In this document: one piece after another, positions 1 through 64,000 of the stretch
Position numbering within the stretch: the first letter of the stretch is position 1
How the letters are laid out: every line of letters starts with the position of its first letter
Virus record (IMG/VR): IMGVR_UViG_3300035390_000014
Location: 62,001 to 126,000 of that record
Source of the DNA: a virus
DNA length: 64,000 bases
Reading direction: 5' to 3' (one strand)
Made by a program: the position numbers and the translations under genes
Notes under the pieces: model-generated
Told to the model about the DNA's origin: nothing
Seen by the model: the letters and a program-made list of their open reading frames with translations, nothing else
Databases searched by the model: none

Positions 1-38
1 GTGATTTAAATAGGTTTTTATTTTTTTATTTAACATAA

Positions 39-587
39 CTAACCTCTTTTAATATTATTTTTATAATCCTCCAATGCTAACATAGCAAGACAATATGCAT
101 CACAAATATTATCATCCTTAAAATCAATACCATATTTACATTTTGCTACACGCATCATCAAAGCTTTATCAGCATGTCCATCAGTTGTGTGCCATTTTTT
201 TAATTGAGTTGGTGGTATTACTGCATAATAGGTATCTGATTTTATAAGTTTATTTAAAATTAAATACAATAAACCACATCTTTCAAATAACGTTGGACTA
301 TTTGAACTATAAGCTAATCCTTCTATATATACGGATTGTAATCTAGCAACTTCATCTATATATCCTAATTGATCAAAAATATCAGATACTCTTTGTTCTC
401 CACTCATATAACATTCTTTATCAGTTGAAATTAAATGCTCGTATTCAATTTCAGCTTTGTCATTAATTATAACAACCGCATTTCCTTTTAATGATGGATC
501 AATACCAACAAAATGTTTTTCTAGGTTGTGCCAATCTTCGCCTTTTTCCATCTCTTCAAACATTTTACTTATATTAGCTTTACTCAT
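39..587 (-). CDS. RuvC-like Holliday junction resolvase
   Basis: Probable RNase H-fold resolvase of the RuvC superfamily, expected to cut branched DNA during phage recombination or packaging. The acidic motifs are in family order: GIDPSLKG (Asp about residue 30), a YIEGLA strand with Glu near residue 89, and DDNICDAY with Asp pair near 157-162. At 182 aa it has the usual length. The ATG overlaps the TGA of the upstream DUF4326 gene (ATGA), so the two are translationally coupled. Family assignment rests on motifs only; the substrate is inferred. Confidence 0.75.
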   Translation of the reverse strand: MSKANISKMFEEMEKGEDWHNLEKHFVGIDPSLKGNAVVIINDKAEIEYEHLISTDKECYMSGEQRVSDIFDQLGYIDEVARLQSVYIEGLAYSSNSPTLFERCGLLYLILNKLIKSDTYYAVIPPTQLKKWHTTDGHADKALMMRVAKCKYGIDFKDDNICDAYCLAMLALEDYKNNIKRG

Positions 588-856
588 ATTATCATAATCC
601 CAGGGTTATTAATTAATTCGATTAATACATCACCATGACATGCCTTAGGTTTACACCAACAACCAAGTACCTTACCTTTTAACTTTGGCAATGACTCCAT
701 TATTTCTTTATTTTTTAAAGCATATATTCTATATTTCGCAATAACTTCTGATCTAGATCCATCTTTCCCTATAATAAATGGATTGCCCCATATTGTTCCA
801 TGGCCAATATAAATATCATAATTAGATTTTTCGCAATGAACTATTTTAGTAGTCAT
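584..856 (-). CDS. DUF4326 family protein
   Basis: A 90-aa protein with the DUF4326 pattern: an N-terminal strand, the IWGNPF segment near residue 23, and the C-terminal LGCWCKPKACHGDVLIELI block with Cys and His residues. The family is common in phages and bacteria and has no established function. It overlaps both neighbours by a few bases (TAATG upstream, ATGA downstream), which supports the reading frame. Confidence 0.75.
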   Translation of the reverse strand: MTTKIVHCEKSNYDIYIGHGTIWGNPFIIGKDGSRSEVIAKYRIYALKNKEIMESLPKLKGKVLGCWCKPKACHGDVLIELINNPGIMII

Positions 857-1053
857 TATTTATTTCTATTTCTACCCCCAGGAAATCCTGGACTTTGATT
901 TTGACCATCACCACGTTTATTTCCTTGGTTGCCCCATTTACCCAATCCACCACCACTACCATCTTTTCTTCTTTCTCTTCTTGGTGTTGGAGTTCCTTGA
1001 CCATCTGTTTTGGGTCCATTGCCGTCAGGACCAGTTCCATCTTTATAAGGCAT
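856..1053 (-). CDS. Glycine-rich small protein with DUF5320-like N-terminus
   Basis: A 65-aa, Gly-, Asn- and Arg-rich, low-complexity protein. The N-terminus MPYKDGTGPDGNGPKTDGQG resembles the MPxxDGTGPxGxGPxTGxG repeat that opens DUF5320-type proteins, but the rest is disordered and lacks cysteines. This frame is preferred over two overlapping ones because its stop overlaps the ATG of the next gene and a GGAG-type ribosome site precedes its ATG. Function unknown. Confidence 0.6.
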   Translation of the reverse strand: MPYKDGTGPDGNGPKTDGQGTPTPRRERRKDGSGGGLGKWGNQGNKRGDGQNQSPGFPGGRNRNK

Positions 1054-1072
1054 AATAATCTCCTTTATATTA

Positions 1073-1294
1073 TTATAGTGACCATTCTGGATTTCTTGTT
1101 ATTGAAGCATTTGACCACATATTAGATTCTTCTATTTTTGTAATTGCATTAGATTTTTCTTTACTATCAGGACATAATTCATTTACTAGTTCACAATACT
1201 CTTTAGCCATATTTCTTAATCTTTCATATTTTATAAGATCATGTGGCATTGGTTTATGATATGTAAAATTATTTTCAATTTCTGTCTTTTTCAT
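1073..1294 (-). CDS. Acb2/Tad1-like cyclic-nucleotide sponge (anti-CBASS/anti-Thoeris)
   Basis: A 73-aa protein matching the Acb2/Tad1 hairpin family pattern: an N-terminal FTYHKP segment, a YERLRNMAKE helix, the ELCPDSKEKSNAITKIEE turn-helix block, and MWSNASITRN near the C-terminus (family: MWANAxIARN). Known family members bind immune signalling nucleotides and so block CBASS or Thoeris defence. The start is the ATG at 1294, preceded by AAGGAG; longer in-frame extensions run into the upstream gene. Homology is from motif recognition; ligand range cannot be read from sequence. Confidence 0.72.
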   Translation of the reverse strand: MKKTEIENNFTYHKPMPHDLIKYERLRNMAKEYCELVNELCPDSKEKSNAITKIEESNMWSNASITRNPEWSL

Positions 1295-1601
1295 TAGGTT
1301 CTCCTTGTTCATAAAAATATGGATTATTATCTTCATCATATTCTTCTTCTGACCAATACAATTTATCACAATGTGGACATATTGGATTTAAAACCCCATG
1401 TTGTACAGTTCCACACCTTGGACAAGCAATCTCTCCAACTGGAACTTTATATTTTAATGCTGGATCTCTTGGCCAATCTTGATCTTTTAATTCTTTATCA
1501 TGAGCTTTAGCACATTCTTCACAACAAAATAATTGAAATATAGTATCTTTATCATTTTTCCATACATAATATTCTTTTTGACAATATAAGCATATAGCCA
1601 T
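1275..1601 (-). CDS. Two-domain zinc-ribbon protein
   Basis: A 108-aa protein with an N-terminal CLYCQ...CCEEC motif (about residues 4-31) and a central CPRCG...CPHC ribbon (about 60-78), then an acidic tail. Two structural zinc sites are likely. It overlaps the Acb2-like start by 20 bases. AAGGAA precedes its ATG and the ATG overlaps the TAA of the upstream gene. No specific function recognised. Confidence 0.6.
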   Translation of the reverse strand: MAICLYCQKEYYVWKNDKDTIFQLFCCEECAKAHDKELKDQDWPRDPALKYKVPVGEIACPRCGTVQHGVLNPICPHCDKLYWSEEEYDEDNNPYFYEQGEPNEKDRN

Positions 1602-1765
1602 TAGTATTCCTTTAATTGATTTCTAATATATTTTTTAGCTTCTTGTCTTGCTTTTTTCTTTCCGCAAGTACCCATATCTTCCCACCAATTTTTTAAACCA
1701 TGTAAAAGTTTATATGGATGATTTCTATAATTATATCTTATTTTTTTATTTCCATATGGTTGCAT
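1601..1765 (-). CDS. Small basic hypothetical protein
   Basis: About 54 aa, rich in Lys, Arg and aromatic residues (RYNYRNHPYKLLHGLKNWWEDMG), ending in a basic helix. The ATG at 1765 lies four bases beyond the stop of the neck-like gene. An upstream TTG (1822) would give 73 aa but overlap that gene by 53 bases. No family recognised. Confidence 0.5.
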   Translation of the reverse strand: MQPYGNKKIRYNYRNHPYKLLHGLKNWWEDMGTCGKKKARQEAKKYIRNQLKEY

Positions 1766-1769
1766 AATA

Positions 1770-2483
1770 TTATCCAAAATCAATTGAAACGTTTGGTAAG
1801 TATAATCTTTCACATTTTTCAATACATTGTTCTTTTAACTCTTTACCTTCATCACCAACTTCTTCATTTAAAGGAATTTCTCCAAATGGTGTTCTGATTT
1901 GTCCACCATATTTTTTTCTTATTCTACCAATTTGAATCATGATATCAGCTAATGCAAATTTACAAAATAAAATTTGATGTTCATTTGGAATATCTCTTAG
2001 ATCTTCTGGTTGCATTCTTTCATACTCTATAGTACAATTCCCACTAGTTGGAGCTGGAGATATTCTAACTATGTTAGGAGTTCTAAATTCAAAAGTTTTA
2101 TCCCAATTTGAAAACATTTTTAATTGTCCAGCCATTTCTGTAGCTAAAGCCCAATCTCTAATTTCAAAATGAGACATTGGCCCCATTATCGGTGCTCCAT
2201 TTATTAATTCATCCCCACCATCAAAATAAATATCAATAACATTTAAAATTTCAATATTATCAGGATCTTTAATATAAAATTCATTTTGAATATTAGGAAC
2301 TTTGTAATTACAATTTGAAAAACATAATGGAACTTTATTAACAGATGGTACATACTCAGAAAATTCTCTAAGCGTATAAGTTACAAATCGTTGAATTATT
2401 TGTTTATCATCTAGTTCTACGTGAACATGTGGAAAACCTAAATGATCTTTTATATATCCAAGAACTCTTGAATGATTTAGCAT
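1770..2483 (-). CDS. Putative neck / head-completion virion protein
   Basis: A 237-aa protein whose overall look (N-terminal helical part, central beta-rich part, and the C-terminal IGRIRKKYGGQIRTPFGEIPLNEEVGDEGKE block ending in SIDFG) resembles neck or connector proteins of T4-like phages. No catalytic motif is visible. A strong AAAGGAG precedes the ATG. It sits next to replication genes rather than other head genes. The assignment is tentative; a generic virion protein is the safer reading. Confidence 0.4.
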   Translation of the reverse strand: MLNHSRVLGYIKDHLGFPHVHVELDDKQIIQRFVTYTLREFSEYVPSVNKVPLCFSNCNYKVPNIQNEFYIKDPDNIEILNVIDIYFDGGDELINGAPIMGPMSHFEIRDWALATEMAGQLKMFSNWDKTFEFRTPNIVRISPAPTSGNCTIEYERMQPEDLRDIPNEHQILFCKFALADIMIQIGRIRKKYGGQIRTPFGEIPLNEEVGDEGKELKEQCIEKCERLYLPNVSIDFG

Positions 2484-2494
2484 AACATTCTCCT

Positions 2495-3637
2495 TTATGT
2501 ATATACTATATCGAGGTCTTCTCCTAAAATTTCAACGTTGTTTTTCTCAAGTGCTGATCTCATTGCTTCTAATGAAACAGATTCGTTTTTCTCCATTATT
2601 CCTTCAAATCTCTTTTTTCTTCCTAACATTTCAGTTGTGTCTGGGTCGTCAAAAACTCTCGATAATATTTCAAAAGATACTAGTTTGAGATTGTTAGAAA
2701 TCAACTTTTCATTACGTTCTGCATCCAGTATCTTATTTATATGTTTGTTCTTATAATCAACCGATGTATCAAAGATTGGTCTGTTCTTTAAAACATTTTC
2801 ATTTAATTCGTCCATAGTACCAACCATTTTCTTTAACATTGGAAAAATCTTTAAAAATGTAACACCTCCAATTCCCTTAATTCCAAATACATCATCTCCT
2901 GGATCACCCATTATAGCAATAGCTAATGGTTGATATTCATCATCACCAATCCAAGGTTTTTTAGTTTGTTTTGTCATCCCTTCACCAGGTTTAACAATTG
3001 ATTTACCTTGTGAAGTTTTAACAAAATTAAATGAATGTTCACTTAAATTTTGAGACATATCGTGATCATTTGAATAGGTAATATTACCAACATTTGAATC
3101 TGTAGTTATGTCATCAGTTGAATCTACATAATTTCTTGTCATTAGATAATATGGAACAAAATCAGCTTCAAGATTTAATAATCTAATTACTTTAACATCC
3201 GGCATTTTGTTAAAAGCTTTTTCAATAAATCCCAAATTTTGTCTTAATACTTCAAAAAATAATTCTCTATCAACTGCGTCTAAACCATATAAATCATCAA
3301 TACGTCTTGAGATTTTATATTTTTTACTAATATTATTATGATAATATGATTTACCGCTTTCAAAAAATACATAGAAATTTATTTTAATATTTCTTTTTGC
3401 TGCATATGTTTTATGAAATGATATAAAAGATAACAATGAAGTGAATATAGATGTGTCATGTCTATTAGCCATTTTTGTTGATTCAATTAAATTAACAATA
3501 GCATGTTCCATATAAACGGATTGTAAACAATTTTTTAAATCCACATAAATATTCAATGTATTATAATTTTTATATGATACTATTTCATCGAGAATCGAAT
3601 ATGTTGGGTAGTATGAAAGCAGCGAGGCGACTGACAT
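2495..3637 (-). CDS. 5'-3' exonuclease / RNase H (flap endonuclease family)
   Basis: FEN/T4 RNase H-type nuclease that would remove RNA primers and 5' flaps during lagging-strand synthesis. Family features in order: an N-terminal strand with Asp (YVDLKN, about 32), the LNLEADFVPYYL acidic region, YSNDHDMSQ (about 190) and GDPGDDVFGIKGIGGVTF (about 246-262), the helix-3-turn-helix DNA-binding motif. At 380 aa it is longer than T4 RNase H (about 305 aa), mostly from a middle insertion. It lies in the replication block with clamp and primase. Confidence 0.85.
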   Translation of the reverse strand: MSVASLLSYYPTYSILDEIVSYKNYNTLNIYVDLKNCLQSVYMEHAIVNLIESTKMANRHDTSIFTSLLSFISFHKTYAAKRNIKINFYVFFESGKSYYHNNISKKYKISRRIDDLYGLDAVDRELFFEVLRQNLGFIEKAFNKMPDVKVIRLLNLEADFVPYYLMTRNYVDSTDDITTDSNVGNITYSNDHDMSQNLSEHSFNFVKTSQGKSIVKPGEGMTKQTKKPWIGDDEYQPLAIAIMGDPGDDVFGIKGIGGVTFLKIFPMLKKMVGTMDELNENVLKNRPIFDTSVDYKNKHINKILDAERNEKLISNNLKLVSFEILSRVFDDPDTTEMLGRKKRFEGIMEKNESVSLEAMRSALEKNNVEILGEDLDIVYT

Positions 3638-3638
3638 T

Positions 3639-4694
3639 TTATATCTCCTTTAATAATTCATTTAATCTAATAGAAGAATTTTTACTTTTACTTCTATTTT
3701 CACAATCTTTTAAAATTTCTAAATTTTTCCAATGCCCAATTATTTTATGGTCAATATTATTTTTAAATCCATCATATATAGAATATTTATGATCTAAATC
3801 ATAGCCAAATTCACGACCTCTTAACTCAAAATTTTTAATTTTATGACCATATTTTTGGATAGAATTGTATGTTGATTTATAAACCAAATTTATATAATTA
3901 TTATATTCATTAGATATATTTGGGTCAGAATGTAAATTAAATAATTCACATTCTTGTTTGCATTCGTCACAACAATAAAAATATGATGTATTATTATTTA
4001 ATCCTGTAATACGTTGTTCAATTTCTCTTTTTTCTGGAGTAAACCAACCACCTTGTTCTTTTGAATTAGAACAATTGTTATTTTTACAATGAACTTGTAT
4101 TTCTTTTTCACCCGGTTTGTCAGGATTATATCTCATTTCTTCAACTTTAGTTAATATTGGGTGTTTTCTTTTTAATTTTTCTATAGTTCTTTTTTTAGAG
4201 TTAATTCTATGATTTCTTTTTTCATCTGATTCATTATCAAAATATTTTTTAGAACCAAGTTTAGCTTTTTTAATTCTTAAATTGCGTTCTTCAATGGTTT
4301 CATTTTTAAATCTTTTTAATGAAGCTTTAGAGCAGTTTTTTCTTTTAATATAATTTTTTTTCATTAAAGGTATTATTTTTTCTCTAAATTTATTATCAGA
4401 CCACATTTTAATTGAATTGATTCTTTGTTTTTCTAAAAATTCTGGAGTATTACATGTTTCTTTTAATTTTTTAATTCTCTGATTTTTTTGTTCTTCAGTT
4501 TCATTAGCTAATTGTCTTAACGTATTTTTTCTAGCTTTTTCTTTAAATTCTTTTGTGTTATGAGTTTCTTTTGATTTAATACTAGTTTCTTTTCTTTTAA
4601 TTGGACATTGTTGCCAAAATTCACAACATGTATATTTACCACTTTTATTTTTAAATTTTCCTTCTTGCCCACAACCATATATACATAATTCCAT
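3639..4694 (-). CDS. Free-standing homing endonuclease with N-terminal zinc module
   Basis: A 351-aa selfish nuclease candidate. It opens with CIYGCGQEGKF...CCEF...CP, a zinc module shared with other endonucleases in this window. Lys-rich helical repeats resembling DNA-binding NUMOD repeats follow (residues about 40-180), then a Cys-rich finger (HCKNNNCSNS...CCDECKQEC). The C-terminal nuclease-like segment has DLDHKYSIYDGFKNNI...GHWKNLEIL. It has its own promoter box at 4710-4722. A Lys/Asn-rich, very AT-rich gene inserted between the exonuclease and downstream genes. Confidence 0.75.
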   Translation of the reverse strand: MELCIYGCGQEGKFKNKSGKYTCCEFWQQCPIKRKETSIKSKETHNTKEFKEKARKNTLRQLANETEEQKNQRIKKLKETCNTPEFLEKQRINSIKMWSDNKFREKIIPLMKKNYIKRKNCSKASLKRFKNETIEERNLRIKKAKLGSKKYFDNESDEKRNHRINSKKRTIEKLKRKHPILTKVEEMRYNPDKPGEKEIQVHCKNNNCSNSKEQGGWFTPEKREIEQRITGLNNNTSYFYCCDECKQECELFNLHSDPNISNEYNNYINLVYKSTYNSIQKYGHKIKNFELRGREFGYDLDHKYSIYDGFKNNIDHKIIGHWKNLEILKDCENRSKSKNSSIRLNELLKEI

Positions 4695-4709
4695 ATCATA
4701 TTTCCTTTT

Positions 4710-4722
4710 TTATAATATGTTC
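4710..4722 (-). promoter_or_regulatory. GAACATATTATAA promoter-like box
   Basis: On the minus strand reads TTTAGAACATATTATAAAA, identical in core to boxes found before many genes here. It lies about 15 bases before the endonuclease ATG at 4694. Confidence 0.6.
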
Positions 4723-4753
4723 TAAATATAAGTAAGTATTGGTGTAGGATGCA

Positions 4754-5086
4754 TTATTCTTCTCCAAACATATTTATTTCAACTTCTGCAGTTACTGTAT
4801 CGCCAACATTTACATATTGACCAGCATTAAAATTCTTTTTTCTTCTTATATCCATCTCTGGCACACACCATTCAAGATATTGAAGATCACAATCTTTTTG
4901 AACTGAAGCTTCAATTTCACAACTAATACCTTTAGCATTTATTGGAAACATTGATTCTCCTATAAGTTGACCACATATAAAAATTTGGAGATTAGTTTCA
5001 TGAACTTTATCATTTAATATAAACCAATCTCTAAAATCTTCATATTTTCTTTTTATATCAAATTCGCACTTTATAACATTTAACAT
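4754..5086 (-). CDS. Hypothetical protein (110 aa)
   Basis: Not recognised. Predicted mixed alpha/beta, acidic, with C-terminal beta segments (GDTVTAEVEINMFGEE). It lies directly downstream of the clamp gene, separated from it by a hairpin terminator, with GAGGTGA before its ATG. Position suggests a replication-linked or small regulatory role, but nothing in the sequence shows it. Confidence 0.55.
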   Translation of the reverse strand: MLNVIKCEFDIKRKYEDFRDWFILNDKVHETNLQIFICGQLIGESMFPINAKGISCEIEASVQKDCDLQYLEWCVPEMDIRRKKNFNAGQYVNVGDTVTAEVEINMFGEE

Positions 5087-5100
5087 AATTCACCTCAATA

Positions 5101-5130
5101 TTAAGGGGGATAAATTAATACCCCCCTTAA
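5101..5130 (-). terminator. Hairpin terminator after the clamp gene
   Basis: Inverted repeat TTAAGGGGG / CCCCCTTAA with an 11-12 base loop, just past the clamp stop codon. The stem is GC-rich against a very AT-rich background. The trailing T-run is weak, so it may attenuate rather than stop transcription. Confidence 0.55.
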
Positions 5131-5138
5131 TAATATAG

Positions 5139-5891
5139 TTATTCCTCTATCAAACTGCTTCTACCATAGATAGAAATATCAATATCACCAATAGCAGTTT
5201 TAAAAGTATTTGAGCAAATCTGTTCTTGATAATTATACATTTTCAATTCAATTTTTCCATCATGGTCAATAATAAATGGAGTATTAGTCAAACTACTAGT
5301 ACATTCCATTGGACGTTCTAGAGTAATAGCAGATAGAATTTTAGCACTTTGATCATGCCCCTGAGTTTCCATAGTAATAGAAGCTACTTCATTCTCAAAT
5401 GAAATTTGTGTTGAATTTACATTGAAACTCTGAGCAATAATCCTCATTCTGTCTGAGATATTTAGCTCTATATCAGTTGCTAGAATTACATCTTCTTCAT
5501 TCAATGTAAAAATATGCTCAAGTTCCTCGGATGTAATAAACCTATTATCCATGTATTCAAGCTCTGGGCCTTGAAATTTAATAGAAGAATATTCATCTGA
5601 AAAAGTAAAATTTCCATCATCATCTACAACAATATCAATGGTTTGACTCTGAGTCGAACTTTGACTCAAGAAGATTTTTAACAAATCTAATTTTTGTTTT
5701 AGGTTAACCAATGGTACATCAAGTGTATCAATAATTGGAGTCATATCAATTTCAAATACATTGGCATTATCATTAGTTCTCTGTCTCAGGATTCCACCAT
5801 GAATGTCTGCATCATTGCAAACATCTTTTAAAATTGACAAACATCTCAAGAATTGTTCATAATTCTCCATACTCATATTCACTTGTTCCAT
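5139..5891 (-). CDS. DNA polymerase sliding clamp (gp45-like)
   Basis: A 250-aa processivity factor, close to T4 gp45 (228 aa). Pattern: N-terminal YEQFLRCLSILKDVCNDADIHGGILRQRTND, a repeating strand-rich core, and a C-terminal half with SDRMRIIAQSFNVNSTQISFENE and IDHDGKIELKMYN, as in clamp half-domains. It should load around DNA through the clamp loader encoded at 8312-9295. No DNA polymerase gene lies in this window. The start ATG has AAGGAG upstream. Confidence 0.8.
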   Translation of the reverse strand: MEQVNMSMENYEQFLRCLSILKDVCNDADIHGGILRQRTNDNANVFEIDMTPIIDTLDVPLVNLKQKLDLLKIFLSQSSTQSQTIDIVVDDDGNFTFSDEYSSIKFQGPELEYMDNRFITSEELEHIFTLNEEDVILATDIELNISDRMRIIAQSFNVNSTQISFENEVASITMETQGHDQSAKILSAITLERPMECTSSLTNTPFIIDHDGKIELKMYNYQEQICSNTFKTAIGDIDISIYGRSSLIEE

Positions 5892-5904
5892 GTTTCTTTT
5901 CTCC

Positions 5905-6291
5905 TTAGTTACCGTTATTTAATTTTTTAACAATTGTTACATAAATAAATTTATCATCTTTTATTTCTTTAGATTTTATATAATCCAAAGTAATAAATAC
6001 ACTTTCACCTAATTCAACTATATCCATAACTTTATCTGCTATAAATTTTGTACTCGATTCTTCACCATTCGGTATCGAAAATATAATTAATATAGAATCG
6101 GTTTTTTCATGGGTATAATTAAACATACATGTATTTAACCCTAAAAACTTATACAATTTTTCTTGGGCAGTTGCCTTACAAAATAAACCAAAATAATCTA
6201 AATTTTTTAGATTGCCTGAATATTGTATATCAACATTTTCAATGGTTGCTTCAAATGCTTCTCTAAATTTTTGCTCTAGTTTTTTATTCAT
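5905..6291 (-). CDS. Hypothetical protein between clamp and primase
   Basis: A 128-aa protein with an N-terminal helix (MNKKLEQKFREAFEATIENV) and alternating strands. It sits 13 bases upstream of the clamp and 11 downstream of the primase, so it is part of the replication operon. I do not recognise the family; a small accessory replication factor is possible by position only. Confidence 0.55.
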   Translation of the reverse strand: MNKKLEQKFREAFEATIENVDIQYSGNLKNLDYFGLFCKATAQEKLYKFLGLNTCMFNYTHEKTDSILIIFSIPNGEESSTKFIADKVMDIVELGESVFITLDYIKSKEIKDDKFIYVTIVKKLNNGN

Positions 6292-6302
6292 ATTTCCCTC
6301 TT

Positions 6303-7292
6303 TTAGCTTAAAATATTTGTACAGCTTATATTAATTGGAGTATCATTAAAATCTTTACCTGTTTTGTTATAATAAACATGTAAGGATTTAATTATGTGTT
6401 TATTATATTTCATAATTTTTTCATAGTAACTTATCGGTATTTCTCTATCTGAAAGAATATGTATTGTAGGTCTAAATATTAATTCATTGAAAATAACGCT
6501 TTTAATAGCTGCTACATATGAAGTTGATAATGCTGCTATATAAGCTCTTACTTTATTTTTTATACCTAATACATCATATATATGTTCCGCATATATATCA
6601 AATATTCCCTCTGCCATTATTATATGATTTGAATCTCTTCTATTTCCAAATAATTTATAATAGTCTAAAAGCTGGGAAGGTTGTAAATCTAATTTATAAT
6701 ATCTAAAATTTGATGTTCCATCTATATTTCTCAATGACACGCATGAATTATTTTCAGTTAAAAATCCAACAAAATTTGTATGCAAATAATCTTTAAATCT
6801 TATAACTTTTTCTGGTAATTGAATATTATTAATTTTTAATAATTCATTTACATCAAATACTAAACCTGGTACTGTTGATAGAGGTATATTAGCAAATTTA
6901 AATCTTTGTTTGATATATAAGGCTTTTAATTTAAAATAATCCTCTCTTAAGTCTGGTAAGGTTATATCTTTTGGTTTATAAATATTTTTTTCAAATTTTA
7001 CTTTTTCTACTTTAAAATGTTTAACTTGCTCCTGATTAACATATTTTATAGAAGTATCATTACCTTCTATTTTTTCTGTTAATTTTCTTATTAAACCACT
7101 TTGATTACACCCACCTCTAAAACAATGAAATATTGGATCATGTAGAGATATCCATAAATGACTTTTACTACTTGACATAGTTTTATCACACCAAGGACAA
7201 GGAACAATAATATTTTTAGGATTCATTTTAACTGGACCTAAATTTTGCTCCAAATAATCTATAAATCCATCATTATATATTCCTACTGTCAT
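6303..7292 (-). CDS. DnaG-type DNA primase
   Basis: A 329-aa primase. The N-terminal zinc-binding domain has CPWCDKTMSSSKSHLWISL...FHCFRGGC (residues about 32-65). The TOPRIM core shows HIIMAEGIFDIYA (catalytic Glu) and later IHILSDREI (acidic motif). It would make RNA primers for lagging-strand synthesis. It is shorter than bacterial DnaG and lacks a visible C-terminal helicase-interaction domain. Lies upstream of the clamp in the same direction. Confidence 0.82.
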   Translation of the reverse strand: MTVGIYNDGFIDYLEQNLGPVKMNPKNIIVPCPWCDKTMSSSKSHLWISLHDPIFHCFRGGCNQSGLIRKLTEKIEGNDTSIKYVNQEQVKHFKVEKVKFEKNIYKPKDITLPDLREDYFKLKALYIKQRFKFANIPLSTVPGLVFDVNELLKINNIQLPEKVIRFKDYLHTNFVGFLTENNSCVSLRNIDGTSNFRYYKLDLQPSQLLDYYKLFGNRRDSNHIIMAEGIFDIYAEHIYDVLGIKNKVRAYIAALSTSYVAAIKSVIFNELIFRPTIHILSDREIPISYYEKIMKYNKHIIKSLHVYYNKTGKDFNDTPINISCTNILS

Positions 7293-7342
7293 TTAATTAT
7301 CCTTTTTTTAAATGTATAACCATACATTACAAATGAGTGATT

Positions 7343-7528
7343 TCAACCAATACAATCAATTATATATTCAGAAAATGCCTGTCTAACATTGAATTTATTA
7401 TTTGTTCCACAATCAGGACAAATATTCTTAATTAAATGTTCAGTAGTTCCAAGACGAGATCTAGCATAAACTTTATCACATATCTCAGAACATATTGGTT
7501 TAACCAAACATTCTCTACATGGATACAT
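7343..7528 (-). CDS. Cysteine-rich small protein
   Basis: A 61-aa protein with CRECLVKPICSEICDKVY (N-terminal) and CPDCGTNNKF motifs, four or more potential zinc ligands. Its ATG overlaps the stop of the next upstream gene. Function unknown. Confidence 0.5.
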   Translation of the reverse strand: MYPCRECLVKPICSEICDKVYARSRLGTTEHLIKNICPDCGTNNKFNVRQAFSEYIIDCIG

Positions 7529-7800
7529 TAGCTTTCAATATAACCTTCTGCTAGTTTAGTACATCTAACAATCATCCATTTAAAGAAAGTTTCTGAATCT
7601 TTAATATCTTTCATTTTAATTTGAGAATACATAATATCTTTCATTGGTCTAAAAAAAAGATCAAAATTTAATGTTTCCCCTGATGGAGATTCTACTTTTT
7701 TCATTGGACAACCACCTGCTACTGGAGGATGTGAAAAACCACATTCTGGACATATTCCTTGACTCATACCCATTCCACTATTACCTTGTTCATTACCCAT
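7528..7800 (-). CDS. Small zinc-finger-like hypothetical protein
   Basis: A 90-aa protein with an N-terminal Gly/Met-rich stretch then GICPECGFSHPPVAGGCPMKK, a probable CxxC...H...C zinc site, and a helical C-terminal half (FFKWMIVRCTKLAEGYIES). GGAGCT precedes the ATG. No family recognised. Confidence 0.55.
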   Translation of the reverse strand: MGNEQGNSGMGMSQGICPECGFSHPPVAGGCPMKKVESPSGETLNFDLFFRPMKDIMYSQIKMKDIKDSETFFKWMIVRCTKLAEGYIES

Positions 7801-7844
7801 TTTTAGCTCCTATATGTTTTAATTCTATTTAACAAATTTATCAG

Positions 7845-8171
7845 TCAACCACCTGATCTCATATATTGAATCCAATCTAAAACTCCAGTACCATTACAAG
7901 TAGTACATACTTTTTCATACCCTCCACCTCCACCACATTTTGGACATAACTTCATAGTTACTGTTTCTTCCCATTCTAAATAACCAATACCTTTGCATTT
8001 ATCACAAAATGAATGTCCATCCCATGATGAATCACCAAGACTATTATGATGAACATTTTTAAGTCCAGTACCACTACATTCATCACATAAACGTAGTCCT
8101 TTATGGAAATGTGTTTTTATAACTTCTCTTTTTCTATTCGACTTTAATTGCTCGCTCGGGGATAGGTACAT
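7845..8171 (-). CDS. DnaJ-type cysteine-rich zinc-finger protein
   Basis: A 108-aa protein with four CxxCxGxG-type repeats: CDECSGTG, CDKCKGIG, CPKCGGGG and CTTCNGTG, as in the DnaJ zinc domain, ending in VLDWIQYM. The same CxGxGKLDWI ending occurs in three plus-strand proteins at 42847-43646. There is no J domain, so it is not a DnaJ. Its 5' end overlaps the small upstream gene by 38 bases. May act as a chaperone-like or structural zinc protein. Confidence 0.65.
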   Translation of the reverse strand: MYLSPSEQLKSNRKREVIKTHFHKGLRLCDECSGTGLKNVHHNSLGDSSWDGHSFCDKCKGIGYLEWEETVTMKLCPKCGGGGGYEKVCTTCNGTGVLDWIQYMRSGG

Positions 8172-8307
8172 TTTTAATTGCCTCCACAGAATCTTTTAGA
8201 ATCTGATTAAATCCGACTTCCATCAATAATCTTGCTTCTTCTGATTCTAAATCCATTGTTACTATTGCTGAACCATCTGGTTGTTCTATTATATCTATAA
8301 TTTTCAT
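8134..8307 (-). CDS. Small conserved-type acidic protein (57 aa)
   Basis: Begins MKIIDIIEQPDGSAIVTMDL, then ESEEARLLMEVGFNQILKDSVEAIKN. The pattern of a short beta hairpin followed by an acidic helix is typical of small phage proteins. A very good AAGAGGTGATAAA leader precedes its ATG and it follows the clamp-loader stop closely. Function unknown. Confidence 0.65.
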   Translation of the reverse strand: MKIIDIIEQPDGSAIVTMDLESEEARLLMEVGFNQILKDSVEAIKNVPIPERAIKVE

Positions 8308-8311
8308 TTTA

Positions 8312-9295
8312 TCACCTCTTTAAATTTGCAAAATATTGAGTTGCGGATTGAATCATCTCAAATATCATAGATGATACATGCATTGACGGAACTAAACATG
8401 TGAGATGATCTCTTGATGCTTTATTAATTATAATTTTGGCAGGAACAGGAATTGATTTATGTTTAAATAAAGCTTCATATATATTTCCATATTCTAAATC
8501 AGGTTTATCAAGTAAAGTAATAACATTACCCATCTCTTTATTAATTTTTGCTGGAGTCCCTGCTTTAATATAATTCATTATTTCTACAATAGAACCAATT
8601 AAAGCTTTTTCAGTTGTTAAAGCAATATCTTTATTAATAAGTAATTTACCAGTGTTAGTATTACGTTGCAGTGTATTAACAATCTTTCTAACATCTGGAT
8701 ATAAATTTTCAACTACAAATCTAATATCTTCATCTGTATATTCAATATTTTCTTCTTTTAAGATTTTAGAAGCATATGCTTCAACATAGTCCATAGGTAT
8801 CTGTTTGAAAACAAACGGTGTGAACCGACTCTGGACGGGGTCTGGGACCTTACTTAAGTAGTTACAGGTTCCAATAAATCTTCCATATCGTGTTTGATAT
8901 TTTTCAATAACTCCACGTAAAGACTTGAACGAATCCAGTGTAAGGTTATCAATTTCGTCAATAAAAACGATTTTATAGCGATCATCTCCAGCGGGTGGAA
9001 CTTTCAAAAAGGGTTCTATTACCTCTTGGACAAAATTTATTGATCTTGCTTCTCTTGAAGAACCATTTGCTTCTAAAAGATTTGATTTTGGCGTATTAAG
9101 AACCCCTTGTGGAGAGCATATGATCCTAGCCAGAGTTGTTTTGCCCCCACCAGCCGGGCCAGAAAGTAGCATATTAGGAATGTCTCCTTTTCCAACAAAC
9201 ATCTCAATTTCGTCTTTATAGTTCTGAGGGAGTACCATATCACCAACCGTCTTTGGGCGCCAGCGCTCAACCCATAAATTACTCTCAATTTTCAT
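8312..9295 (-). CDS. Clamp loader large subunit (gp44/RFC-like AAA+ ATPase)
   Basis: A 327-aa AAA+ ATPase that opens the sliding clamp. WVERWRPKTVGDMVLP opening (RFC box II), Walker A LLSGPAGGGKTT (residues 43-54), Walker B IVFIDEIDN (about 109), sensor 1 FIGTCNYLSKVPDPVQSRF (about 143-161, with the SRF arginine finger). T4 gp44 is 319 aa. No gp62-like partner is recognised nearby. A GAACATATTATAA box lies 35-48 bases upstream. Confidence 0.88.
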   Translation of the reverse strand: MKIESNLWVERWRPKTVGDMVLPQNYKDEIEMFVGKGDIPNMLLSGPAGGGKTTLARIICSPQGVLNTPKSNLLEANGSSREARSINFVQEVIEPFLKVPPAGDDRYKIVFIDEIDNLTLDSFKSLRGVIEKYQTRYGRFIGTCNYLSKVPDPVQSRFTPFVFKQIPMDYVEAYASKILKEENIEYTDEDIRFVVENLYPDVRKIVNTLQRNTNTGKLLINKDIALTTEKALIGSIVEIMNYIKAGTPAKINKEMGNVITLLDKPDLEYGNIYEALFKHKSIPVPAKIIINKASRDHLTCLVPSMHVSSMIFEMIQSATQYFANLKR

Positions 9296-9330
9296 TCTTT
9301 ATTCTCCATTCTCTAATTAACTTTTATCCT

Positions 9331-9343
9331 TTATAATATGTTC
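9331..9343 (-). promoter_or_regulatory. GAACATATTATAA promoter-like box
   Basis: Reads GGAACATATTATAAAGG on the minus strand, upstream of the clamp loader gene and downstream of the endonuclease gene 9363-10369. Confidence 0.6.
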
Positions 9344-9362
9344 CTACTTGTCAAAATAGTTT

Positions 9363-10369
9363 CTAATTACAAATTTTATTTGCTAAATTTCCTGTGGAAC
9401 ATTCTGTTCCGGTTTCATGTCCATATTTGTAGTGACATTTTTCACAACAAGCAATACCAAAATCAGGATCTAAAACAAAACCAGGTTCTAATTTTTGTGG
9501 GCGAGAATGATGTGCATTTGTTGCAGGTTCTCCACAATATTCACATAAATAATTAGCTCGTTTTAATACAGTTGTTCTCCAAGTTTGATATTCTTCATAT
9601 GTATATAATTTATCAATGTTTTTATTAGGATCACTTTTTAAATGAAATAGAGGACATTCTATTTTACATCCTTCTGAACAATATAAATAACACCCACCAT
9701 TCCCTTTTTCAATTTGTCTTATTCTTTCGTAAAATTGAATTCCAGTTGGTGTAAACCAACCATTTTTTTCTTTTGAATTTTGACATAAATGATTTTTACA
9801 ATGAACTTGTATTATCTTTTCATTTTCTTTACCTGGTTTATATCTCATCTTTTCAACTTTAGAAAATGTTGGATATCGTTCTTTAATTTGATTTATTGTT
9901 ATTTTTTGTGATATTCTATTTTTCTCTAAAACTTCTTTAGAATAAATATTAGTCTTTCCCTTATTCCATGGTATATTTCCAATTAAAGATTTAGATATTT
10001 TTTTCTTGTTTTATTTGTATGAGTTTTTTTATAAAAAGGATTTTTATCTCCAACCATTAATCCTTTGTGAGATATACTTAATTTTTTCCTATGTTCTTCG
10101 GAAAATATTTTACCTTTACTAGATTCTGACATCTTTTTTCTAACTTCATAAGAAAGAGTTTTTCCTTTCATTACAGAAGGTCTTCCTTTCCCAGATTCAC
10201 TCATTTTCTTCTTAGTTTCTTTGGAATGTTTATATCCTATAGATCCAGTTGCTTTTATCTTTGAATTTAGCCGACAAACTGGACATTTAGAATAATGAGA
10301 TGAACAACACCACCTACCATTCTTGAATTGATATTTTGCTTCTTTACCACAACCATATTCACATATCAT
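9363..10369 (-). pseudogene. Homing endonuclease split by a frameshift at an A7 run
   Basis: The first part (9983-10369) starts CEYGCGKEAKY...CCSSHYSKCP, then NUMOD3-like HSKETKKKMSES...EVRKKMSESSKGK repeats, and ends KTHTNKTRKKYLNL. Reading one A more at the run 9998-10004 keeps an open frame (KKISKSLIGNIPWNKGK...KVEKMRYKPGKEN) into the second part (9363-9848), which has a Cys-rich finger and an HNH domain: CEYCGEPATNAHHSRP...CCEKCHYKYGHE. The joined product would be about 335 aa, like the 351-aa relative at 3639-4694. The run is A AAA AAA, so a homopolymer miscall, a true mutation or -1 slippage are all possible. Confidence 0.7.
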
Positions 10370-10397
10370 AATTTAGACCACCAACTTCCTATTAATT

Positions 10398-10864
10398 TTA
10401 AATAATAAAAAAATCAAATTTTTCTTTTTCAGAATTATTAACATTATTATTATTATTATTATTACCATTTATTTCAGTATAATTTTTAATATAATTATTA
10501 ATAGTATTATTATTAACTATAGATGATGCTAAATCAGTATCAGAATTTATCATAGGAAAAATTGGTTCTTTTTGAAGTGTTTCAGATATATTTCTTAGTT
10601 TGTTAAATTTTAATAATTCTTCATGAAACCCAGGATATAATTTTTTAGCAGCTTCCTTTAAACCAGGATATGCTTCTTCATCGCTAATTTCTCCATTTTT
10701 ATATTTTTTTAATACAACACATCTATCAAATATTTTTTAATTTCTTTTTTATCACGTTTAAGTTCATAATTATCTAATAAAAAACCTTCAAGTGAATAAT
10801 TATCAGTTTCTTCTAAATATTTTTCTACACATTTTATTGCTTCTATATCTAATATTCTAGCCAT
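10398..10864 (-). pseudogene. Asn-rich hypothetical protein with an apparent A6-run frameshift
   Basis: ATG at 10864 opens MARILDIEAIKCVEKYLEETD...NYELKRDKKEIKK and meets a stop at about residue 50. One extra A in the run 10733-10738 restores a frame to 10398: IFDRCVVLKKYKNGEISDEEAYPGLKEAAKKLYPGF..., ending in an Asn-rich tail coded by an ATT repeat (10443-10464). The reconstructed product is about 155 aa. It has its own promoter box and an AAGGAAG leader. The family is not recognised; a small terminase-like or DNA-binding role would be a guess. Confidence 0.55.
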
Positions 10865-10887
10865 AATTATACTTCCTTTAAGTTATT

Positions 10888-10901
10888 TTATAATATGTTA
10901 C
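10888..10901 (-). promoter_or_regulatory. TAACATATTATAA promoter-like box
   Basis: Minus-strand GTAACATATTATAAAA, 24 bases before the ATG at 10864; a one-base variant of the GAACATATTATAA box. Confidence 0.55.
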
Positions 10902-10924
10902 TTATTTACAAAAAAAATTACAAA

Positions 10925-10963
10925 AAAAATGTAACCCCATACCAATTCAGGGGTTACATTTTT
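10925..10963. terminator. Bidirectional rho-independent terminator
   Basis: Perfect stem AAAAATGTAACCCC / GGGGTTACATTTTT with an 11-base loop, T-run on each strand. It ends the minus-strand operon that finishes with the gene at 11042. Confidence 0.85.
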
Positions 10964-11041
10964 ATTGAGTCTACCTAAGGTTGATCATTCCTTATCCCAA
11001 CCACGCGTCTTTAGACGATTCACCACCTCGACTCAAATTTG

Positions 11042-11236
11042 TTACTTGAGCATCAACAATCTCCGATGCCGTTCAATCCCCTTCATCTTAAACATTGGAT
11101 CATGACTCTGTGCCCAGGCATCAAGAACTGCTTTATCAGTTGAACCAATTTTCAACATACCAAATCCACGAGCTTTTTTAGCGGATTGCCTTTTTTGGTT
11201 CGGGGTTCCTTCAACAAATTTTACACCGTCTCTCAT
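11042..11236 (-). CDS. Small basic hypothetical protein
   Basis: A 64-aa, Lys/Arg-rich protein (GTPNQKRQSAKKARGFGMLKIG...HRRLLMLK). It overlaps the stop of the upstream gene by one base with GGAG before its ATG. Higher GC than its neighbours. No family recognised. The 60 bases after its stop hold only a possible 13-codon frame and then the terminator. Confidence 0.55.
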   Translation of the reverse strand: MRDGVKFVEGTPNQKRQSAKKARGFGMLKIGSTDKAVLDAWAQSHDPMFKMKGIERHRRLLMLK

Positions 11237-11619
11237 TACTTCATCTCCTTTTTAATGATTTGAATTTCAACTATCATTTCTCTCGGGTAAACATTAACAC
11301 CTTTCAATGATCTAAAAATAAATGATGCATCATTAGAACATTGAAACCATTCTAAATAATCTTCAAATGCTAAAAAACCATTATAATCTTTAGTGTCAGG
11401 TTCGACTGTTGTTATTGTAGAAGTTGTTCCTCCTATAAATGTTGTAATACATTCCCAATGATATTTCTTGGTCTTCTTTTTAATAGGTTTAACTGGCGGC
11501 ATCTTCATTGGTTTAACCGGTGGTAATATCGGTTTTGGTCTATCTGGCATTTCAATATACTTACTTAATTTACCAGTTCTAAAAAATTCAACCCAACTTG
11601 TCCTCACTTTCTTTTTCAT
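11236..11619 (-). CDS. Hypothetical protein with proline-rich linker
   Basis: About 127 aa: basic N-terminus (MKKKVRTSWVEFFRTG), a PKPILPPVKPMKMPPVKPIKKK proline/lysine hinge (about residues 28-50), then a beta-rich domain with DYLEWFQC and VYPREMIVEIQIIKKE. The ATG at 11619 overlaps the stop of the DUF3307 gene; a longer TTG-type start would sit inside that gene. Function unknown. Confidence 0.55.
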   Translation of the reverse strand: MKKKVRTSWVEFFRTGKLSKYIEMPDRPKPILPPVKPMKMPPVKPIKKKTKKYHWECITTFIGGTTSTITTVEPDTKDYNGFLAFEDYLEWFQCSNDASFIFRSLKGVNVYPREMIVEIQIIKKEMK

Positions 11620-11963
11620 TATATACCTCTCACCCCAAACAAATAATTCCAGGTTAAAAACAAACAACTAAAATGAATTGCCTGATCCCAACCAATCACA
11701 ACAAAGAACCAATGAACTTCTTTCTTTTCCCACAAATAATGAGTAAGTTTGGATGATATAAAATCTACTATAAAATGTGCTCCAATTGTTATCATAGCAA
11801 ATTCTATTCCAAAGTAAAGAAATGGAATTCCATAAACACAACAATGTAACCCTAACCAAAATAAATTATTATGTTTAGATTTAGACATTTTATTTGATTG
11901 CAAAACAAAATCACCAAGAAAATGTAACCACAAAATTAAAAATATAACATTCAAAATAATCAT
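11619..11963 (-). CDS. DUF3307 membrane protein
   Basis: A 114-aa polytopic membrane protein with the DUF3307 pattern: HFLGDFVLQSNKMSKSKHNN at the N-terminus, histidines in GLHCCVYG and GAHFIVDFI, and FVVIGWDQAIHFS near the C-terminus. Three or four membrane segments. The family occurs in phages and bacteria without a known function. Confidence 0.7.
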   Translation of the reverse strand: MIILNVIFLILWLHFLGDFVLQSNKMSKSKHNNLFWLGLHCCVYGIPFLYFGIEFAMITIGAHFIVDFISSKLTHYLWEKKEVHWFFVVIGWDQAIHFSCLFLTWNYLFGVRGI

Positions 11964-12133
11964 ATAAATCCTCTAACACATAAATATGGAATTCCAAAAG
12001 CAAAAAACATTGATAAAGCTAAAGCAATCCCAATTAGAATCCAAGCAATTTTCCATTTATCTTTATTCATAAAATATACAGATATAAATACCAATCCAAT
12101 AATAAAATAAGATATACAAAGAGTAATACCCAT
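11960..12133 (-). CDS. Small two-helix membrane protein (57 aa)
   Basis: MGITLCISYFIIGLVFISVYF, then MNKDKWKIAWILIGIALALSMFF, two hydrophobic helices with a short charged loop. The TGA overlaps the ATG of the DUF3307 gene, so the pair is coupled and may form a membrane complex. It could be holin-like given the transglycosylase upstream; that is inference from position and topology. Confidence 0.6.
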   Translation of the reverse strand: MGITLCISYFIIGLVFISVYFMNKDKWKIAWILIGIALALSMFFAFGIPYLCVRGFI

Positions 12134-12136
12134 ACG

Positions 12137-13369
12137 CTATCCCCAGTAATTATAAATTATAAATAATTTTTCCTTCGCTCTAGTCGCTGCAGTATATAAC
12201 CATCTTGCATAATCTTGATCTGATTGATATCGGTTTCGTTGTTCAAATAAAACAACTTTATCCCATTCAGATCCTTGACTTTTATGTACAGTTGTAGCAT
12301 AACCAAAATCAAACATATCAATGTCTTTTTGATCATACCGTTTCATGTCTTTAGAGAATGTTCTCTTAAAATCAATTTCCATCTCGTCATTGTAATTATC
12401 TTTACCAAAAGCACTTCTAATTGCAAGACTTGAATGTAAATTGTCTTCATAATCATCCATCTTCATTGTCAAATCATATAACTTTTTACTTGCTGGATAA
12501 ATCCAAACTAAGGTTCCCAACTGACCATTTTTAATCCCAGAATCATGATTATTCTTCAAACATATAACTCTTTCATCTGGGTAAGGATTAGGTAATGTAT
12601 ATCCCAATTTATCTCGAGTTTTCATATTTAAATCACACCGAGTTTTATTGAACCCACATAATTGAATAATATCTTTACCCTCTTCTGACCAATTAATTTT
12701 ATCATAGAGAGTTTTAGTTTGAGGTTTGCCCCAATCCAATTTAAAAACAGATCCATCATAAATACCAGGTCTTATATAACCATAACGTCTGATATCTATT
12801 GTCAATTGAATTATTTTACTATCAAGAGCTTGTCTATGAATTTCATGTAATTGTAGATCAGCATCTTTTAACAAATCAAATTTAGGACCAACTGGAGGTA
12901 ACTGACCATGATCACCACAAACAATAATTGGGATTCCATACCGATTTAAATCATCCCATAATTCTTTTGATACCATGCTTCCTTCATCAACAATAATCAA
13001 ATCAACATCTAATTCATCTTTCAGTGCCCACCCGGATAAAATCTTTTTACCATTTTTTCTTTTATATACCGGAGTATACAACAATCCATGTATAGTTCCA
13101 ATGTAATCATAATCTTTAGCAGAATGATTCTTTTCAAGTTTAGTAGCTAATACATGAGCTGCTTTACCAGCAAAGGCACAGAAGGCAATTTTATGGGCAC
13201 CACGTTTTCCTAAATCATGATTAAAACGAATTTTCAATGCAATCTCTGTCATGACTGTTGTCTTTCCAGTTCCAGCATATCCAACTATTCGTAATACATT
13301 TGTTTTCTTTAATCTGTACCACTCAAGTGTTTCGTTTAAAACCATTAACTGCTCTTCTGTTAATTCCAT
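12137..13369 (-). CDS. Dda/RecD-like superfamily 1B helicase
   Basis: A 410-aa 5'-3' DNA helicase similar in length to T4 Dda (439 aa). Motif I GYAGTGKTT (about 30-38), motif II LIIVDEGSM (about 126-134), motif III CGDHGQLPPVG, a KNNHDSGIKNGQLGTLVWI SH3-like segment, and the C-terminal ATTVHKSQGSEWDKVV and YTAATRAKEKL motifs. Expected to help origin firing and fork restart. Four bases separate it from the membrane protein gene. Confidence 0.87.
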   Translation of the reverse strand: MELTEEQLMVLNETLEWYRLKKTNVLRIVGYAGTGKTTVMTEIALKIRFNHDLGKRGAHKIAFCAFAGKAAHVLATKLEKNHSAKDYDYIGTIHGLLYTPVYKRKNGKKILSGWALKDELDVDLIIVDEGSMVSKELWDDLNRYGIPIIVCGDHGQLPPVGPKFDLLKDADLQLHEIHRQALDSKIIQLTIDIRRYGYIRPGIYDGSVFKLDWGKPQTKTLYDKINWSEEGKDIIQLCGFNKTRCDLNMKTRDKLGYTLPNPYPDERVICLKNNHDSGIKNGQLGTLVWIYPASKKLYDLTMKMDDYEDNLHSSLAIRSAFGKDNYNDEMEIDFKRTFSKDMKRYDQKDIDMFDFGYATTVHKSQGSEWDKVVLFEQRNRYQSDQDYARWLYTAATRAKEKLFIIYNYWG

Positions 13370-13371
13370 TA

Positions 13372-13986
13372 TTACCCCTCGTTAATAATTTTAATATCTT
13401 TAAAAACTTCAATGTTTGAATGTGAGATTTTAAATAGAGTATATTTACCAAGATATTTATAAACAGCTTTATGATAATCTGGATCTCCACCCACATAATA
13501 CTTTAAAGCTAATGTTATATCTCCATTAGACTTTTTTAATTTCGATTTTAATATTGCTATTCCCTTCTCAATATTATATGAAATATCAAAAGCTCTCTCA
13601 GGTAAAATTTCAACTCCATCTTCTAGTAATATTTGCATCAACCCTTTAGCACCAGCCTTGGATTTAGAATAAATATTCCACATAGATTCTATTTCTATGA
13701 TACCAACAATAATATCATCTGCTATATGATTTAATCTACATTGAGTTATTATTTCATAAGCAATTTTATCAGCAACTTCTGTTGGTGTAGATGTTTTTCG
13801 AGTTTTAATATATTTACTCAATAACTCTATCTCTCTATCAATCTTAATTTCTTTAACAATTTTTTCTTCAATTATTACTGTTTGAGTATTGTCAATTGAA
13901 GCATTTGTCAAATTATAAAATGCAAGTGATGCCATTATAATAATAAATGAAAACGCTCCAATCCAACCTAATTTACCCTTAAACAT
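13372..13986 (-). CDS. Membrane-anchored lytic transglycosylase
   Basis: A 204-aa protein with an N-terminal signal-anchor (IGAFSFIIIMASLAFYNLT, about 9-27), a charged linker, and an SLT domain: IVGIIEIESMWNIYSKSKAGAKGLMQI (catalytic Glu in IEIES), then GIAILKSKLKKSNGDITLALKYYVGG. It would cut peptidoglycan, either at lysis or as a virion-associated enzyme. The nearby small membrane genes suggest a lysis cluster. Confidence 0.78.
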   Translation of the reverse strand: MFKGKLGWIGAFSFIIIMASLAFYNLTNASIDNTQTVIIEEKIVKEIKIDREIELLSKYIKTRKTSTPTEVADKIAYEIITQCRLNHIADDIIVGIIEIESMWNIYSKSKAGAKGLMQILLEDGVEILPERAFDISYNIEKGIAILKSKLKKSNGDITLALKYYVGGDPDYHKAVYKYLGKYTLFKISHSNIEVFKDIKIINEG

Positions 13987-13995
13987 TATAATCTC

Positions 13996-14175
13996 CTATT
14001 TAAAAATTAAAAAAGCTATTTTTAGAATTCCTATCACCCATGGAATAAATAATAAAAATATGAATCCTACAAAACATGAAAATAATAATCCAACCAATTT
14101 TAATTGGTCTATTCCATTTGAAGATGTATCAATTTTATTTTCTAATCCAAACCATTTTAAAACTTTTTCAATCAT
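13996..14175 (-). CDS. Small membrane protein next to the transglycosylase (possible holin)
   Basis: A 59-aa protein: soluble N-terminal half (MIEKVLKWFGLENKIDTSSNGIDQ) then a strongly hydrophobic C-terminal half (LVGLLFSCFVGFIFLLFIPWVIG). AAAAGGAGAA and a GAACAT promoter box lie just upstream. Nine bases separate it from the transglycosylase, so a lysis role is plausible but unproven. Confidence 0.6.
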   Translation of the reverse strand: MIEKVLKWFGLENKIDTSSNGIDQLKLVGLLFSCFVGFIFLLFIPWVIGILKIAFLIFK

Positions 14176-14190
14176 ATTAAATTCTCCTTT

Positions 14191-14204
14191 TTTAATATGT
14201 TCTA
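14191..14204 (-). promoter_or_regulatory. GAACATATTAAA promoter-like box
   Basis: Minus-strand TAGAACATATTAAAAAAGGAG immediately before the lysis-like genes; it marks the start of the long minus-strand block. Confidence 0.55.
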
Positions 14205-14243
14205 TTAGTACAGATTAATTTCTTATACAAATACTGGTTCTAT

Positions 14244-14264
14244 TATGTATATTAATATATATAG
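14244..14264 (-). promoter_or_regulatory. CTATATATATTAATATACAT box, minus orientation
   Basis: Exact copy, in reverse orientation, of a box also found at 37801, 52701 and 54723. It lies in the divergent region between the minus- and plus-strand halves of the window. The core TATATTAATATA is palindromic, so it may bind a dimer or be part of a promoter. Confidence 0.55.
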
Positions 14265-14364
14265 AAACTAACTTAATACTATGGGAACATTTCTTTTTTT
14301 ATTGTAACATAATTAAAAGTATTAAAAGAGTAGATTTATAGAGAATTTAGTAAAGGAGAATTGA

Positions 14365-15387
14365 ATGCAATTATTGAGTGAGAGGGGATTTAATAGGCAT
14401 ATATATCCTATAATCCCATATCGTGGAAGAGATTTAAGTAAAGAATATTATGTTAAAAAAGATCCGCAAGGAAAAATTATATTTATGGCAACTAAAGATT
14501 CCAGGTGGAATCTAAGATGTTATAAATTTATGGATTATTTATCTACATTAATTAGAAAACAATTTGATGATTGGATGGTTCAATCAAATCCTGGGTTGGG
14601 ATTAGTAACAGATTATAGAGACCCAAGGTTATCCCAATTTAGTTTATATACAAGACCTGATAATATGTATTATATATTAAAAGGAATGAAAAGTATAGGA
14701 GGAAGAGATTGGGATACATTTAATCCATATAATAAGAATATAAGAATTAATTATAAAGAAGTTGCAAAAGCTTTAAAGTGGGAAAAGAAACATGTTAAAA
14801 CTATAGTTGAAATGATTTCTAATTATAAATTTAGAACTAAATATGAATTTAAAACTGTTGATGTTGATCTTAAAACAACTCCAACCTTTAAAGCAAATTA
14901 TAATAATTTAGAATATAAAACTTTTGAAAGTATATTTAATGCTGAAATTGGTGTTACTAATAAATATAAAGATGGTGATGATCTTAGATTTTTAGATAGA
15001 GGTATAGATGATATAGATATTAATTTTCGCACAGGATTTGGAGTTTGTTTTATCCATAATATTTTTACCGGTGGTTATCAATTAATTAATGAAGATGAAC
15101 CATTATATAATTTATCTGAAAGTACTCAAATTATATATAGAGATAGATTTTTTACATTTAATAAAATGAAACATATTTATTTGAATGATGAATGGATATG
15201 TAATAAACTAGGAATAACTACCAATAATGTTACAGCTAAAAAAAATATAATTAAAAAAATTATAGATGAATTATCCAATATTGAAAAGATTAATTTTGAT
15301 AGGATATGTAATAATGGAAGTTATCAATTTTCTATTGGGAAGAAAAAGAAATCTAATGTAATTCCACTAAGACAATCAAAAGTTTAA
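14365..15387 (+). CDS. Putative replication initiator (Rep-like)
   Basis: A 340-aa protein that is the first gene of the plus-strand half. It shows no obvious enzyme motif. Lys-rich helical segments and a possible winged-helix region (INYKEVAKALKWEKKHVKTIVEMISN) are visible. Its stop codon lies inside the first of five 18-bp iterons (15383-15509), and that layout, plus its divergent position, is the main reason to call it an initiator that binds them. Plasmid Rep proteins have similar length. An iteron-binding transcription regulator is the alternative. Confidence 0.45.
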   Translation: MQLLSERGFNRHIYPIIPYRGRDLSKEYYVKKDPQGKIIFMATKDSRWNLRCYKFMDYLSTLIRKQFDDWMVQSNPGLGLVTDYRDPRLSQFSLYTRPDNMYYILKGMKSIGGRDWDTFNPYNKNIRINYKEVAKALKWEKKHVKTIVEMISNYKFRTKYEFKTVDVDLKTTPTFKANYNNLEYKTFESIFNAEIGVTNKYKDGDDLRFLDRGIDDIDINFRTGFGVCFIHNIFTGGYQLINEDEPLYNLSESTQIIYRDRFFTFNKMKHIYLNDEWICNKLGITTNNVTAKKNIIKKIIDELSNIEKINFDRICNNGSYQFSIGKKKKSNVIPLRQSKV

Positions 15388-15509
15388 CGATATTGTAAAA
15401 AAAACTCATTTTTTTACTTTTACAATATCGTTAAAGAGTTTTTACAATATCGTTAAAGAATCTTACAATATCGTTAAATAAAATAGGCGATTTTTACAAT
15501 ATCGTTAAA
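15383..15509. repeat. Five-copy iteron array, candidate replication origin
   Basis: TTTTACAATATCGTTAAA occurs once inverted (15383-15400) and four times direct (15418-15435, 15440-15457, 15461-15477 with one change, 15492-15509). Direct copies start 22, 21 and 31 bases apart, close to two, two and three helical turns. The inverted and first direct copy can also fold as a hairpin after the Rep-like gene, possibly doubling as its terminator. The surrounding DNA is AT-rich. Confidence 0.7.
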
Positions 15510-15681
15510 TTACTATTTGAATATTAATAATGATTAGAATAGGTTATAAGGTGCTTTTTACCATTAAACCTTAAGTTAAAAACTTATAAAAGGAACTAGT
15601 TATCTATAACATTAAATTAAGAATAAAATCAATATTTAAACTACTAATGGAATGTATTTTTACTATGTACACAGACACCCC

Positions 15682-15775
15682 ACTCTACTTACGCCTTGGG
15701 GCGACATAGAGTTCTATTCAACCGTCCTATGTCATTTAATTAAAATCAGGTAACATATTAAAGAGTAAGTAGAGT
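15682..15775. other. Structured inverted-repeat element upstream of the plus-strand virion genes
   Basis: ACTCTACTTAC (15682-15692) pairs perfectly with GTAAGTAGAGT (15765-15775). Inside lie the hairpins CGCC-TTGG-GGCG (15692-15703) and GACATAG/CTATGTC (15703-15733), giving a possible three-way junction. A TAACATATTAAAG promoter-like box (15751-15763) lies within it. It may be an origin element, an RNA leader or an operator. The rest of 15510-15810 has no gene. Confidence 0.5.
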
Positions 15776-15810
15776 TTGTAGAATAACTAATAAGAAAGGA
15801 AATTTCAAAA

Positions 15811-17853
15811 ATGAATTATGAAGATTTAAAGTGGATTAACCAGTCATTGTATTCATACAAAGACAAACAGTTTGACTCGAATGGATACTTAGATATTTCA
15901 ATAAACCTTAACACAGAAGATGACATAAACTTCAGTCAACCTAAACTAGTTTTTAATCTAGATAACTTAGGACAGAGAAGAAATGTTAGATTATCATATT
16001 CAAATGTATTAGATTTATTAATGTCTTTTAATGTAGCAATGAAAAATAAAACAGAAGTATATGCAAATCCTCAACAAGGTGACATAACAAAAAGATATAA
16101 TAAAAATAAAGATTTTACCTTTGAATTTAGAGCTTTAAATTCACAACCTTTAGTGGTAATGAAAATTAAACATAATGATTCAGATGAAGGTAAAATAATT
16201 TTTCCATTAGAACCTGAGTTTATTACTATAGGTAAACTACTAAGAATATTTGAGATAGAATATTCAAATTTTGCAATAAATTTGCCTAATAGATATCTTA
16301 CTAGTCTTAGTGCCAATAGACAATTAGAAATGGTTAATTTACTTAGGGCATTACCTAGTCAATTAGTTCCTATTCAAAATGAACAATACCCAGATAGAAG
16401 AGAAGAGATAGAACCATCAATCAATTCAGCTAGCTCCACAGATATAAAATATACAGGTACGCGCTGTGCTAAGTGTGGAGAAGATCAGTTTGATACTCCA
16501 AGTGGGATAACTTGCAAGAATGGTCATGGTGGAGCAGATAGTATAGATGATGCTGCACAAGCAAATGAGTTTGAACAATTTGCTTTAGAAGAGGAGCCAA
16601 AAGTTCGTATTCCTGAGTTAGAAAGTGATGCTTTAGAACCAAGAGAAGCTATATCACAAGAGTATAAGAGTCCGTTTATTGAGCGTACATTGAAGAATAA
16701 TATCCTTAATCTACAAGAGATGTTATACGCGTTATTTACGAACCCTAACCCTTTAAGAACCATTATGGACACGATCAATGAGGGTCAAGGTTATACATTT
16801 TTACCTGGTGTAACTGAAAAAGATTTGAAGTCTATATTGTATATTTCTAATTTATATTTTAAGATGAATTTTCATAGTTATATTAAAAATCAAACTGGAT
16901 TCCCAAGTGCTATCCCTGTTGTTAAATATTTTGGTAATGATGAAGATAGAGATACGATTGAATTGAGTTATGACTTAATGATGATTAGTGCATATCTAAA
17001 ATTGTATAGAAATAGAATGGAATCTATTAACTCTGATCCTTACACTAATGGAGCATTAACACATTTCTCTTTTAGATGTTTTCTTGATGTATCAACATAT
17101 AGTTATTTAAATGGTAAAAATCCAGAAGCTATTAAAAATATAGTAGTATCAAGATTTAAATATTTTAGAGAAACTGGTTTCTTTGATAATTTTGATAAAA
17201 ATTTAGTTGGTGAAAATCAAAAACCAATCTATGAAAATGAAATTGGTGAGTTTGTTGATAAGGTATTTGATAATGTAGTTGAATCAGAAGATATTAACAT
17301 TAGACACTTTAATGCTTATGATGCAACGTCTGTGAAATTACCTCCTGATAATAATTTTAATTTAGAACAAATTACAAATGAAATAGTTAAATATGAGATA
17401 AAAAGTTTGTTTGGTCAAAGAATAGAAGATTTGTCAAATGATGAAGAAATTATTCTTTTATTTAATAAAAAGACTAGAAAAAAAATAAAACCAACTGACC
17501 ATAGACCAGAAAAAAGAAAAGTTGAAACTCATGTTTTAAGATATGTCAAATTGAAAGCTAATGAATTATCAGAAGCTAATAGACAACCTTTTATTGATTA
17601 TGTTGAAGTAATGGAAGGAGAATATAACTTTTTTAATGATCAATTTAAAATGGAAGAATTACCTGAAGTTATATTGCAAACAATTTATACATGGAATAGT
17701 TATATTCTTGAACATATGAAATATACAGATTTTGTATTAAAAGTTGAAGAATGTATAACCAAAGATTTAATTATTTCAAAGATTAAAGAATTATCTGATG
17801 AACCAGTTGAAGATGTTGGTTGGGTTGATGCACTAAGCGAAATAGAATTATAA
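15811..17853 (+). CDS. Large hypothetical protein with zinc ribbon
   Basis: A 680-aa protein, not recognised. The N-terminal 200 residues are beta-rich. A flexible region holds a zinc ribbon (TRCAKCGEDQFDTPSGITCKNGHGG, about 214-238) and an acidic stretch. The C-terminal 400 residues are alpha-helical. AAAGGAA precedes the ATG. Being first in a run of long genes with unknown folds, it may be a virion or DNA-transaction protein; neither is shown by sequence. Confidence 0.5.
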   Translation: MNYEDLKWINQSLYSYKDKQFDSNGYLDISINLNTEDDINFSQPKLVFNLDNLGQRRNVRLSYSNVLDLLMSFNVAMKNKTEVYANPQQGDITKRYNKNKDFTFEFRALNSQPLVVMKIKHNDSDEGKIIFPLEPEFITIGKLLRIFEIEYSNFAINLPNRYLTSLSANRQLEMVNLLRALPSQLVPIQNEQYPDRREEIEPSINSASSTDIKYTGTRCAKCGEDQFDTPSGITCKNGHGGADSIDDAAQANEFEQFALEEEPKVRIPELESDALEPREAISQEYKSPFIERTLKNNILNLQEMLYALFTNPNPLRTIMDTINEGQGYTFLPGVTEKDLKSILYISNLYFKMNFHSYIKNQTGFPSAIPVVKYFGNDEDRDTIELSYDLMMISAYLKLYRNRMESINSDPYTNGALTHFSFRCFLDVSTYSYLNGKNPEAIKNIVVSRFKYFRETGFFDNFDKNLVGENQKPIYENEIGEFVDKVFDNVVESEDINIRHFNAYDATSVKLPPDNNFNLEQITNEIVKYEIKSLFGQRIEDLSNDEEIILLFNKKTRKKIKPTDHRPEKRKVETHVLRYVKLKANELSEANRQPFIDYVEVMEGEYNFFNDQFKMEELPEVILQTIYTWNSYILEHMKYTDFVLKVEECITKDLIISKIKELSDEPVEDVGWVDALSEIEL

Positions 17854-17870
17854 AAGAAAGGAAAATTAAA

Positions 17871-18494
17871 ATGTCATTATCACTTGGAAAATTGTTCGAC
17901 AGAAACTATACTATGAGAATTCCATTTCTAGATGGATACTACAACATTGGAACATTTTTTAATAAAAGATCAACAAGTCTCTTATTCAGTGTTGAACCTG
18001 AGTTTGTTAATAGTAATACCAAACATGGTATCAAAATTAATATGTTTAAGAATTTAAAATCATCTAAATTTACTGAAACATTTTTAAATCTTCATAATTT
18101 TAGAAAGAATACTTTAGATATTATGAATCAATTCGAGAATATTAAAGATGATTATTCATATGAAATTGGATTTATTTTAAATGAAACATTGAAACTATCT
18201 AAGGTTGAAATAAATGGAAAATATCTATATGATGTTTTAAATTTATATGGATTTACAATGACCTCATATGATAGTGAGTTTGTTTTCATTATTGCTGAAA
18301 GACAAAATATACTTAAAAAACTTGGAAAGAAAATGGTTCGTACTACTGGAATCCAAATAAGTACTAGTAATGCTTTGGGTCTTTTAGATGAATTTCATAA
18401 AGAATCCAGGGAGTGTGGTAGAGAAGGGTTACAACCAAAACTAATAATTCCATCTGATGAAAAGGAAATAATCTCATTAGATGATATAGATTAA
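17871..18494 (+). CDS. Hypothetical protein (207 aa)
   Basis: Not recognised. Mixed alpha/beta, with SLGKLFDRNYTMRIPFLDGYYNIG at the start and an acidic tail. AAAGGAAA precedes the ATG and 17 bases separate it from the large zinc-ribbon gene, so they share a transcript. A structural or assembly role is possible by position. Confidence 0.5.
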   Translation: MSLSLGKLFDRNYTMRIPFLDGYYNIGTFFNKRSTSLLFSVEPEFVNSNTKHGIKINMFKNLKSSKFTETFLNLHNFRKNTLDIMNQFENIKDDYSYEIGFILNETLKLSKVEINGKYLYDVLNLYGFTMTSYDSEFVFIIAERQNILKKLGKKMVRTTGIQISTSNALGLLDEFHKESRECGREGLQPKLIIPSDEKEIISLDDID

Positions 18495-18509
18495 ATCGGG
18501 GATAAATAT

Positions 18510-19994
18510 ATGACTACTGGAAATGATAAGTTTCATTATCAATTTATACATAATGTATTTGGATGTTTTATTGAAAATACATTAGACTATTTCGCTGATT
18601 ATCTTTATCCAAGATTCCAACATAAAGTCGTTGGTACATATGATAAAGCAGTAGAATATATAACTAAAAAAGATGAACTTGGGAGAGAGGGCGACAAACC
18701 TAATCTCCCTGCATTAATCTTAAACCCAACTGGTGATTTTAATTTAGATGATCCTAATTCTCTTGCACATCAATTTTGGAGATTTCCTCATTTAGCGCCA
18801 GGTCAAGCTGCTGGTTTATTTGACCCAATATATAAAGATAATAATATAGAAATTTCTGTAGCTTTTACTCGATTAAAAGGTGAGATCGAATTATTAGCTC
18901 TATTACCATCATTTTATGAATACTTTGATTTAAAAATATATTTTATTCAAATGTTTGGTGGTGAAGGTAGATATATAGAACCAATGTATTTTAATGATTT
19001 TTTAATTTTACCACCAGAGTTAGTTAATTACCAATATACAAATGATGCTACTGGAGATTCTTATAAACTTGATTGGTCAAATAATGCATATGATTTCTTA
19101 GTTAAAACAACTAATAAAAATGAATTAGTTATTCCTGGTAAAGTAAAACCAAGATATGTATTAAGAGGAATGTCGGATGGTTCTACAAGATATGGTGGGG
19201 CAGATGATTTAGCTAGTTGGAGATTAAGTACAATTGTTGAATATGAAATTGAAATTCCTTCATTTATAATTCTTCAATCTAATGGTGTTATAGAAAATGT
19301 TGATTTCAATATAAACTACGGATCTGTTTATTCTACTAATTCAGAATATAATATACCGAAAGTTCCAGAGTTTCAAGAAGTTATAGAGGCTCATTTAGAT
19401 TCTGGTTTACAAGAAAATAAAAATACTATTGTAAATCCAAACATGAATCCAAGTATTGAAGGTGACCTAACTCCACCTTCTAATGATATGGAGGATGCTA
19501 ATATTCCTCCGGAACCAGCAACACCTAATTTCCAAGAAACTCCACCAACTGGCGGGATCTGTTCTGGAGAAAAAATTATCCGTAGTTTAGAATTTAAAAA
19601 TAGATATTTTCATAAAGTAACTCAAGCTCAATCAGATTCTACTTCAGATATTTTAATTACTTTACCTGAAAAAATATATGACACAACATTATTAAAAGTT
19701 CAATCTAAACATGGTCTAATGGAATATGGAGATCATTATATTATAGAAAATGCTGGAAAAGATTTAAAAATATTAGTTGAAAATGTATTTTTAGATGCTG
19801 GTGATATGCTTGAATTATTTGTATATGATGTTCCATTTAAAGCTTCATCCCAAATATTTATTCTTGGAGCAGCATCTACAATTTCAACAACTGATGAAAC
19901 TCCATTTAGATCTTCAATGATTGTTGAGTGGGCACTTACTGGTACTTCTAAATGTGTTGCTGCAGAACAAAAACCTAATATAACAATAGGATGA
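18510..19994 (+). CDS. Putative virion structural protein (494 aa)
   Basis: Beta-rich protein with aromatic- and Gly/Asp-rich segments and a Pro/Asn/Glu-rich linker (about 305-345: NPNMNPSIEGDLTPPSNDMED...PPEPATPNF) joining an N-terminal domain of about 300 residues to a C-terminal beta domain of about 140. Such two-domain, linker-joined layouts suit tail or baseplate proteins. No family recognised. Confidence 0.45.
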   Translation: MTTGNDKFHYQFIHNVFGCFIENTLDYFADYLYPRFQHKVVGTYDKAVEYITKKDELGREGDKPNLPALILNPTGDFNLDDPNSLAHQFWRFPHLAPGQAAGLFDPIYKDNNIEISVAFTRLKGEIELLALLPSFYEYFDLKIYFIQMFGGEGRYIEPMYFNDFLILPPELVNYQYTNDATGDSYKLDWSNNAYDFLVKTTNKNELVIPGKVKPRYVLRGMSDGSTRYGGADDLASWRLSTIVEYEIEIPSFIILQSNGVIENVDFNINYGSVYSTNSEYNIPKVPEFQEVIEAHLDSGLQENKNTIVNPNMNPSIEGDLTPPSNDMEDANIPPEPATPNFQETPPTGGICSGEKIIRSLEFKNRYFHKVTQAQSDSTSDILITLPEKIYDTTLLKVQSKHGLMEYGDHYIIENAGKDLKILVENVFLDAGDMLELFVYDVPFKASSQIFILGAASTISTTDETPFRSSMIVEWALTGTSKCVAAEQKPNITIG

Positions 19995-19998
19995 TATT

Positions 19999-20286
19999 AT
20001 GACTGAGAATAAAGAATTTATACATTTTTGCGATAATCCAAATTGTCCGAATCATAAATTAGAAATGAACTATGAAAGACATTATCATGTTAATATAGAT
20101 GAAGGTGCAACTGGTGGTATATGTGGTATATTAAAAACTCATTTATATTTTTATAAAAAAACGATTCCGGTAAATGCTACATTCATGTCAAGAGGTGTAT
20201 CTCATACAGTAATTACAAATGAGTTTAACTTATGTGATATTTGTAAATCAGCAATAGATTTATATAAGGAAAAGATGGATGAATAA
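19999..20286 (+). CDS. Zinc-binding hypothetical protein (95 aa)
   Basis: Two paired motifs, FCDNPNCPNHK near the N-terminus and LCDICKSAIDLYKE at the C-terminus, probably bind one zinc; the middle is strand-rich. It starts four bases after the structural-type gene and overlaps the Nudix gene by 8 bases. Function unknown. Confidence 0.55.
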   Translation: MTENKEFIHFCDNPNCPNHKLEMNYERHYHVNIDEGATGGICGILKTHLYFYKKTIPVNATFMSRGVSHTVITNEFNLCDICKSAIDLYKEKMDE

Positions 20287-21094
20287 TTCAAAATTATTAG
20301 AACAAATATATAATACTGATAAAGTTGAAAAGAAAGTAAATGTTTCTGGTGGTATTATTTTTAAAGAACAAGATGATGAAAAACCAGCGCTACTTCTTAT
20401 TCAAAGAGCTAAAGATGACCATTGGCCAAACTTCTTTGAGTTTCCTCGTGGAAAATGTGATGATGGTCCCAATGAAGGATTGATATCTTGTTTAAAAAGA
20501 GAAATAAAAGAAGAGACTGGTTTGGATATTATTCCGTTGAAATTTATTGATAAATTCTCATATACTGCAGATGAAGGAAAAAGACTTTCTACACAACATA
20601 ATTATTTATGTAAAATGAAAGATCCAGATCAAAAAATAAAACTTTCAAAAGAACATCAAGGGTTTCAATGGATTACAACACCTGGTGAAGCCGAAATGAT
20701 TGTACTCCCTGAAATGAAAAGAGCTATAATAAAAGCATTTGAAATGATTGATCCTGATACTCAAATAGTTAATTATCCAGAAAATGATTTTACCCCAAAC
20801 GGGACAATTGAGGAAAATATTATGAACCTTCAAGAAAAAATAAAACATTCAGAATACTTAGTTGATAAATATATAAATGAAGCTGGTGGCGCTGAACTTG
20901 TTAATGCAGGAGCATATGCGGCATCTTCTGCAGCAGCAGTTTCAGGTGAATTGCGTAGAGGTTACGACTGGGTTCAACAAAAAATTAAAGAAAGAAATAG
21001 AAAAAGAATGATAGCTAAACAAGAAAAAGAAAAAATGAAGAAAGAGAAAGAGAGACTAGCTATGAAAAATAAAAATAGAGGCAATATAGCTTAA
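20279..21094 (+). CDS. Nudix hydrolase with C-terminal coiled extension
   Basis: Residues about 20-150 are a Nudix domain: FEFPRGKCDDGPNEGLISCLKREIKEETGLDI. The REIKEETGL catalytic helix is intact. The loop before it is two residues longer than the usual Gx5Ex7RE spacing and the first conserved Glu is displaced. A Gly/Ala-rich helix (about 200-220) and a highly charged Lys/Arg/Glu coil to the C-terminus follow. Likely cleaves a nucleoside diphosphate derivative; substrate unknown. The tail may bind nucleic acid or membrane. Confidence 0.72.
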   Translation: MNNSKLLEQIYNTDKVEKKVNVSGGIIFKEQDDEKPALLLIQRAKDDHWPNFFEFPRGKCDDGPNEGLISCLKREIKEETGLDIIPLKFIDKFSYTADEGKRLSTQHNYLCKMKDPDQKIKLSKEHQGFQWITTPGEAEMIVLPEMKRAIIKAFEMIDPDTQIVNYPENDFTPNGTIEENIMNLQEKIKHSEYLVDKYINEAGGAELVNAGAYAASSAAAVSGELRRGYDWVQQKIKERNRKRMIAKQEKEKMKKEKERLAMKNKNRGNIA

Positions 21095-21116
21095 ACATAT
21101 ATAGGAGTATAATGTT

Positions 21117-22052
21117 ATGGACAAAATACAAAAAGCACAAGATTTAGCTGATATGTTATTAGATGAAATGGAAATTAAACAGGTTGGTGGTGATAAAGGT
21201 GCATTAAAAGATGAACCAGAATCTATTAAAAAATCTGAAGATGATTTAGAAGATTATGTAGAGATGAAAGAATCTGATGAACTTTTAGAAGATGAAGTGG
21301 TTGAAGAAGGTTTATTTAAAAATAAAAATAATCCTGCTCGAAAAAATTCTTTTAATGATTTATATAAAAAAGGTATGAAGAGATTAAAAGATGGTCCTCC
21401 TAAAAAGAAAGTAAAAGAAGAGGCTCAAATTTCGAGTATGGTTGATAATCTAGCAACATATTTGGGCGAAGCTTCTTTAGGTGCTAAAATACAACGTGGT
21501 ATAGCAAGAAATGATAAGAATTATGAAGAGGGAAACGATATGGATCCCACTGCTAAAGCTAATGCTAAAAAACGAAAAGAAGAAAAAACAGTAAAAGAAG
21601 GTATTTTACCATATAAAAAAGTATCAAGAGATATAGAACAGATTAAAGATCATGAATTAGGTAGAAGAGGTTTTGAGAATTCTTATGGTGGTAATACAAA
21701 ATCAAAATGGGGTCCACAAAATAAAAAACGAGAATACATGACTAAAAAAATGAATGATTATAAAAAAAAGATGATTGATAAACCTATGGATTCTTTTAAA
21801 AAGAAACATAATATAAAAGAAGCTGATCAAGTAGCTACTGCTCAACAAAAAAATACTCTTTTTGATAAACTTGAAAGAGTGGTTAAAGATTCTGGTAAAT
21901 TGAAACCTACTATCACTACCGAACCTACCACAGAAGGATCTTTAAAAAATATTCAAGATTGGGGTAAAAAGATAATGATGGGAAAGAGAAAGAAAGGTTT
22001 AAAAATTACTCAAAAAAGAGATAAGGCATTAAAGGATACAGCAGAGGGTTAA
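21117..22052 (+). CDS. Highly charged protein, possible head-core/internal protein
   Basis: A 311-aa low-complexity protein, about half Lys, Glu and Asp. It contains repeated hydrophobic-x-Glu-Gly/Ala steps: VVEEG, LGEA, VKEG, IKEA, TTEG and a terminal TAEG. T4 prohead protease cuts after (I/L)xE before G or A, so the protein may be a scaffold or internal protein processed into peptides. That is inference; no homolog is recognised. TAGGAG precedes the ATG. Confidence 0.45.
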   Translation: MDKIQKAQDLADMLLDEMEIKQVGGDKGALKDEPESIKKSEDDLEDYVEMKESDELLEDEVVEEGLFKNKNNPARKNSFNDLYKKGMKRLKDGPPKKKVKEEAQISSMVDNLATYLGEASLGAKIQRGIARNDKNYEEGNDMDPTAKANAKKRKEEKTVKEGILPYKKVSRDIEQIKDHELGRRGFENSYGGNTKSKWGPQNKKREYMTKKMNDYKKKMIDKPMDSFKKKHNIKEADQVATAQQKNTLFDKLERVVKDSGKLKPTITTEPTTEGSLKNIQDWGKKIMMGKRKKGLKITQKRDKALKDTAEG

Positions 22053-22076
22053 TTAATAATTTAATGAGGTGAATCC

Positions 22077-23321
22077 GTGAAAGAGTTTAACTTTGAAAAG
22101 CAGAAAATTAATAGCAAACACGTTTCAGATTTGGATTTAAAAAAACTAGGTTTGTCTGTTGAATTTACTAAACCAGTAGATTCAATAGACGAACTTAGAA
22201 ATAATAAATTTAATATTGTTATATGTGAATGTGTTTCTAATGCGCCATTTACTCAAAATAAATTTAAAAAACAAATTTTAAAGAAGAAACAAAAATATGT
22301 TATGAGTAGTAATATCTATCAACAACTTTGGTATGATATTTATAGAAAGAAAAAAATTCTAAAACCTGCTGGTCCAAAATTTAATAATTTATATAGACCT
22401 TATATTGGACAAAACCTTGATAATAAAACTCTTCTTGTTTCTCGTACCGGTGGTATAGGAGACCTTCTGTTCATTCAACCCAATCTAATATATCTAAAAG
22501 AAAAATACCCAACCTGTAAAATAAAATTTGCCTGTGGTCCGCAATATCAAGATATGGTTAAGTATTGGGATTGTGTTGATGTTCTTTTAGATTTACCTCA
22601 TACACTTAATCATTTTTTACAAGCAGATTACCATGCTTATTTTGAAGGTGTTGTAGAAAGATGTAACGAATCTCATTCAGTAAATGTTTATAATCTATTT
22701 AGTAGATGGTTAGGACTTGATCTACCAGATGATAAACTTATACCAATACAACATCCAGATAATTTAAAAATGGCTATTTGCGATAGATTTCTAAGTGATC
22801 ATAATATTGAAAAAAATAGAATGTTATTATTTCAAATGAGAGCATCGTCTCCTATTAGAACTCCACGCCCTGGTATTTGGAAAGATTTAATGTTAAAGTT
22901 AGTTGATAAAGGATATCAAATTGTTATAACTGACGATCCTTTATTTTCAAAAAACATTGAATTATTTAGAAGTCTTGTTAAATCAGATCAAGTATTTAAC
23001 TTCTCAACTTTTTCACAATCTCTTGATTTTACAATTGCTATGGCCGCATTATCTAAATGTTGTGTATCAACCGATTCATCATTAATACATATAGCGGCTA
23101 GTTTAGGAGTACCAGCTTTTGGTATATACGGACCATTTCCTGGTGAAATTAGATTGACCACATATAACAAAGTAGATTGGATCAACGCTAAAAGTGAATG
23201 CACCCCTTGTTTTCAACATGGTTCAAATCCTTGTAAAAACTCCATTAATGGACATTCAAAATGTTATGATAATATAGACCTAGATGAATGTGTAACTAAA
23301 ATAGAGAGGTTAATATCATGA
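22077..23321 (+). CDS. GT9-family (heptosyltransferase-like) glycosyltransferase
   Basis: A 414-aa protein whose C-terminal 300 residues match ADP-heptose:LPS heptosyltransferases. LLVSRTGGIGDLLFIQPNLIYLKEKYP lies near residue 120, and the nucleotide-binding half has CVSTDSSLIHIAASLGVPAFGIYGP (about 335-360). A Cys cluster follows (CTPCFQHGSNPCKNS). GTG start with AATGAGGTGA upstream. Likely adds a heptose-type sugar to a glycan; possible partner of the HldE encoded at 49517. Confidence 0.75.
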   Translation: MKEFNFEKQKINSKHVSDLDLKKLGLSVEFTKPVDSIDELRNNKFNIVICECVSNAPFTQNKFKKQILKKKQKYVMSSNIYQQLWYDIYRKKKILKPAGPKFNNLYRPYIGQNLDNKTLLVSRTGGIGDLLFIQPNLIYLKEKYPTCKIKFACGPQYQDMVKYWDCVDVLLDLPHTLNHFLQADYHAYFEGVVERCNESHSVNVYNLFSRWLGLDLPDDKLIPIQHPDNLKMAICDRFLSDHNIEKNRMLLFQMRASSPIRTPRPGIWKDLMLKLVDKGYQIVITDDPLFSKNIELFRSLVKSDQVFNFSTFSQSLDFTIAMAALSKCCVSTDSSLIHIAASLGVPAFGIYGPFPGEIRLTTYNKVDWINAKSECTPCFQHGSNPCKNSINGHSKCYDNIDLDECVTKIERLIS

Positions 23322-23503
23322 GAAGAAGTGTTTACGAATTAACACCAAAAGAATTTAAAGAACATGTTAAAAATTCTTTAGCGTGTGAAGGTTATACCAA
23401 TAAAAATGAAATGTTAGTAAGAGCTGTTGAAATAATTGAAGAAAAATCCAGACTTATTGAGGTATTAATAAATGATAAAAATAGCAATAACTGTAAGAAA
23501 TAG
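23318..23503 (+). CDS. Small helical hypothetical protein
   Basis: A 61-aa protein, mainly helical (YELTPKEFKEHVKNSLACEGYTNKNEMLVRAVEIIEEKSRLIEVLI). ATGA overlap with the upstream glycosyltransferase and a 32-base overlap with the next gene. Function unknown. Confidence 0.5.
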   Translation: MRRSVYELTPKEFKEHVKNSLACEGYTNKNEMLVRAVEIIEEKSRLIEVLINDKNSNNCKK

Positions 23504-24332
23504 ATTAGGTATAACCAAAAAATGTATAGAAGCTCTATTACGACATTCAACTATACCACATCAAATTTATATATATGATAATTTAACAGATTATAAACTA
23601 GAAAATCATTTTGCTTTCTATCATGAATTATTAAAAAAGAAATTAATCCATCAAGTAACATTTAATACAAATGAGTCTTGTTATGGTGCATTTTCTAAAG
23701 CTATATCATTAAATCAATTTGGGTTAAATCATGAGAATGATCCTGAAAAAGATAAATGCGAAATGTTAGTTACTCTTGATAATGATGTAATTGTAATGCC
23801 TGGATGGGATAAAATTTTAAGAGATTCATTTATACATATAAACCAATATAAAATTAAAAATATTTATGTTATAGGACAATATTTAGGTGGTGCTATAAAA
23901 TATGGACAATGGTTAGATAAAGATATAGCTGGTTATAAAGCTTATCATGGAAAATTAGGTGGTAGTTGTTTATGGGCTTCTAAAACTGATTTTTATGATA
24001 AAGTTGGTTTTTTGGATCCAAAACCTTTAGTTGGTTTTAATAAAAAACATGATCAACATTATTGGACCCAAATGGAAACAATAACAAATGGTGGTCCATA
24101 TATTTTAGGATTAGATGCTCCTTTATTTTTATATGGTGGACATATTGCAGGTAGTGTTTGTAATGTAATTGGATTTGGTAATAATGATGCTAAATTAAAG
24201 AAAATTCAATATAGAGAAAACGATGAAAAAATTAAATCTAAATCATTTTCAGAATTTTATGAAATACTTTATAAAGAATATGAACAAACCTTAAAAGATA
24301 AAGTAATTAAAAAAATGAGAGGTGGTATATGA
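23472..24332 (+). CDS. GT2-like glycosyltransferase
   Basis: A 286-aa GT-A fold transferase: IAITVRNRLGITKKCIEALLRHSTIPHQIYIYDN at the start and a metal-binding MLVTLDNDVIVMPGWD motif (Asp-x-Asp, about 100-106), followed by GKLGGSCLWASKTDFYDKVGFLD typical of GT2 acceptor loops. GAGGT precedes the ATG. Sugar and acceptor unknown; neighbours suggest surface glycan or virion decoration. Confidence 0.72.
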   Translation: MIKIAITVRNRLGITKKCIEALLRHSTIPHQIYIYDNLTDYKLENHFAFYHELLKKKLIHQVTFNTNESCYGAFSKAISLNQFGLNHENDPEKDKCEMLVTLDNDVIVMPGWDKILRDSFIHINQYKIKNIYVIGQYLGGAIKYGQWLDKDIAGYKAYHGKLGGSCLWASKTDFYDKVGFLDPKPLVGFNKKHDQHYWTQMETITNGGPYILGLDAPLFLYGGHIAGSVCNVIGFGNNDAKLKKIQYRENDEKIKSKSFSEFYEILYKEYEQTLKDKVIKKMRGGI

Positions 24333-24919
24333 GTGCTATGATTAATTTTTTATTGGAAGCTAATTTATCACCGGATGATAAAAAACTTCAAAGAGTTCTT
24401 ATGATGATGGCTGATACTTTTGACAAGGAGCCATTAAATAGAGATCTTAAAAGAGTTACAAATGACCAATTAAGAAAGGTTTATAAAGAAAATAATCTTA
24501 AAAAAGTAAATCATTTAGATTTAGTTGATAAACTACATATTGATAAAAATAAAGCATTGATAATAGGTAGTAGTGTATTAGTTGTTTGCGATGTTGTTAA
24601 AGAAAATGATGATATTGATTTAGTTGTTACTCAACCAGTTTTTAATAAAGCAGCTAAAAATATAAATACAATAAAAACATATAAACGAGAATATAATAAA
24701 GTATTTTATCAAACACCACATCAAGAATTAGAATTAGCAGTAAATTTTCAAATTTTAAATACTACAACTGAAAAACTTATAGACCGAGCTGTTAATATTA
24801 AAGGTTATAATTTTATGAGTTTGAGAGATACTTATAGAATGTATAGGATATTAGATAGACCTAAAGATGTTGAAAAACTTAGAAAACTTAAGAAGATATT
24901 TTCACAAGGACATTTGTAA
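24329..24919 (+). CDS. Minimal nucleotidyltransferase-like protein
   Basis: A 196-aa protein with ALIIGSSVLVVCDVVKENDDIDLVVT (about 84-110): a GS motif followed by DxD, as in the Pol-beta/MNT nucleotidyltransferase fold. C-terminal helices follow. The N-terminus MINFLLEANLSP resembles the short head-targeting leaders of T4 internal proteins (hydrophobic-x-Glu before Ala). ATGA overlap upstream. Could nucleotidylate an RNA or protein target. Confidence 0.5.
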   Translation: MSAMINFLLEANLSPDDKKLQRVLMMMADTFDKEPLNRDLKRVTNDQLRKVYKENNLKKVNHLDLVDKLHIDKNKALIIGSSVLVVCDVVKENDDIDLVVTQPVFNKAAKNINTIKTYKREYNKVFYQTPHQELELAVNFQILNTTTEKLIDRAVNIKGYNFMSLRDTYRMYRILDRPKDVEKLRKLKKIFSQGHL

Positions 24920-24934
24920 TAAAAAGGGTGAATA

Positions 24935-25828
24935 ATGAAAGAAGATGCTATACTTACGTTTCATGTTGGTGAATTTGGTTGGGAACTCCTTCGCTTCTGT
25001 CCACATGTATTATGGAATTATAGAATAAAATATAAAAGAAAAGTCAAACTAATAGTTTGTAGTAGACAAGAAAGATATGATTTATATGGAAAAGATGTAG
25101 ACGTCTTTCATCCATTTACATTGGATGAGCCTGGTATGAAACAAGATTGTTTTAAATTAACTGGTTTTAGAGATCAAGATTACTATGATTATTTAAATAC
25201 AATAGTTCAATTATATTCTAAAAAATATAATATAATTGATAAAATATATCCAAGCATTGAAAATAGAAAATATACTCAAAGAACTCAATTACCTATGAAT
25301 CAAATGGATTATAATTTTAATGTAAGAGAAAGTAATAAAGATATATACAAGTTTATGTATAAAAATGATAAACCTTCAATTGTTATAGCTCCGAGATATA
25401 GAGAAGGTGTTAAGAGAAATTGGCCACATTGGAAAGAATTTTATGATTTAATAGAACCATATAAAAAATATTTTAATTTTATAATATGTGGCAAAGAACC
25501 TGATGTAATATTGGATGATAGATATTATAAAGCAACATATGCTAATCCAGATTGGGATCATGAAGAAGAGTGGAGTTTAGTTGGGGTTATAATAGAAATA
25601 ATAAAAAATTCTGTTTTGACGATTGGTTCACAATCAGGAATTCCTAACCTTTCAAATCTTTTAGGAACTCCTACCTTACAGTGGGGACATGAAAGACATG
25701 AACATTCTAAAACTTATAATGTCAAAAATACGGAAACTATTTATATTGATGATCCTCTATATAACATTGATCCACATAAAATTATCAAAGAAATGACTAA
25801 ATTTTTAAAAGGAAAAGGACTAGTATGA
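24935..25828 (+). CDS. Putative glycosyltransferase (GT-B-like)
   Basis: A 297-aa protein. The start (ILTFHVGEFGWELLRFCPHVLW) and the C-terminal half (IVIAPRYREGVKRNWPHWKEFYDLIEPY...NSVLTIGSQSGIPNLSNLLGTPTLQWG) resemble the nucleotide-sugar-binding Rossmann domain of GT9/GT-B enzymes. It lies in a run of sugar genes and overlaps the nucleotidase by ATGA. Donor and acceptor unknown. Confidence 0.55.
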   Translation: MKEDAILTFHVGEFGWELLRFCPHVLWNYRIKYKRKVKLIVCSRQERYDLYGKDVDVFHPFTLDEPGMKQDCFKLTGFRDQDYYDYLNTIVQLYSKKYNIIDKIYPSIENRKYTQRTQLPMNQMDYNFNVRESNKDIYKFMYKNDKPSIVIAPRYREGVKRNWPHWKEFYDLIEPYKKYFNFIICGKEPDVILDDRYYKATYANPDWDHEEEWSLVGVIIEIIKNSVLTIGSQSGIPNLSNLLGTPTLQWGHERHEHSKTYNVKNTETIYIDDPLYNIDPHKIIKEMTKFLKGKGLV

Positions 25829-26271
25829 GAATTTTTATAGATATGGATAATACCATATGTAATTATATGAAAAAAAGAGAACAAGTGATACAAGCGTTAC
25901 CATCTATTAAATATCCTCAATCATTACCTAAATTTTTTGAAGATATGGAACCAATGAATGATGCTATAGAAGTAGTTAATTGGTTAAGAAAAATTCATGA
26001 TGTATATATTTTATCAGCTCCATCTGGAAAGAATGTACTTTCTTATACAGAGAAAAGAGTTTGGGTTGAAAAATATTTTGATTATGATTTAGCAGAGAGA
26101 TTAATATTATCTAATTATAAAGATTTTTTGAAAGGTGATGTTTTAATTGATGATCACAAAGACGGAAAGGGTCAGGATAGGTTTGAAGGTGAGCTTATTT
26201 TATACGGCGGATTAAAGTACCCAACATGGATGAAAATTAAACAAAAATTTGAAAAAGGGGTAACAAAATGA
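25825..26271 (+). CDS. 5'(3')-deoxyribonucleotidase-like HAD phosphatase
   Basis: A 148-aa HAD enzyme. Motif I is FIDMDNTIC (Asp nucleophile and Asp+2, residues 5-9), motif II is VYILSAPSG (about 66-74), and motif IV is DVLIDDHKDG (about 107-116). It matches NT5C-type nucleotidases that dephosphorylate dNMPs, shaping the nucleotide pool. ATGA overlap with its upstream neighbour; the downstream gene also overlaps. Confidence 0.75.
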   Translation: MRIFIDMDNTICNYMKKREQVIQALPSIKYPQSLPKFFEDMEPMNDAIEVVNWLRKIHDVYILSAPSGKNVLSYTEKRVWVEKYFDYDLAERLILSNYKDFLKGDVLIDDHKDGKGQDRFEGELILYGGLKYPTWMKIKQKFEKGVTK

Positions 26272-26480
26272 GCAACAACCAATTTTTAAAAGATTACGGG
26301 CAAAGAGTTGAAGATATGAATTATACATTGCAAGAATGTATCATGTCAGGTTTTACTGATGGTAAATTAAATTTAGAAGAAGTTATGGAACTCTTTAGAG
26401 GGACTATTGCTGAGATTAAACAACTACAAGAAAAAGTAAATGCTTTATCAGAAGCTTTGAGGAATAATAATGAAAAATAA
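26268..26480 (+). CDS. Small coiled-coil protein
   Basis: A 70-aa protein with a C-terminal heptad-like helix (IAEIKQLQEKVNALSEALRNNNEK). Overlaps both neighbours. Possibly a small assembly or tail protein given the PAAR gene nearby; not recognised. Confidence 0.5.
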   Translation: MSNNQFLKDYGQRVEDMNYTLQECIMSGFTDGKLNLEEVMELFRGTIAEIKQLQEKVNALSEALRNNNEK

Positions 26481-26883
26481 AAGTTTGACATTAAAAGTTA
26501 AATCTGAAGATGTTGAAATTATTAGAGAAGAAGACAGTGTTACAATCCATATAAAAAATGATGTTGCTTTAAATATAATTATGGATGGTGGTGGGATGAT
26601 TCATTCAAAAGATGATTTTTTTATTGCAGCAGAAGGTGAGTTAGGTTTAATGTCCTTTGGCAAACCCTTAACTATTGATTCAGTTGATAGTGTAATCCAT
26701 CAAAATTATAGAGAATCAAAATTGTTAAAAGACTTACCTGAATCAATTGAATTTAGAAAAAGATGTGACGAAGAAAATCAAAAATGTATCACATTTGCAG
26801 TTGATCAAGAAGGATTTAATAGACTATTAAAAGACAGAGTTACTATACTAGAACAACAAATGAGTAAACTTTTAGGAGAATAA
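26470..26883 (+). CDS. Hypothetical protein upstream of PAAR
   Basis: A 137-aa protein: a beta-rich N-terminal half (KSLTLKVKSEDVEIIREEDSVTIHIKNDVALNIIMDGGGMIH), and a helical C-terminus (GFNRLLKDRVTILEQQMSKLLGE). It ends four bases before the PAAR gene, so it could be a baseplate-hub or PAAR-associated protein. The family is not recognised. Confidence 0.5.
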   Translation: MKNKSLTLKVKSEDVEIIREEDSVTIHIKNDVALNIIMDGGGMIHSKDDFFIAAEGELGLMSFGKPLTIDSVDSVIHQNYRESKLLKDLPESIEFRKRCDEENQKCITFAVDQEGFNRLLKDRVTILEQQMSKLLGE

Positions 26884-26887
26884 TATA

Positions 26888-27175
26888 ATGCCAGGAGTAG
26901 CAAGAAAAGATGATGTTTGTACTGGGCATGGGTGTTATCCATCAAGACCAAATACTAGTTGGTCATCTGACACTTTTGTAAATGGGCGAAATGTTCACAG
27001 AAAAGGCGACTCTTGGGCTGCACATTGTTGAGGTATTCCATGCCATGGAGGTTCCCTGGCTAGCGGCTCAAGCACACATTTTACAAATGGTAAACAAACC
27101 GGAAGATGTGGTGATCCTGTTAGTTGTGGTTCCTCCGTTGCCTCATGCTCTGGAAATACAATAGTAGGTGGATAA
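26888..27175 (+). CDS. PAAR-domain tail-tip protein with an in-frame TGA
   Basis: A 95-codon frame with PAAR repeats: GVARKDDVCTGHGCYPSRP, TFVNGRNVHRKGDSWAAHC, GIPCHGGSLASGSSTHFTNGKQTGRCGDPVSCGSSVASCSGN. Such proteins form the zinc-bound spike tip of contractile tails. Codon 48 (27029-27031) is TGA, directly after a Cys codon, while the rest of the domain continues intact in the same frame. TGA is a normal stop elsewhere in this genome. Options: base error, pseudogene, readthrough or selenocysteine. The gene is richer in GC than its neighbours. Confidence 0.7.
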
Positions 27176-28201
27176 ATGGATATCATATTTAATTGTTTGG
27201 ATAGTGGATTAGGTAATAATGGTGGATCAAGGACAATTGTTCGATCAGCTAACACTTTATATAAAATGGGTCATAATGTTTGTATATTAAATCCAGAACC
27301 AAAACGTGTAAGAATGGGAGAATATATATCTTCATCTTATACATGGGACAAAATAGAAGTTCCAGTTTTACATAATATTAATGATGTTAATGTTAATGAT
27401 GTTATTATAGCGACGGCATTTTCTACTGTTAAATCTACAATGGAAGCTCCAGAAAAATTTGGAAAAAAAGTTCATTGGATAAGAGGTTGGGAAACATGGT
27501 CTCACTCTGAAAATTGGATTAAAGAAAATGTTTTGAATCAACCAACATTAAAAATAGTTAATTCTATTTGTATGAAAGATAAATTAAAAGAACATGGTGT
27601 AGACTCTCATATTATTAGACCTGGTTATGATTTCCATGAATTTTATCCTTTAAACGTAAGACAAAATAATAAAGTATTAACTATTGGTTGTTTATATTCA
27701 AAAGGAACTAAACGAGAATCTAAAAGAGTTGATTGGATTTTTAGAGCTGTTAAAGAAATTAAAAAAAAGATGAAAGTACGTTTAATCATGTATGGTTCAG
27801 AAGGTAAACCATCTGTAAATGATCCATTTGATGTATTTAGACCATCTCCATCCAAACAAGCAAAAAATAATATATATAATCATTGTGATATTTGGTTAGC
27901 TCCTACATGCAATGATTCTTTACATATGCCCCCTGCTGAAGCAATGCAAGCAGAATGTTGTGTAGTTGGTACTGATGCTCCAATGAATGGAATGAAAGAT
28001 TATTTAATTAATGCAGAAACTGGAATTGAATCATTTAATACATATGAATCATTTAGAGATTGTATTATTTATTGTTTATTAGTTGGTGAAGAAACAAGAA
28101 TTAAATTTGGAAAAGCAGGTAGAAAAAAGATATTATCCTTAGGTACACGTGAATATAATATGAACATATTAATAAACTATATAGAGGATAATATGTCATG
28201 A
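27176..28201 (+). CDS. GT4-like glycosyltransferase
   Basis: A 341-aa GT-B enzyme of the group 1 type: FNCLDSGLGNNGGSRTIVRSANTLYKMGHNV at the start, HIIRPGYDFHEFYPL in the hinge, and the donor site HCDIWLAPTCNDSLHMPPAEAMQAECCVVGTDAPMNG (about 235-275). Its ATG directly follows the PAAR stop codon. May glycosylate virion or host glycan. Confidence 0.72.
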   Translation: MDIIFNCLDSGLGNNGGSRTIVRSANTLYKMGHNVCILNPEPKRVRMGEYISSSYTWDKIEVPVLHNINDVNVNDVIIATAFSTVKSTMEAPEKFGKKVHWIRGWETWSHSENWIKENVLNQPTLKIVNSICMKDKLKEHGVDSHIIRPGYDFHEFYPLNVRQNNKVLTIGCLYSKGTKRESKRVDWIFRAVKEIKKKMKVRLIMYGSEGKPSVNDPFDVFRPSPSKQAKNNIYNHCDIWLAPTCNDSLHMPPAEAMQAECCVVGTDAPMNGMKDYLINAETGIESFNTYESFRDCIIYCLLVGEETRIKFGKAGRKKILSLGTREYNMNILINYIEDNMS

Positions 28202-28902
28202 TTAATAAAAACCTATTAATAGAAAAAACATTTGCATGGGATGAAACCATTGAAAACCCAAAGGGTGAAGAATTGGTTATTCTTTGTCATGGATGGAAAA
28301 GCGGTGCAGCTAAATTAAAAGAATTAGCATTATTTTTCAGAAGATATAGATATGCTGTATATAGATTAAATCTTTCAACTACATTTGGTGCCGTTTCTAC
28401 AATAATGAAACAATCTAAAAACCAATTAGAAAAAATAGATTTTGGCTCTGAATATAAAAAAGTATATTTAGTGGGTCATTCTTTTGGAGGAATTATATCT
28501 AAAATTTTATTAAATACCTATATGTTTCCTAATTGTGATAGATTTGTTACTATAGGAACTCCTTGGGATAGTACTCCAACTGCAAGAAAAATTGAAGCTA
28601 ATATAAAATTTGGGGATGACCCGGCTCTTCTTGGTAATGGTTTAAAATTATTAAAAATAGCTAAAGCTTCTAAAATGAAAAATACTAAAATAAGAGTTGG
28701 ATTAATAGGCGGAAATAAACCTTATAATGAAAAACAAGATATTGGTGAAGACTTTGATGGAACAGTTCCAACTGCTTCTGCATTGGCATTAACCGAAAAA
28801 GTTTCTGATAGAAAAACATTTCATTTAAATCATACTGAATTGGTTAATGATACTGCAGTTGCTAATTCTGTGCTTAAATTTTTTAAATCAGGAAAATTTT
28901 AA
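28198..28902 (+). CDS. Alpha/beta hydrolase
   Basis: A 234-aa hydrolase: oxyanion loop VILCHGWKSG (about 22-31), nucleophile elbow VYLVGHSFGG (Ser about 96), an Asp in EDFDGTVPTASA, and the catalytic His in FHLNHTELVND near the C-terminus. A lipase- or esterase-like triad is complete. No signal peptide, so it acts in the cytoplasm or in the virion. Substrate unknown. ATGA overlap with the upstream transferase gene. Confidence 0.7.
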   Translation: MINKNLLIEKTFAWDETIENPKGEELVILCHGWKSGAAKLKELALFFRRYRYAVYRLNLSTTFGAVSTIMKQSKNQLEKIDFGSEYKKVYLVGHSFGGIISKILLNTYMFPNCDRFVTIGTPWDSTPTARKIEANIKFGDDPALLGNGLKLLKIAKASKMKNTKIRVGLIGGNKPYNEKQDIGEDFDGTVPTASALALTEKVSDRKTFHLNHTELVNDTAVANSVLKFFKSGKF

Positions 28903-28910
28903 AAAGGTTA

Positions 28911-30503
28911 ATGATGGTAAAAAAAATATCTTTTATAAAACTTATTAGATTATGGGGTATTATTTTTATAAGTTCACTTGTTGGTATTATTATTAGTATT
29001 GACATTATTATTACCTATAATGATTTTAATATTCGTATGGATACATTACGTACAAATTATATTAAACAACAAAAAAAAGATGTTAAACGTGAAGTTAATC
29101 GAGTTGTTGAGATGATTAGTTGTGAAAGAATGCAAGATAAAAATGATGAACATACAAAAAGAAGATGGTTAGAAAGAATTAATTATATACGTTTCGGAAA
29201 AAATGATAATGGATATTTATTCGCAGGATCGTGGGATGGAATTAGTCTTGCCCATGGAGATATACCCGAACTAATTGGTAAAGATATTTTAGATTTTACT
29301 GACAGTAAAGGCAATAAAACATCACAACTACTAATAGCTACTTCAAAAATTGAAGGTGGAGGATTTGTTCCTTTTTGGTGGATAAAACCAGATACAGGAA
29401 TAGAAAGTTCTAAGATTACATATGTTGAAGGAATACCAGACTGGGAAATGCTTATTGCTGCAGGAATTTATGATGATGATATAGAGCATGATATAACAAT
29501 TTTACATAATACATTAAATGAACAAATGATATCAAAAATTGGTGTTTTAATTATATTTATTATAATTACATTTTGTGTATTTATATTTCTATTTAATTTT
29601 TTAAGTGGTAAACTAAAAAAAGATTTTAATTTATTTATTTCATTTTTTAAAAATGCAGCTTTATCTGATAAAAAAATTGATAATAAATTTATTAACTATA
29701 TAGAGCTTGAACAAGTATCAGAATATATAAATCAGATGATACAAGATAAATCAGATGTTCAACAAACTATATCAGACGAAAGATTGAAAACTGAAAGACG
29801 TTTAGAACAATCAAGAAAAATGGAATCAATTGGAACATTAACGTCTGGTATTGCTCATGATTTTAATAATATTCTTTTTATAATAAAAGGTAATATTGAA
29901 TTATTGATGATGACTGATAAAAATGAAAAGTTTGATATAATAATAAAAGCTAGTAATCGAGCTATAAAATTAATTGAACAAATTACATCATTTAGTAGAC
30001 ATGATGATGTAGAATTAAAAGATGTTAATATAAAACCAATAATAGTAGAAAGTATTAATTTAAGCAAATCATCAATTTCAGAAAATACAAGCATTATAAG
30101 TGATATAAAAGATGGAAATTATATAGTTAAAACTGATGAAATAAAAATTGGACAAGTGGTTTTGAATTTAATAACAAATGCCTGTCATGCTGTTGAAGAT
30201 ATTGAAGGTAAAATTTTAATTAGTTTGAAAAATATAAATATTCATAATGGTGATTTAATTAAGAAAAATTTACCAAAAGGAGACTACGCTCAATTAAAAA
30301 TTACTGATAATGGGTGTGGGATTGATCCCGAAAATTTAGATAAAATATTTGATCCTTACTTTACTACAAAAGATATATCTAAAGGTACTGGATTAGGATT
30401 ATCTATTGTATATGGAATTATTAAAGAATCTAAAGGTTTTATTAATGTACAAAGTGAATTGAATATTGGAACTACTTTTGATATTTTTATCCCACTTGTT
30501 TAA
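28911..30503 (+). CDS. Membrane sensor histidine kinase with Cache domain
   Basis: A complete 530-aa two-component kinase. TM1 about residues 10-33. A periplasmic single-Cache-like domain (GYLFAGSWDGISLAHGDIPELIGKDILDF...WEMLIAAGIYDDDIE) and TM2 about 205-229 follow. The HisKA has GIAHDFNNILFIIKGNIELLM (His about 320), and the HATPase has NLITNACHAVED, ITDNGCGIDPEN and GTGLGLSIVYGI. No response regulator or HAMP is seen here. Base usage matches the phage, so it is not a very recent gain. It would act in the host membrane and phosphorylate host regulators. Confidence 0.85.
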   Translation: MMVKKISFIKLIRLWGIIFISSLVGIIISIDIIITYNDFNIRMDTLRTNYIKQQKKDVKREVNRVVEMISCERMQDKNDEHTKRRWLERINYIRFGKNDNGYLFAGSWDGISLAHGDIPELIGKDILDFTDSKGNKTSQLLIATSKIEGGGFVPFWWIKPDTGIESSKITYVEGIPDWEMLIAAGIYDDDIEHDITILHNTLNEQMISKIGVLIIFIIITFCVFIFLFNFLSGKLKKDFNLFISFFKNAALSDKKIDNKFINYIELEQVSEYINQMIQDKSDVQQTISDERLKTERRLEQSRKMESIGTLTSGIAHDFNNILFIIKGNIELLMMTDKNEKFDIIIKASNRAIKLIEQITSFSRHDDVELKDVNIKPIIVESINLSKSSISENTSIISDIKDGNYIVKTDEIKIGQVVLNLITNACHAVEDIEGKILISLKNINIHNGDLIKKNLPKGDYAQLKITDNGCGIDPENLDKIFDPYFTTKDISKGTGLGLSIVYGIIKESKGFINVQSELNIGTTFDIFIPLV

Positions 30504-30523
30504 AAATAAATAGGAAAATTCTA

Positions 30524-31084
30524 ATGATAAACAAATACCTACAATACATTCAAGAGTCTGTAAAACCAGATGTACTATATCATGCTGCTTCTGAATTAAC
30601 TAAAACTATTATTCCAAGAAAAAGTAAAATTGGGCATACAGGTAAAATGAAAAAACATTCTTATGTTAATAAGAGTTGGGAGAAAAAAGCTGTATTTTCT
30701 GCTACTACCAAATTAATGTGTTATCCATTTGGTTTAGAAAGAATCAATATGATGTGGCCAGGTAATCATACAGAGGAAGAAGTTAATAGTTGGACTAAAG
30801 CATGTTATCTTTCTACAGGTAAAAATAATATACTAAAAGTTTATTACTGGAATTATACTCCAATAAAACCATTTTATCTTTATTATGTTGATCCAAAAGA
30901 TTTTAAGTTAATAAATGATTCACCTGGTGCTGCAGTGGAACAATGGTATTGTACAAAAGAAGTAATCCCTTTAAAAATAGAAAAAATCTACCCTAATCAA
31001 ATAAAGAAAAGTTGGGAGCGAATTGGTGATAAGGATTGGGAGATTAAAAAACAGAAATATAAAACAAAAGGTTTTTTTAAATGA
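30524..31084 (+). CDS. Hypothetical protein with possible head-targeting leader (ART-like?)
   Basis: A 186-aa protein. The N-terminus MINKYLQYIQES resembles that of the next gene (MIDKYLDHIQEG) and the cleaved leaders of T4 internal proteins. The body has VLYHAASELTKTIIPRKSK...KAVFSATTKLM, which loosely resembles ADP-ribosyltransferase folds; I cannot confirm catalytic residues. Ends in ATGA overlap with the kinase-like gene. Confidence 0.45.
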   Translation: MINKYLQYIQESVKPDVLYHAASELTKTIIPRKSKIGHTGKMKKHSYVNKSWEKKAVFSATTKLMCYPFGLERINMMWPGNHTEEEVNSWTKACYLSTGKNNILKVYYWNYTPIKPFYLYYVDPKDFKLINDSPGAAVEQWYCTKEVIPLKIEKIYPNQIKKSWERIGDKDWEIKKQKYKTKGFFK

Positions 31085-31545
31085 TTGATAAATATCTAGA
31101 TCATATTCAAGAAGGATATCTAATTAATGAAAGAACTATTTCAATTGATTTAGATAAATTTGAGAGTGGGGAATCTAATAAACTTTTAGTTGTTGGGTTA
31201 TCCGGTGGTGGTAAATCTACATTATCAAAGTATCTATCTAAAAAATATAATTGCTATCATAATGAATTAGATGACTGTTGTAAAAGTGCTTTAACTCCAG
31301 AAGAATACCAAGACTTTATTATGCTTAATTCAAGAACAGCAAATAATAAAACAATTAGAATATATAAATCTAAGAAGAGAAAAGGAAAACATCAAGATAT
31401 GTCTACAGTAACTGACTTGATTAAACGAGGGTTGATATTAAACTTTAAAAATTTACAGAAAGACGTAAACACATTCAAGAAACTTAGAAAGAAACATGGT
31501 GGTAATATTCAAACATTTGACGTACCTATGTTAAAGGGAGTTTGA
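31081..31545 (+). CDS. P-loop kinase-like protein with head-targeting-like leader
   Basis: A 154-aa protein. MIDKYLDHIQEG opens it (see the neighbour), then a Walker A LVVGLSGGGKSTLSKYLSKKY (about 37-57) and an acidic ELDDCCKS. It resembles small nucleotide or shikimate-type kinases, but the lid region is short and C-terminal parts are Lys-rich. Function unknown. Confidence 0.55.
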   Translation: MIDKYLDHIQEGYLINERTISIDLDKFESGESNKLLVVGLSGGGKSTLSKYLSKKYNCYHNELDDCCKSALTPEEYQDFIMLNSRTANNKTIRIYKSKKRKGKHQDMSTVTDLIKRGLILNFKNLQKDVNTFKKLRKKHGGNIQTFDVPMLKGV

Positions 31546-31549
31546 TATT

Positions 31550-32122
31550 ATGAAACTATACAAACATGAAAATTATAAAGATTATATAAAATGTCAAGAG
31601 GATAAAAATAAAAGAAAAATAACTCTTGTTTGGATTAAACCTCATGAAATAAAATTGATTGCAAATAAAATAAAAAAATATATTCCAAATGCTTCTTTTG
31701 GAATTTGTCATGGTGTTAGAAATGGTTGGGAAGTTAAACAATTAAGAAGTTTATTAAATATTGATGTAATAGGTACAGATATCGCTACATCTGCAACTAA
31801 TTTTGATTATACAATTCAATGGGATTTTCATAATATAAAAAATGAATGGGAAAATAATATAGATTTTATATATAGTAATTCTTTTGATCATTCATATGAT
31901 CCTGAAATGTGTTTGGATAGATGGATGAAATGTATAAAAAAAAGAAAAGGTGTTTGTTTTATTCATTGGATGTCTACTAATGCTGATAAAATAGATTCTG
32001 CTGATTGCTTTGCTGCTACATTAGAAGAATATAGAAAAATGATTAATAAAAAATATCAGGTGGTTGAAGAATTTGGAAATAATGGTAGAATTGTTTTTGT
32101 AATAAAACATAAAGGAAAATAA
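31550..32122 (+). CDS. SAM-dependent methyltransferase-like protein
   Basis: A 190-aa protein with a class I methyltransferase layout. ASFGICHGVRNGWEVKQL occupies the SAM loop place, followed by IDVIGTDIATSATNFDYTIQWDFHNI (acidic ribose-binding residue) and IDFIYSNSFDHSYDPEMCLDRWMKCIKKRKGVCFIHW. The GxGxG motif is degenerate. Target unknown. Confidence 0.55.
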   Translation: MKLYKHENYKDYIKCQEDKNKRKITLVWIKPHEIKLIANKIKKYIPNASFGICHGVRNGWEVKQLRSLLNIDVIGTDIATSATNFDYTIQWDFHNIKNEWENNIDFIYSNSFDHSYDPEMCLDRWMKCIKKRKGVCFIHWMSTNADKIDSADCFAATLEEYRKMINKKYQVVEEFGNNGRIVFVIKHKGK

Positions 32123-32134
32123 TCTTTTAATGAG

Positions 32135-32150
32135 GAACATATTAAATAAA
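32135..32150 (+). promoter_or_regulatory. GAACATATTAAATAAA promoter-like box
   Basis: Reads GAGGAACATATTAAATAAATGG, 57 bases before the ATG of the 83-aa gene at 32207. Confidence 0.5.
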
Positions 32151-32206
32151 TGGACCTTCACTATTTATGGTAGACTTGAAGCTGGATAAAAGATAAGGAG
32201 AACTAC

Positions 32207-32458
32207 ATGTACACAATGCGCGCTGCTGATCCTGATATAAATAGATTTACAGAGTTACCAAACAAAGAAGAAGCGAAAATGATTATTCTGGAACAATTTA
32301 ATATTAATCAAACAGAATTATTATTTTGGTTGGATAACAATACAAAAGTAAAACACGTATTAAAAGAAGATGATTACTATTATATATTTTTTAAAAGTGA
32401 AACTGAATATACAAAACTAAGTGAATATTTAGAAGCCAAAGTTTTTATAGCTGCATAA
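32207..32458 (+). CDS. Hypothetical protein (83 aa)
   Basis: A small acidic protein with aromatic C-terminal half (VKHVLKEDDYYYIFFKSETEYTKLSEYLEAK). AAGGAGAA precedes the ATG, and a GAACAT box lies upstream. The 93 bases after it contain an AT-rich TTATTAATATATATA stretch resembling the CTATATATATTAATATACAT box, but no gene. Confidence 0.5.
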   Translation: MYTMRAADPDINRFTELPNKEEAKMIILEQFNINQTELLFWLDNNTKVKHVLKEDDYYYIFFKSETEYTKLSEYLEAKVFIAA

Positions 32459-32551
32459 GATAGATATAAAAAGTAAGCAGATAGATTTTCTGGAATCGTA
32501 TCCATTTATTAATATATATAATAATAAATTTTAAAATGAAAAAGGTAAATT

Positions 32552-33232
32552 ATGTCTGCACCTAAAAATCCTGATACAATAATTATAAAAAATGAGGCTT
32601 ATCCGCAAGGATTAACTCAGGGACAGGTTTGGAAATATTATCAAGACCATAAAGGTTTTATTTTAAATAATGTAAAAAATAGAGATTTAATGTTTGCTGT
32701 TATGGTTGATCTCAATAAATCAATTATGAAAAGACATTTATCAAAACCAAATGGTATACAATTAAATAATAGTAACTATGACATAGTTTTGTCAGGAAGA
32801 ACTGTAACTATATATCCATCAATGAAAGCATATGAAGATTTTTGTGTTATTGATATAGATAGTGATAATTGGCAAAAAGCTATAGAAGTTACAACCTATA
32901 TTTATAATATTATGAAAGAAGCTAATTTTGTAATGAATTTAAAAATTCTATATACAGGGAAGACTTCTTTTCATATTCATTGTTATCTACGAAATAAATA
33001 TCCTATTAATAAACTCAAGATGATCATTTTAGATCATATCCAAAGAAATCAAAATTCTACATTTACAATTCAACATAAAAGAACATCTACGAAACCTAAT
33101 ATAGATTTATCGCCAATGAAATATAAAGGAACCTATATAGCGGAAGGATCTTTGTCTATATGGGGATTAAAATGTATAACAGTGAACATAAATGATTTAA
33201 GGAATTTTAAACAATGGAAAGCAACAATATGA
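32552..33232 (+). CDS. Archaeo-eukaryotic-type primase (PrimPol-like)
   Basis: A 226-aa protein with the small AEP core: FCVIDIDSDNWQKAIEVTTYIYNIMKEANF (metal-binding Asp-x-Asp, about 92-97), the LYTGKTSFHIHCYL block (catalytic sxH, about 133-146), and KRTSTKPNIDLSPMKYKGTYIAEGSLSIWG (third acidic motif and basic loop). It resembles the polymerase domain of LigD-type primases. It would be a second primase besides the DnaG type at 6303. No helicase or zinc domain attached. Confidence 0.68.
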   Translation: MSAPKNPDTIIIKNEAYPQGLTQGQVWKYYQDHKGFILNNVKNRDLMFAVMVDLNKSIMKRHLSKPNGIQLNNSNYDIVLSGRTVTIYPSMKAYEDFCVIDIDSDNWQKAIEVTTYIYNIMKEANFVMNLKILYTGKTSFHIHCYLRNKYPINKLKMIILDHIQRNQNSTFTIQHKRTSTKPNIDLSPMKYKGTYIAEGSLSIWGLKCITVNINDLRNFKQWKATI

Positions 33233-34257
33233 AAATGTGGTTATTTAGATCAAATTTGCGATCATTAGAAAGTTATCATTCAATAAAAGATATAGAAACC
33301 TTTAAAGAAGAATGTCATGATTTTTACATATTACAATTAATATGGTTTCTTGAAAATGATTATATTGATGAAGCAATTGTGTGGAGACTAAGACCAAAAG
33401 ATGAACATAAAACCATAAAGAATATTCATTGGAAAGTTAATGATAAATGGTTCAGTCAAGTTTGGGTTGACGACTTTTCAGAAGCTATAGAACAAAATAC
33501 CTTATCAACAGACATCTCACTTTTCAGAGGTGGTTTCCCAGAATATGATAAATTAACACATCATAGAAATAAAAGAAAACTAGGTATTAGATTATATCTT
33601 GGAGCTGGACAAAGAGTATACCCTAAATATGGAGGTCAGTATGACAAATTTTTATTTGAAGAAGAAGTTACCTTTGGGAAAAATACGGTGCCTTTCTATA
33701 AAACTGCGTCGCCTAATATTTTTCATTCAATTCCATCAGCGGAAGATCCTTTATATGACATTTGTTATATCTCCAATTTTAGCCAATTAAGTTATAAAGG
33801 TCAAGAGAAATTTATACAACAGGTAGGAAATTCAAAATATTTACAATCACTTCGCATAGTTCATATTGGAAATAAACCAGAAATTGGAATTTCATTATGT
33901 CTTCAATATAATGTAGATAATATAATATTTAAAGGTTGGGTAGATAGAAATGAATCCAATCGTATAATCAATTTATGTAAATTTGGTTTAGTATATTCAA
34001 ATAAAACTGATGGTTGTCCAAGAGTTATATCAGAAATTTTAACAACAGGTACCCCACTATTTATAAGTGACCAAACCAGAGCTTTAAATTACTATAGATG
34101 CCCAGGTGTTACATCCTTTAATGATGCTGATTTTGAAAGAACCGTTAATGTATGTATGAATGCATATTCTGGAATAAAAGAACAAATGATGAAAAGTAAA
34201 CGTAGATTTACTATGGATTTGATTTGTAGAAGAAATTGGGAACAATGGAATAAATGA
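33214..34257 (+). CDS. Putative GT4-like glycosyltransferase
   Basis: A 347-aa protein whose C-terminal half has RIVHIGNKPEIG...NIIFKGWVDRNESNRIINLCKFGLVYSNKTDGCPRVISEILTTGTPLFIS, the donor-binding domain of group 1 glycosyltransferases. The N-terminal half is divergent. ATG at 33214 has AAGGA upstream; a second ATG at 33229 overlaps the primase stop (ATGA) and is equally likely. Confidence 0.6.
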   Translation: MESNNMKMWLFRSNLRSLESYHSIKDIETFKEECHDFYILQLIWFLENDYIDEAIVWRLRPKDEHKTIKNIHWKVNDKWFSQVWVDDFSEAIEQNTLSTDISLFRGGFPEYDKLTHHRNKRKLGIRLYLGAGQRVYPKYGGQYDKFLFEEEVTFGKNTVPFYKTASPNIFHSIPSAEDPLYDICYISNFSQLSYKGQEKFIQQVGNSKYLQSLRIVHIGNKPEIGISLCLQYNVDNIIFKGWVDRNESNRIINLCKFGLVYSNKTDGCPRVISEILTTGTPLFISDQTRALNYYRCPGVTSFNDADFERTVNVCMNAYSGIKEQMMKSKRRFTMDLICRRNWEQWNK

Positions 34258-34277
34258 GAAAGTATTTTTAATAATTG

Positions 34278-34299
34278 GAACATATTATTAAATAAAATG
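34278..34299 (+). promoter_or_regulatory. GAACATATTATTAAAT promoter-like box in a small inverted repeat
   Basis: GAACATATTATTAAATAAAATG. TTTAATAAT (34267-34275) and ATTATTAAA (34284-34292) form a 9-bp inverted repeat around the GAACAT core. It precedes the QueC-like gene and starts the nucleotide-metabolism block. Confidence 0.5.
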
Positions 34300-34321
34300 A
34301 ATTTTAAAAGGGGAATAGTAT

Positions 34322-34870
34322 ATGTATGATTTAGTGATATTGTATAGTGGCGGCGCAGATTCAAGAATAATGTTAGAACTTTGTAGAGAACTTGATCTTA
34401 AACCTTATTGTATTATGATTGATTATGGGCAACTTAATAAAGAAGAATTAAAATTTGCAACTAGTCATCTTGAAAAAGCATTGATTGATCACCATACTGT
34501 TTGGATTAAAGGATTGAATGTTGATAGTGGTTTAACAGGAAATGGAATCCCTGATTTTAGTGGAGATGTTCATACAATGCATGTCCCTGGAAGAAATACA
34601 ATGTTTCTTAGTATAGCATATAGTATTGCTGAAAGTAAAGGTATTGATACAATTTGGTTGGGAAGTGATTGGGATGATAGATTAAATTTATTTCCTGATT
34701 GTTATCAAGAATATATTGTTGCAATGAATGAGGCATTTAAATATGCAGGTCCAAAACCAATTAAAATAGAAGCACCTCTATCAGGTCTTTCAAAAGTAAA
34801 TATTATTAAGATGCTTAAAAGTAGAGGAATTGAGGAGCATGAAATCTTTTCTGGATATGGAGATTTGTAA
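34322..34870 (+). CDS. QueC-like (7-cyano-7-deazaguanine synthase) protein, C-terminally short
   Basis: A 182-aa ATP-pyrophosphatase. PP-loop VILYSGGADSRIMLEL (residues 5-20), YGQLNKEELKFA, HVPGRNTMFLSIAYSIAESKG (about 81-101), DCYQEYIVAMNEA and IEAPLSGLSKVNIIKML, all as in QueC. It stops at EIFSGYGDL, where QueC normally continues with a four-Cys zinc site (CxxC...C..C). Role may be 7-deazaguanine nucleotide or DNA modification in phage. No QueD, QueE or FolE is recognised nearby. Confidence 0.7.
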   Translation: MYDLVILYSGGADSRIMLELCRELDLKPYCIMIDYGQLNKEELKFATSHLEKALIDHHTVWIKGLNVDSGLTGNGIPDFSGDVHTMHVPGRNTMFLSIAYSIAESKGIDTIWLGSDWDDRLNLFPDCYQEYIVAMNEAFKYAGPKPIKIEAPLSGLSKVNIIKMLKSRGIEEHEIFSGYGDL

Positions 34871-35046
34871 TGGAGTTTATAAATAATTATTTTTGGATTG
34901 CAGTTATATTTATACTGGTATGGTTTAAAATAGATTGTAGAAAATATAATAGGTTTGTGGTTGATAAATTTGAAGTGTTTATGTATTATATTTTTAGTTA
35001 TTTTACTGTTTTACATTTTATGACTAATGGAATATTTAGGGGTTGA
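34870..35046 (+). CDS. Small membrane protein (58 aa)
   Basis: The ATG shares its A with the QueC-like stop (TAATG). Sequence MEFINNYFWIAVIFILVWFKI then a charged loop and FMYYIFSYFTVLHFMTNG: two probable membrane helices. Function unknown. Confidence 0.55.
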   Translation: MEFINNYFWIAVIFILVWFKIDCRKYNRFVVDKFEVFMYYIFSYFTVLHFMTNGIFRG

Positions 35047-35048
35047 AA

Positions 35049-35612
35049 ATGAAATTAAAATGTATTATTAATTTATTTGGTGGACCAGGTGTCGGTAAAA
35101 GTACTGTTGCTGCAGAATTATTTGCAGTGATGAAAAAAGTAAATTATAATGTAGAATTTGTTACTGAATATGCTAAAGAATTGACTTACGAAGGAAGGTA
35201 TAATATTCTAGAACAGGATCAATTATATGTCTTTGCAAAACAACATAGAAAAATAATGAGATTAAGAGACAAAGTTGAATATATTATAACTGATAGTCCT
35301 TTATTATTATCCGCAGTATATTCAGAATTAAATCCTTATAATGTTTTTGATCATGATTTATTTATAAACTTAGTATATAATATAAATGATAAATATAATA
35401 ACTTAAATATTCTTTTAGAAAGAAATATGAATTTTAATTATAAACAAGAGGGTAGATATCAAGATGAAGCAGGAGCTTTATTTGTAGATAATGCTATAAG
35501 AAAAACTATTGAAAAACAAAAAATAGATATAACGCCTATAATTTCAGATCATTGTACAATAGAAAAAATTATAGCCCTTCAAAAAGGAAAAATGAAAAAT
35601 GAAATGGGATGA
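35049..35612 (+). CDS. NadR/AAA_28-type nucleoside kinase-like ATPase
   Basis: A 187-aa P-loop protein: INLFGGPGVGKSTVAAELFAVM (Walker A about 8-20), VEFVTEYAKELTYEGR, and YIITDSPLLLSAVY (acidic, Walker B-like), as in NadR-type kinases of the AAA_28 family. Lies with deaminase and diphosphohydrolase genes, so a nucleoside or nucleotide substrate is likely. It starts at the ATG at 35049; a TTG six bases earlier also exists. Confidence 0.65.
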   Translation: MKLKCIINLFGGPGVGKSTVAAELFAVMKKVNYNVEFVTEYAKELTYEGRYNILEQDQLYVFAKQHRKIMRLRDKVEYIITDSPLLLSAVYSELNPYNVFDHDLFINLVYNINDKYNNLNILLERNMNFNYKQEGRYQDEAGALFVDNAIRKTIEKQKIDITPIISDHCTIEKIIALQKGKMKNEMG

Positions 35613-36129
35613 ATATTATTTAGGAATATGTGATGCAGTATCGAAAAAATCTAAATGTCATTCAAGACAAATTGGAGCAATATTAGTTAAAGATAAAATT
35701 GTTATATCAACCGGATATAATGGACCAGCAAGAGATGTTCCAGAATGTAGACTAAGATTATATAGAGATAAGAATATTGAGAAAGAATTAGAGAAAAGAG
35801 AAATAACCGATTCTCAGATAAAAGCTGCATATGATGCTAAAATGTGTCCAAGAAAAGTTATGGGATTTCCTTCTGGTGAAGGACTTGAATGGTGTAATGC
35901 TGTTCACTCTGAAAAAAATTGTTTGTTGGCTGCAGCGAGAATGGGTATATCTACTAAAGGTGCAATTCTTTATATGAATGCTGAAGTATCACCATGTACT
36001 CAATGTTATTCAGCTTGTATTAATGCTGGTATTAAAGAAATTGTATTGATTAAAAATAATATATATGATCCTTCTCTTGAATTTTGTATTGAATATGCAA
36101 AACTGCCAATAAGGGAATTTGATATATGA
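35599..36129 (+). CDS. dCMP deaminase
   Basis: A 176-aa zinc deaminase converting dCMP to dUMP for dTTP synthesis. CHSRQIGAILVKD and GYNGPARDVPECR form the N-terminal part, AVHSEKNCLLAAARMG (zinc His and proton-shuttle Glu, about 99) and SPCTQCYSACINAGIKEIV (two zinc cysteines) the active site. Length and motifs match T4 Cd. It overlaps the kinase by 14 bases and the dehydrogenase by ATGA. Confidence 0.88.
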   Translation: MKWDEYYLGICDAVSKKSKCHSRQIGAILVKDKIVISTGYNGPARDVPECRLRLYRDKNIEKELEKREITDSQIKAAYDAKMCPRKVMGFPSGEGLEWCNAVHSEKNCLLAAARMGISTKGAILYMNAEVSPCTQCYSACINAGIKEIVLIKNNIYDPSLEFCIEYAKLPIREFDI

Positions 36130-36926
36130 AAAATATTTGTGTTATTGGTAATGGTTATGTTGGTGCGGCAATGGTTGAATTGTTAAAAGATAAACATATA
36201 GTTAAAATTAAAGAAATAGATGATGATTACAGAAATGTTAATGAATCAAATTTAGCTATTATATGTGTACCAACTGAAATGAGAGAAGATGGAACATGTG
36301 ATACTTCTATAGTTGAAAAAGTTATTGAAGAATCTAATGCTCCTTATTACTTAATTAAATCAACTGTAACGCCAGGTACCACTTTAGAATTATCTTACAA
36401 ATATAAAAAGAAAATAGTATTTTCACCCGAGTATATTGGAGAAGGAAATTACCCAACCCCTCATTGGGATGGGATTCCACATGCAACAAATATAAAACTA
36501 CATGAATTTCAAATATTTGGTGGCCAAAGAGATCACTGTGGTTTTATGATTGATATTTTTATGCCAATTCTTGGACCTTATTGCAAATTTATTCAAACAG
36601 ATTCAACTTCTGCTGAATTAGTTAAATATATGGAGAATACTTATCTTGCAACTAAAGTAGTTTTTAGTCATGAGTTCGCTCGTATATCAAAACTTTTTGG
36701 AAGAGATTATAATGAAATAAGAGAACTATTTCTTTTGGATAAAAGATGTGAGAGAGGATCTACTGCTATATTTAATGGTAAATTGGGTTTTGGTGGAAAG
36801 TGTTTACCTAAAGATATTGCAGGAATATATGCTGCTGCAAAGGAAAGAGGTTTTGATTCTAAATTTCTGAAGCAAGTTATTGATACTAATAAGGAACTAA
36901 AAAATGAAACAAAGAAAGATAGGTGA
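36126..36926 (+). CDS. UDP-glucose/GDP-mannose dehydrogenase family protein
   Basis: A 266-aa protein: Rossmann start ICVIGNGYVGAAMVELL, LAIICVPTEMREDGTCDTS, STVTPGTT, FSPEYIGEGN, STSAELVKYMENTYLATKVVFSHEFARI and the active-site loop LGFGGKCLPKDIAGIYAA (Cys about 235). It is much shorter than typical enzymes (about 400 aa) because the C-terminal UDP-binding domain is missing. It may still oxidise a sugar nucleotide or act on another substrate. Confidence 0.75.
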   Translation: MKNICVIGNGYVGAAMVELLKDKHIVKIKEIDDDYRNVNESNLAIICVPTEMREDGTCDTSIVEKVIEESNAPYYLIKSTVTPGTTLELSYKYKKKIVFSPEYIGEGNYPTPHWDGIPHATNIKLHEFQIFGGQRDHCGFMIDIFMPILGPYCKFIQTDSTSAELVKYMENTYLATKVVFSHEFARISKLFGRDYNEIRELFLLDKRCERGSTAIFNGKLGFGGKCLPKDIAGIYAAAKERGFDSKFLKQVIDTNKELKNETKKDR

Positions 36927-37380
36927 AGAGTTAGAGAAAAATCAAATTAAAGGAGAAGCTATAAGATATGATTATGGTAAACTTCGTTGGGATTTGATGC
37001 CAGATGATGCACTTGAAAAAATTGTTGAAATATATACTCATGGAGCAATTAAATATAATGATGAAAATTGGCGTGATGGGTTTTCATGGAAGCGTTGTAT
37101 TGGTTCTCTAAAAAGACATTTAAAAGCATTCACTACCGGAGAAGATATTGATGAAGATAGTGGAGCATTACATTTAAGTCAAGTAGCATGGAACGCAATA
37201 ACTCTCTTATGGTTTCAAATACATGGTAAAGGAACTGATGATAGAGTTATAACATTTGATCATCCAGAGTTAATGATTCAATGTAAAGAAGATATACAAA
37301 AACAGATTGATATGTTTTGGGAAATTTGTGAAAAAAAGATGAAGGAGAAAGAGAATGGCAAAAGTATATCTAGCAGGTAG
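36904..37380 (+). CDS. dATP/dGTP diphosphohydrolase (DUF5664-type)
   Basis: A 158-aa protein with the family signature: GEAIRYDYGKLRWDLMPDDALEKIVEIYTHGAIKYNDENWRDGFSWKRCIGSLKRHLKAF...DEDSGALHLSQVAWNAITLLWF. Acidic residues coordinate metal in an all-alpha NTP pyrophosphatase fold. Family members hydrolyse dATP/dGTP and shape purine pools in phages. It overlaps the dehydrogenase by 23 bases and the deoxyribosyltransferase by 26. Confidence 0.75.
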   Translation: MKQRKIGEELEKNQIKGEAIRYDYGKLRWDLMPDDALEKIVEIYTHGAIKYNDENWRDGFSWKRCIGSLKRHLKAFTTGEDIDEDSGALHLSQVAWNAITLLWFQIHGKGTDDRVITFDHPELMIQCKEDIQKQIDMFWEICEKKMKEKENGKSISSR

Positions 37381-37792
37381 TATTTGGGAAACTGATTATC
37401 GTGAATATGTCCATAAAAATTATAAAGATAAATTAACAATTTTAGATCCATTAATTGAAAATGGAGTTACTGTAAATATTATAACTAAAACAGTTGATAG
37501 GACAAGAGAAAATTTTGAAATTGTTGAATTAGATAAAGAGATGATTAGAAAATCTGATATCTTTGTTGCTTTTATAAGACAATGGACGGCAGGAACTTTA
37601 ATGGAAATAATGTATGCATATGAAAATCATAAACCTGTATACATAATAACCGACCCGGACGCAGTATTGCATTTAGACATTTGGTTATCATATCATTACA
37701 CAAGAAACTTTTTCAATATTGAAACTTGCTTTGATCATATATTAAAACAAGTTGAATGTAAAGATCAACAAGAAACATTAAACAAAATATAA
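37355..37792 (+). CDS. Nucleoside 2-deoxyribosyltransferase-like protein
   Basis: A 145-aa protein: KVYLAGSIWETDYREYVHKNY at the start, IVELDKEMIRKSDIFVAFIRQWTAGTLMEIMYAYENHKPVYIIT (catalytic-type Asp/Glu region about 62-105). Matches the 2-deoxyribosyltransferase fold that swaps or cleaves bases from deoxynucleosides. GGAGAAAGAG precedes the ATG. Last gene of the nucleotide block. Confidence 0.7.
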   Translation: MAKVYLAGSIWETDYREYVHKNYKDKLTILDPLIENGVTVNIITKTVDRTRENFEIVELDKEMIRKSDIFVAFIRQWTAGTLMEIMYAYENHKPVYIITDPDAVLHLDIWLSYHYTRNFFNIETCFDHILKQVECKDQQETLNKI

Positions 37793-37800
37793 TAACCATT

Positions 37801-37821
37801 CTATATATATTAATATACATA
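37801..37821 (+). promoter_or_regulatory. CTATATATATTAATATACAT box
   Basis: Exact copy of the box at 52701 and 54723 (and inverted at 14244). It lies 63 bases upstream of the small gene at 37864 and is followed by a TATATTAAT stretch. Confidence 0.6.
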
Positions 37822-37863
37822 TGAAGTATCAATTATTATATTAATTTTATAGGAGATTTTATT

Positions 37864-38079
37864 ATGACAGACTTTGGTGATGCAATTAGAGAGAATATTA
37901 TTTACACAAGATTTGGTAAAAAATATCTAAAATGTAAAAGAGATGAAGTTATTAAGGAAGGTGCAATGCAGTCTTGGTGCTTTGGTGAATTGCAACCAAT
38001 TATGAATACAGATAGTGAAACAATTGGTGATACTCCATCTTCTTTTTCAGACGAAAGAGATTTCTATAACCCATATTAA
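37864..38079 (+). CDS. Hypothetical protein (71 aa)
   Basis: An acidic small protein, MTDFGDAIRENI at the start (compare MTDFGKEFIDSI at 46386). TAGGAG precedes the ATG. Not recognised; the box at 37801 suggests it begins a transcript with the CCA-adding enzyme. Confidence 0.5.
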   Translation: MTDFGDAIRENIIYTRFGKKYLKCKRDEVIKEGAMQSWCFGELQPIMNTDSETIGDTPSSFSDERDFYNPY

Positions 38080-38090
38080 TGAGGTGTTAA

Positions 38091-39401
38091 GTGGATCATA
38101 TTGATATTGTACGAAGGTTGTGTGACAACAACTGTAGCACCTATTTGGTAGGTGGTGGGATCAGGGATATGTTACTTGGTAACGATCCTGATGATTTTGA
38201 TGTTGTCACAGAAGCAACTCCTGATAAGGTGATGGAGTTGTTCAAAGATTGTAATGTAAAACAGGTTGGAAAATCATTTGGAGTTATTTTAGTTGAAGGT
38301 TATGAAGTTGCAACCTTTAGATATGATAGATATAAAGATTCTAAATGTATTGTTTCATTTGCAGATAATATTCATGAGGATTTAAAGAGAAGAGATTTAA
38401 CAGTTAATGCTATGGCATTTTGTGAATTAACTGGAGAATTGATTGATGATCATGGTGGACGAGATGATCTTGATAGAAGGATTATTAAATTTGTTGATGA
38501 TCCTGATATAAGAATTAAAGAAGATCCTTGTAGGATTCTTAGAGCTTGTAGATTTTTATCTAAAATTGATGGAACATTTGAGTATAATACATTCAAATCA
38601 TTAAAAAGAAATGTATGGAAATATAAAATTGCCCCTGAAAGAATTAGACTTGAAATTTTAAAAGCAATGAAAAATAAGGAAGCTTCTAAATTTTTTAAAG
38701 CTTTAAAATCAATTGGTATGTTGAAACATATTCTACCAAGTCTTGATAAATGTTGGAAACATGAACATGGGATCCATCATAAGGAAGATGTATTTGATCA
38801 CTGTATGTATTGTGGAGATTCAATTTCTTGTGATGACCCAATTCTTAAATTAACTGGCTATCTTCATGATGTTGGGAAACCAATTTCTTTTAAAGATGGA
38901 AAGTTTATTTATCATGAGATAGAAGGTGCTGAGGCATTAGAAAAAGAGTTGAAAGCATTAACATTTACTCTTGATGAAATTAAAAGAATATGTAGTCTGG
39001 TTAGATTACATATGAACTCAATTCAAAAAATGACTCCAAAAGCAATTAGAAAGTTGCTTAGAAAATTTGATGAATATGGGGTTATAATTGATGATTTCAT
39101 GGTATTGAGAAAAGCGGATAGAAGAGCTAACATTGCAAGAGAGGATTTTACACCAGAAGAATGGATTGCAATGGAACAACAACTAAGACAAGAGATTCTT
39201 GAAGATAAACCTTTTAACATTCATAGTCTTATATTTAAAGGTAGAGATATCATTGAAGTATTTGATTTATTACCTGGAGCAAGAATTGGTAAGATTCAAC
39301 ATTTGATGATGGATTATATTGTTGAAGAAGGTCAACAATATAATACTTATGAAGATTTAAAGGAATATGTTATTAAAGTTTTAAAAGAAAAATTGGTTTA
39401 G
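38091..39401 (+). CDS. cca: CCA-adding tRNA nucleotidyltransferase with HD domain
   Basis: A 436-aa class II tRNA nucleotidyltransferase. STYLVGGGIRDMLLGNDPDDFDVVTEATP (about 18-47; GG and DxD metal site), RDLTVNAMAF, DPDIRIKEDPCRILRACRF (CTP/ATP-selecting motif), and a C-terminal HD domain GYLHDVGKPISFKDG (about 265). It would repair or add the 3' CCA of tRNAs, suiting a genome with many tRNAs. GTG start with GAGGTG upstream. A terminator follows directly. Confidence 0.88.
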   Translation: MDHIDIVRRLCDNNCSTYLVGGGIRDMLLGNDPDDFDVVTEATPDKVMELFKDCNVKQVGKSFGVILVEGYEVATFRYDRYKDSKCIVSFADNIHEDLKRRDLTVNAMAFCELTGELIDDHGGRDDLDRRIIKFVDDPDIRIKEDPCRILRACRFLSKIDGTFEYNTFKSLKRNVWKYKIAPERIRLEILKAMKNKEASKFFKALKSIGMLKHILPSLDKCWKHEHGIHHKEDVFDHCMYCGDSISCDDPILKLTGYLHDVGKPISFKDGKFIYHEIEGAEALEKELKALTFTLDEIKRICSLVRLHMNSIQKMTPKAIRKLLRKFDEYGVIIDDFMVLRKADRRANIAREDFTPEEWIAMEQQLRQEILEDKPFNIHSLIFKGRDIIEVFDLLPGARIGKIQHLMMDYIVEEGQQYNTYEDLKEYVIKVLKEKLV

Positions 39402-39403
39402 TA

Positions 39404-39440
39404 AAAAAATGTCGTGCTTATATAGGCGACATTTTTTTTG
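39404..39440. terminator. Bidirectional rho-independent terminator
   Basis: AAAAAAATGTCG / CGACATTTTTTTT stem with a 12-base loop and T-run, directly after the CCA-adding enzyme stop. Confidence 0.82.
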
Positions 39441-39459
39441 TCAATTTTTTATACAAATG

Positions 39460-39475
39460 GAACATAATATAAATG
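39460..39475 (+). promoter_or_regulatory. GAACATAATATAAATG promoter-like box
   Basis: GGAACATAATATAAATGAAATG, about 25 bases before the ATG at 39499 and directly after a terminator, so the downstream gene needs it. Confidence 0.65.
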
Positions 39476-39498
39476 AAATGTATATAGGAGAATTAAAA

Positions 39499-40569
39499 AT
39501 GAGCATCGTAGATAAACTAACCAGTCGAGGTTTAATCACCCCACCCCCACATCTTAAAACTAATATTCACTTTGAAGTTATGATGGGATCAATTGCTTAT
39601 GGTTGTAGTAATGATGCATCTGATTGTGATGTTTATGGTTTTAGTATTCCACCAAAAGATATAATCTTTCCTCATATAAATGGTTACATTATTGGGTTTG
39701 GTAGACAACCTAAAAAATTCGAGCAGTATCAGCAGCACCACATCAAGGATGAAATCCATAACAAAGAATATGATATTACCATTTATAATATCATTAAATA
39801 CTTCCAACTTGTAATGCAAAACAATCCTAATATGATTGATTCTTTATTTGTACCAAGAAGATGTATTTTACATTCAACTCAAGTTGGTGAAAGAGTTAGA
39901 GAAATGAGAAGATTATTTCTAACTAAAAAAGCATGGCATACATTTAAAGGTTATGCTTATTCTCAATTGAATAAATGTAAGAATAAAAGTATTCAACAAT
40001 ATATTGAATTATGTAAAAGAATGGAAATTGATTTTCATATCTCTATGGAAGATTTTGATACTTATAATGAGGAAAATTATGTATCAACAGTCAATAGAGA
40101 ATTATTTAAAGCATTATATTCTAAAGTTCATCAATCAGGTAAAATAACTAAACGATTAGACGTTATTGATAAATTTGGTTATGATGTTAAATTTGCTTAT
40201 CATATTGTAAGACTTTTAAATGAAGTTGAGCAAATTCTGGTTGAACAAGATTTAGACCTAGAACGAAATAGAGAACAATTAAAATCTATTAGACGTGGTG
40301 ATTGGACTCTTCCAGAAATTGAAAATTACTTTGCTGAAAAAGAATTATCATTAGAAAAGTTATATACTTCAAGTACTCTTAGACATTCACCAGATGAAGA
40401 AGGTATTAAAAAACTTCTAATGGAATGTTTAGAGATGCATTATGGTAGTTTAGATGCATGTGTTGTACAACCAGATAAAGCTATTGAGGCTTTAAAATTG
40501 ATTGAAGAAATTTCTGGAGGTATATTAAGAAAGAAAAATGAGTTCCTAATTACAGGAAAGGTTTATTAA
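39499..40569 (+). CDS. Pol-beta-superfamily nucleotidyltransferase (YcgL-type)
   Basis: About 356 aa. HFEVMMGSIAYGCSNDASDCDVYGFSIPPKDI (GS then DxD metal site), and helical regions with DTYNEENYVSTVN and HIVRLLNEVEQILVEQDL typical of the YcgL-like group found in RNA-repair gene sets. It may modify or mend tRNA ends together with the neighbouring CCA-adding enzyme. ATG at 39499 has AGGAGAA; an upstream in-frame extension crosses the promoter and terminator. Confidence 0.65.
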   Translation: MSIVDKLTSRGLITPPPHLKTNIHFEVMMGSIAYGCSNDASDCDVYGFSIPPKDIIFPHINGYIIGFGRQPKKFEQYQQHHIKDEIHNKEYDITIYNIIKYFQLVMQNNPNMIDSLFVPRRCILHSTQVGERVREMRRLFLTKKAWHTFKGYAYSQLNKCKNKSIQQYIELCKRMEIDFHISMEDFDTYNEENYVSTVNRELFKALYSKVHQSGKITKRLDVIDKFGYDVKFAYHIVRLLNEVEQILVEQDLDLERNREQLKSIRRGDWTLPEIENYFAEKELSLEKLYTSSTLRHSPDEEGIKKLLMECLEMHYGSLDACVVQPDKAIEALKLIEEISGGILRKKNEFLITGKVY

Positions 40570-40579
40570 GGAGTTTAAA

Positions 40580-40774
40580 ATGAAAGAAATAACTTTAAAA
40601 TTTGAAACAGAAGAATTGTATAATGATTTTATAGGTTGGTTTTGTGATGGTGGTGGAGAAGATAATTTTTATTCTACAATAGAATATACTGATAGAACAC
40701 CATTTATTACACATACAACTTTTGAAAATAGTAAAGTTAAATCAATTAATTTTAAAGAATGTAATAAAGAATAA
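40580..40774 (+). CDS. Small acidic hypothetical protein
   Basis: A 64-aa alpha/beta protein with LKFETEELYNDFIGWFCDGGGEDNFYSTIEYT. AAGGAG precedes the ATG. No family recognised. Confidence 0.5.
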   Translation: MKEITLKFETEELYNDFIGWFCDGGGEDNFYSTIEYTDRTPFITHTTFENSKVKSINFKECNKE

Positions 40775-40794
40775 GAAGTTATTATTATCATAAA

Positions 40795-40810
40795 GAACAT
40801 ATTTAAAAGG
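40795..40810 (+). promoter_or_regulatory. GAACATATTTAAAAGG promoter-like box
   Basis: AAAGAACATATTTAAAAGGTGA; the box runs straight into the ribosome site of the gene at 40817. Confidence 0.55.
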
Positions 40811-40816
40811 TGAATT

Positions 40817-41416
40817 ATGAATAAGTATGACGGACATAGGCAAGATAAAACAGCTAATACTATAGATGAGATTGCTAACAAATTGAAAACAGTGGAGGAT
40901 GAAATGGATAAAGAAATTACAGGCGGAAATGAACAGGCGGTTAAAGTAACACCAATGGAAATTGCTAAATCACTATTGGTCAAAAGAACTTTGAAGGGTG
41001 GGCGAATGGGAATTGATGATGATCTTTGCAACACAAATCTAATTTCAAAGGATTATAGTCCAATGTTTATTAGAAAATTTAATGCGAAGGCCCTACATAA
41101 TTGGCCTCTATATGTATCAATGATTTGTGATGAAGATGTTAGTGATATTGATTCAGTTGTTAATGGTGCTTTGAAAGCTGCTGATGAAGCTGGACTTTTG
41201 GGTAATAATCTTCAGAATATGAGAAATTTGACAGGGATTATTTCTGAGACTCTATCAACATATTATAACAATAAAAAAGAAAATTGTGTTGAGGGAATTG
41301 CTGTAACATTATATATAGACAAAGCTTATATTCAAAGTCTTTCTGGAGACTTTATGAACCATGCCCAGTGTCGCAGTGAATATACTCAGGCATTGATGAT
41401 GATGACACAGATTTAA
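40817..41416 (+). CDS. Hypothetical protein (199 aa)
   Basis: Mostly helical: polar N-terminus (TANTIDEIANKLKTVEDEMDKEI), then MEIAKSLLVKRTLKGGRMGIDDDL and a C-terminal part with CVEGIAVTLYIDKAY. No motif recognised. Own promoter box and AGGTGA. Confidence 0.5.
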   Translation: MNKYDGHRQDKTANTIDEIANKLKTVEDEMDKEITGGNEQAVKVTPMEIAKSLLVKRTLKGGRMGIDDDLCNTNLISKDYSPMFIRKFNAKALHNWPLYVSMICDEDVSDIDSVVNGALKAADEAGLLGNNLQNMRNLTGIISETLSTYYNNKKENCVEGIAVTLYIDKAYIQSLSGDFMNHAQCRSEYTQALMMMTQI

Positions 41417-41417
41417 A

Positions 41418-41570
41418 ATGAAAATTATAGAAGTAAAGTGTTGTGGGGGCTGTCCATATCTATCACCTTATGATTGGCAGTTACCCACAAAATGCACACT
41501 TTTTGATTTTATAATTAAAGATGAATCAATTGTTCATCCTAATTGTAAATTGAAAGATAAGGAAGAATAA
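41418..41570 (+). CDS. Small cysteine-rich protein (50 aa)
   Basis: MKIIEVKCCGGCPYLSPYDW, then PTKCTLFDFIIKDE and HPNCKLKDKEE: five cysteines in a CCxxC...C...C pattern, probably binding zinc or an iron-sulfur centre. It begins one base after the upstream stop and ends two before the next ATG. Confidence 0.6.
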   Translation: MKIIEVKCCGGCPYLSPYDWQLPTKCTLFDFIIKDESIVHPNCKLKDKEE

Positions 41571-41572
41571 TT

Positions 41573-41908
41573 ATGGTAGCTAAAGCTCAAGTATATATGT
41601 GTCAATATTGCATGTCTTTATTTTTAGAAGAAGAAGATGCAATTAAATGTGAAGAGATTCATGCTTCTTATACAAATCTTGAAGTAGCTGATAGTAGACA
41701 GTTTGATGATATACATAATGAATATGGAGAACAAAGGTTCCCTAAACATATACTACTATCTGATAAAAGATATAGTGGAGTTTTAGCAGAATACCATCGG
41801 GGGTCAGTTGCTTCTATGGAGGATTTTTATGAACATGAACCTTGGTCTGATGAATCCAATAAAAAAGTTGATGACCGTATGGCGATTAAAACGACTAACG
41901 AAGAATAA
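41573..41908 (+). CDS. Hypothetical protein with zinc-finger-like N-terminus
   Basis: A 111-aa protein: YMCQYCMSLFLEEEDAIKCEEIHAS near the N-terminus resembles a CCHC/C2H2 finger, the rest is acidic. Three bases after the Cys-rich small gene. Function unknown. Confidence 0.5.
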   Translation: MVAKAQVYMCQYCMSLFLEEEDAIKCEEIHASYTNLEVADSRQFDDIHNEYGEQRFPKHILLSDKRYSGVLAEYHRGSVASMEDFYEHEPWSDESNKKVDDRMAIKTTNEE

Positions 41909-41927
41909 TAAAACTTTATTAACAGAA

Positions 41928-41978
41928 GGATCTACTATGGGATTTAAATCTACATCTACTATTTTCTATAGTAGATCC
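41928..41978 (+). promoter_or_regulatory. Hairpin enclosing ribosome site and start codon
   Basis: GGATCTACTAT (41928-41938) pairs perfectly with ATAGTAGATCC (41968-41978), 29-base loop. The 5' arm contains the GGA of the AAGGA ribosome site and most of the ATG (41937) of the next gene, so translation should be blocked while it is folded. Confidence 0.55.
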
Positions 41979-42125
41979 TGCATATATTATGATGAAATAG
42001 GGGTTTGTAATAAAAAACCAAGAGATGGTTTATATAGACAGGAATGTAAAGTTCCATGTTCAATTGGTAAGTTTAAAAGACCCCAACCACCACCTCCACC
42101 ACCACCAAGAAAAATTAATTATTAA
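41937..42125 (+). CDS. Small cysteine-containing protein with polyproline tail
   Basis: A 62-aa protein: SRSCIYYDEIGVCNKKPRDG...QECKVPCSIGKFK, four cysteines, then a run of eight prolines and a basic end. The start codon is inside an 11-bp hairpin. Function unknown. Confidence 0.55.
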   Translation: MGFKSTSTIFYSRSCIYYDEIGVCNKKPRDGLYRQECKVPCSIGKFKRPQPPPPPPPRKINY

Positions 42126-42136
42126 AGGAGTTATAT

Positions 42137-42856
42137 ATGACAGACAAAGAAATAATTAAAAAAGTTAAAGAATGGTTTGACATGTACCCTCCTGAGTATG
42201 GTTCTATAGAAGAGTGGAATATAATTGATAAAATTAATAAGTTAAAATACCCAAAAAGATATTGGATTGCTGAAACCTTAATTCCAAATACTTGGTGGCC
42301 AATTACTCGAACTTATAATAAAATTGTTAGTTATATAAGATTTGGTTTCTTTGAAAAATTACATTTAATTGATACTAAATTACCTCATGACTATCAAGAA
42401 GTAGATACAAGACTTTTACATGGATCGTTTTCTTTGTTAGTTGATTTTGTTGAAATTGAAAAAGCATGGATGCAAGCAATATTTAGTGAAAATTATAAAA
42501 GACCATGGTGGAAATTAGATAGTCGTTTTAGAGATAGAGAATTAGGATTAAAGTATCTTGATTGGGAAATAACTTTAATCAACAGCGAATATTCTGATCT
42601 TCAAGGCATTAATGCTAAAATTATTAAAGAATTATATCTATGGTGGGTTGATAGTCGCCCAAATAGAATAGAGCCATATAGTATAATGGAAGATATACCA
42701 GAAGATTCAACCGGAAGAAAAGATTGGTTTGGTAAAAAAGATCCTAATAGAACTGAAACTTATAAAATAATTGATAAACTTGAAACAGATTATTTTAATG
42801 AAGATACTTTAATGTTGAAAAAATTAGTTTCAATCAGAGCATCATTGTGGACTTAG
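42137..42856 (+). CDS. Hypothetical protein (239 aa)
   Basis: Aromatic-rich, mostly helical, with IAETLIPNTWWPITRTYNKIVSYIRFGFFEKLHLID. AAAGGAG precedes the ATG. It ends overlapping the GTG of the first zinc-finger gene. No family recognised. Confidence 0.5.
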   Translation: MTDKEIIKKVKEWFDMYPPEYGSIEEWNIIDKINKLKYPKRYWIAETLIPNTWWPITRTYNKIVSYIRFGFFEKLHLIDTKLPHDYQEVDTRLLHGSFSLLVDFVEIEKAWMQAIFSENYKRPWWKLDSRFRDRELGLKYLDWEITLINSEYSDLQGINAKIIKELYLWWVDSRPNRIEPYSIMEDIPEDSTGRKDWFGKKDPNRTETYKIIDKLETDYFNEDTLMLKKLVSIRASLWT

Positions 42857-43080
42857 AATATGAATGTAAACTATGTAAAGGCACAGGGTTATTAAATGGT
42901 ACAGGATTAGCAAAAACTATAAAACCAGATATCCCACAATTTTTAGTTTATGAATGCTATGGTTGTCAAGGCACAGGAAAAGTTGATTGGATTACAAATG
43001 TAGTTGGATTTAATGGAGAGATATATCTTTCACGAAGAGTTATAACAAAAGGAGAATATAATGAACTTGAATCCAGGTGA
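42847..43080 (+). CDS. DnaJ-like zinc-finger protein 1 of 3
   Basis: A 77-aa protein with CKLCKGTGLLNG and CYGCQGTGKVDWITNVVG, half of a DnaJ-type zinc domain followed by the DWI-x-x-VVG segment common to the next two genes. GTG start inside the upstream gene. Probably binds one zinc; role unknown. Confidence 0.55.
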   Translation: MDLEYECKLCKGTGLLNGTGLAKTIKPDIPQFLVYECYGCQGTGKVDWITNVVGFNGEIYLSRRVITKGEYNELESR

Positions 43081-43342
43081 AATAATTTGTGACGAATGTC
43101 TTGGAACAGGGGCGTCACTTGCTTATAATTTATGTCCTAAATGTCAAGGTGTTGGCAAACTTGATTGGATTGAAGCAGTAGTTGGTAAAAAAAATGAATT
43201 TATATGGGATAATACAGAAATTATAAAAACTCCACTAACTGCTAAAGAAAGAAGATTAAAAGATTTATGGAATATGGAATTTAAATTAGATGTAAAAAGC
43301 ATATACAGTGAGGATTTGTTCAATGGAATTAAACCCAGGTGA
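43061..43342 (+). CDS. DnaJ-like zinc-finger protein 2 of 3
   Basis: A 93-aa protein: MNLNPGEIICDECLGTGASLAYNLCPKCQGVGKLDWIEAVVGKKN. The segment is nearly identical to one in the next gene, so the two are recent duplicates. The C-terminal part differs (TPLTAKERRLKDLWNMEF). AAGGAG precedes the ATG. Confidence 0.6.
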   Translation: MNLNPGEIICDECLGTGASLAYNLCPKCQGVGKLDWIEAVVGKKNEFIWDNTEIIKTPLTAKERRLKDLWNMEFKLDVKSIYSEDLFNGIKPR

Positions 43343-43646
43343 AATAATTTGTGATCAATGCAATGGTACTGGGAAAGAATATATTGGGGTACCTATACCA
43401 AGAGGCGATATTTATAATAATTGTCCTAAATGTCAAGGTGTTGGTAAACTTGATTGGATTGAAGCAGTAGTTGGTAAAAAAACAAAGAATAATATATTCA
43501 ATGGGGCAACTTGGATGGAACCTAATGGAAATCATCCTTCAAATCCTCAAGTTGGTCAAGCTTATATAAATACAAATAATAATGAGGCCTATGTTTATGA
43601 TGGTAATACATGGGTACAAGTAGTTTCATCTACAACCCAATTATAG
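43323..43646 (+). CDS. DnaJ-like zinc-finger protein 3 of 3, fused to a virion-like domain
   Basis: A 107-aa protein: MELNPGEIICDQCNGTGKE...NCPKCQGVGKLDWIEAVVGKKTK, then a short domain NPQVGQAYINTNNNEAYVYDGNTWVQV that resembles small beta modules on phage fibre or decoration proteins. GTGAGGA precedes the ATG at 43323. Suggests the zinc segments sit on virion or assembly proteins. Confidence 0.6.
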   Translation: MELNPGEIICDQCNGTGKEYIGVPIPRGDIYNNCPKCQGVGKLDWIEAVVGKKTKNNIFNGATWMEPNGNHPSNPQVGQAYINTNNNEAYVYDGNTWVQVVSSTTQL

Positions 43647-43660
43647 GATTAAAAACTTAA

Positions 43661-44317
43661 ATGGATAATTCTTTATTTATAAATGAAATATGTATAGGAT
43701 TACTTGGTAAATGTAATTGGAATTGTAAATATTGTATAGCAAAGAATAATATTTCTTTTAATGAGGATGATATAATAGAACAAATAGTTCCTATGAAAGA
43801 TAAATTAAAAACATTGTGGTTATCTGGTGGTGAACCTGGAATATTATCTGATAATTTTTGGAACAAACTATTTAATTTAACAGAATATAAACTTAAAATT
43901 TGTACTAATGGAACATTTATTTTAAATGGATTTGCTGATAAATATGAATCTAAGATTAATGCAATTACGATTCATTGTGTAGAAGAATTAGATCAAGATA
44001 TTAATCCAATTGTTTTAAATTTTATTAAAACTACTAAAATTAAATTACAAGTCAATGTTGTTATACATAGATATAACGCTCATTTAATAAAATCTTTTTT
44101 ACAAAAATATAATGATATTAATATTGTATTTAATTTTTCTGATGAAAGCTTTTGCAAAATACCAGATTATAAATATTATATAAATAAAGATGCTGCAATT
44201 GAAATAATAAAGCAATTATCTGGTTTTAAACATTATGGTATTTATACAACACGTTTAGCTAAATGTATTATAAAAAATAATTTTAAATATATAAATCCAT
44301 GGTCAATCAAAAATTAA
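43661..44317 (+). CDS. Radical SAM protein
   Basis: A 218-aa protein with the canonical iron-sulfur motif CNWNCKYC (CxxxCxxC, about residues 15-22), SAM-binding TLWLSGGEPGIL (about 47-58), and IVFNFSDESF in the barrel. It is compact, lacking a C-terminal SPASM domain. The motif spacing is not the modified one of QueE. Substrate unknown; peptide or nucleotide modification are options. Confidence 0.75.
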   Translation: MDNSLFINEICIGLLGKCNWNCKYCIAKNNISFNEDDIIEQIVPMKDKLKTLWLSGGEPGILSDNFWNKLFNLTEYKLKICTNGTFILNGFADKYESKINAITIHCVEELDQDINPIVLNFIKTTKIKLQVNVVIHRYNAHLIKSFLQKYNDINIVFNFSDESFCKIPDYKYYINKDAAIEIIKQLSGFKHYGIYTTRLAKCIIKNNFKYINPWSIKN

Positions 44318-44321
44318 GTAG

Positions 44322-44355
44322 TTGATTTCTAAAACATATAGAACATATTATAAAT
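44322..44355 (+). promoter_or_regulatory. TTGATT...GAACATATTATAAAT promoter for tRNA genes
   Basis: TTGATT (44322-44327) then GAACATATTATAAAT (44341-44355), spacing compatible with a sigma-70-like pair (TTGATT, 16 bases, CATATT). It lies 12 bases before the first tRNA. The same TTGATTTCT start occurs before the box at 57545. Confidence 0.6.
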
Positions 44356-44366
44356 GAATGTATTGT

Positions 44367-44442
44367 AGGTCAGTAGCTCTAATGGGAGAGCACCAGACTC
44401 CAAATCTGGGTGTTGGGGGTTCGAATCCCTTCTGGCCTGCCA
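44367..44442 (+). tRNA. tRNA-Trp (CCA)
   Basis: Cloverleaf with AGGTCAG/CTGGCCT acceptor, anticodon arm CCAGA-CTCCAAA-TCTGG, T-loop TTCGAAT, encoded CCA end. Confidence 0.92.
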
Positions 44443-44451
44443 AAATTTTAT

Positions 44452-44527
44452 AGTCCATTAGCTTAATCGGGAAAGCACAGTCCTTATAAGACTGAGAGAC
44501 TGGGATCGTAACCCAGATGGACTACCA
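44452..44527 (+). tRNA. tRNA-Ile (TAT)
   Basis: Acceptor AGTCCAT/ATGGACT, anticodon arm CAGTC-CTTATAA-GACTG reading AUA codons, encoded CCA. The T-loop (TCGTAAC) departs from TTCRANY. AUA is common in this AT-rich genome. Confidence 0.85.
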
Positions 44528-44552
44528 AACTAATAAAGCAAAGAGGTGAATT

Positions 44553-44852
44553 ATGAATGATAGAGCGAGAACATCGGGAGTAGAAGTGATACCAAAACAA
44601 CAATCAATAGCGGAACTTATCAACAGTAATTTAAATGAAATTTTAGATAGAACTGGTGGTATGGTTAATCGTTTGAATGACATGGAGAGATTTATACTTG
44701 GGTCCAGACCAGACGATCCATCTGAAACCGAAAAAACTGATCCAGTTCTTAGTTCATGGAAACATAAAGTAATGGCCACTTTAAATAAAATTCAATCAAA
44801 TATATCCGATCAAGAAGAAGCAATTGAAAATCTAGAGCAATTTCATAAGTAA
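44553..44852 (+). CDS. Coiled-coil hypothetical protein (99 aa)
   Basis: Helical: SIAELINSNLNEILDRTGGMVNRLNDMERFI and KVMATLNKIQSNISDQEEAIENLEQFHK. AAGAGGTGAA precedes the ATG. Lies between tRNA genes. No family recognised. Confidence 0.55.
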   Translation: MNDRARTSGVEVIPKQQSIAELINSNLNEILDRTGGMVNRLNDMERFILGSRPDDPSETEKTDPVLSSWKHKVMATLNKIQSNISDQEEAIENLEQFHK

Positions 44853-44859
44853 AAAATAA

Positions 44860-44934
44860 TGGGGTTTGATCTAACGGCTAAGATATCAGGTTTTGATCCT
44901 GACAATGACAGTTCAATTCTGTCAACCCCTTCCA
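44860..44934 (+). tRNA. tRNA-Gln (TTG)
   Basis: Acceptor TGGGGTT/AACCCCT with an unpaired first position as often in Gln tRNAs, anticodon arm TCAGG-TTTTGAT-CCTGA, T-loop TTCAATT, encoded CCA. Confidence 0.88.
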
Positions 44935-44953
44935 CATACGAAAGGATACTCAT

Positions 44954-45184
44954 ATGACTGAAAACTATGTTGAGGTTCTACCTATTGGAACTATTGTAAA
45001 AGTAGGTGGAGAAATAGACGCAGTAATAGCAGCCATTTCAATACGAGGTATAGAATCATCAATTGCATATGAATGTCAATGGGTTAACGATGTAGTTAAA
45101 ACTCAATGGGTTGATGAAATAATGGTCAAACCAGAAGAAGCTTCGGATAAAATTAAAATAGGATTTAACAAAAAAGGAAAATAA
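44954..45184 (+). CDS. Small beta-rich hypothetical protein
   Basis: A 76-aa protein, VEVLPIGTIVKVGGEIDAVIAAISIRGIESSIAYECQWVNDVVKTQWVDEIMVKPE, probably a small SH3/OB-like barrel. Follows the Gln tRNA by 20 bases. The pattern is common among phage proteins but the role is unknown. Confidence 0.55.
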   Translation: MTENYVEVLPIGTIVKVGGEIDAVIAAISIRGIESSIAYECQWVNDVVKTQWVDEIMVKPEEASDKIKIGFNKKGK

Positions 45185-45194
45185 GGAGGTTATC

Positions 45195-45704
45195 GTGGAG
45201 AGAGTAATTTTACTAAACAGCGACTATAGCTTTATCAATACTATTGATTGGAAAAAAGCTATGTGTCTATTAGCAAAAGGTAAAGTTGAAGTATTAAAAG
45301 CCACTGATAAAATCCTTAAAAGCTCTGAAAGAACATGGGAAATTTATATTCCTAAAGTTTTGCGTCTTGTTAAATTAGTTAGATCTATTTATCGAACTAA
45401 AGTGCCTTATAGTAAAAAGAATATTATTTATAGAGATAAATTCACTTGTCAATATTGTGGTAAGACAGATAAAAAAATGACAATTGATCATGTTCTACCA
45501 AGTTCAAGAGGTGGTAAATCATCATTTGAAAATTGTGTAGCTTCATGTAAACCTTGTAACAATATTAAAAATGATAAAACTCCAAGAGAAGCTAAAATGA
45601 CTTTAAAGAGACAACCTTTTCAACCAACCATTATGGAGTTTATTACTATTAAAATGAAATTACTTGGAATTGATAAAATACTATCAGATATATGGGATGA
45701 ATAA
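45195..45704 (+). CDS. HNH endonuclease (McrA-like)
   Basis: A 169-aa protein: N-terminal ILLNSDYSFINTIDWKKAMCLLAKGKVEVL, then the HNH core CQYCGKTDKKMTIDHVLPSSRGGKSSFENCVASCKPCNNIKNDKTPREA (about 89-138) with two zinc CxxC pairs and catalytic DH. It lacks the CxYGCG module of the other endonucleases and matches the family widespread in bacteria. GTG start with AAGGAGG upstream. Confidence 0.8.
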   Translation: MERVILLNSDYSFINTIDWKKAMCLLAKGKVEVLKATDKILKSSERTWEIYIPKVLRLVKLVRSIYRTKVPYSKKNIIYRDKFTCQYCGKTDKKMTIDHVLPSSRGGKSSFENCVASCKPCNNIKNDKTPREAKMTLKRQPFQPTIMEFITIKMKLLGIDKILSDIWDE

Positions 45705-45707
45705 ATT

Positions 45708-46097
45708 ATGAAATTTGAATTGAATTTTTTGCCAGACGTTCCAACTGTGAATGGACGAATTTATGAAATGAAAGATCTAGAAGAAATATTTTCTAAACCT
45801 GATATTCCAGTAACATCATTTCCATCTAAAGGTATAGAAGTTAATATGTCAGAAATAATTGGTTATGCAAATCTAACTGAATTATCAGAAGATAAAGTTG
45901 AGTTTGAGGTTAGACCTGTTAAACTAGATATGTTAAATGCTATTACAAGTGGAAAATTAACTATTAATGCTTTTGGAGATGTTAAAAGAATTGATGTAAA
46001 AGATGAATGTGGGTTAATAACTGAGACTAAAAAAGTCGTTAAAGATCTTACATTATATCATTTATTTGCAGCTCATGAAACTAAGATAGAAGAATAA
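45708..46097 (+). CDS. Hypothetical protein (129 aa)
   Basis: Beta-rich: MKFELNFLPDVPTVNGRIYEMKDLEEIF and ISGYANLTELSEDKVEFEVRPVKL-like strands, ending DLTLYHLFAAHETKIEE. The pattern resembles prohead-protease-type or head-core small proteins only loosely. The stop codon is directly followed by tRNA-Ser. Confidence 0.5.
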   Translation: MKFELNFLPDVPTVNGRIYEMKDLEEIFSKPDIPVTSFPSKGIEVNMSEIIGYANLTELSEDKVEFEVRPVKLDMLNAITSGKLTINAFGDVKRIDVKDECGLITETKKVVKDLTLYHLFAAHETKIEE

Positions 46098-46190
46098 GGT
46101 AGGTATCCGGCTGGATGAGGAGCCACTCTTGAAAAGTGGTATTAGGGTTTGTAGCTCTATTGGCGGGTTCAAGTCCCCCACCTACCTCCA
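46098..46190 (+). tRNA. tRNA-Ser (TGA)
   Basis: Class II tRNA, 93 nt, acceptor GGTAGGT/ACCTACC, anticodon arm CCACT-CTTGAAA-AGTGG, long variable arm, T-loop TTCAAGT, encoded CCA. It begins on the base after the preceding stop codon. Confidence 0.88.
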
Positions 46191-46191
46191 C

Positions 46192-46279
46192 GGAGAAGTT
46201 GACAGTAGGGAGTCAGCTACATTGGAAATGTAGTAAGTGTTAATAGCATTTGCGAGTTCGAGTCTCGCCTTCTCCGCCA
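46192..46279 (+). tRNA. tRNA-Ser (GGA)
   Basis: Class II tRNA, 88 nt, acceptor GGAGAAG/CTTCTCC, anticodon arm CTACA-TTGGAAA-TGTAG, variable arm, T-arm GCGAG-TTCGAGT-CTCGC, encoded CCA. Confidence 0.9.
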
Positions 46280-46286
46280 CAAATTA

Positions 46287-46355
46287 GGGTGGTAGTTAGA
46301 TAAGAGATATAACAGCGCAGAGGGTACTACGCCTTCAATTGTTAGTCCACCACTC
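46287..46355 (+). other. Degenerate tRNA-like sequence
   Basis: GGGTGGT and ACCACTC can form a seven-pair acceptor stem, and GTTA/TAAC a D-stem. There is no recognisable T-arm, the anticodon arm (GCGCA...TACGC) has a mismatch, and no CCA follows. It is probably a decayed tRNA following two Ser tRNAs. Confidence 0.3.
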
Positions 46356-46385
46356 TTTTAACTCATAAATGCATACAGGTGAATT

Positions 46386-46895
46386 ATGACTGATTTTGGA
46401 AAAGAGTTTATTGATAGCATTAAAAATCATTTTGATTTAGATAAAAGATATAAAGCATCTACTAATAGACAGAGCATTAGAAGTGGTGGTAAAAGTATTG
46501 TTGTAGATGGTGATAATGTTATCATCAATGGGAAACGAATTGGAATTGAAGATGAACATTTTGTTCCTAAGAGAGAACCTAAATTTAAAACAAGAGAAGA
46601 ATATGATGCTCATGTTAGTGAAGTAAAGCTTGCAGCACAAGAAAAAGTTCTTGAAAATACATTAAAATTAAAAGCTCTTCAAAGTATAACTGTAGAACAA
46701 TTGAATAAAAAACTTGAAGGGTATGAAATTAATGAATATATAGCTTCTATATTTCAGCAAAAAGTAGCGAACTTTATAGAACGAAGAGCCTATATGATTG
46801 TTGATGAAGCTTTAGAGGATCTTGAAGATGATGGTCGTGTTACAAGAGCAATAAGAGATAGTGTTATTATTAAAATTAAAAACGCTTTCAAATAA
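46386..46895 (+). CDS. Hypothetical protein (169 aa)
   Basis: N-terminal MTDFGKEFIDSIKNHFDLD, a beta segment SGGKSIVVDGDNVIINGKRIGIED, then charged helices to the end. AGGTGAATT precedes the ATG. Not recognised. Confidence 0.5.
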   Translation: MTDFGKEFIDSIKNHFDLDKRYKASTNRQSIRSGGKSIVVDGDNVIINGKRIGIEDEHFVPKREPKFKTREEYDAHVSEVKLAAQEKVLENTLKLKALQSITVEQLNKKLEGYEINEYIASIFQQKVANFIERRAYMIVDEALEDLEDDGRVTRAIRDSVIIKIKNAFK

Positions 46896-46907
46896 AAGGA
46901 GTTATCT

Positions 46908-47066
46908 ATGTGGTTAATCGGAGTAGCAACAACATATATCGGTATAGGGGTATTACTTGCTTGGATACTTTCTACAGCGGGTGGTGAGAAATTTGTTTTA
47001 AATAAAGCAGCATTGCCATTTATTGTAACATGGCCAAAATTAGTTTGGGGAATGATTTTTAAATAA
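46908..47066 (+). CDS. Small membrane protein (52 aa)
   Basis: MWLIGVATTYIGIGVLLAWILST forms one hydrophobic helix and LPFIVTWPKLVWGMIFK an amphipathic end. AAAGGAG precedes the ATG. It ends eight bases before the tmRNA. Confidence 0.55.
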   Translation: MWLIGVATTYIGIGVLLAWILSTAGGEKFVLNKAALPFIVTWPKLVWGMIFK

Positions 47067-47074
47067 TTTAATAT

Positions 47075-47464
47075 GGGGATGAAATGGTATCGCTATAGGT
47101 AGGAATTTTATACTGCGCTTCGTGAATGATTGAGTCACGTTAAAATTGATCATGTAAATACAACTGCAGACAATTTCGCAGATGATTACGCACTAGCAAT
47201 AGCAGCGTAATTCGTTCTAGTTAGTTTATATCTTCGGATTAATATAGGGCGTCGACTTAGAAGATTAGAATTATATTGGTTGGACATAAGATAATTCCAT
47301 GTGACTTTATAATTTGAAACTACTACAGAAATTTATCCTTCAACAATGTTGTTTTGTCAATTCCACATATAGTGATTTGTTGAAGTATTAAAAATTGACT
47401 ATAAGCGTAGATGTATTCTTGGAATATACTATATACTCGAGTTCGACTCTCGACATCTCCACCA
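47075..47464 (+). ncRNA. ssrA: Transfer-messenger RNA (tmRNA)
   Basis: 5' GGGGATG pairs with 3' CATCTCC, followed by A-CCA; the T-arm TCGAG-TTCGACT-CTCGA is intact. The central reading frame starts at about GTA 47154 and ends at TAA 47208-47210, giving tag VNTTADNFADDYALAIAA. It ends in a hydrophobic Ala-rich degron like the bacterial ALAA. Downstream T/A-rich stem pieces fit pseudoknots. It would rescue stalled ribosomes with host SmpB; no smpB is seen here. The resume codon is inferred. Confidence 0.9.
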
Positions 47465-47481
47465 ACTTCAATTTGGTTGAT

Positions 47482-47517
47482 CTCCACTTTTATTTAGAAC
47501 ATATAATAAAAGTGGAG
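47482..47517 (+). promoter_or_regulatory. Promoter box inside ribosome-site hairpin of an endonuclease gene
   Basis: CTCCACTTTTAT (47482-47493) and ATAAAAGTGGAG (47506-47517) are perfect inverted repeats. The loop and inner stem hold TTAGAACATATAATAAAAG. The 3' arm includes the GGAG of the ribosome site for ATG 47524. Readthrough RNA should fold and hide the site; RNA starting at the box should not. Confidence 0.7.
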
Positions 47518-47523
47518 GTATAT

Positions 47524-48264
47524 ATGAATCAAATATGTAAACATTGTGATAAATTTATAGAAGGAAAACATTCTGTTTATGCTAATCATGTTAGATGGTG
47601 TAAAAAAAATCCTAATAATAAAAAAGAAAATATTAAATTTGGTATTTTAAAAGGGTTAGATAAAAGATTAGGTAAAATAAAAGAATTTAAAGTTAAATGT
47701 AATAATTGTAATAAAATTTTTATTGTTAATGAAAGAGAAAAACAATTTCCTAAAAAAGATAAATATTTTTGTAATAGAAGTTGTGCTAACACCAGAAAAC
47801 ATTCAAAGGAAACTAAAGATAAAATAAGAAAATCATGTTCGCCTAAAATTAAAGAATATTGGAATAATCCAGAATATGTTAAAAAACAAATGTCAAAAAA
47901 TTCTATACTTTTTTCTAAAGGCGAGGTAGTAATTAGAACATATTTTAAATGGAATTTTCCTAATCAAAAATGGACTTTTGGTGGTTGTTTAAAACATAAT
48001 GATAGTAGACTAGTTAGAGATCTTTATTCTAAAAAATTAAAAGTTTGTATTGAATATGATGGTATATGGCATTTTGAAGATATACATGGTCAATTAAAAG
48101 ATAAACAAAAAATTGATAAAGCTCTTGAAGATTGGTGTATACAAAATGATTATAGATTGATTAGGATAAAAGAGGATGTTTTTTTAAAAGATGAAGATTT
48201 TTGGATCGATAAATTAGTTAAAGAAGTTAAATATGGTGTTGCTAAAATAATTAAATTTTATTGA
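47524..48264 (+). CDS. Homing endonuclease (Vsr/PD-(D/E)XK-like)
   Basis: About 246 aa. Starts with a zinc-finger-like ICKHCDKFIEGKHSVYANHVRWC, then a second finger (CNNCNKIF...FCNRSC). The C-terminal nuclease domain is KGEVVIRTYFKWNFPN...VRDLYSKKLKVCIEYDGIWHFEDIHGQLKDKQKIDKALEDWCIQNDYRLIRIKEDVF, like Vsr/EDxHD-type homing enzymes. It sits 59 bases after the tmRNA. The true start is 47524; an upstream extension would run through tmRNA. Ribosome site in a hairpin. Confidence 0.75.
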   Translation: MNQICKHCDKFIEGKHSVYANHVRWCKKNPNNKKENIKFGILKGLDKRLGKIKEFKVKCNNCNKIFIVNEREKQFPKKDKYFCNRSCANTRKHSKETKDKIRKSCSPKIKEYWNNPEYVKKQMSKNSILFSKGEVVIRTYFKWNFPNQKWTFGGCLKHNDSRLVRDLYSKKLKVCIEYDGIWHFEDIHGQLKDKQKIDKALEDWCIQNDYRLIRIKEDVFLKDEDFWIDKLVKEVKYGVAKIIKFY

Positions 48265-48277
48265 AAGGTTTAGATTA

Positions 48278-48511
48278 ATGGCTGAGAAAATTAATACATA
48301 CTATAGAGCTCTATACCATGCTGAGGGGATGAACGGACCAGTATTAACAAAAAGGCAATTAATGAATGAGATAGAAACATCTCTTTTAAATATAAGTAGC
48401 ACTGAGCCTGAAATTTCATTTAGTGTTAGTAAGATGCAATTAACTGAAAAACAATTCAAGGAAAGATCAGACGACTTAAAAAATTATACTTATGCAGGTG
48501 TAGAGAATTAA
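48278..48511 (+). CDS. Hypothetical protein (77 aa)
   Basis: Polar small protein, MAEKINTYYRALYHAEGMNGPVLTKRQLMNEIETSLLNISSTEPEISFSVSKMQLTEKQFKERSDD. GAAAGGTTT precedes the ATG. Not recognised. Confidence 0.5.
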   Translation: MAEKINTYYRALYHAEGMNGPVLTKRQLMNEIETSLLNISSTEPEISFSVSKMQLTEKQFKERSDDLKNYTYAGVEN

Positions 48512-48517
48512 AATTGT

Positions 48518-48605
48518 GGGGGAGTGGTGAAATTGGGTAAACACACAGCGCTTAAAACGCTGCGGATGGAAATCCTTGTCAGTTCGAGTCTGATCTCCCC
48601 TACCA
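48518..48605 (+). tRNA. tRNA-Leu (TAA)
   Basis: Class II tRNA, 88 nt, acceptor GGGGGAG/CTCCCCT, anticodon arm CAGCG-CTTAAAA-CGCTG, long variable arm, T-loop TTCGAGT, encoded CCA. Confidence 0.9.
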
Positions 48606-48625
48606 TTTATTTATAGGTGAATATT

Positions 48626-49177
48626 ATGAAAGACATGAATAAGCTAATACAGTTAAGAGAAGCTACACATAAAGATATGATCAAAGGTTTCCAAGAAAGA
48701 GCAAAAGACCTTAGAATGTCTTTTGAAAGACCAAAAAGAGAAAATGGTATGTTATGTGATTTTGGGTGTGGTCAACCAGCTACTTATATGATTCATGGTA
48801 TAAGTTGTTGTAATAAATATGAAAGTCGCTGTCCTGCATATGAAAGATACCAATCAGAAAAAAGACTAGAAATGGTTGGACAAATCCCTCATAGAAAAAT
48901 GAAGGACACGAAATTTAGTTGTTTTTTGAATTACTTTTTCCATGAGGAATGGTATATACATCAGATTATAAACCTCGTAAAATGGGGGTCTAATCGCGTT
49001 ATAAGACAACAGGGGTTTAGGGTATTACCTATAAATCAAGAATTAAAACCAATCAAAACTTGGGACAGAATAACCAGTCCTCACTTCATAATTAATGAAT
49101 CAATGTACATAAGTCAACCAAAAGGTCAATCAATTATAGCAGTACATATTGGAGAATTACCATATGAAACCAATTAG
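48626..49177 (+). CDS. Protein with the endonuclease-type zinc module
   Basis: About 183 aa. Residues about 46-72 read CDFGCGQPATYMIHGISCCNKYESRCP, the same module that opens several homing endonucleases here, but no HNH or other nuclease motif follows. The C-terminal part (FLNYFFHEEWYIHQIINLVKWGSNRVIRQQGFRVLP) is unrecognised. It may be a DNA-binding relative or a gene that captured the module. Confidence 0.5.
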   Translation: MKDMNKLIQLREATHKDMIKGFQERAKDLRMSFERPKRENGMLCDFGCGQPATYMIHGISCCNKYESRCPAYERYQSEKRLEMVGQIPHRKMKDTKFSCFLNYFFHEEWYIHQIINLVKWGSNRVIRQQGFRVLPINQELKPIKTWDRITSPHFIINESMYISQPKGQSIIAVHIGELPYETN

Positions 49178-49520
49178 ATGTGTAGTTTGTAGAACTGAAT
49201 TTGATCACGCTGAACTTGATGGGGCACGTGGTTGCCCGGTATGTGGTTATCAAGGACTTACTATGCTAACTAATGGAGATGTAGCTGTAAATATTAATTG
49301 GTTTGAACTTAGGTTGATATGTATGTGGGCTGAATCTTTAGCTTTACAAGTCGGTGATTCCCATAGTCTCAATGCTTTTTATTCAGTAGTTAATGAATTA
49401 AAGAAACAAATACCAGATTCTGGTAAAATAACAATGTTTGATAAAGCACCTGATCTCACTTGTGATTCAGATTATAATATAGATGATTTAGTAGTTCCGG
49501 ATGGGACGATATTCAATTGA
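49164..49520 (+). CDS. Zinc-ribbon hypothetical protein
   Basis: About 118 aa: RCVVCRTEFDHAELDGARGCPVCGYQG (rubredoxin-like CxxC pair), then a helical region (FELRLICMWAESLALQ...AFYSVVNELKKQIP) as in small phage proteins. ATG 49164 preceded by GGAGAA; overlaps HldE start. Confidence 0.55.
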   Translation: MKPIRCVVCRTEFDHAELDGARGCPVCGYQGLTMLTNGDVAVNINWFELRLICMWAESLALQVGDSHSLNAFYSVVNELKKQIPDSGKITMFDKAPDLTCDSDYNIDDLVVPDGTIFN

Positions 49521-50905
49521 AGACTAATAATGTTTTAGTGATAGGTGATATAATCCTTGATAAATATATCAAAGGTTCAGTATCCCGCATTTCACCAGAA
49601 GCTCCTGTTCCTATTATTAAAATAGATGATGAACATTACTCATTGGGTGGAGCTGCTAACGTAGCTAATAATTTATCCTCGTTAGGATGCAGTGTTAGTA
49701 TCATTGGTATCATTGGTCTTGATTCCGACGGAAATAAATTAAAACAATTATTTAAAGAAACTAATATTCATTGCTATTTTAATTATAATAAGAATTATAA
49801 AACAACATCTAAGACCAGAATAATTGGTAATAATCAACAGGTAGCAAGACTTGATTATAATGATAATAGTAAACCAGAAGAAATTAGTATTTTTACAATA
49901 GAGCAAACAATTAAAGATGTAATAGATCCATATGATATTGTTGTTATATCTGATTATGATAAAGGAGTTTGTACGAATAGAATATGTCGAACAATAATTC
50001 ATTTATGTAATCAAAAAAATATTCCAGTTATCGTTGATCCAAAGGGAACTGATTGGGATAAATATAGAAAAGCATATATGATAACTCCTAATCTAAAAGA
50101 AACATCTGAGTTAATTGGTAATGAAATTAAAAATACTAATATACAGATTAATGCTAAATGTAGAAATTTAAATGATCAAGTTAGATCTCAATACTTATTA
50201 ATAACAAGATCAGATAAAGGAATGTCTTTAGTTGATGAAGCTGGTATTATTCATATACCATCTAAATCTAAAGAAGTCTTTGATGTTACTGGTGCTGGTG
50301 ATACTGTTATAGCAACTATTGCAGCATTTATTAATAGAATGAAAATAATTGATGTTATTAATTTAGCTAATAAAGCGGCTGGAATAGCAGTATCAAAAAC
50401 AGGAACATCAACAGTAACACAAGATGAATTGAATAATGATCCTATTAGTAATAAGATAATGACTGTAGATTCTTTAATGAAACATGTTAAATTATGGAAA
50501 CAAAAAGAAGAGTCTATCGTATTTACTAATGGTTGTTACGATCTATTTCATAAAGGTCATGCTCATTCAATACATAAAGCATCTGAACTTGGTAATCGCT
50601 TAATAGTTGCTATTAATTCAGATGAATCAGTTCATAGAATTAAAGGTGATAATAGACCATTAAACAATGAATATGATAGAGCATTTGTTATAGCATCTAT
50701 TAATAATGTTGATGCAGTAATTATATTTAATGAGGTTACACCAGATAACATATTACAATTAATCAGACCCAGTGTATTAGTTAAGGGTGGGGATTATATG
50801 CTTCATGAGATTGTAGGAAGAGAATATGCGGATAGAGTTGAAGTTATTAATTATTTACATGGTTATTCAACTACTAAGATGGTTAAAAAAATAGAAGGTA
50901 AATAA
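49517..50905 (+). CDS. hldE: HldE: bifunctional heptose-phosphate kinase / adenylyltransferase
   Basis: A 462-aa enzyme of ADP-heptose synthesis. The N-terminal PfkB kinase domain has VLVIGDIILDKYIKGSVSRISPEAPVPIIK, LGGAANVANNLSSLG and the catalytic DVTGAGDTVIATI (about 257-269). The C-terminal nucleotidyltransferase domain has IVFTNGCYDLFHKGHAHSIHKAS (about 335-355), VAINSDESV and LVKGGDY. Full length as in bacteria. The TTG start overlaps the preceding stop. It would feed heptose to the GT9 enzyme at 22077; GmhA and GmhB are not recognised, so host steps are needed. Confidence 0.88.
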   Translation: MKTNNVLVIGDIILDKYIKGSVSRISPEAPVPIIKIDDEHYSLGGAANVANNLSSLGCSVSIIGIIGLDSDGNKLKQLFKETNIHCYFNYNKNYKTTSKTRIIGNNQQVARLDYNDNSKPEEISIFTIEQTIKDVIDPYDIVVISDYDKGVCTNRICRTIIHLCNQKNIPVIVDPKGTDWDKYRKAYMITPNLKETSELIGNEIKNTNIQINAKCRNLNDQVRSQYLLITRSDKGMSLVDEAGIIHIPSKSKEVFDVTGAGDTVIATIAAFINRMKIIDVINLANKAAGIAVSKTGTSTVTQDELNNDPISNKIMTVDSLMKHVKLWKQKEESIVFTNGCYDLFHKGHAHSIHKASELGNRLIVAINSDESVHRIKGDNRPLNNEYDRAFVIASINNVDAVIIFNEVTPDNILQLIRPSVLVKGGDYMLHEIVGREYADRVEVINYLHGYSTTKMVKKIEGK

Positions 50906-51267
50906 TGGAAAAAATAAAAAAAACATGGGGATGGGAACATTGGTTTGAAAATAATGAAAAATATTGTGGCAAACTGATATTTATAGATTTTAATAAATGG
51001 TCTTCTAAAGGAAAATTTCATTATCATAAATTAAAAGATGAAACTTTCTTTGTTTTGAAAGGTTGTTTAACTCTACAATATTATGAAGATGATATTAAGC
51101 ATTGTTTGAAAATACAGGAAGGTGAATCTTTTCGTATAATGCCAGAGGTTAAACATAGATTTAAAACAAATACAATCAAAGGTTGTGAATTTATTGAAGT
51201 ATCTACACAACACTTTGATGAAGATTCATATAGAACTAAACTTGTAAATGGTGAATGGACAGGATGA
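50905..51267 (+). CDS. Cupin-domain protein (sugar isomerase-like)
   Basis: A 120-aa cupin: KTWGWEHWFENNEKYCGKLIFID, GKFHYHKLKDETFFVLKGCLTLQYY (metal His-x-His and Glu), GESFRIMPEVKHRFKT. Such stand-alone cupins in sugar clusters are often isomerases or epimerases. It starts on the last base of the hldE stop. Confidence 0.68.
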   Translation: MEKIKKTWGWEHWFENNEKYCGKLIFIDFNKWSSKGKFHYHKLKDETFFVLKGCLTLQYYEDDIKHCLKIQEGESFRIMPEVKHRFKTNTIKGCEFIEVSTQHFDEDSYRTKLVNGEWTG

Positions 51268-51905
51268 AAAAGATATTAGCAATTGGTGGAGCTGTTATAA
51301 AAACTGCCAAGGGAGAGTTAAGAGAATACATTGAGAATGATCAAATAGAGATGCTTATTCATAACGGAGGGTCTATATTTCACGATTTTCAACAAGCTAT
51401 TGATCCTAATCTCACTTCTCATTCATACCCTTTAAATGATCTAATAAACGATTATTCATGTAATAAAGAAGCTAGTACTTATGTTTGGGAATTTGTAAAT
51501 TATAACACAGCACCAGAAGAGTCAATTACTAAGTTGTGTGTTGATAAAGGTATTCCAGTATTATTATTCACTGGACTTGGTTGTGATTTTTGGCATTTAT
51601 TTGCAACTCCGGATTTATGGTCAGATTATGGCAGACAATCGTATTATTATTTTGAAGAATTATGGAAACGGTTTAAAGATCCTTTTCATTATATTTGTAT
51701 GGGATCAGCAGTTATTCATCCAGAAGTGTTTACTAAAGCAATAGCAGTTGCAAAGAATAAAAATTTTAAATCAGATGTTGTTGATTTTAAATATATGTAT
51801 AGACCTCAGACAAGAATTTCAATTTATGGAACATATTATCATATGACCCATAAAAGATTTTTAGGAGATCAAAATGCCTTATATAAAACCAGAAAGAAAA
51901 AGTGA
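51264..51905 (+). CDS. Deoxyhypusine-synthase-like / sugar-cluster hypothetical protein
   Basis: About 213 aa. ILAIGGAVIKTAKGELREYIENDQIEMLIHNGGSIFHDFQQAID and the later YICMGSAVIHPEVFTKAIAVAK resemble the Rossmann-like NAD-binding segments of deoxyhypusine-synthase-like proteins, though much shorter. ATGA overlap with the cupin gene. Function unclear; probably acts with the sugar genes around it. Confidence 0.45.
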   Translation: MKKILAIGGAVIKTAKGELREYIENDQIEMLIHNGGSIFHDFQQAIDPNLTSHSYPLNDLINDYSCNKEASTYVWEFVNYNTAPEESITKLCVDKGIPVLLFTGLGCDFWHLFATPDLWSDYGRQSYYYFEELWKRFKDPFHYICMGSAVIHPEVFTKAIAVAKNKNFKSDVVDFKYMYRPQTRISIYGTYYHMTHKRFLGDQNALYKTRKKK

Positions 51906-52116
51906 ACTCGTTAATGAACAAGCAAATTATTCAGGTGAATTGAATTATAAAATTACTGAGTTAGCTATTGAATACTTAGATCATAAAGGCAAATCATACG
52001 ATACCATTAATGAGATTATGGGAGCAATGGAATGTGCTAAGTTAGAATTTTATCGTAGAGTAGCAGTTCCATATGAGGAAACAAAGAAAGAAGAAAATGG
52101 TGACGTCTATGGCTAA
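51874..52116 (+). CDS. DUF6899-type small protein
   Basis: An 80-aa protein starting MPYIKPERKSELVNE, with GELNYKITELAIEYLDHKGKSYDTINEIMGAMECAKLEFYRRVAVPYEETKKEENGDVYG, a pattern of a small family widespread in phages (DUF6899). Function unknown. Overlaps its upstream neighbour by 32 bases. Confidence 0.65.
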   Translation: MPYIKPERKSELVNEQANYSGELNYKITELAIEYLDHKGKSYDTINEIMGAMECAKLEFYRRVAVPYEETKKEENGDVYG

Positions 52117-52351
52117 ACAGGTTTGGAAATGTGATTATTGTAGTAAGACTGATGAATCTCATGATGTTATAGTTTCTCATGAATTTAAATGTTCATTTAA
52201 TCCAAAAAATAAATATTGTTGGACCTGTTCTAATCATATAGGTGATGGTTTTTGGATTTATGGTGAAAGTTATACATGTGCTATAAATTTAAATAAAGAT
52301 GATGGTGAAGAAGAAGGTGGCTGTAAAGGGTGGACAAATGAAACCACGTAA
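52109..52351 (+). CDS. Zinc-finger-like hypothetical protein
   Basis: About 80 aa: VWKCDYCSKTDESHDVIVSHEFKCSF...YCWTCSNHIGDGFWI...CAINL, several CxxC pairs. Begins within the DUF6899 gene and overlaps the release-factor-like gene. Function unknown. Confidence 0.5.
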   Translation: MAKQVWKCDYCSKTDESHDVIVSHEFKCSFNPKNKYCWTCSNHIGDGFWIYGESYTCAINLNKDDGEEEGGCKGWTNETT

Positions 52352-52691
52352 ACTATTATTCTCAGTTGGTAAAAAAGACTTTATAATCCAGACATTTAAA
52401 GCTGGAGGTAAAGGTGGCCAACATCAAAATAAAACAGATTCAGCAGTTCGTATAATTCATCCGGAGTCAGGAGCAGTTGGAGTTAGTCGAAATGATAGAA
52501 GTCAATTTAAAAATAAAAAAATAGCATTTGAAAGATTAACAAAAACAATAAAATTTAAATTATGGATTACTAAACGAGTTAATGAAATTGATGTTGGTAA
52601 AACAATTGAACAACAAGTCGAAGAAGATATGAAACCTCATAATTTAAAAGTTGAAGTTAAAGATGAGAATGGAAAATGGTCAATTGAATAA
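52338..52691 (+). CDS. GGQ release-factor-like protein (ArfB/RF domain)
   Basis: A 117-aa protein with the peptidyl-tRNA hydrolysis loop AGGKGGQHQNKTDSAVRIIHPESGAVGVSRNDRSQ (GGQ at about 26-28). It lacks the codon-recognition domains of RF1/RF2, so it resembles ribosome-rescue hydrolases such as ArfB or phage RF-like proteins. A Lys-rich tail like that of ArfB is not evident; the C-terminus is VEVKDENGKWSIE. ATG at 52338 has GGGTGGAC upstream. It may act beside the tmRNA at 47075. Confidence 0.8.
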   Translation: MKPRKLLFSVGKKDFIIQTFKAGGKGGQHQNKTDSAVRIIHPESGAVGVSRNDRSQFKNKKIAFERLTKTIKFKLWITKRVNEIDVGKTIEQQVEEDMKPHNLKVEVKDENGKWSIE

Positions 52692-52700
52692 AATTACTTT

Positions 52701-52721
52701 CTATATATATTAATATACATA
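52701..52721 (+). promoter_or_regulatory. CTATATATATTAATATACAT box
   Basis: Exact copy of the box at 37801; 36 bases before the ATG at 52757, followed by TATTAATATTATATTGGAG. Confidence 0.6.
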
Positions 52722-52756
52722 AGATAGTTTGTATTAATATTATATTGGAGAAATAT

Positions 52757-53746
52757 ATGCGAAAAACTTTAATTGTTGGTGGTGGTATCCAGAGAATGAA
52801 TAATTCTGGAATTGTTACTAAAATGGCTAAACATCTAGGTGGTATGATTACAATGTGTAATGGTATTCTACCTACCTTTCCTCTTGATCAAGATTTAATT
52901 ATATGGATGCCTGATATTGATAATGAGAAGCCGAAAGATTATCCTAAAAAGAAACAAGGAGCAGTTTTAATTTGCTCTAAAGTAATGAGAGAAGGGTATA
53001 CTCATATTGATTCAGTATCACGAATCTTTAAAATGAGAGGTAACGCAGTAATTGAAATTTATAAAAATGAATACGGTATTTATGAATTTGAATTACGAGA
53101 TGCTTTAAATAATTCATGGTGTAATCGAACTTCTAATTTAATATATCTTGTTGATAGTATAATTGAATTATATATCTGGACAAAGTGTAGTATAAGAAAG
53201 AGTCTTGAAAAAGGACTATTTTCTGAACCTGTTATTGATAATATAGAAGAAGTTGAAAGATTTCTTCGTATTAATGAAGAGTTATCACATAAAGTTGCAG
53301 TTGGATGTGGTAATAGATATTTTGGAAATTATAGTACACGATGTACAAGATTATTTCCAAATATGATTTCAAATGAAAATTGGTATTTATTTTCAGGAAG
53401 AAATACTCCAAAGGATTGCATTAAAATTGAAGATATGGTTCCTTGCACTGATGAACGTTATTATGGGGATCGAAAACCTTCTGTTGATGCTCCTGTACAA
53501 ATAGACATATATAAGAAATTTCCTGAATTAAAATTTATGATTCATGGTCATGCCTTTATTGTTAATAATGAAACAACTAAAAATTATTTTCCTTGTGGTG
53601 ATTTGAGGGAAGTTAAAGAAGTTGTTGAAATGATTAAGATAGGCATTAGAACAATTAATCTTAAGAATCATGGATTTCTTATAGTTGGTGAATCAGTAGA
53701 TGAAATAATTAGCCATGCTAATGATTGTGAATTTGTAACATTATAA
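52757..53746 (+). CDS. Class II aldolase-like protein
   Basis: About 329 aa. The N-terminal part (TLIVGGGIQRMNNSGIVTKMAKHLGG) looks nucleotide- or sugar-binding. The C-terminal half has VGCGNRYFGNYSTRC, DRKPSVDAPVQIDIYKKFPELKFMIHGHAFI (metal His-x-His), FPCGDLREVKEVV and INLKNHGFLIVGES, as in the class II aldolase/adducin family. It probably splits or epimerises a sugar phosphate. ATG 52757 has GGAGAAA. Confidence 0.65.
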   Translation: MRKTLIVGGGIQRMNNSGIVTKMAKHLGGMITMCNGILPTFPLDQDLIIWMPDIDNEKPKDYPKKKQGAVLICSKVMREGYTHIDSVSRIFKMRGNAVIEIYKNEYGIYEFELRDALNNSWCNRTSNLIYLVDSIIELYIWTKCSIRKSLEKGLFSEPVIDNIEEVERFLRINEELSHKVAVGCGNRYFGNYSTRCTRLFPNMISNENWYLFSGRNTPKDCIKIEDMVPCTDERYYGDRKPSVDAPVQIDIYKKFPELKFMIHGHAFIVNNETTKNYFPCGDLREVKEVVEMIKIGIRTINLKNHGFLIVGESVDEIISHANDCEFVTL

Positions 53747-53759
53747 AAAATATTTAAGT

Positions 53760-53800
53760 CGAACTCCTTTTTATTTAGAACATATTTAAAAAGGAGTTCG
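53760..53800 (+). promoter_or_regulatory. Promoter box inside ribosome-site hairpin of an endonuclease gene
   Basis: CGAACTCCTTTTTA (53760-53773) and TAAAAAGGAGTTCG (53787-53800) are a perfect 14-bp inverted repeat. The 13-base loop holds TTTAGAACATATT, start of the GAACAT box. The 3' arm contains AAGGAG, the ribosome site of ATG 53804. Same design as 47482-47517 with unrelated stem sequence. Confidence 0.75.
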
Positions 53801-53803
53801 AAT

Positions 53804-54568
53804 ATGATTTGTGAATATTGTAAAGAAGAGCATGATGGTGAATATGGATCTGGTAGATTTTGTAACTCTAAATGTGCGAGAGGATTTTCTACTAAAGCTA
53901 AAAGAAAAGATATAAATAAAAATCTTTCTGAAAAAATGAAAGGGTATAAAACTATACCTGGTGGAATGATTAAACTTTGTGATTATGGTTGTGGAAAAGA
54001 AGCGAAATTTGAAATGACTAATGGAAATTGGTGTTGTGAAAACCATTATTCTAAATGTCCATCTATTATTAAAAAGAATTCAATAGCTTTAAAATCTGCT
54101 TATAAAAGTGGTAGAAAATCAAAATTTATTATGCCACAAGAAGCTTTAGATAGATCTTTAGAAACAAGAAAAAATAATCTATGTGAATATTATAATTCTA
54201 TACCATTTGAAAAGAAACCTGATGCTGAAAGACGAAGAATTATTTTAAATGAACAAGATGAAAAATGTTTGATTTGTGGCATTAAGGATTGGAATAATAA
54301 ATCTTTAGTATTACATCTTGATCATATTGATGGTAATAATCAAAATAATAAAAGAGAAAATTTAAGAATTATTTGTCCGAATTGTCATAGTCAAACAGAT
54401 ACATATTGTAGAGGAAAACCAAAAAATATATCAGATAAAAAATTATCTAAATTACTTATAAAAAATAATTTTAATTTTTGTAAAACATTAAATGAAGTAG
54501 ATTTAGTTCCTGGTGGTTATAACTGGGAACGAATTACAAAATTAGCGAATAAGATTATGCCCGCGTAG
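53804..54568 (+). CDS. HNH homing endonuclease ending inside a tRNA gene
   Basis: A 254-aa protein. An N-terminal ICEYCKEEHDGEYGSGRFCNSKCARGF finger precedes the CDYGCGKEAKFEMTNGNWCCENHYSKCP module (about 59-86). The C-terminal HNH core is CLICGIKDWNNKSLVLHLDHIDGNNQNNKRENLRIICPNCHSQTDTY. The last codons ATG CCC GCG TAG overlap the first ten bases of tRNA-Leu; the tRNA's conserved U8-A9 supplies the stop codon. Confidence 0.85.
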   Translation: MICEYCKEEHDGEYGSGRFCNSKCARGFSTKAKRKDINKNLSEKMKGYKTIPGGMIKLCDYGCGKEAKFEMTNGNWCCENHYSKCPSIIKKNSIALKSAYKSGRKSKFIMPQEALDRSLETRKNNLCEYYNSIPFEKKPDAERRRIILNEQDEKCLICGIKDWNNKSLVLHLDHIDGNNQNNKRENLRIICPNCHSQTDTYCRGKPKNISDKKLSKLLIKNNFNFCKTLNEVDLVPGGYNWERITKLANKIMPA

Positions 54569-54645
54569 AAGAATTGGTTTATTCAGCAGACTTAGACCCT
54601 GTGCTTTTAATAGGCGTGTGAGTTCGAATCTCACCGTGGGTACCA
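54559..54645 (+). tRNA. tRNA-Leu (TAG)
   Basis: Acceptor GCCCGCG/CGTGGGT with two G-T pairs, anticodon loop CTTAGAC, long variable arm, T-arm GTGAG-TTCGAAT-CTCAC, encoded CCA. The anticodon stem has a mismatch at its inner pair. Confidence 0.75.
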
Positions 54646-54651
54646 TATAAT

Positions 54652-54688
54652 AAAAGCGGTTACTTGTATATTATAAGTAACCGCTTTT
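54652..54688. terminator. Bidirectional rho-independent terminator
   Basis: AAAAGCGGTTACTT / AAGTAACCGCTTTT stem with a short AT loop and T-run, directly after tRNA-Leu; it isolates the riboswitch cassette. Confidence 0.85.
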
Positions 54689-54722
54689 CTTCCATAATTC
54701 CACTCAATTAAAAAATCCCAAT

Positions 54723-54743
54723 CTATATATATTAATATACATA
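54723..54743 (+). promoter_or_regulatory. CTATATATATTAATATACAT box
   Basis: Exact copy of the box at 37801 and 52701. It lies between a terminator and the first riboswitch, so it is the only evident place for the promoter of that leader. Confidence 0.65.
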
Positions 54744-54770
54744 ACACAATAGATTATTACTTATTTTAAT

Positions 54771-54857
54771 CAACGTCCGAAAAGGCACGGGACATAGGAG
54801 CTCCCACGCAAAGTCACAGGTCATATTTATATGATGGCTGGTCTACCGAAGCGTCCT
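54771..54857 (+). ncRNA. GEMM-I-type (cyclic-dinucleotide) riboswitch 1
   Basis: Contains the GEMM-I landmarks in order: GGCACGGGA, CCCACGCAAAGTCACAGGTC, then ATGGCTGGTCTACCGAA, as in c-di-GMP-I aptamers. The P1b hairpin is short (GG-AGCT-CC) and has no visible GNRA tetraloop, so it is a variant. It is followed at once by GGGAGG and the ATG of the lipoprotein gene. Ligand (c-di-GMP, cGAMP or other) cannot be told. Confidence 0.8.
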
Positions 54858-54875
54858 TACTGGGAGGATGTTTTA

Positions 54876-55376
54876 ATGAAACGAATGCTAATTTTATTAG
54901 TGTTTATGATCTTATCAACTGGATGTGCAATAAAACCTGTTTATCAAGTGAATGGCTATCCAGTCCCTAATAATGTCATTAAGGCAAAAACATTTGCTTT
55001 AGATTTAACAATAACTTATAATTTACAAAAAACCTTTAATGTAAAAGAAGGCAAAGAATCATATCAAACTTATGATTTTCTACCTTTGACTGATTCAACA
55101 ATATTTAAAATTAAGGATGATGAAAAATTAATTTTTAATATTGATGTTTTCAATCCATTAAAGAAATACTATAAGTTAGTTCAATATACAACTATAGAAG
55201 GAGGTGGTGGAGATGAAGTAGTATTGTACGAAGGTGAATTAAGCAGAAAACATGTATCTGTACATTTACCATTGATCCCAACCAAGTTGGTTAGTTTTTA
55301 TTATGATGCATGTAGTAAAAACGATGACTTGGTTTTTAGGTCCTTTCAAAATCAGTATATTTTCTCTGAATATTGA
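54876..55376 (+). CDS. Putative lipoprotein under riboswitch control
   Basis: A 166-aa protein: signal peptide MKRMLILLVFMILSTGC with lipobox LSTGC, so it should be lipidated at Cys17 and held in the cell envelope. The mature part is beta-rich (ALDLTITYNLQKTFNVKEG, LIFNIDVFNPLKKYYKLVQYTTIEGGG). The start is the ATG at 54876 after GGGAGG. It may alter the host surface; no family recognised. Confidence 0.7.
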   Translation: MKRMLILLVFMILSTGCAIKPVYQVNGYPVPNNVIKAKTFALDLTITYNLQKTFNVKEGKESYQTYDFLPLTDSTIFKIKDDEKLIFNIDVFNPLKKYYKLVQYTTIEGGGGDEVVLYEGELSRKHVSVHLPLIPTKLVSFYYDACSKNDDLVFRSFQNQYIFSEY

Positions 55377-55396
55377 AGGATGAATTTTTTATACGT

Positions 55397-55490
55397 GAAC
55401 GAACGAAAAAGGCACGGGATCACGTGGTCCCACGCAAAGTCACAGGTCTTTTATAAAGGATAAAAGATGGCTGGTCTACCGAAAACGTTC
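55397..55490 (+). ncRNA. GEMM-I-type (cyclic-dinucleotide) riboswitch 2
   Basis: Same landmark blocks as riboswitch 1 with a different P1b hairpin (GGGATC-ACGT-GGTCCC) and a GAACG/CGTTC closing stem. The following CTAATTAA...TTTAATTAG hairpin (55490-55512) shares the AG of the AGGAG ribosome site for ATG 55523, so ligand binding could switch translation. Confidence 0.82.
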
Positions 55491-55522
55491 TAATTAATTT
55501 TATTTAATTAGGAGTTTTCAAG

Positions 55523-56482
55523 ATGAAAAAAATGTTTAAAAGTTTAGTTATTGGTTTGGCAATTGTTGGTCTGATCGCATCCACAGGTTATGCACGCGGT
55601 GGTTATAATGAAAGCGTTGTAGGCGGCGGCGATATTCAGTTTAACGGTGCTACAATTCCCAATGGAGCTGCTGGCGGTATTTCAGGATCTGGCGGTTTTA
55701 GTGCTGCCCAGTCTGCTGGCGGTGGTTGGGGTCGTGTTGGTGGTGATATTTCCATTGCTGCTGGTGGTGTAACTGATACTACTTCAGGTACATATGTTAA
55801 TAACCACAGAGGTTATACTGAGATTGGTGTTTATAGTCGAAGTGAAAACCTTGCAACCACAAATGGTTTTACCACTATTAATGGTCAGGGTGCTGTAGTA
55901 GCTGAAAGTACTATGATCGGTGGTGCTGCTGAGGGAACATTGAATGGTTCTGTAATTGGGAAATCTCCAAGGTTCTTTACTACTGATGGTGTTAGTGGTG
56001 GAGTTGCTGGTCAGGGTGCTGTAGGTGGATTTGTTGGAGTTTCTGGTCTTGCTCTTGAAGGCGATGTTTCCATGAGAGCTAATCTAGAGTTCTCTGGATC
56101 TTCTTATTCAGATTCTTTTAGATTTGTAGAACGTGATCGCCAAAACGGAACTAAAACAGAAGGTATGGGCACTTATGTTGGAGCCAATACTAATGTTAGA
56201 ACTGATGGTTGGGTAGATCCCAATGGTTTTGTTGAAGGTGGTTTTGTTGCAGCCGGTGGAGCAGCATCTAAAACAGTTCAGAAAAGTGATACTGGATTTG
56301 CCAAAGCTTCTACAGTTGGTACTTATTCAGGTTCAGGTTCTTTAGGTGATAATTATACTGGAAAAGCTAATGGTTATACCAAAACTAGCATTACTCAGTA
56401 TAGAGGTATGACTGGAAGCATCGTTACATCTTCAGCTGGAATGCATGTTGTTTCTACAACATCTCCTGTTCAACATAATTAA
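55523..56482 (+). CDS. Secreted glycine-rich protein under riboswitch control
   Basis: A 319-aa protein: signal peptide MKKMFKSLVIGLAIVGLIASTGYA, then a Gly/Ser/Ala/Thr/Val-rich body with imperfect repeats (AAGGISGSGGFSAAQSAGGG, AGGVTDTTSGTYVNNHRGYTE, GFVAAGGAASKTVQK) suggesting a long beta structure. Codon use is richer in GC than the phage core. It resembles exported bacterial surface or matrix proteins; role unknown. Confidence 0.7.
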   Translation: MKKMFKSLVIGLAIVGLIASTGYARGGYNESVVGGGDIQFNGATIPNGAAGGISGSGGFSAAQSAGGGWGRVGGDISIAAGGVTDTTSGTYVNNHRGYTEIGVYSRSENLATTNGFTTINGQGAVVAESTMIGGAAEGTLNGSVIGKSPRFFTTDGVSGGVAGQGAVGGFVGVSGLALEGDVSMRANLEFSGSSYSDSFRFVERDRQNGTKTEGMGTYVGANTNVRTDGWVDPNGFVEGGFVAAGGAASKTVQKSDTGFAKASTVGTYSGSGSLGDNYTGKANGYTKTSITQYRGMTGSIVTSSAGMHVVSTTSPVQHN

Positions 56483-56503
56483 ATTACCAATTAACTAAAC
56501 ATC

Positions 56504-56533
56504 ATACCCCCAAGCTTAGATAGTTGGGGGTAT
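56504..56533 (+). terminator. Hairpin terminator
   Basis: ATACCCCCAA / TTGGGGGTAT stem after the secreted protein gene; a weak A/T-run follows. Confidence 0.65.
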
Positions 56534-56563
56534 AAAATTTGAATTAAACGTAAGAGAATAAAA

Positions 56564-57406
56564 TTGAAAATTTATAAATTTGCATTACTTAGTATTATGA
56601 GTATGTTGATTATGGTGATGTTCACAGTCCCGTCATTTGCTGGTGCGGATGCGGATGCTGATGCTAAAGCTAAAGCTGGTGCAACATCATCCATTGATTC
56701 TCATGATAATATTACCAATCAACGTGGTTATGCCATTCAGGGTCAGGTACAGTACCCCGGAATGCCCGGATACTTTGGTCCCAATAACAAACCCGGTCAT
56801 CAGTTCATTTCCCTTAATAAATTGTTGATGTATAACACAGCTTGGAACATTAAAGCTGAATACGGTTCTACAACCGGCCAGACAATCAATATAACTCCCC
56901 ATGCCAAAATGGTTACCCCGGAAGAAAGAAGTAAAGTTGTCATCTGCACCAAGGATATCTTTGACAAGACCAAATTTGAAATTGATCTCCTTGCAGTCGG
57001 TGCCATTAATTCAACCCAGAAAAATGTTATTTCTTCTGACTTGTTGGATTATGTTTTAGCAACGGCAGCCAAATATGGCGCCACCCATGTCCAGTTTCTG
57101 GCTGAGGGTACTAACACTGAACTCCAGTCTTCTGGTTGGGGTATTGGTCTTAATTATACCAAAGCTACAGATACATCAGTATCAACTGGCGGCACCGGGT
57201 TCTCAACTGGATGGTCCGGTTATCAGAATCTACCCTGGCAGCAATTCTTCTTTTTGAAGGTTGTTAATCCTGGAGCAGTTGCTTCAATTACACCTGATAT
57301 TGAAAAAGCAGATGTTGTTGAAAACGACGTAATTGTAAAAGATAATACCAAAGTAGATAATGCTGTGAAAGAAGCCTCTACAAAACAGGGTGGAAATCAC
57401 AACTAA
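56564..57406 (+). CDS. Second secreted protein
   Basis: A 280-aa protein with signal peptide MKIYKFALLSIMSMLIMVMFTVPSFA and an unusual mature start GADADADAKAKAGATSS. The body has aromatic/Gly motifs and a C-terminal acidic tail. GC content is clearly higher than the genome around it (CCCGGAATGCCCGG-type runs), a sign of recent transfer from a host. TTG start. It lies after the second riboswitch gene and a terminator, so it may have its own promoter. Confidence 0.7.
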   Translation: MKIYKFALLSIMSMLIMVMFTVPSFAGADADADAKAKAGATSSIDSHDNITNQRGYAIQGQVQYPGMPGYFGPNNKPGHQFISLNKLLMYNTAWNIKAEYGSTTGQTINITPHAKMVTPEERSKVVICTKDIFDKTKFEIDLLAVGAINSTQKNVISSDLLDYVLATAAKYGATHVQFLAEGTNTELQSSGWGIGLNYTKATDTSVSTGGTGFSTGWSGYQNLPWQQFFFLKVVNPGAVASITPDIEKADVVENDVIVKDNTKVDNAVKEASTKQGGNHN

Positions 57407-57441
57407 GAATTAAAATTGAGTTAAGTTTATTTAGTGAGTTT

Positions 57442-57481
57442 AAAAAATGAGTCGTCAAGTTATTAGGCGACTCATTTTTTT
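57442..57481. terminator. Bidirectional rho-independent terminator
   Basis: AAAAAATGAGTCG / CGACTCATTTTTTT stem-loop closing the exported-protein cassette. Confidence 0.85.
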
Positions 57482-57525
57482 GTCATTTTTTTATGAGTAT
57501 AAAACTTGAAGTCCCCTACTGCTAG

Positions 57526-57560
57526 TTGATTTCTCTAAGCTATTGAACATATTATAAATA
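57526..57560 (+). promoter_or_regulatory. TTGATT...GAACATATTATAAAT promoter-like box
   Basis: TTGATTTCT (57526-57534) and GAACATATTATAAAT (57545-57559), same spacing as at 44322-44355; 39 bases before ATG 57599. Confidence 0.6.
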
Positions 57561-57598
57561 CTAGTTATTGTATGTTAATTCTTTAATAGAGAGGTTAT

Positions 57599-58933
57599 AT
57601 GAATATAATTGTTCAAATTCCAGATGAAGTTTCTCAAGTTTTAGAAGGCGAAGGTACTAATAAACAAAAAACTAATCGGTTGGCAATGGTTGGATACTCA
57701 GGATATCAGATAAAATATTATTTGAAAGTATGGAGTGAACAAAATAAAGAACCACTAAACTCTTCTGATAATGTTTTACTAGTAAATGGTACTCCTAATA
57801 TTAATAAAGAATTTAAAAACAACAAGGCATCAATTGAAATTGTTTCAACAACAATTAAAACAATTGATGAAGGAATTGCTGCTGCAAATATAGACTTTGA
57901 TGTTTGGGAAGTTGAAAGTGCAAAGGTTGGATCATGGAACACAACAATGAAAATTGATGATGCTCCAGTCCAGGTAGTCAATTATAAAGTTCAGATTAAA
58001 TTAAAAGCAATAGTAAAAAATCATGTTAAAGAAACATTTGAAAAACTATTTGAAAAACTTCCAATAAATAACACATTATATCCAAAACTCCCATCAAAAC
58101 CTAACCCTCAATATATGCTAGAAGTTGGTCTTGTAGATCAACATTTTGGTATGTTAGCATGGGCAAAAGAAACCCTATCAGATTATGATCTTAAAATTGC
58201 TGAACTATTATATATAGAATCAGCAAAGAAAGCCATCAATAGGATAAAAAATCCAGAACAAATAGGTAAAATACTCCTTCCAATTGGTCATGACTTTTTC
58301 CACATTAATGATCAATCCAATACAACTCCAAGAGCAGGCCATCGTTTAGATGTAGATGGACGTCTAGCCAAAGTCTTTTCAGTAGGTATGAGAGCTGCAG
58401 TTAAAGCTATTGATTATTTAAAAACAATTGCTCCTGTTGAAATAGTTTTTGTACCTGGAAATCATGACCCTCAAATGAGCTATTACCTATGTATTACTCT
58501 ACAAGCTTGGTATAGAAATTGTCCAGATATATATTTTGATATAGATCAAGAAGGAATTGTAAATCCTACTGCTAGAAAATATGTGGCATGGGGAAAAGGA
58601 CTATTAGGGATGAGCCATGGATTAGATGAGAAAATGTCTGACCTTCCAGGTATTATGGCTAACGAGGCAAAACATTTATGGGCAAATGCAATATATAAAG
58701 AAATTCATATTGGACATTTTCATAAAGTAAGATCTTCATCAACATTCAAACATTTCACCGATACAGTAAATCAAACAGTTGTTAGAACTTTACCAAGTTT
58801 ATGTGGGAGCGATGATTATTCATATGCACATGGTTGGTTATCAGAAGGAGTGCAGGCAGCTGAATTTTATCTATGGGATAAAGAATATGGACCTGTACAA
58901 TATATCTCAGTAAAAGCAGAAGAAATATTATAA
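57599..58933 (+). CDS. Calcineurin-like metallophosphoesterase
   Basis: A 444-aa protein. Residues 1-150 are a helix-rich, possibly DNA-binding domain. The C-terminal domain has LEVGLVDQHFGML, ILLPIGHDFFHIN, VFVPGNHDPQMSYYL (metal GNHD), GLLGMSHGLDEKMSD and IHIGHFHKVR (GHFH), a full set of phosphoesterase metal ligands. Similar phage proteins are common and their substrate is unknown; a nucleic-acid phosphodiesterase is one possibility. Confidence 0.78.
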   Translation: MNIIVQIPDEVSQVLEGEGTNKQKTNRLAMVGYSGYQIKYYLKVWSEQNKEPLNSSDNVLLVNGTPNINKEFKNNKASIEIVSTTIKTIDEGIAAANIDFDVWEVESAKVGSWNTTMKIDDAPVQVVNYKVQIKLKAIVKNHVKETFEKLFEKLPINNTLYPKLPSKPNPQYMLEVGLVDQHFGMLAWAKETLSDYDLKIAELLYIESAKKAINRIKNPEQIGKILLPIGHDFFHINDQSNTTPRAGHRLDVDGRLAKVFSVGMRAAVKAIDYLKTIAPVEIVFVPGNHDPQMSYYLCITLQAWYRNCPDIYFDIDQEGIVNPTARKYVAWGKGLLGMSHGLDEKMSDLPGIMANEAKHLWANAIYKEIHIGHFHKVRSSSTFKHFTDTVNQTVVRTLPSLCGSDDYSYAHGWLSEGVQAAEFYLWDKEYGPVQYISVKAEEIL

Positions 58934-58949
58934 TTAAAAAGAGGAATAA

Positions 58950-59879
58950 ATGAAAATTTTAATTACTGGTGGTGCTGGATTTGCAGGATGTGGTATTGTT
59001 AAAAGATTTTTGAAATTAAATCATGAAGTAACTGTTATAGATATAGTTCCAAAATCACATTCAAATTTACATAATGTTAACGATCATAATTTTTCATATA
59101 TATGGAAATCTGTACATGATGTTAATAAAGAAGATATTAAAGATAAAGAGATTATAATACATTTAGCTGCTCAGGCTGATGTTCCTATGGCATTTGGATC
59201 ACCAAGATGGACTTCATTTCAAAACATTGATGGTTTGTTAGCTATGTTAGAAGTTTGTCGTGGGGAAAAACATATTAAAAAATTTGTAGTAGCTTCATCT
59301 GGTAATGTATTTGGAAGATATAAATATATACCAATAGATGAAAAACATCAATACATGCCACATAATCCATATGCATTTTCTAAAGCTTCTCAAGAGTTAG
59401 CAGCCATGAGTTATTATAGATGTTATAATATACCTATAATTATTTTAGCAACAGGTGTAGTAGCTGGTCCATATATGAGAAAAGAAGTTTTTATTTATAA
59501 ATGGTTATATAATATCCTTACAAATAAACCAACTTATTTAGAAGGTGGGTCCCAAACAAGAGATTTAACATATGTAACAGATACTATAGATGTTTTTAAT
59601 TTAGCTATAGAGGCTCCTGATGAAAAAGTTATTGGCGAAAAATTCTTAATATCATATGGAGAAGAAAATTCAGTTAAGGATCTTCTTGATATGTGTTATA
59701 GTGTTACTGGAGATAAACCAAATATTATTCATACAGATTTCAGACCAGGAGAAGAAGGACAAAGAGAATATTTTGATAATACAAAAGCTAGAAAAATATT
59801 AGGATATACTCCAAAAGTTGATCCACTAGAAACAATTGGGAATATAGCTAATTGGATAAAAAATATAATACTTAAATAA
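58950..59879 (+). CDS. NAD-dependent sugar epimerase/dehydratase (SDR)
   Basis: A 309-aa extended SDR: ILITGGAGFAGCGIVKRFLK (Rossmann GxxGxxG), HLAAQADVPMAFGSP, VVASSGNVFG, and the catalytic Tyr-x3-Lys as YAFSKASQELAAMSYYR (about 146-150). C-terminal DLTYVTDTIDVFNLAI. Likely a UDP-sugar 4-epimerase or related nucleotide-sugar enzyme. AGAGGAATA precedes the ATG. Confidence 0.82.
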   Translation: MKILITGGAGFAGCGIVKRFLKLNHEVTVIDIVPKSHSNLHNVNDHNFSYIWKSVHDVNKEDIKDKEIIIHLAAQADVPMAFGSPRWTSFQNIDGLLAMLEVCRGEKHIKKFVVASSGNVFGRYKYIPIDEKHQYMPHNPYAFSKASQELAAMSYYRCYNIPIIILATGVVAGPYMRKEVFIYKWLYNILTNKPTYLEGGSQTRDLTYVTDTIDVFNLAIEAPDEKVIGEKFLISYGEENSVKDLLDMCYSVTGDKPNIIHTDFRPGEEGQREYFDNTKARKILGYTPKVDPLETIGNIANWIKNIILK

Positions 59880-59890
59880 AAGAGGAAAAA

Positions 59891-60613
59891 ATGATTGTAT
59901 ACAAGTATACTGCAGGCACATATATAATAGAAGATTTTAATCAAGAAGTGAATGATGAATTATTCAACAATGTTGTAAATAATTATTTGAAGGCAAGAAA
60001 TGAATTAGATACTAATGCCGAAGTTAAACGGATAATGAGAAAAAATGGCTTTCTTATAGTATGTGGATATGCTAGTTTAAGTAATATTAATTTAGTAAAT
60101 GTTATTAAAGCTTTTTTAGAAATACATAATTTTGTTGTTAATTATATGGAAGATACTCCATCTGAAATTATTAATATTTTGAAGAATTTTTTGCCTGTTA
60201 TAAGTAAAAGAAAAGGAGATCAGTGTGGTGGTATTAATCCTGATACACCATCTATTGATCCTGGGATTTTAGCATTGAGTAATTCTTTAAATTTATTTCC
60301 TGGTATAAAAACATTTTCATCTTGTGAAGGTCATATTAAACAAGACAGTGGCACAATGTATATATTATTTACAGCAGAAACAATGGAGAATTTATCTGAT
60401 CTAGCATTTGTTTTATGGAATGGATTAGAAGAAGTAGCTTCCATTTATCCTGATCTCCCTATGTTTAAATTAACTTTCGATTTTGGTCAATGGCCAAGTA
60501 TTAAGAAAGCATATTTTGAAATGAGATTAGTATATCAAGAAAAATATAGGGTAGATGTTTTTGAATCAGCAGAGATTCTAGCACGGTACATTAAGACCCA
60601 TTCAGTGGGGTAA
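59891..60613 (+). CDS. Hypothetical protein (240 aa)
   Basis: Not recognised. N-terminal half mixed, including FLIVCGYASLSNINLVNVIKAFLEIHNF; C-terminal FSSCEGHIKQDSGTMYILFTAETMENLSDLAFVLWNGLEEV with CEGH that might bind metal. AGAGGAAAAA precedes the ATG; it lies with the epimerase. Confidence 0.5.
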   Translation: MIVYKYTAGTYIIEDFNQEVNDELFNNVVNNYLKARNELDTNAEVKRIMRKNGFLIVCGYASLSNINLVNVIKAFLEIHNFVVNYMEDTPSEIINILKNFLPVISKRKGDQCGGINPDTPSIDPGILALSNSLNLFPGIKTFSSCEGHIKQDSGTMYILFTAETMENLSDLAFVLWNGLEEVASIYPDLPMFKLTFDFGQWPSIKKAYFEMRLVYQEKYRVDVFESAEILARYIKTHSVG

Positions 60614-60615
60614 CT

Positions 60616-60900
60616 ATGACATCTTTAAATATATTAATGAAAGATCCAGATTGGCAATTTTTAAGAAAAAAATTGTTAAATAAATGGATGTGTAGACCTG
60701 ATTGGTGTTGTATGGAACTTAGAAAGTATATGGGTAGATATCTTAATACATCACCAAATATTAAATTAAAAATAGTATCAACTTATTTATCTAGTTCTGG
60801 GTTTAGAGTTGGAGCTATTAATCATCCACGTATAACACAATTAAAAACTGAGTTATATTTGGAGATTAAAAAAAGAAAAAATAATAATAAATGGAGTTGA
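60616..60900 (+). CDS. Small paralogous protein A
   Basis: A 94-aa basic protein: LMKDPDWQFLRKKLLNKWMCRPDWCCMELRKYMG...RVGAINHPRITQLKTELYLEIKKRKNN. Clearly homologous to the next gene (shared PDWCC/PEWCC, ELRKY/QLRKF, HPRITQL/HPCINKL). Cys pair and His suggest a small metal-binding or DNA-binding fold. Function unknown. Confidence 0.6.
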   Translation: MTSLNILMKDPDWQFLRKKLLNKWMCRPDWCCMELRKYMGRYLNTSPNIKLKIVSTYLSSSGFRVGAINHPRITQLKTELYLEIKKRKNNNKWS

Positions 60901-60970
60901 CAAAAAATATGTTATATAGGACACATTAAACGAGTTAAGGAGTCATATATAACACATTAAAGGAGTTACT

Positions 60971-61252
60971 ATGAAACCAATACGAGAGATAGTAAAAAGT
61001 CCAAAATGGCAAAAGGTTAGAGAAAGTCTCTTAGGTAAATGGAATCATGAACCTGAATGGTGTTGTCAACAACTAAGAAAATTTATAAGTCCTTTACATA
61101 AAGCTTCTATAAATGAATTAAGAATAATGATGAATTATTTAACTATAACACCAATAAGAATTGGTAAGATAAAACATCCTTGTATAAATAAATTAAGATT
61201 AGAAGTTTCAATAGAAATGAAAAAGCGTAAAGCAAAGGGGATTTGGAAATGA
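60971..61252 (+). CDS. Small paralogous protein B
   Basis: A 93-aa duplicate of the previous gene: IVKSPKWQKVRESLLGKWNHEPEWCCQQLRKFI...RIGKIKHPCINKLRLEVSIEMKKRK. The 70 bases between them repeat CACATTAAAxGAGTTA twice, probably left by the duplication, the second copy overlapping the ribosome site. Confidence 0.6.
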   Translation: MKPIREIVKSPKWQKVRESLLGKWNHEPEWCCQQLRKFISPLHKASINELRIMMNYLTITPIRIGKIKHPCINKLRLEVSIEMKKRKAKGIWK

Positions 61253-61458
61253 TGCATATAAATGATATAGACGGAGAAGAACTTGGTAAATTTTTAAATG
61301 ATGTGCATATTAATTTTTATGGTAATAGTAATTCAAAGGCTAATTTATTTGAAGGTGGAAATGTAGGTCAAGCTATATTAGGTTTAGCTATAGTAGAAGC
61401 ATCTAAAAATATTAAAAAAGGGTTGATTGAACTAGCAAATGCAATAGAAAAGTTATAA
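61249..61458 (+). CDS. Small hypothetical protein
   Basis: About 69 aa, starting MMHINDIDGEELGKFLNDVHINFYGNSNSKANLFEGGNVGQAILGLAIVEASKN. Overlaps the end of paralog B. Not recognised. Confidence 0.5.
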   Translation: MMHINDIDGEELGKFLNDVHINFYGNSNSKANLFEGGNVGQAILGLAIVEASKNIKKGLIELANAIEKL

Positions 61459-61482
61459 GAAACGAACTGTAATAAACACCAG

Positions 61483-61517
61483 TTAACATCTAAAACTTTT
61501 AGAACATATTATAAATG
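61483..61517 (+). promoter_or_regulatory. GAACATATTATAAATG promoter-like box
   Basis: TTAACA (61483-61488) then TTTTAGAACATATTATAAATG (box 61502-61517), 40 bases before the ATG at 61557. Confidence 0.6.
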
Positions 61518-61556
61518 ATCAATTCATGATCTATTAATTACTTTTAGGAGCGTAAA

Positions 61557-61682
61557 ATGAAAATCACCGACTATTGTTATAAACATAGTTTTACGGTTGA
61601 TACAGATTTTACCGCTGATATGGCGCCAGCTTATATTAGTAATCCTGAAACAAATAATCATATTCCGCACAGAAGGCTCTAA
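61557..61682 (+). CDS. Very small protein (41 aa)
   Basis: MKITDYCYKHSFTVDTDFTADMAPAYISNPETNNHIPHRRL with a TAGGAGCG ribosome site and its own promoter box, and followed by a terminator. Function unknown; the isolated transcript layout supports it as real. Confidence 0.5.
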   Translation: MKITDYCYKHSFTVDTDFTADMAPAYISNPETNNHIPHRRL

Positions 61683-61715
61683 GCACATCATCGCTGTCCT
61701 TCTTTGGAATTATAA

Positions 61716-61746
61716 AAGAGGGAATAAGCTCAGACACAACCCTCTT
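61716..61746 (+). terminator. Rho-independent terminator
   Basis: AAGAGGG / CCCTCTT stem with a 17-base loop and a T-rich tail, between the 41-aa gene and tRNA-Asp. Confidence 0.65.
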
Positions 61747-61794
61747 CTTTTATTAAAAAACAAACAAAAAAATACATGAGCGTGAGTTTATTCC

Positions 61795-61871
61795 GGTGGC
61801 GTAGTGTAACTGGCTACACGTCTGATTGTCTATCAGAAAATATGCGGGTTCGAGTCCCGTCGCCATCGCCA
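61795..61871 (+). tRNA. tRNA-Asp (GTC)
   Basis: Acceptor GGTGGCG/CGCCATC, anticodon arm TCTGA-TTGTCTA-TCAGA, T-arm GCGGG-TTCGAGT-CCCGT, encoded CCA. Confidence 0.9.
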
Positions 61872-61885
61872 AAAATATTTTATGT

Positions 61886-61962
61886 ACCCTTGTAGTGTAA
61901 CTTGGCGAGCACGATTGGCTGTTAACCAATAAGTTCGGGTTCAAATCCTGACTAGGGTGCCA
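61886..61962 (+). tRNA. tRNA-Asn (GTT)
   Basis: Acceptor ACCCTTG/CTAGGGT with one mismatch, anticodon arm ATTGG-CTGTTAA-CCAAT, T-loop TTCAAAT, encoded CCA. Confidence 0.88.
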
Positions 61963-62000
61963 CACAATACTGTTAATCTAGTCAATAGTAATAGCCATTA

Positions 62001-62015
62001 GAACATATTATAAAA
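62001..62015 (+). promoter_or_regulatory. GAACATATTATAAAA promoter-like box
   Basis: TTAGAACATATTATAAAAAGG directly before the endonuclease ATG at 62026; the box merges into the ribosome site. No surrounding inverted repeat here, unlike 47482 and 53760. Confidence 0.6.
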
Positions 62016-62025
62016 AGGATATAAT

Positions 62026-62697
62026 ATGTTATGTGATTATGGTTGTGGGCAAGAAGCTAGATATACAATAGGTAATGGTAAATTATGTTGTTCTAAACAT
62101 TATAATTCATGCCCGGAACTTAGAAGAAAGAATAGTAATTCTGTTAAAAAAAGTAGAGAAAAAGAAAAAGAGTTGGGAATAAAAAGATATTCTCCACAAT
62201 ATTTAAAAGTTAAATGTCAATATTGTGATAGAATAACTACACAAAACATGATAAAAAGACATGAAAAATTTTGTTATTTAAATCCATTAAATATAAAATT
62301 ATGCCCTGTTTGTAATAAACCAGTTAAAGATTATAAAAATGCAACTACATGTTCTCAACAATGTGGTCAAAGATATTTCAGAAGTATGTTTGATAAGGTT
62401 AGACGTGAAAGAAATATGAGTTGGATTGATGATTTATATGATGGTGGTTCACATTATAAGACTATTTGTTTTAGATATCATGAGAAAAAATGTATTATAT
62501 GTGGTGAAGATATAGCAGTATCTGTTCATCATTATGATGGAAATCATGATAATAATAAACCAGAAAATTTAGTTCCTTTATGTATGAATCATCATGTTTA
62601 TATACATAGTACAGTTGAAAATATGTATATTATAAAAGAATGTGTTGATGAATATGTTAAGGAATATTGTAAGAAAAACAATTTAATGCACCTGTAA
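62026..62697 (+). CDS. HNH homing endonuclease ending inside a tRNA gene
   Basis: A 223-aa protein: MLCDYGCGQEARYTIGNGKLCCSKHYNSCP zinc module first, a second finger (CQYCDRITTQNMIKRHEKFC), a third (CPVCNKPVKDYKNATTCSQQCG), and the HNH core CIICGEDIAVSVHHYDGNHDNNKPENLVPLCMNHHVYIH. The final codons ATG CAC CTG TAA overlap the first ten bases of tRNA-Thr; U8-A9 of the tRNA forms the stop. Confidence 0.85.
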   Translation: MLCDYGCGQEARYTIGNGKLCCSKHYNSCPELRRKNSNSVKKSREKEKELGIKRYSPQYLKVKCQYCDRITTQNMIKRHEKFCYLNPLNIKLCPVCNKPVKDYKNATTCSQQCGQRYFRSMFDKVRRERNMSWIDDLYDGGSHYKTICFRYHEKKCIICGEDIAVSVHHYDGNHDNNKPENLVPLCMNHHVYIHSTVENMYIIKECVDEYVKEYCKKNNLMHL

Positions 62698-62761
62698 TTC
62701 AATGGTAGAATGCAAGTTTTGTAATCTTGTTATGGGGGTTCAAATCCTCTCAGGTGCTCCA
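62688..62761 (+). tRNA. tRNA-Thr (TGT)
   Basis: Acceptor GCACCTG/CAGGTGC, anticodon loop TTTGTAA, T-loop TTCAAAT, encoded CCA, 74 nt. The first ten bases are also coding for the upstream endonuclease. Confidence 0.88.
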
Positions 62762-62770
62762 AACAAATAT

Positions 62771-62847
62771 GCAACTGTAGCTCAGTCTGGTAGAGCGTCT
62801 GGGTGAAGTCCAGAGCGTCGGGGGTTCAATTCCTCTCGGTTGCACCA
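62771..62847 (+). tRNA. tRNA-Phe (GAA)
   Basis: Acceptor GCAACTG/CGGTTGC, anticodon arm TCTGG-GTGAAGT-CCAGA, T-loop TTCAATT, encoded CCA. The loop base after the anticodon is G rather than the usual A. Confidence 0.85.
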
Positions 62848-62857
62848 ATAATTTTAT

Positions 62858-62949
62858 GGGTTCGTCACCTAGATGGCCGATGGTACCAGACTTTTAATCT
62901 GGAGCGGATATCAATCCCCACGTGAGTTCGAATCTCACCGAACCCACCA
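62858..62949 (+). tRNA. tRNA-Lys (TTT) with a long variable arm
   Basis: Acceptor GGGTTCG/CGAACCC and A73 as in Lys tRNAs; anticodon arm CCAGA-CTTTTAA-TCTGG; T-arm GTGAG-TTCGAAT-CTCAC; encoded CCA. It is 92 nt because a GGAT-ATCA-ATCC stem-loop makes a class II-type variable arm, normally seen only in Leu, Ser and Tyr tRNAs. Confidence 0.8.
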
Positions 62950-63120
62950 TAAAATTTATACAAAAAAAAGATAGACTGACAGATAGATAACGAAATCCCA
63001 AAGGGACCCGTTATAGATAGACAGGGGTTAGTACAATAATCTCTTATATACTAGTTAATAATATATATAGTAATATTTACTATAATGGATTGTATTATAA
63101 GAAACTTTCTTTTTCATATA
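62950..63120. other. Gene-free region with short GATAGA repeats
   Basis: 171 bases without a reading frame of note. It holds several GATAGA units, an AACG...CGTT/CCC...GGG hairpin near 62988-63012, and an AT-rich TTAATAATATATATAG stretch loosely like the CTATATATATTAATATACAT box. Confidence 0.4.
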
Positions 63121-63136
63121 GAACATATTATAAATG
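63121..63136 (+). promoter_or_regulatory. GAACATATTATAAATG promoter-like box
   Basis: CATATAGAACATATTATAAATGATAACC, 26 bases before the ATG at 63162. Confidence 0.65.
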
Positions 63137-63161
63137 ATAACCGTGTATAGGAGAATTTATT

Positions 63162-63677
63162 ATGAGTGTCAAAGATTTGGTAGAAAAAGGTCGTGTCGAT
63201 AAAGAACTAGAATGGATTAAAAAAAGAGAAGCTGAAAAACAAACTCATATTGATGAAAAAGCAAAAAGAGTTAAACAAGCTCAAGCACATATTGATAGTT
63301 TAATGACTGCATTTGAAAAAATATATTTTGATATTGATGCAACTGATGAAGAAGTTGCTAAATGTATATTAGAAGAAAATTATAGTATTATGGATAGTAA
63401 CCAATGTCTGTATAGTCAATTAGCTTTCAGAGAGAAAGATGTTCGTAAATATGTAGATGCTGAAAGACATTCATGGGGGACATCATCTCCACGTGATCAT
63501 GAATTTTATTTAATATCAAAATATGAAAAATATAATATATGGAAAAAAGCTTTAGAAGATAAATTTGGTATATTTATTCAATTCAGAGAAGAAGAACATG
63601 AGGGAGCAAGCAGAGGTTATAATGCTCCACCTGAAAGAGATTCATCTGGCATTGAATGTATTTTAAGTATTAAATAG
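63162..63677 (+). CDS. Hypothetical protein (171 aa)
   Basis: Charged helical N-terminus (KDLVEKGRVDKELEWIKKREAEKQTHIDEKAKRVKQAQAHID, coiled coil), then a mixed domain ending IQFREEEHEGASRGYNAPPERDSSGIE. AGGAGAA precedes the ATG. Not recognised. Confidence 0.55.
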   Translation: MSVKDLVEKGRVDKELEWIKKREAEKQTHIDEKAKRVKQAQAHIDSLMTAFEKIYFDIDATDEEVAKCILEENYSIMDSNQCLYSQLAFREKDVRKYVDAERHSWGTSSPRDHEFYLISKYEKYNIWKKALEDKFGIFIQFREEEHEGASRGYNAPPERDSSGIECILSIK

Positions 63678-63686
63678 GAGTCTAAA

Positions 63687-63827
63687 ATGCAAAAAGCTTT
63701 ATATAGAAAACACAATGATAGGCAAATGAATAGTAGTACATATCATAAGAAAGATGGTACTAACATTAGAGCTAAATTAAAAATTCAATTAAAGAAACGT
63801 ATTCAAGAAACTATTTCAGACAAATAG
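63687..63827 (+). CDS. Very small basic protein (46 aa)
   Basis: MQKALYRKHNDRQMNSSTYH, then KKDGTNIRAKLKIQLKKRIQETISDK. TAGGAGTC precedes its ATG, nine bases after the previous stop. Probably nucleic-acid binding by charge; unknown. Confidence 0.5.
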   Translation: MQKALYRKHNDRQMNSSTYHKKDGTNIRAKLKIQLKKRIQETISDK

Positions 63828-63843
63828 AACATAATATAAATGA
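63828..63843 (+). promoter_or_regulatory. GAACATAATATAAATG promoter-like box
   Basis: TAGAACATAATATAAATGAATGAGG, just before the partial gene at 63854; identical to the box at 39460. Confidence 0.6.
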
Positions 63844-63853
63844 ATGAGGTTAT

Positions 63854-64000
63854 ATGAAAACCATAGAATGTCCTTTATGTAAAGAGATTATTAAGAAAAA
63901 TAATCTTAAAGGTCATTGTTGGTATGCTCATGCACTTAGTATATCGAAAGATCCTAATAAAAAAAATAAACCATGGGATCAAGTAGGTATTGATAAAATT
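63854..64000 (+). CDS. Partial gene, possible further homing endonuclease
   Basis: MKTIECPLCKEIIKKNNLKGHCWYAHALSISKDPNKKNKPWDQ runs off the window end. The opening CPLC...HCWYAH finger resembles those at the starts of the endonucleases, and a GAACAT box precedes it as with them. Too short to classify. Confidence 0.4.
   Translation, partial: MKTIECPLCKEIIKKNNLKGHCWYAHALSISKDPNKKNKPWDQVGIDKI

What the first reader, a model, noticed from the sequence alone, without database searches (positions are those of the whole stretch)
14365..15509. Rep-like gene with iterons: plasmid-style origin in a phage with its own replisome
Five 18-bp repeats, direct copies spaced near whole helical turns, begin within the stop codon of a putative initiator gene and lie at the strand-switch point. 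T4-like phages usually start replication from R-loops, not iterons. This phage may combine a plasmid-type initiator with T4-type clamp, loader and primase.
Basis: partly seen in the sequence, partly recalled or inferred. Interest (0 to 1): 0.75.

Follow-up and report, generated by a model that had tools for sequence, protein, structure and literature searches.

The report
Plasmid-style replication origin in giant phage
This giant, T4-related phage carries a gene whose predicted shape matches plasmid replication starters, followed at once by a private set of repeats, and relatives keep the layout with different repeats, so these viruses probably start copying their DNA the way plasmids do.

Summary
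Five exact copies of TTACAATATCGTTAAA (one inverted, four direct, spaced 22/21/31 bp) begin inside the stop codon of a 340-aa ORF and occur nowhere else in the 202.7-kb phage record. The ORF matches no Pfam, PHROG, NCBIfam or PDB sequence. Relatives found through neighbouring genes reveal a protein family at one junction (Dda-like helicase on the minus strand, then initiator, repeats, ~650-aa gene). In four of them, 20-22-bp repeats start within about 11 bp of the initiator stop codon, each array with a different sequence. AlphaFold models of two members, 31% identical, match iteron initiators (RepE, pi, RctB) above all else. In three divergent genomes the cumulative GC-skew minimum lies 77-131 bp upstream of the initiator gene. 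Best explanation: a dual winged-helix iteron-binding initiator at the main early bidirectional origin. Limits: moderate model confidence (pLDDT 62-67), no sequence match to known Rep families, two relatives' initiators lack clear iterons, skew is confounded with gene orientation except in one genome, and origin activity is untested. T4 oriE also has iterons, of undefined role.

The parts
14365..15387 (+). Putative dual winged-helix iteron-binding replication initiator, 340 aa
   Evidence: Homologues at the same junction in relatives; predicted fold matches RepE, pi and RctB
15383..15400 (-). Iteron 1, inverted, overlaps the initiator stop codon
15418..15435 (+). Iteron 2
15440..15457 (+). Iteron 3
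15461..15478 (+). Iteron 4 (17 of 18 bp; 16-bp core exact)
15492..15509 (+). Iteron 5
15510..15660 (.). AT-rich stretch (about 20-22% GC), candidate unwinding element; position inferred, not distinguished from neighbouring AT-rich DNA
14234..14234 (.). Global minimum of cumulative GC skew of the 202.7-kb record (record 76,234)
14304..14311 (+). GTAACATA, 61 bp upstream of the initiator ATG; the same word lies 61 bp upstream of the 680-aa gene; probable shared promoter element (inferred)
12137..13369 (-). Dda-like helicase, divergent flank of the junction, syntenic in relatives
15811..17853 (+). 680-aa protein of unknown function, conserved right flank of the junction
17871..18494 (+). 207-aa protein of unknown function, conserved next gene, used to find relatives

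Best explanation
The ORF encodes a replication initiator built, like plasmid RepE/pi/RepA and Vibrio RctB, from two winged-helix domains. It binds the five iterons that start in its own stop codon, opens AT-rich DNA beside them, and recruits the phage's own replisome. This launches two divergent forks from the junction between the left-going and right-going gene blocks. Shown here: the repeats, their uniqueness, the protein family, the conserved architecture with iteron turnover, the predicted fold, and the skew minima at the gene. Inferred: DNA binding, strand opening, replisome loading, and use as the main early origin. Later recombination-dependent replication of T4 type (the phage has a UvsX-like recombinase) is likely to follow, also inferred.
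For: (1) Iterons exact, helically phased and unique to the locus. (2) Homologous initiators at the same junction in relatives: pairwise BLASTP E 3e-31 (L076), 2e-22 (L070) and 2e-10 (P0003 vs P0005), and profile hits in 9 of 28 records. (3) Arrays of 20-22-bp repeats at the initiator's 3' end with unrelated sequences: G017, 4 copies at 22 bp; G006/G007/G008, 4 full and 1 partial at 20 bp; L075, 3 or more at 21 bp; L076, 4 at 21 bp. G012 has an inverted initiator with two 23-bp copies at its 3' end. (4) Model of the window protein: top 43 Foldseek hits are iteron initiators (best E 0.027, prob 0.96); VIA Z 8.9 RctB, 8.0-8.4 RepE, 7.7 pi. Model of the G017 protein: Z 11.3 RctB, 9.9 RepE complex, 9.6 pi, with non-initiator-plasmid chains at 7.0 or below. 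(5) Cumulative GC-skew minima 131, 77 and 124 bp upstream of the initiator start in G000, G017 and G007. In G007 lagging-coded genes differ in fourfold-site skew from leading-coded genes (p = 0.0002), so the signal there is not only gene orientation. (6) 166 of 167 scored genes within 100 kb are co-directional with forks leaving the locus. (7) F plasmid ori2 iterons are spaced 21, 33, 22 bp, similar geometry to here, and F incC repeats start 2 bp after the repE stop.
Against: Both models have moderate confidence (pLDDT 62 and 67, pTM 0.71) and no Foldseek hit reaches E 0.001; Foldseek alone gave mixed hits for the second model. No sequence profile links the family to known Rep families. L070 and L085 encode the protein without clear 20-22-bp iterons nearby. 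Several relatives (G022, G005, G020, L072, L074, L078, L083) have no such initiator at the junction. In G000 and G017 the replication component of skew cannot be separated from gene orientation (p = 0.19 and 0.13). Iterons 3' of a rep gene can be copy-control sites rather than the origin, as incC is in F.
Confidence: 0.8

Rival explanations
1. The protein is a winged-helix transcription regulator and the repeats are its operators, controlling its own gene and the 680-aa gene; replication starts elsewhere or by R-loops.
For: Winged helices are common in regulators; CRP-type and other regulator domains appear lower in the lists. The repeats lie 300-430 bp upstream of the 680-aa gene start. A candidate promoter word precedes both genes.
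Against: Full-length two-domain matches are to initiators; regulators match one domain only, at lower Z. The repeats sit at the 3' end of the gene, away from the candidate promoters. The GC-skew minimum lies at this locus in three divergent genomes.
Confidence: 0.12
2. The 3' repeats are incC/incA-like copy-control or handcuffing sites, and the true origin is a nearby segment such as the intergenic region upstream of the gene.
For: F plasmid has such repeats right after repE, in addition to ori2 upstream.
Against: No second iteron set exists anywhere in this record or in G017 and G007, so there would be nothing for them to control by titration.
Confidence: 0.1
3. The inverted pair around the stop codon is a transcription terminator and the other copies are decayed duplicates.
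For: Copies 1 and 2 form an 18-bp inverted repeat with a 17-nt loop.
Against: The stem is AT-rich; the arrays in relatives are direct repeats only; four direct copies with conserved phase and 16-bp identity are not expected from decay.
Confidence: 0.03

Closest known systems
Iteron-plasmid initiators RepE (F), pi (R6K), RepA (pPS10) and their origins
   Same: Predicted two-winged-helix fold; 17-22-bp iterons phased on the helix; rep gene next to its iterons; spacings close to F ori2
   Different: No detectable sequence homology; located in a T4-related giant phage with its own polymerase and clamp loader; iterons only 3' of the gene; no TTATNCACA box in the 64-kb window
RctB, initiator of Vibrio cholerae chromosome 2
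   Same: Best structural match by Z for both models (8.9 and 11.3)
   Different: RctB is larger (general knowledge) and acts on 12-mers and 39-mers (PMC5395669 abstract); here 16-18-bp iterons and a 340-aa protein
T4 oriE with 12-nt iterons and RepEB
   Same: T4-related phage; evenly spaced direct repeats at an origin near a transcription strand switch (PMC3016281)
   Different: The role of the T4 iterons is described as ill defined and no association with origin activity is established (PMC3016281); here a RepE-like protein gene abuts the iterons
Lambda O and ori-lambda iterons
   Same: A phage-coded initiator gene with iterons in or next to it (general knowledge)
   Different: Lambda iterons lie inside gene O and lambda uses the host replisome (general knowledge); O was not compared here
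Huge-phage GC skew indicating bidirectional replication
   Same: About 30% of huge phage genomes show such skew (PMC7162821)
   Different: The passages of that paper searched here name no initiator or iterons

Membership tests
Iteron-plasmid winged-helix initiators (RepE/pi/RepA type) | Two winged-helix domains in the arrangement seen in RepE and pi | tested here: met
   on predicted models of moderate confidence
Iteron-plasmid winged-helix initiators (RepE/pi/RepA type) | Sequence match to a known Rep family (Pfam, NCBIfam, PHROGs, or profile against F RepE) | tested here: not met
Iteron-plasmid winged-helix initiators (RepE/pi/RepA type) | Several 17-22-bp phased direct repeats next to the gene | tested here: met
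   F plasmid control
Iteron-plasmid winged-helix initiators (RepE/pi/RepA type) | AT-rich unwinding element beside the iterons | tested here: inconclusive
   20-22% GC at 15350-15650 against 30% genome-wide, but much of the neighbouring coding DNA is as AT-rich
Iteron-plasmid winged-helix initiators (RepE/pi/RepA type) | Host DnaA box in the origin (present in many such plasmids, not all) | tested here: not met
   no TTATNCACA in the window, 5.6 expected by chance
Iteron-plasmid winged-helix initiators (RepE/pi/RepA type) | Specific binding to iterons and origin activity in vivo | not testable with these tools
   needs bench work
RctB-type initiators | Fold of RctB domains 2-3 | tested here: met
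   Z 8.9 and 11.3
T4 R-loop origins (oriF/oriG type) | Middle promoter transcript forming an R-loop primer | not testable with these tools
   no transcript data
T4 oriE | 12-nt direct repeats with repEA/repEB genes | not tested
   T4 repEB was not compared

The most novel reading that the evidence does not exclude
In this clade of giant phages the origin is a replaceable cassette: initiator plus matching iterons is exchanged or rapidly re-specified at one fixed junction, and some relatives (L072, L074, L077/G005) carry an unrelated ~160-aa zinc-knuckle-like protein with its own adjacent repeats in the same slot, so that lineages start replication with non-homologous initiators.
Probability: 0.3. 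Interest if true: 0.82.

Novelty: new variant of a known kind. Interest (0 to 1): 0.7.

Why it matters
T4-related phages are the textbook case of origin firing without an established iteron-binding initiator (R-loops, then recombination), and the iterons of T4 oriE have had no established role (PMC3016281). A family of T4-related giant phages with a RepE-like initiator joined to its own iterons at the GC-skew minimum would be a clear counter-example. It would make the origin of these uncultivated giant phages predictable from sequence and give a direct way to test how a winged-helix initiator hands over to a phage replisome. The same architecture with wholly different iterons in each relative is a natural series for decoding initiator-DNA specificity.

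Tried and rejected
Vibrio phage tblastn hits of the ORF (E 0.2-2) lie antisense to small ORFs and are spurious. Scans of viral contigs with the ORF alone or the clamp loader alone found nothing; the capsid protein and the 207-aa gene did. A genome-contig scan and plasmid and phage tblastn with family members found no relatives outside this clade. G001 (95% identical capsid) lacks the locus only because the contig is a fragment ending on both sides short of it; the same comparison shows the window's record is itself probably incomplete, so an antipodal terminus at 176 kb, first suspected, was dropped. A shared word between iteron and initiator promoter (TATTGTAA) was not taken as an operator because it overlaps a GTAACATA motif seen before both genes. 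No Rfam match in the region. The AT-rich pattern alone does not single out an unwinding element. The GC-rich hairpins before the 680-aa gene in relatives are not sequence-conserved and remain unexplained.

Full report
What was checked. The ORF 14365-15387 and its repeats are as described. Four of five copies match over 18 bp and all five share TTACAATATCGTTAAA. The first copy is inverted and overlaps the stop codon; the four direct copies are spaced 22, 21 and 31 bp. No other exact copy exists in the 202,719-bp record that contains the window. Only one other comparable repeat cluster exists in that record, a Cys-rich coding repeat at its end, and simulated sequence from a first-order Markov model gave none in 20 trials.

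The protein by sequence. Pfam, PHROGs, NCBIfam and PDB sequence searches find nothing credible, nor do phage or plasmid collections for family members. The phage itself is a distant T4 relative with a gp23-like capsid protein, clamp loader, DNA polymerase, UvsX-like recombinase, topoisomerase II subunits, Dda-like helicase and three RNA polymerase beta/beta'-like ORFs.

Finding relatives. The capsid protein brought in 23 contigs and the conserved 207-aa gene two genes downstream brought in 16 loci. Searching these by protein and by synteny shows a family at one fixed junction, between a minus-strand Dda-like helicase and a plus-strand ~650-aa gene. Pairwise support is strong for several members: 3e-31 with L076, 2e-22 with L070, 7e-17 with G017, and 2e-10 between the two most divergent members.

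Iterons turn over while the architecture stays. G017: four copies of a 22-bp unit (GAGGGTATATAAAGGTACACAT). G006/G007/G008, which carry the same locus: four full and one partial copy of AAAAAGTATATTCATTACCC at 20 bp. L075: at least three 21-bp copies, the first related copy beginning at the stop codon. L076: four copies of CCTATAACCTAGTTAAACTAT at 21 bp. All start within about 11 bp of the initiator stop codon, and in the records tested each iteron is confined to its own locus. G012 has the gene inverted with two 23-bp copies at its 3' end. L070 and L085 have the gene but no clear long iterons; L085 has short 7-bp repeats in the same interval. These exceptions are reported as unexplained.

Fold. 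AlphaFold models were made from family alignments (7 and 8 sequences) of the window protein and of the G017 protein, 31% identical. Confidence is moderate (pLDDT 62 and 67, pTM 0.71). The two alignments share sequences, so the models are not fully independent. For the window protein the 43 best PDB matches by Foldseek are all iteron initiators, best E 0.027 with probability 0.96. On re-alignment RctB has Z 8.9 over 207 residues, RepE entries 8.0-8.4, pi 7.7, with CRP-like regulators at 4.8 or below. For the G017 protein RctB has Z 11.3, a RepE-DNA complex 9.9 and pi 9.6 over 206 residues, then a gap to origin recognition complex winged helices at 7.0 and below. Foldseek alone was weaker for this second model (one RepE hit, E 0.044, and TrfA at E 1.0). 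Profile comparison with F RepE found no sequence relation. The family therefore works like RepE/pi/RctB by predicted fold and layout; it cannot be filed in a known sequence family.

Origin evidence. The cumulative GC-skew minimum is at record 76,234, 101,046 and 162,501 in G000, G017 and G007, that is 131, 77 and 124 bp before the initiator start. In G000 166 of 167 scored genes within 100 kb are co-directional with forks leaving the locus. Skew is confounded with gene orientation, so fourfold-degenerate sites were compared between leading- and lagging-coded genes: the difference is clear in G007 (p = 0.0002) but not significant in G000, G017 or G005, which have few lagging genes or a small effect. 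In G005, which lacks the initiator, the skew minimum lies in the same junction.

Mechanism. Inferred steps: the initiator made from the promoter upstream binds the iterons, opens AT-rich DNA between the iterons and the 680-aa gene, and loads the phage helicase and polymerase for two forks; recombination-dependent replication follows later as in T4. No DnaA box TTATNCACA exists in the 64-kb window although 5.6 are expected by chance, which fits independence from host DnaA but does not prove it.

Comparison. F plasmid gives the nearest geometry: ori2 iterons spaced 21, 33 and 22 bp, and incC repeats starting 2 bp after repE. T4 oriE has evenly spaced 12-nt repeats whose role is stated to be ill defined (PMC3016281). 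About 30% of huge phages show bidirectional skew (PMC7162821). The limited literature searches made here found no report of a RepE-like initiator with iterons in T4-related giant phages.

Caveats. The record is probably incomplete: a relative carries about 118 kb between the orthologues of its two ends. Origin activity and DNA binding are untested.

Noticed in passing
window 47075-47464: Phage-encoded tmRNA with tag ADNFADDYALAIAA, within a region with many tRNA genes. tmRNAs are known in huge phages (PMC7162821).
   Followed up: no
L014:1768-1843 (record about 147.7 kb): tRNA gene with CTA anticodon, called tRNA-Pyl by ARAGORN, a possible amber suppressor.
   Followed up: no
L077:4212-4703, L072:4331-4804, L074:4260-4757: Relatives without the initiator carry a ~160-aa protein with a CxCGCG...GHN zinc-knuckle-like motif at the same junction; repeats (TTCTTAGGG-like or ATCTTCATAGG) and an AT-rich palindrome start at its 3' end.
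   Followed up: partly
window 28911-30503: Phage-encoded sensor histidine kinase with Cache, HisKA and HATPase_c domains.
   Followed up: partly
window 34322-34870; 43661-44317: QueC homologue and a radical-SAM protein, suggesting 7-deazaguanine chemistry, perhaps DNA modification.
   Followed up: partly
window 49517-50905: PfkB kinase fused to a cytidylyltransferase, the HldE-like layout of heptose synthesis, among several glycosyltransferase-like ORFs.
   Followed up: no
L009:128-5920 and L011:3423-5765: Three large RNA polymerase beta/beta'-like ORFs, so a phage multisubunit RNA polymerase with a T4-type capsid protein and replisome genes.
   Followed up: partly
record 202050-202608 (L016, near its end): Cys-rich coding repeats (TGTAATTATGCTTGCAC-like) near the record end.
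   Followed up: no
window 1-64000: TTATNCACA is absent, 0 against 5.6 expected by shuffling.
   Followed up: no
window 15670-15735: GC-richer hairpin-forming stretch upstream of the 680-aa gene; similar but not sequence-conserved hairpins precede that gene in most relatives examined.
   Followed up: partly

What the first reader, a model, noticed from the sequence alone, without database searches (positions are those of the whole stretch)
54723..57406. Two GEMM-I riboswitches controlling exported phage proteins
Two nearly identical aptamer cores (54771-54857, 55397-55490) each precede a gene for an exported protein: a lipoprotein and a Gly-rich secreted protein. GEMM-I RNAs sense c-di-GMP or, in some deltaproteobacteria, cGAMP. 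A phage reading the host second messenger to set expression of surface proteins would be a notable lifestyle-sensing device.
Basis: partly seen in the sequence, partly recalled or inferred. Interest (0 to 1): 0.88.

Follow-up and report, generated by a model that had tools for sequence, protein, structure and literature searches.

The report
Phage c-di-GMP riboswitches on exported genes
A large bacterial virus carries two RNA switches of the kind bacteria use to sense the biofilm signal c-di-GMP, each placed so that the signal would turn on production of a virus-encoded protein exported to the host's surface, which suggests that the virus reads its host's lifestyle signal.

Summary
The two aptamers are real. 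Copy 2 (55401-55483) passes Rfam's c-di-GMP-I cut-off. Copy 1 (54774-54850) falls just below it, with E 1.7e-5 for the whole 203 kb virus record. A third copy of the same variant lies in the closest relative found. Across the three copies, five pairs of the third helix (P3) change on both sides. The residues that contact c-di-GMP in Vc2 (G20, A47, C92) and the C44-G83 interhelical pair are all kept. G20 argues against cGAMP. The variant lacks both the GNRA tetraloop and its receptor.

Behind each aptamer a hairpin buries the ribosome-binding site and takes up the 3' strand of P1, so the simplest reading is a translational ON switch: c-di-GMP lets a lipoprotein and a Gly-rich exported protein be made. 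These genes belong to an exported-protein cassette found across a clade of large phages with their own multisubunit RNA polymerase. One distant member (RNAP beta' 56% identical) carries a canonical GEMM-I inside the same cassette.

Phage-borne GEMM-I is not new: two C. difficile prophages carry it. New here are the stripped aptamer, the large-phage setting, the exported targets and the repeated link to one cassette. Ligand binding, switching, host and the proteins' function are untested.

The parts
54649..54691 (+). terminator-like hairpin after tRNA-Leu; separates aptamer 1 from the upstream tRNA gene
   Evidence: inverted repeat of 20 nt, 90% complementary; tRNA-Leu 54559-54645
54773..54854 (+). 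GEMM-I-like aptamer 1: P1 54773-54775/54852-54854, P2 54789-54792/54802-54805, P3 54812-54844; G20=54784, C44=54807, A47=54810, G83=54837, C92=54846
   Evidence: RF01051 31.9 bits, E 1.7e-5 for the record; RF03167 alignment; covariation with two sister copies
54848..54874 (+). expression platform 1: hairpin that buries the Shine-Dalgarno GGGAGGA (54862-54868) and uses the 3' strand of P1
   Evidence: -12.4 kcal/mol; 5 of 1000 dinucleotide shuffles as low
54876..55376 (+). lipoprotein, 166 aa (MKRMLILLVFMILSTGC), predicted beta-sandwich; phage cassette gene
   Evidence: homologues in related phages; model pLDDT 79
55397..55490 (+). GEMM-I-like aptamer 2: P1 55397-55401/55486-55490, P2 55416-55421/55426-55431, P3 55438-55477; G20=55411, C44=55433, A47=55436, G83=55470, C92=55479
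   Evidence: RF01051 39.1 bits, over the cut-off
55481..55519 (+). expression platform 2: 16-pair hairpin that buries the Shine-Dalgarno AGGAG (55510-55514) and uses the 3' strand of P1
   Evidence: -14.2 kcal/mol; 0 of 1000 shuffles as low; only 5 of 209 phage genes have as inaccessible a Shine-Dalgarno
55523..56482 (+). Gly-rich exported protein, 319 aa
   Evidence: homologues in phage records G015 and G019, E 4e-36; no Pfam, PHROG, NCBIfam, PADLOC or PDB match
56564..57406 (+). exported protein 'ORF C', 280 aa, TTG start; most widespread member of the cassette; no aptamer of its own
   Evidence: homologues in five related phage records and 11 IMG/VR loci

Best explanation
Both elements are GEMM-I (c-di-GMP-I) aptamers of a stripped variant, each joined to a ribosome-binding-site hairpin, and they act as translational ON switches for c-di-GMP. 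Without ligand, the 3' strand of P1 pairs into the hairpin that buries the Shine-Dalgarno sequence. When c-di-GMP binds at the P1/P2/P3 junction, P1 is held, the hairpin opens and the cistron is translated. Aptamer 2 starts about 20 nt after the lipoprotein stop codon, so one mRNA could carry both switches in series. The outcome would be that a phage-encoded lipoprotein and a Gly-rich exported protein (perhaps also ORF C) are made only in host cells with high c-di-GMP, typically sessile or biofilm cells, where they would alter the host envelope or surface. Shown by computation: aptamer family, conserved pocket, covariation, hairpins overlapping P1, conserved phage cassette. Inferred: ligand, direction of switching, timing, and what the proteins do.
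For: RF01051 hits. Contacts G20, A47, C92 and the C44-G83 pair kept in all three copies (alignments; roles from PMC4744006 and PMC11218506). Third copy in relative G029, with 5 of 29 pairs changed on both sides, 91% of cells paired against 32-42% for slid structures. Platform hairpins z -3.2 and -4.3, both taking up P1's 3' strand. The free RNA favours the OFF form by 7.7-7.9 kcal/mol, a gap that tight c-di-GMP binding could close (own knowledge of Vc2). Lipoprotein, Gly-rich and ORF C genes form a cassette in related phages. A canonical GEMM-I at 61.7 bits sits in the same cassette of phage G035, RNAP beta' 56% identical.
Against: Aptamer 1 is below Rfam's cut-off and its P1 has only three Watson-Crick pairs. 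All copies lack the GNRA tetraloop and receptor that hold P2 against P3 in Vc2, so affinity may be low. Most related phages with the cassette show no GEMM RNA. The G029 copy precedes only a 19-codon reading frame, and its hairpin is weak (gap 2.6 kcal/mol). ViennaRNA energies ignore tertiary contacts and ligand.
Confidence: 0.7

Rival explanations
1. The aptamers sense 3',3'-cGAMP (or both cyclic dinucleotides). A phage could then be reading a CBASS-type host defence signal or a Geobacter-type signal.
For: cGAMP-sensing GEMM-I variants exist (PMC7266159, citing Kellenberger 2015 and Nelson 2015). The variant architecture here is off-consensus, so specificity cannot be read with certainty.
Against: All three copies and the G035 aptamer carry G at Vc2 position 20. 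From own knowledge the cGAMP class carries A there. Mutating G20 in Vc2 cuts c-di-GMP binding 30,000-fold (PMC4744006).
Confidence: 0.12
2. OFF switches: c-di-GMP binding represses the cistrons, so that the exported proteins are made in motile, low c-di-GMP cells.
For: Many GEMM-I switches, such as most of those of C. difficile, turn genes off (PMC7699646).
Against: The hairpins that bury the ribosome-binding sites compete with P1 rather than being helped by it, and the free RNA prefers the buried form in both copies.
Confidence: 0.1
3. Relics: decayed host-derived aptamers that no longer bind anything.
For: Loss of tetraloop and receptor; one copy below the Rfam cut-off; orphan copy in G029.
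Against: Compensatory changes in P3, invariant pocket residues in three diverged copies, and independently formed hairpins overlapping P1.
Confidence: 0.08

Closest known systems
c-di-GMP-I (GEMM-I) riboswitch, RF01051, e.g. Vc2 and Vc1 of Vibrio cholerae
   Same: Three-helix junction, G20/A47/C92 contacts, C44-G83 interhelical pair, location in 5' UTRs of exported or surface protein genes; Vc1 lies in the 5' UTR of gbpA, a colonization factor gene (PMC4744006).
   Different: No GNRA tetraloop, no tetraloop receptor, first pairs of P2 reversed (GG/CC instead of CC/GG); encoded by a large phage.
Cdi1_4 and Cdi1_5 of C. difficile 630 prophages (PMC3649979, PMC7699646)
   Same: GEMM-I riboswitches carried by phages and present as duplicate copies.
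   Different: Temperate prophages; transcription-terminating platform; target is a toxin-antitoxin antisense RNA near a lysis module, not exported proteins.
c-di-GMP-I-GGC, RF03167
   Same: Short P3; both copies align to it end to end.
   Different: Scores 34.9 and 30.1 bits against a cut-off of 59; the family has G where these have A47.
GEMM-I of related phage G035 (L109/L111)
   Same: Same phage clade, same exported cassette, same pocket residues.
   Different: Canonical, with GCAA tetraloop, 61.7 bits, followed by an intrinsic-terminator-like hairpin, and placed before the heptose kinase gene.

Membership tests
c-di-GMP-I (GEMM-I, RF01051) | covariance-model score at or above 35 bits | tested here: inconclusive
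   39.1 bits for copy 2 (met), 31.9 for copy 1 (not met, E 1.7e-5 for the record)
c-di-GMP-I (GEMM-I, RF01051) | P1/P2/P3 junction architecture | tested here: met
   91.3% of pair cells standard, 5 pairs with a change on both sides
c-di-GMP-I (GEMM-I, RF01051) | ligand contacts G20, A47, C92 and interhelical pair C44-G83 | tested here: met
   all present in both copies and in G029; roles from PMC4744006 and PMC11218506
c-di-GMP-I (GEMM-I, RF01051) | GNRA (or GYRA) tetraloop on P2; usual, but I cannot show that it is universal | tested here: not met
   apical loops are ACGU (copy 2), CAUAGGAG-type (copy 1), UUAG (G029)
c-di-GMP-I (GEMM-I, RF01051) | tetraloop receptor in P3 (not universal: absent in the type II subset, PMC11218506) | tested here: not met
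   CUAA and AuG positions of the consensus deleted in the alignment
c-di-GMP-I (GEMM-I, RF01051) | binds c-di-GMP | not testable with these tools
   needs in-line probing or ITC
cGAMP-sensing GEMM-I | A at the position of Vc2 G20 | tested here: not met
   G54784, G55411
c-di-GMP-I-GGC (RF03167) | score at or above 59 bits and G in place of A47 | tested here: not met
   34.9 and 30.1 bits; A54810, A55436

The most novel reading that the evidence does not exclude
A clade of large phages with their own RNA polymerase has repeatedly recruited c-di-GMP riboswitches to gate a phage-specific exported-protein cassette, so that the phage remodels the host envelope or surrounding matrix only in sessile, biofilm-forming hosts. 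It uses a GEMM-I subclass that has dispensed with both tetraloop and receptor.
Probability: 0.4. Interest if true: 0.82.

Novelty: new variant of a known kind. Interest (0 to 1): 0.66.

Why it matters
Phages are known to read host state through proteins and peptides. A large phage that reads a second messenger with RNA, and uses it to control exported proteins, would link infection outcome to the host's biofilm decision and could be tested with short synthetic RNAs. The aptamers would also test how far a GEMM-I fold can be reduced (no tetraloop-receptor clamp) and still bind c-di-GMP.

Tried and rejected
Pattern scans for the GG/CC P2 variant: 11 chance hits, none scoring in Rfam; a second, looser pattern found only G029; none in 84,980 bacterial and archaeal genomes (exact pattern only). 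Homologues of the lipoprotein and ORF C by single-sequence viral scans: none, until relatives were reached through the RNA polymerase gene. Bacterial homologues of ORF C: none by one short pattern, weak negative evidence. Weak RF01051 hits in G056 and G059 look like chance matches inside coding DNA. Custom model R1 found no copy other than G029's in 50 related records. Fold of ORF C too poor to use (pLDDT 50); lipoprotein fold matches only generic beta-sandwiches (RhoGDI-like, TM about 0.4). No defence-system match for the proteins. GGDEF and EAL absent from the record. A transcription attenuator was rejected for the window copies: no long U-tract follows either hairpin.

Full report
What is there. 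The window is positions 62001-126000 of a 202,719-base virus record. The record is a phage: it has RNA-polymerase beta' genes of phage type, a UvsX-like recombinase, a DnaB-like helicase, twelve tRNAs and a tmRNA in the window alone and an amidase, and its RNA-polymerase gene has 170 relatives in IMG/VR. It may be incomplete: the terminase region of its nearest relative has no counterpart in it. RF01051 gives exactly two matches in the record, 39.1 bits at window 55401-55483 and 31.9 bits at 54774-54850 (cut-off 35). Both lie on the + strand, directly before genes for exported proteins.

Are they real aptamers? Copy 1 alone would be marginal, but four things support the pair. First, both copies keep G20, A47 and C92, which contact c-di-GMP in Vc2, and the C44-G83 interhelical pair (PMC4744006, PMC11218506; alignments). 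The mapping of Vc2 numbers onto the Rfam consensus is my own. Second, the closest relative found as a long record, G029 (RNA polymerase 83% identical), carries a third copy of the same variant (33.7 bits with RF01051; 89 bits with a model that includes it, so that score is not independent). Third, across the three copies 91% of pair cells are standard pairs, against 32-42% when partners are slid by 1-3 columns, and five pairs of P3 change on both sides; three sequences are few, so this is good but not overwhelming. Fourth, each copy is followed by a ribosome-binding-site hairpin (see 'How they would work').

What is unusual about them. The P2 loops are ACGU, CAUAGGAG-type and UUAG instead of GNRA, and the receptor positions of P3 are deleted. 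The type II subset of GEMM-I lacks the receptor but usually keeps a GYRA loop (PMC11218506); here both are gone. The first pairs of P2 are GG/CC, the reverse of the usual CC/GG. Scans of 2.9 million viral contigs for this variant found only G029.

How they would work. Behind copy 1 the stretch 54848-54874 folds into an 11-pair hairpin that holds the Shine-Dalgarno GGGAGGA. Behind copy 2 the stretch 55481-55519 folds into a 16-pair hairpin that holds AGGAG. Both are more stable than dinucleotide shuffles (z -3.2, 5 of 1000 as low; z -4.3, 0 of 1000). For copy 2, 5 of 209 phage genes have as buried a Shine-Dalgarno; copy 1 is less remarkable by that measure (40 of 209), though only 12 have as stable a start region. 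Both hairpins use the 3' strand of P1, so aptamer and hairpin exclude each other. Without ligand the hairpin form wins by 7.7-7.9 kcal/mol. The simplest reading is ON switching at translation. Copy 2 lies about 20 nt after the lipoprotein stop codon, so it may sit inside a polycistronic mRNA, where translational rather than transcriptional control makes sense. G035's canonical aptamer instead has a terminator-like hairpin (AAAAAATGAGTTCGATACTCTTTTTT) before the heptose kinase gene.

What they control. Lipoprotein, Gly-rich protein and ORF C have no match beyond chance in Pfam, PHROGs, NCBIfam or PADLOC, and the Gly-rich and ORF C profiles have none in the PDB. All three have homologues in related phages, in the order amidase - lipoprotein - small exported protein - Gly-rich protein - ORF C - heptose-7-phosphate kinase, clearest in G015, G035 and G042, in some with a homing-type gene between. 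The Gly-rich proteins of G035 and G042 resemble each other but not the window's at sequence level, so that member is matched there by position. This is therefore a phage cassette, not a stray host fragment. In the window phage the heptose synthesis gene (HldE, 49517-50905) is about 4 kb away. Among 86 related records searched plus this one, four GEMM-I aptamers were found, and three of them lie in this cassette. Counting the two window copies as one event, two independent placements within a cassette of roughly 2% of the genome would happen by chance about 4 times in 10,000; this estimate is mine and made after the fact. The function of the proteins is unknown. The lipoprotein is predicted as a beta-sandwich (pLDDT 79) without an informative structural match. 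An envelope or surface role is inferred from signal peptides, lipobox and the linked heptose genes.

Known or new. Phage-borne GEMM-I is known: Cdi1_4 and Cdi1_5 lie in C. difficile prophages (PMC3649979) and Cdi1_4 responds to c-di-GMP while controlling an antitoxin RNA (PMC7699646). My scans add four other IMG/VR contigs with strong RF01051 matches and one with an RF03167 match. New here are the doubly stripped aptamer, the large phage with its own RNA polymerase, the exported targets, and the repeated link with one cassette. My literature searches found no report of this, but only open-licence papers were searched.

Limits. No ligand, expression or host data. RNA energies leave out tertiary contacts. 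The record names no host; the heptose gene and lipobox suggest a Gram-negative one (inference). c-di-GMP would have to come from the host, because no GGDEF domain was found in the record, which may be incomplete.

Noticed in passing
window 28911-30503 (+): Phage-encoded membrane sensor histidine kinase: Cache domain, HisKA and HATPase_c (Pfam E 1.7e-26, 1.1e-8, 2.6e-21). Not found in 16 related phage records. A second possible signal-sensing gene in the same phage.
   Followed up: partly
L112:9996-10090 (-), record G029: Third copy of the aptamer variant, antisense between a structural gene and the terminase, followed by a weak ribosome-binding-site hairpin and a reading frame of only 19 codons; an orphan switch or a very short gene.
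   Followed up: partly
L109/L111, record G035: Canonical GEMM-I aptamer (61.7 bits, GCAA tetraloop) with a terminator-like hairpin, between ORF C and a heptose-7-phosphate kinase gene in a related 223 kb phage.
   Followed up: yes
window 47075-47464 (+): Phage-encoded tmRNA with tag ADNFADDYALAIAA, in a region of tRNA genes; a peptide release-factor-like gene lies at 52299-52691 (Pfam RF-1 E 5.8e-19).
   Followed up: no
record positions 16028-16471 (L003, -), 23513-23830 (L004:3513-3830, -), 138169-138717 (L007:12169-12717, +): Other exported or envelope-type phage proteins: CreA family, prepilin-like N-methylation motif protein, OmpA-family protein.
   Followed up: no
L022, L023, L025, L027 (RF01051) and L024 (RF03167): GEMM-I family aptamers over the Rfam cut-off in five other IMG/VR contigs; targets not studied.
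   Followed up: no
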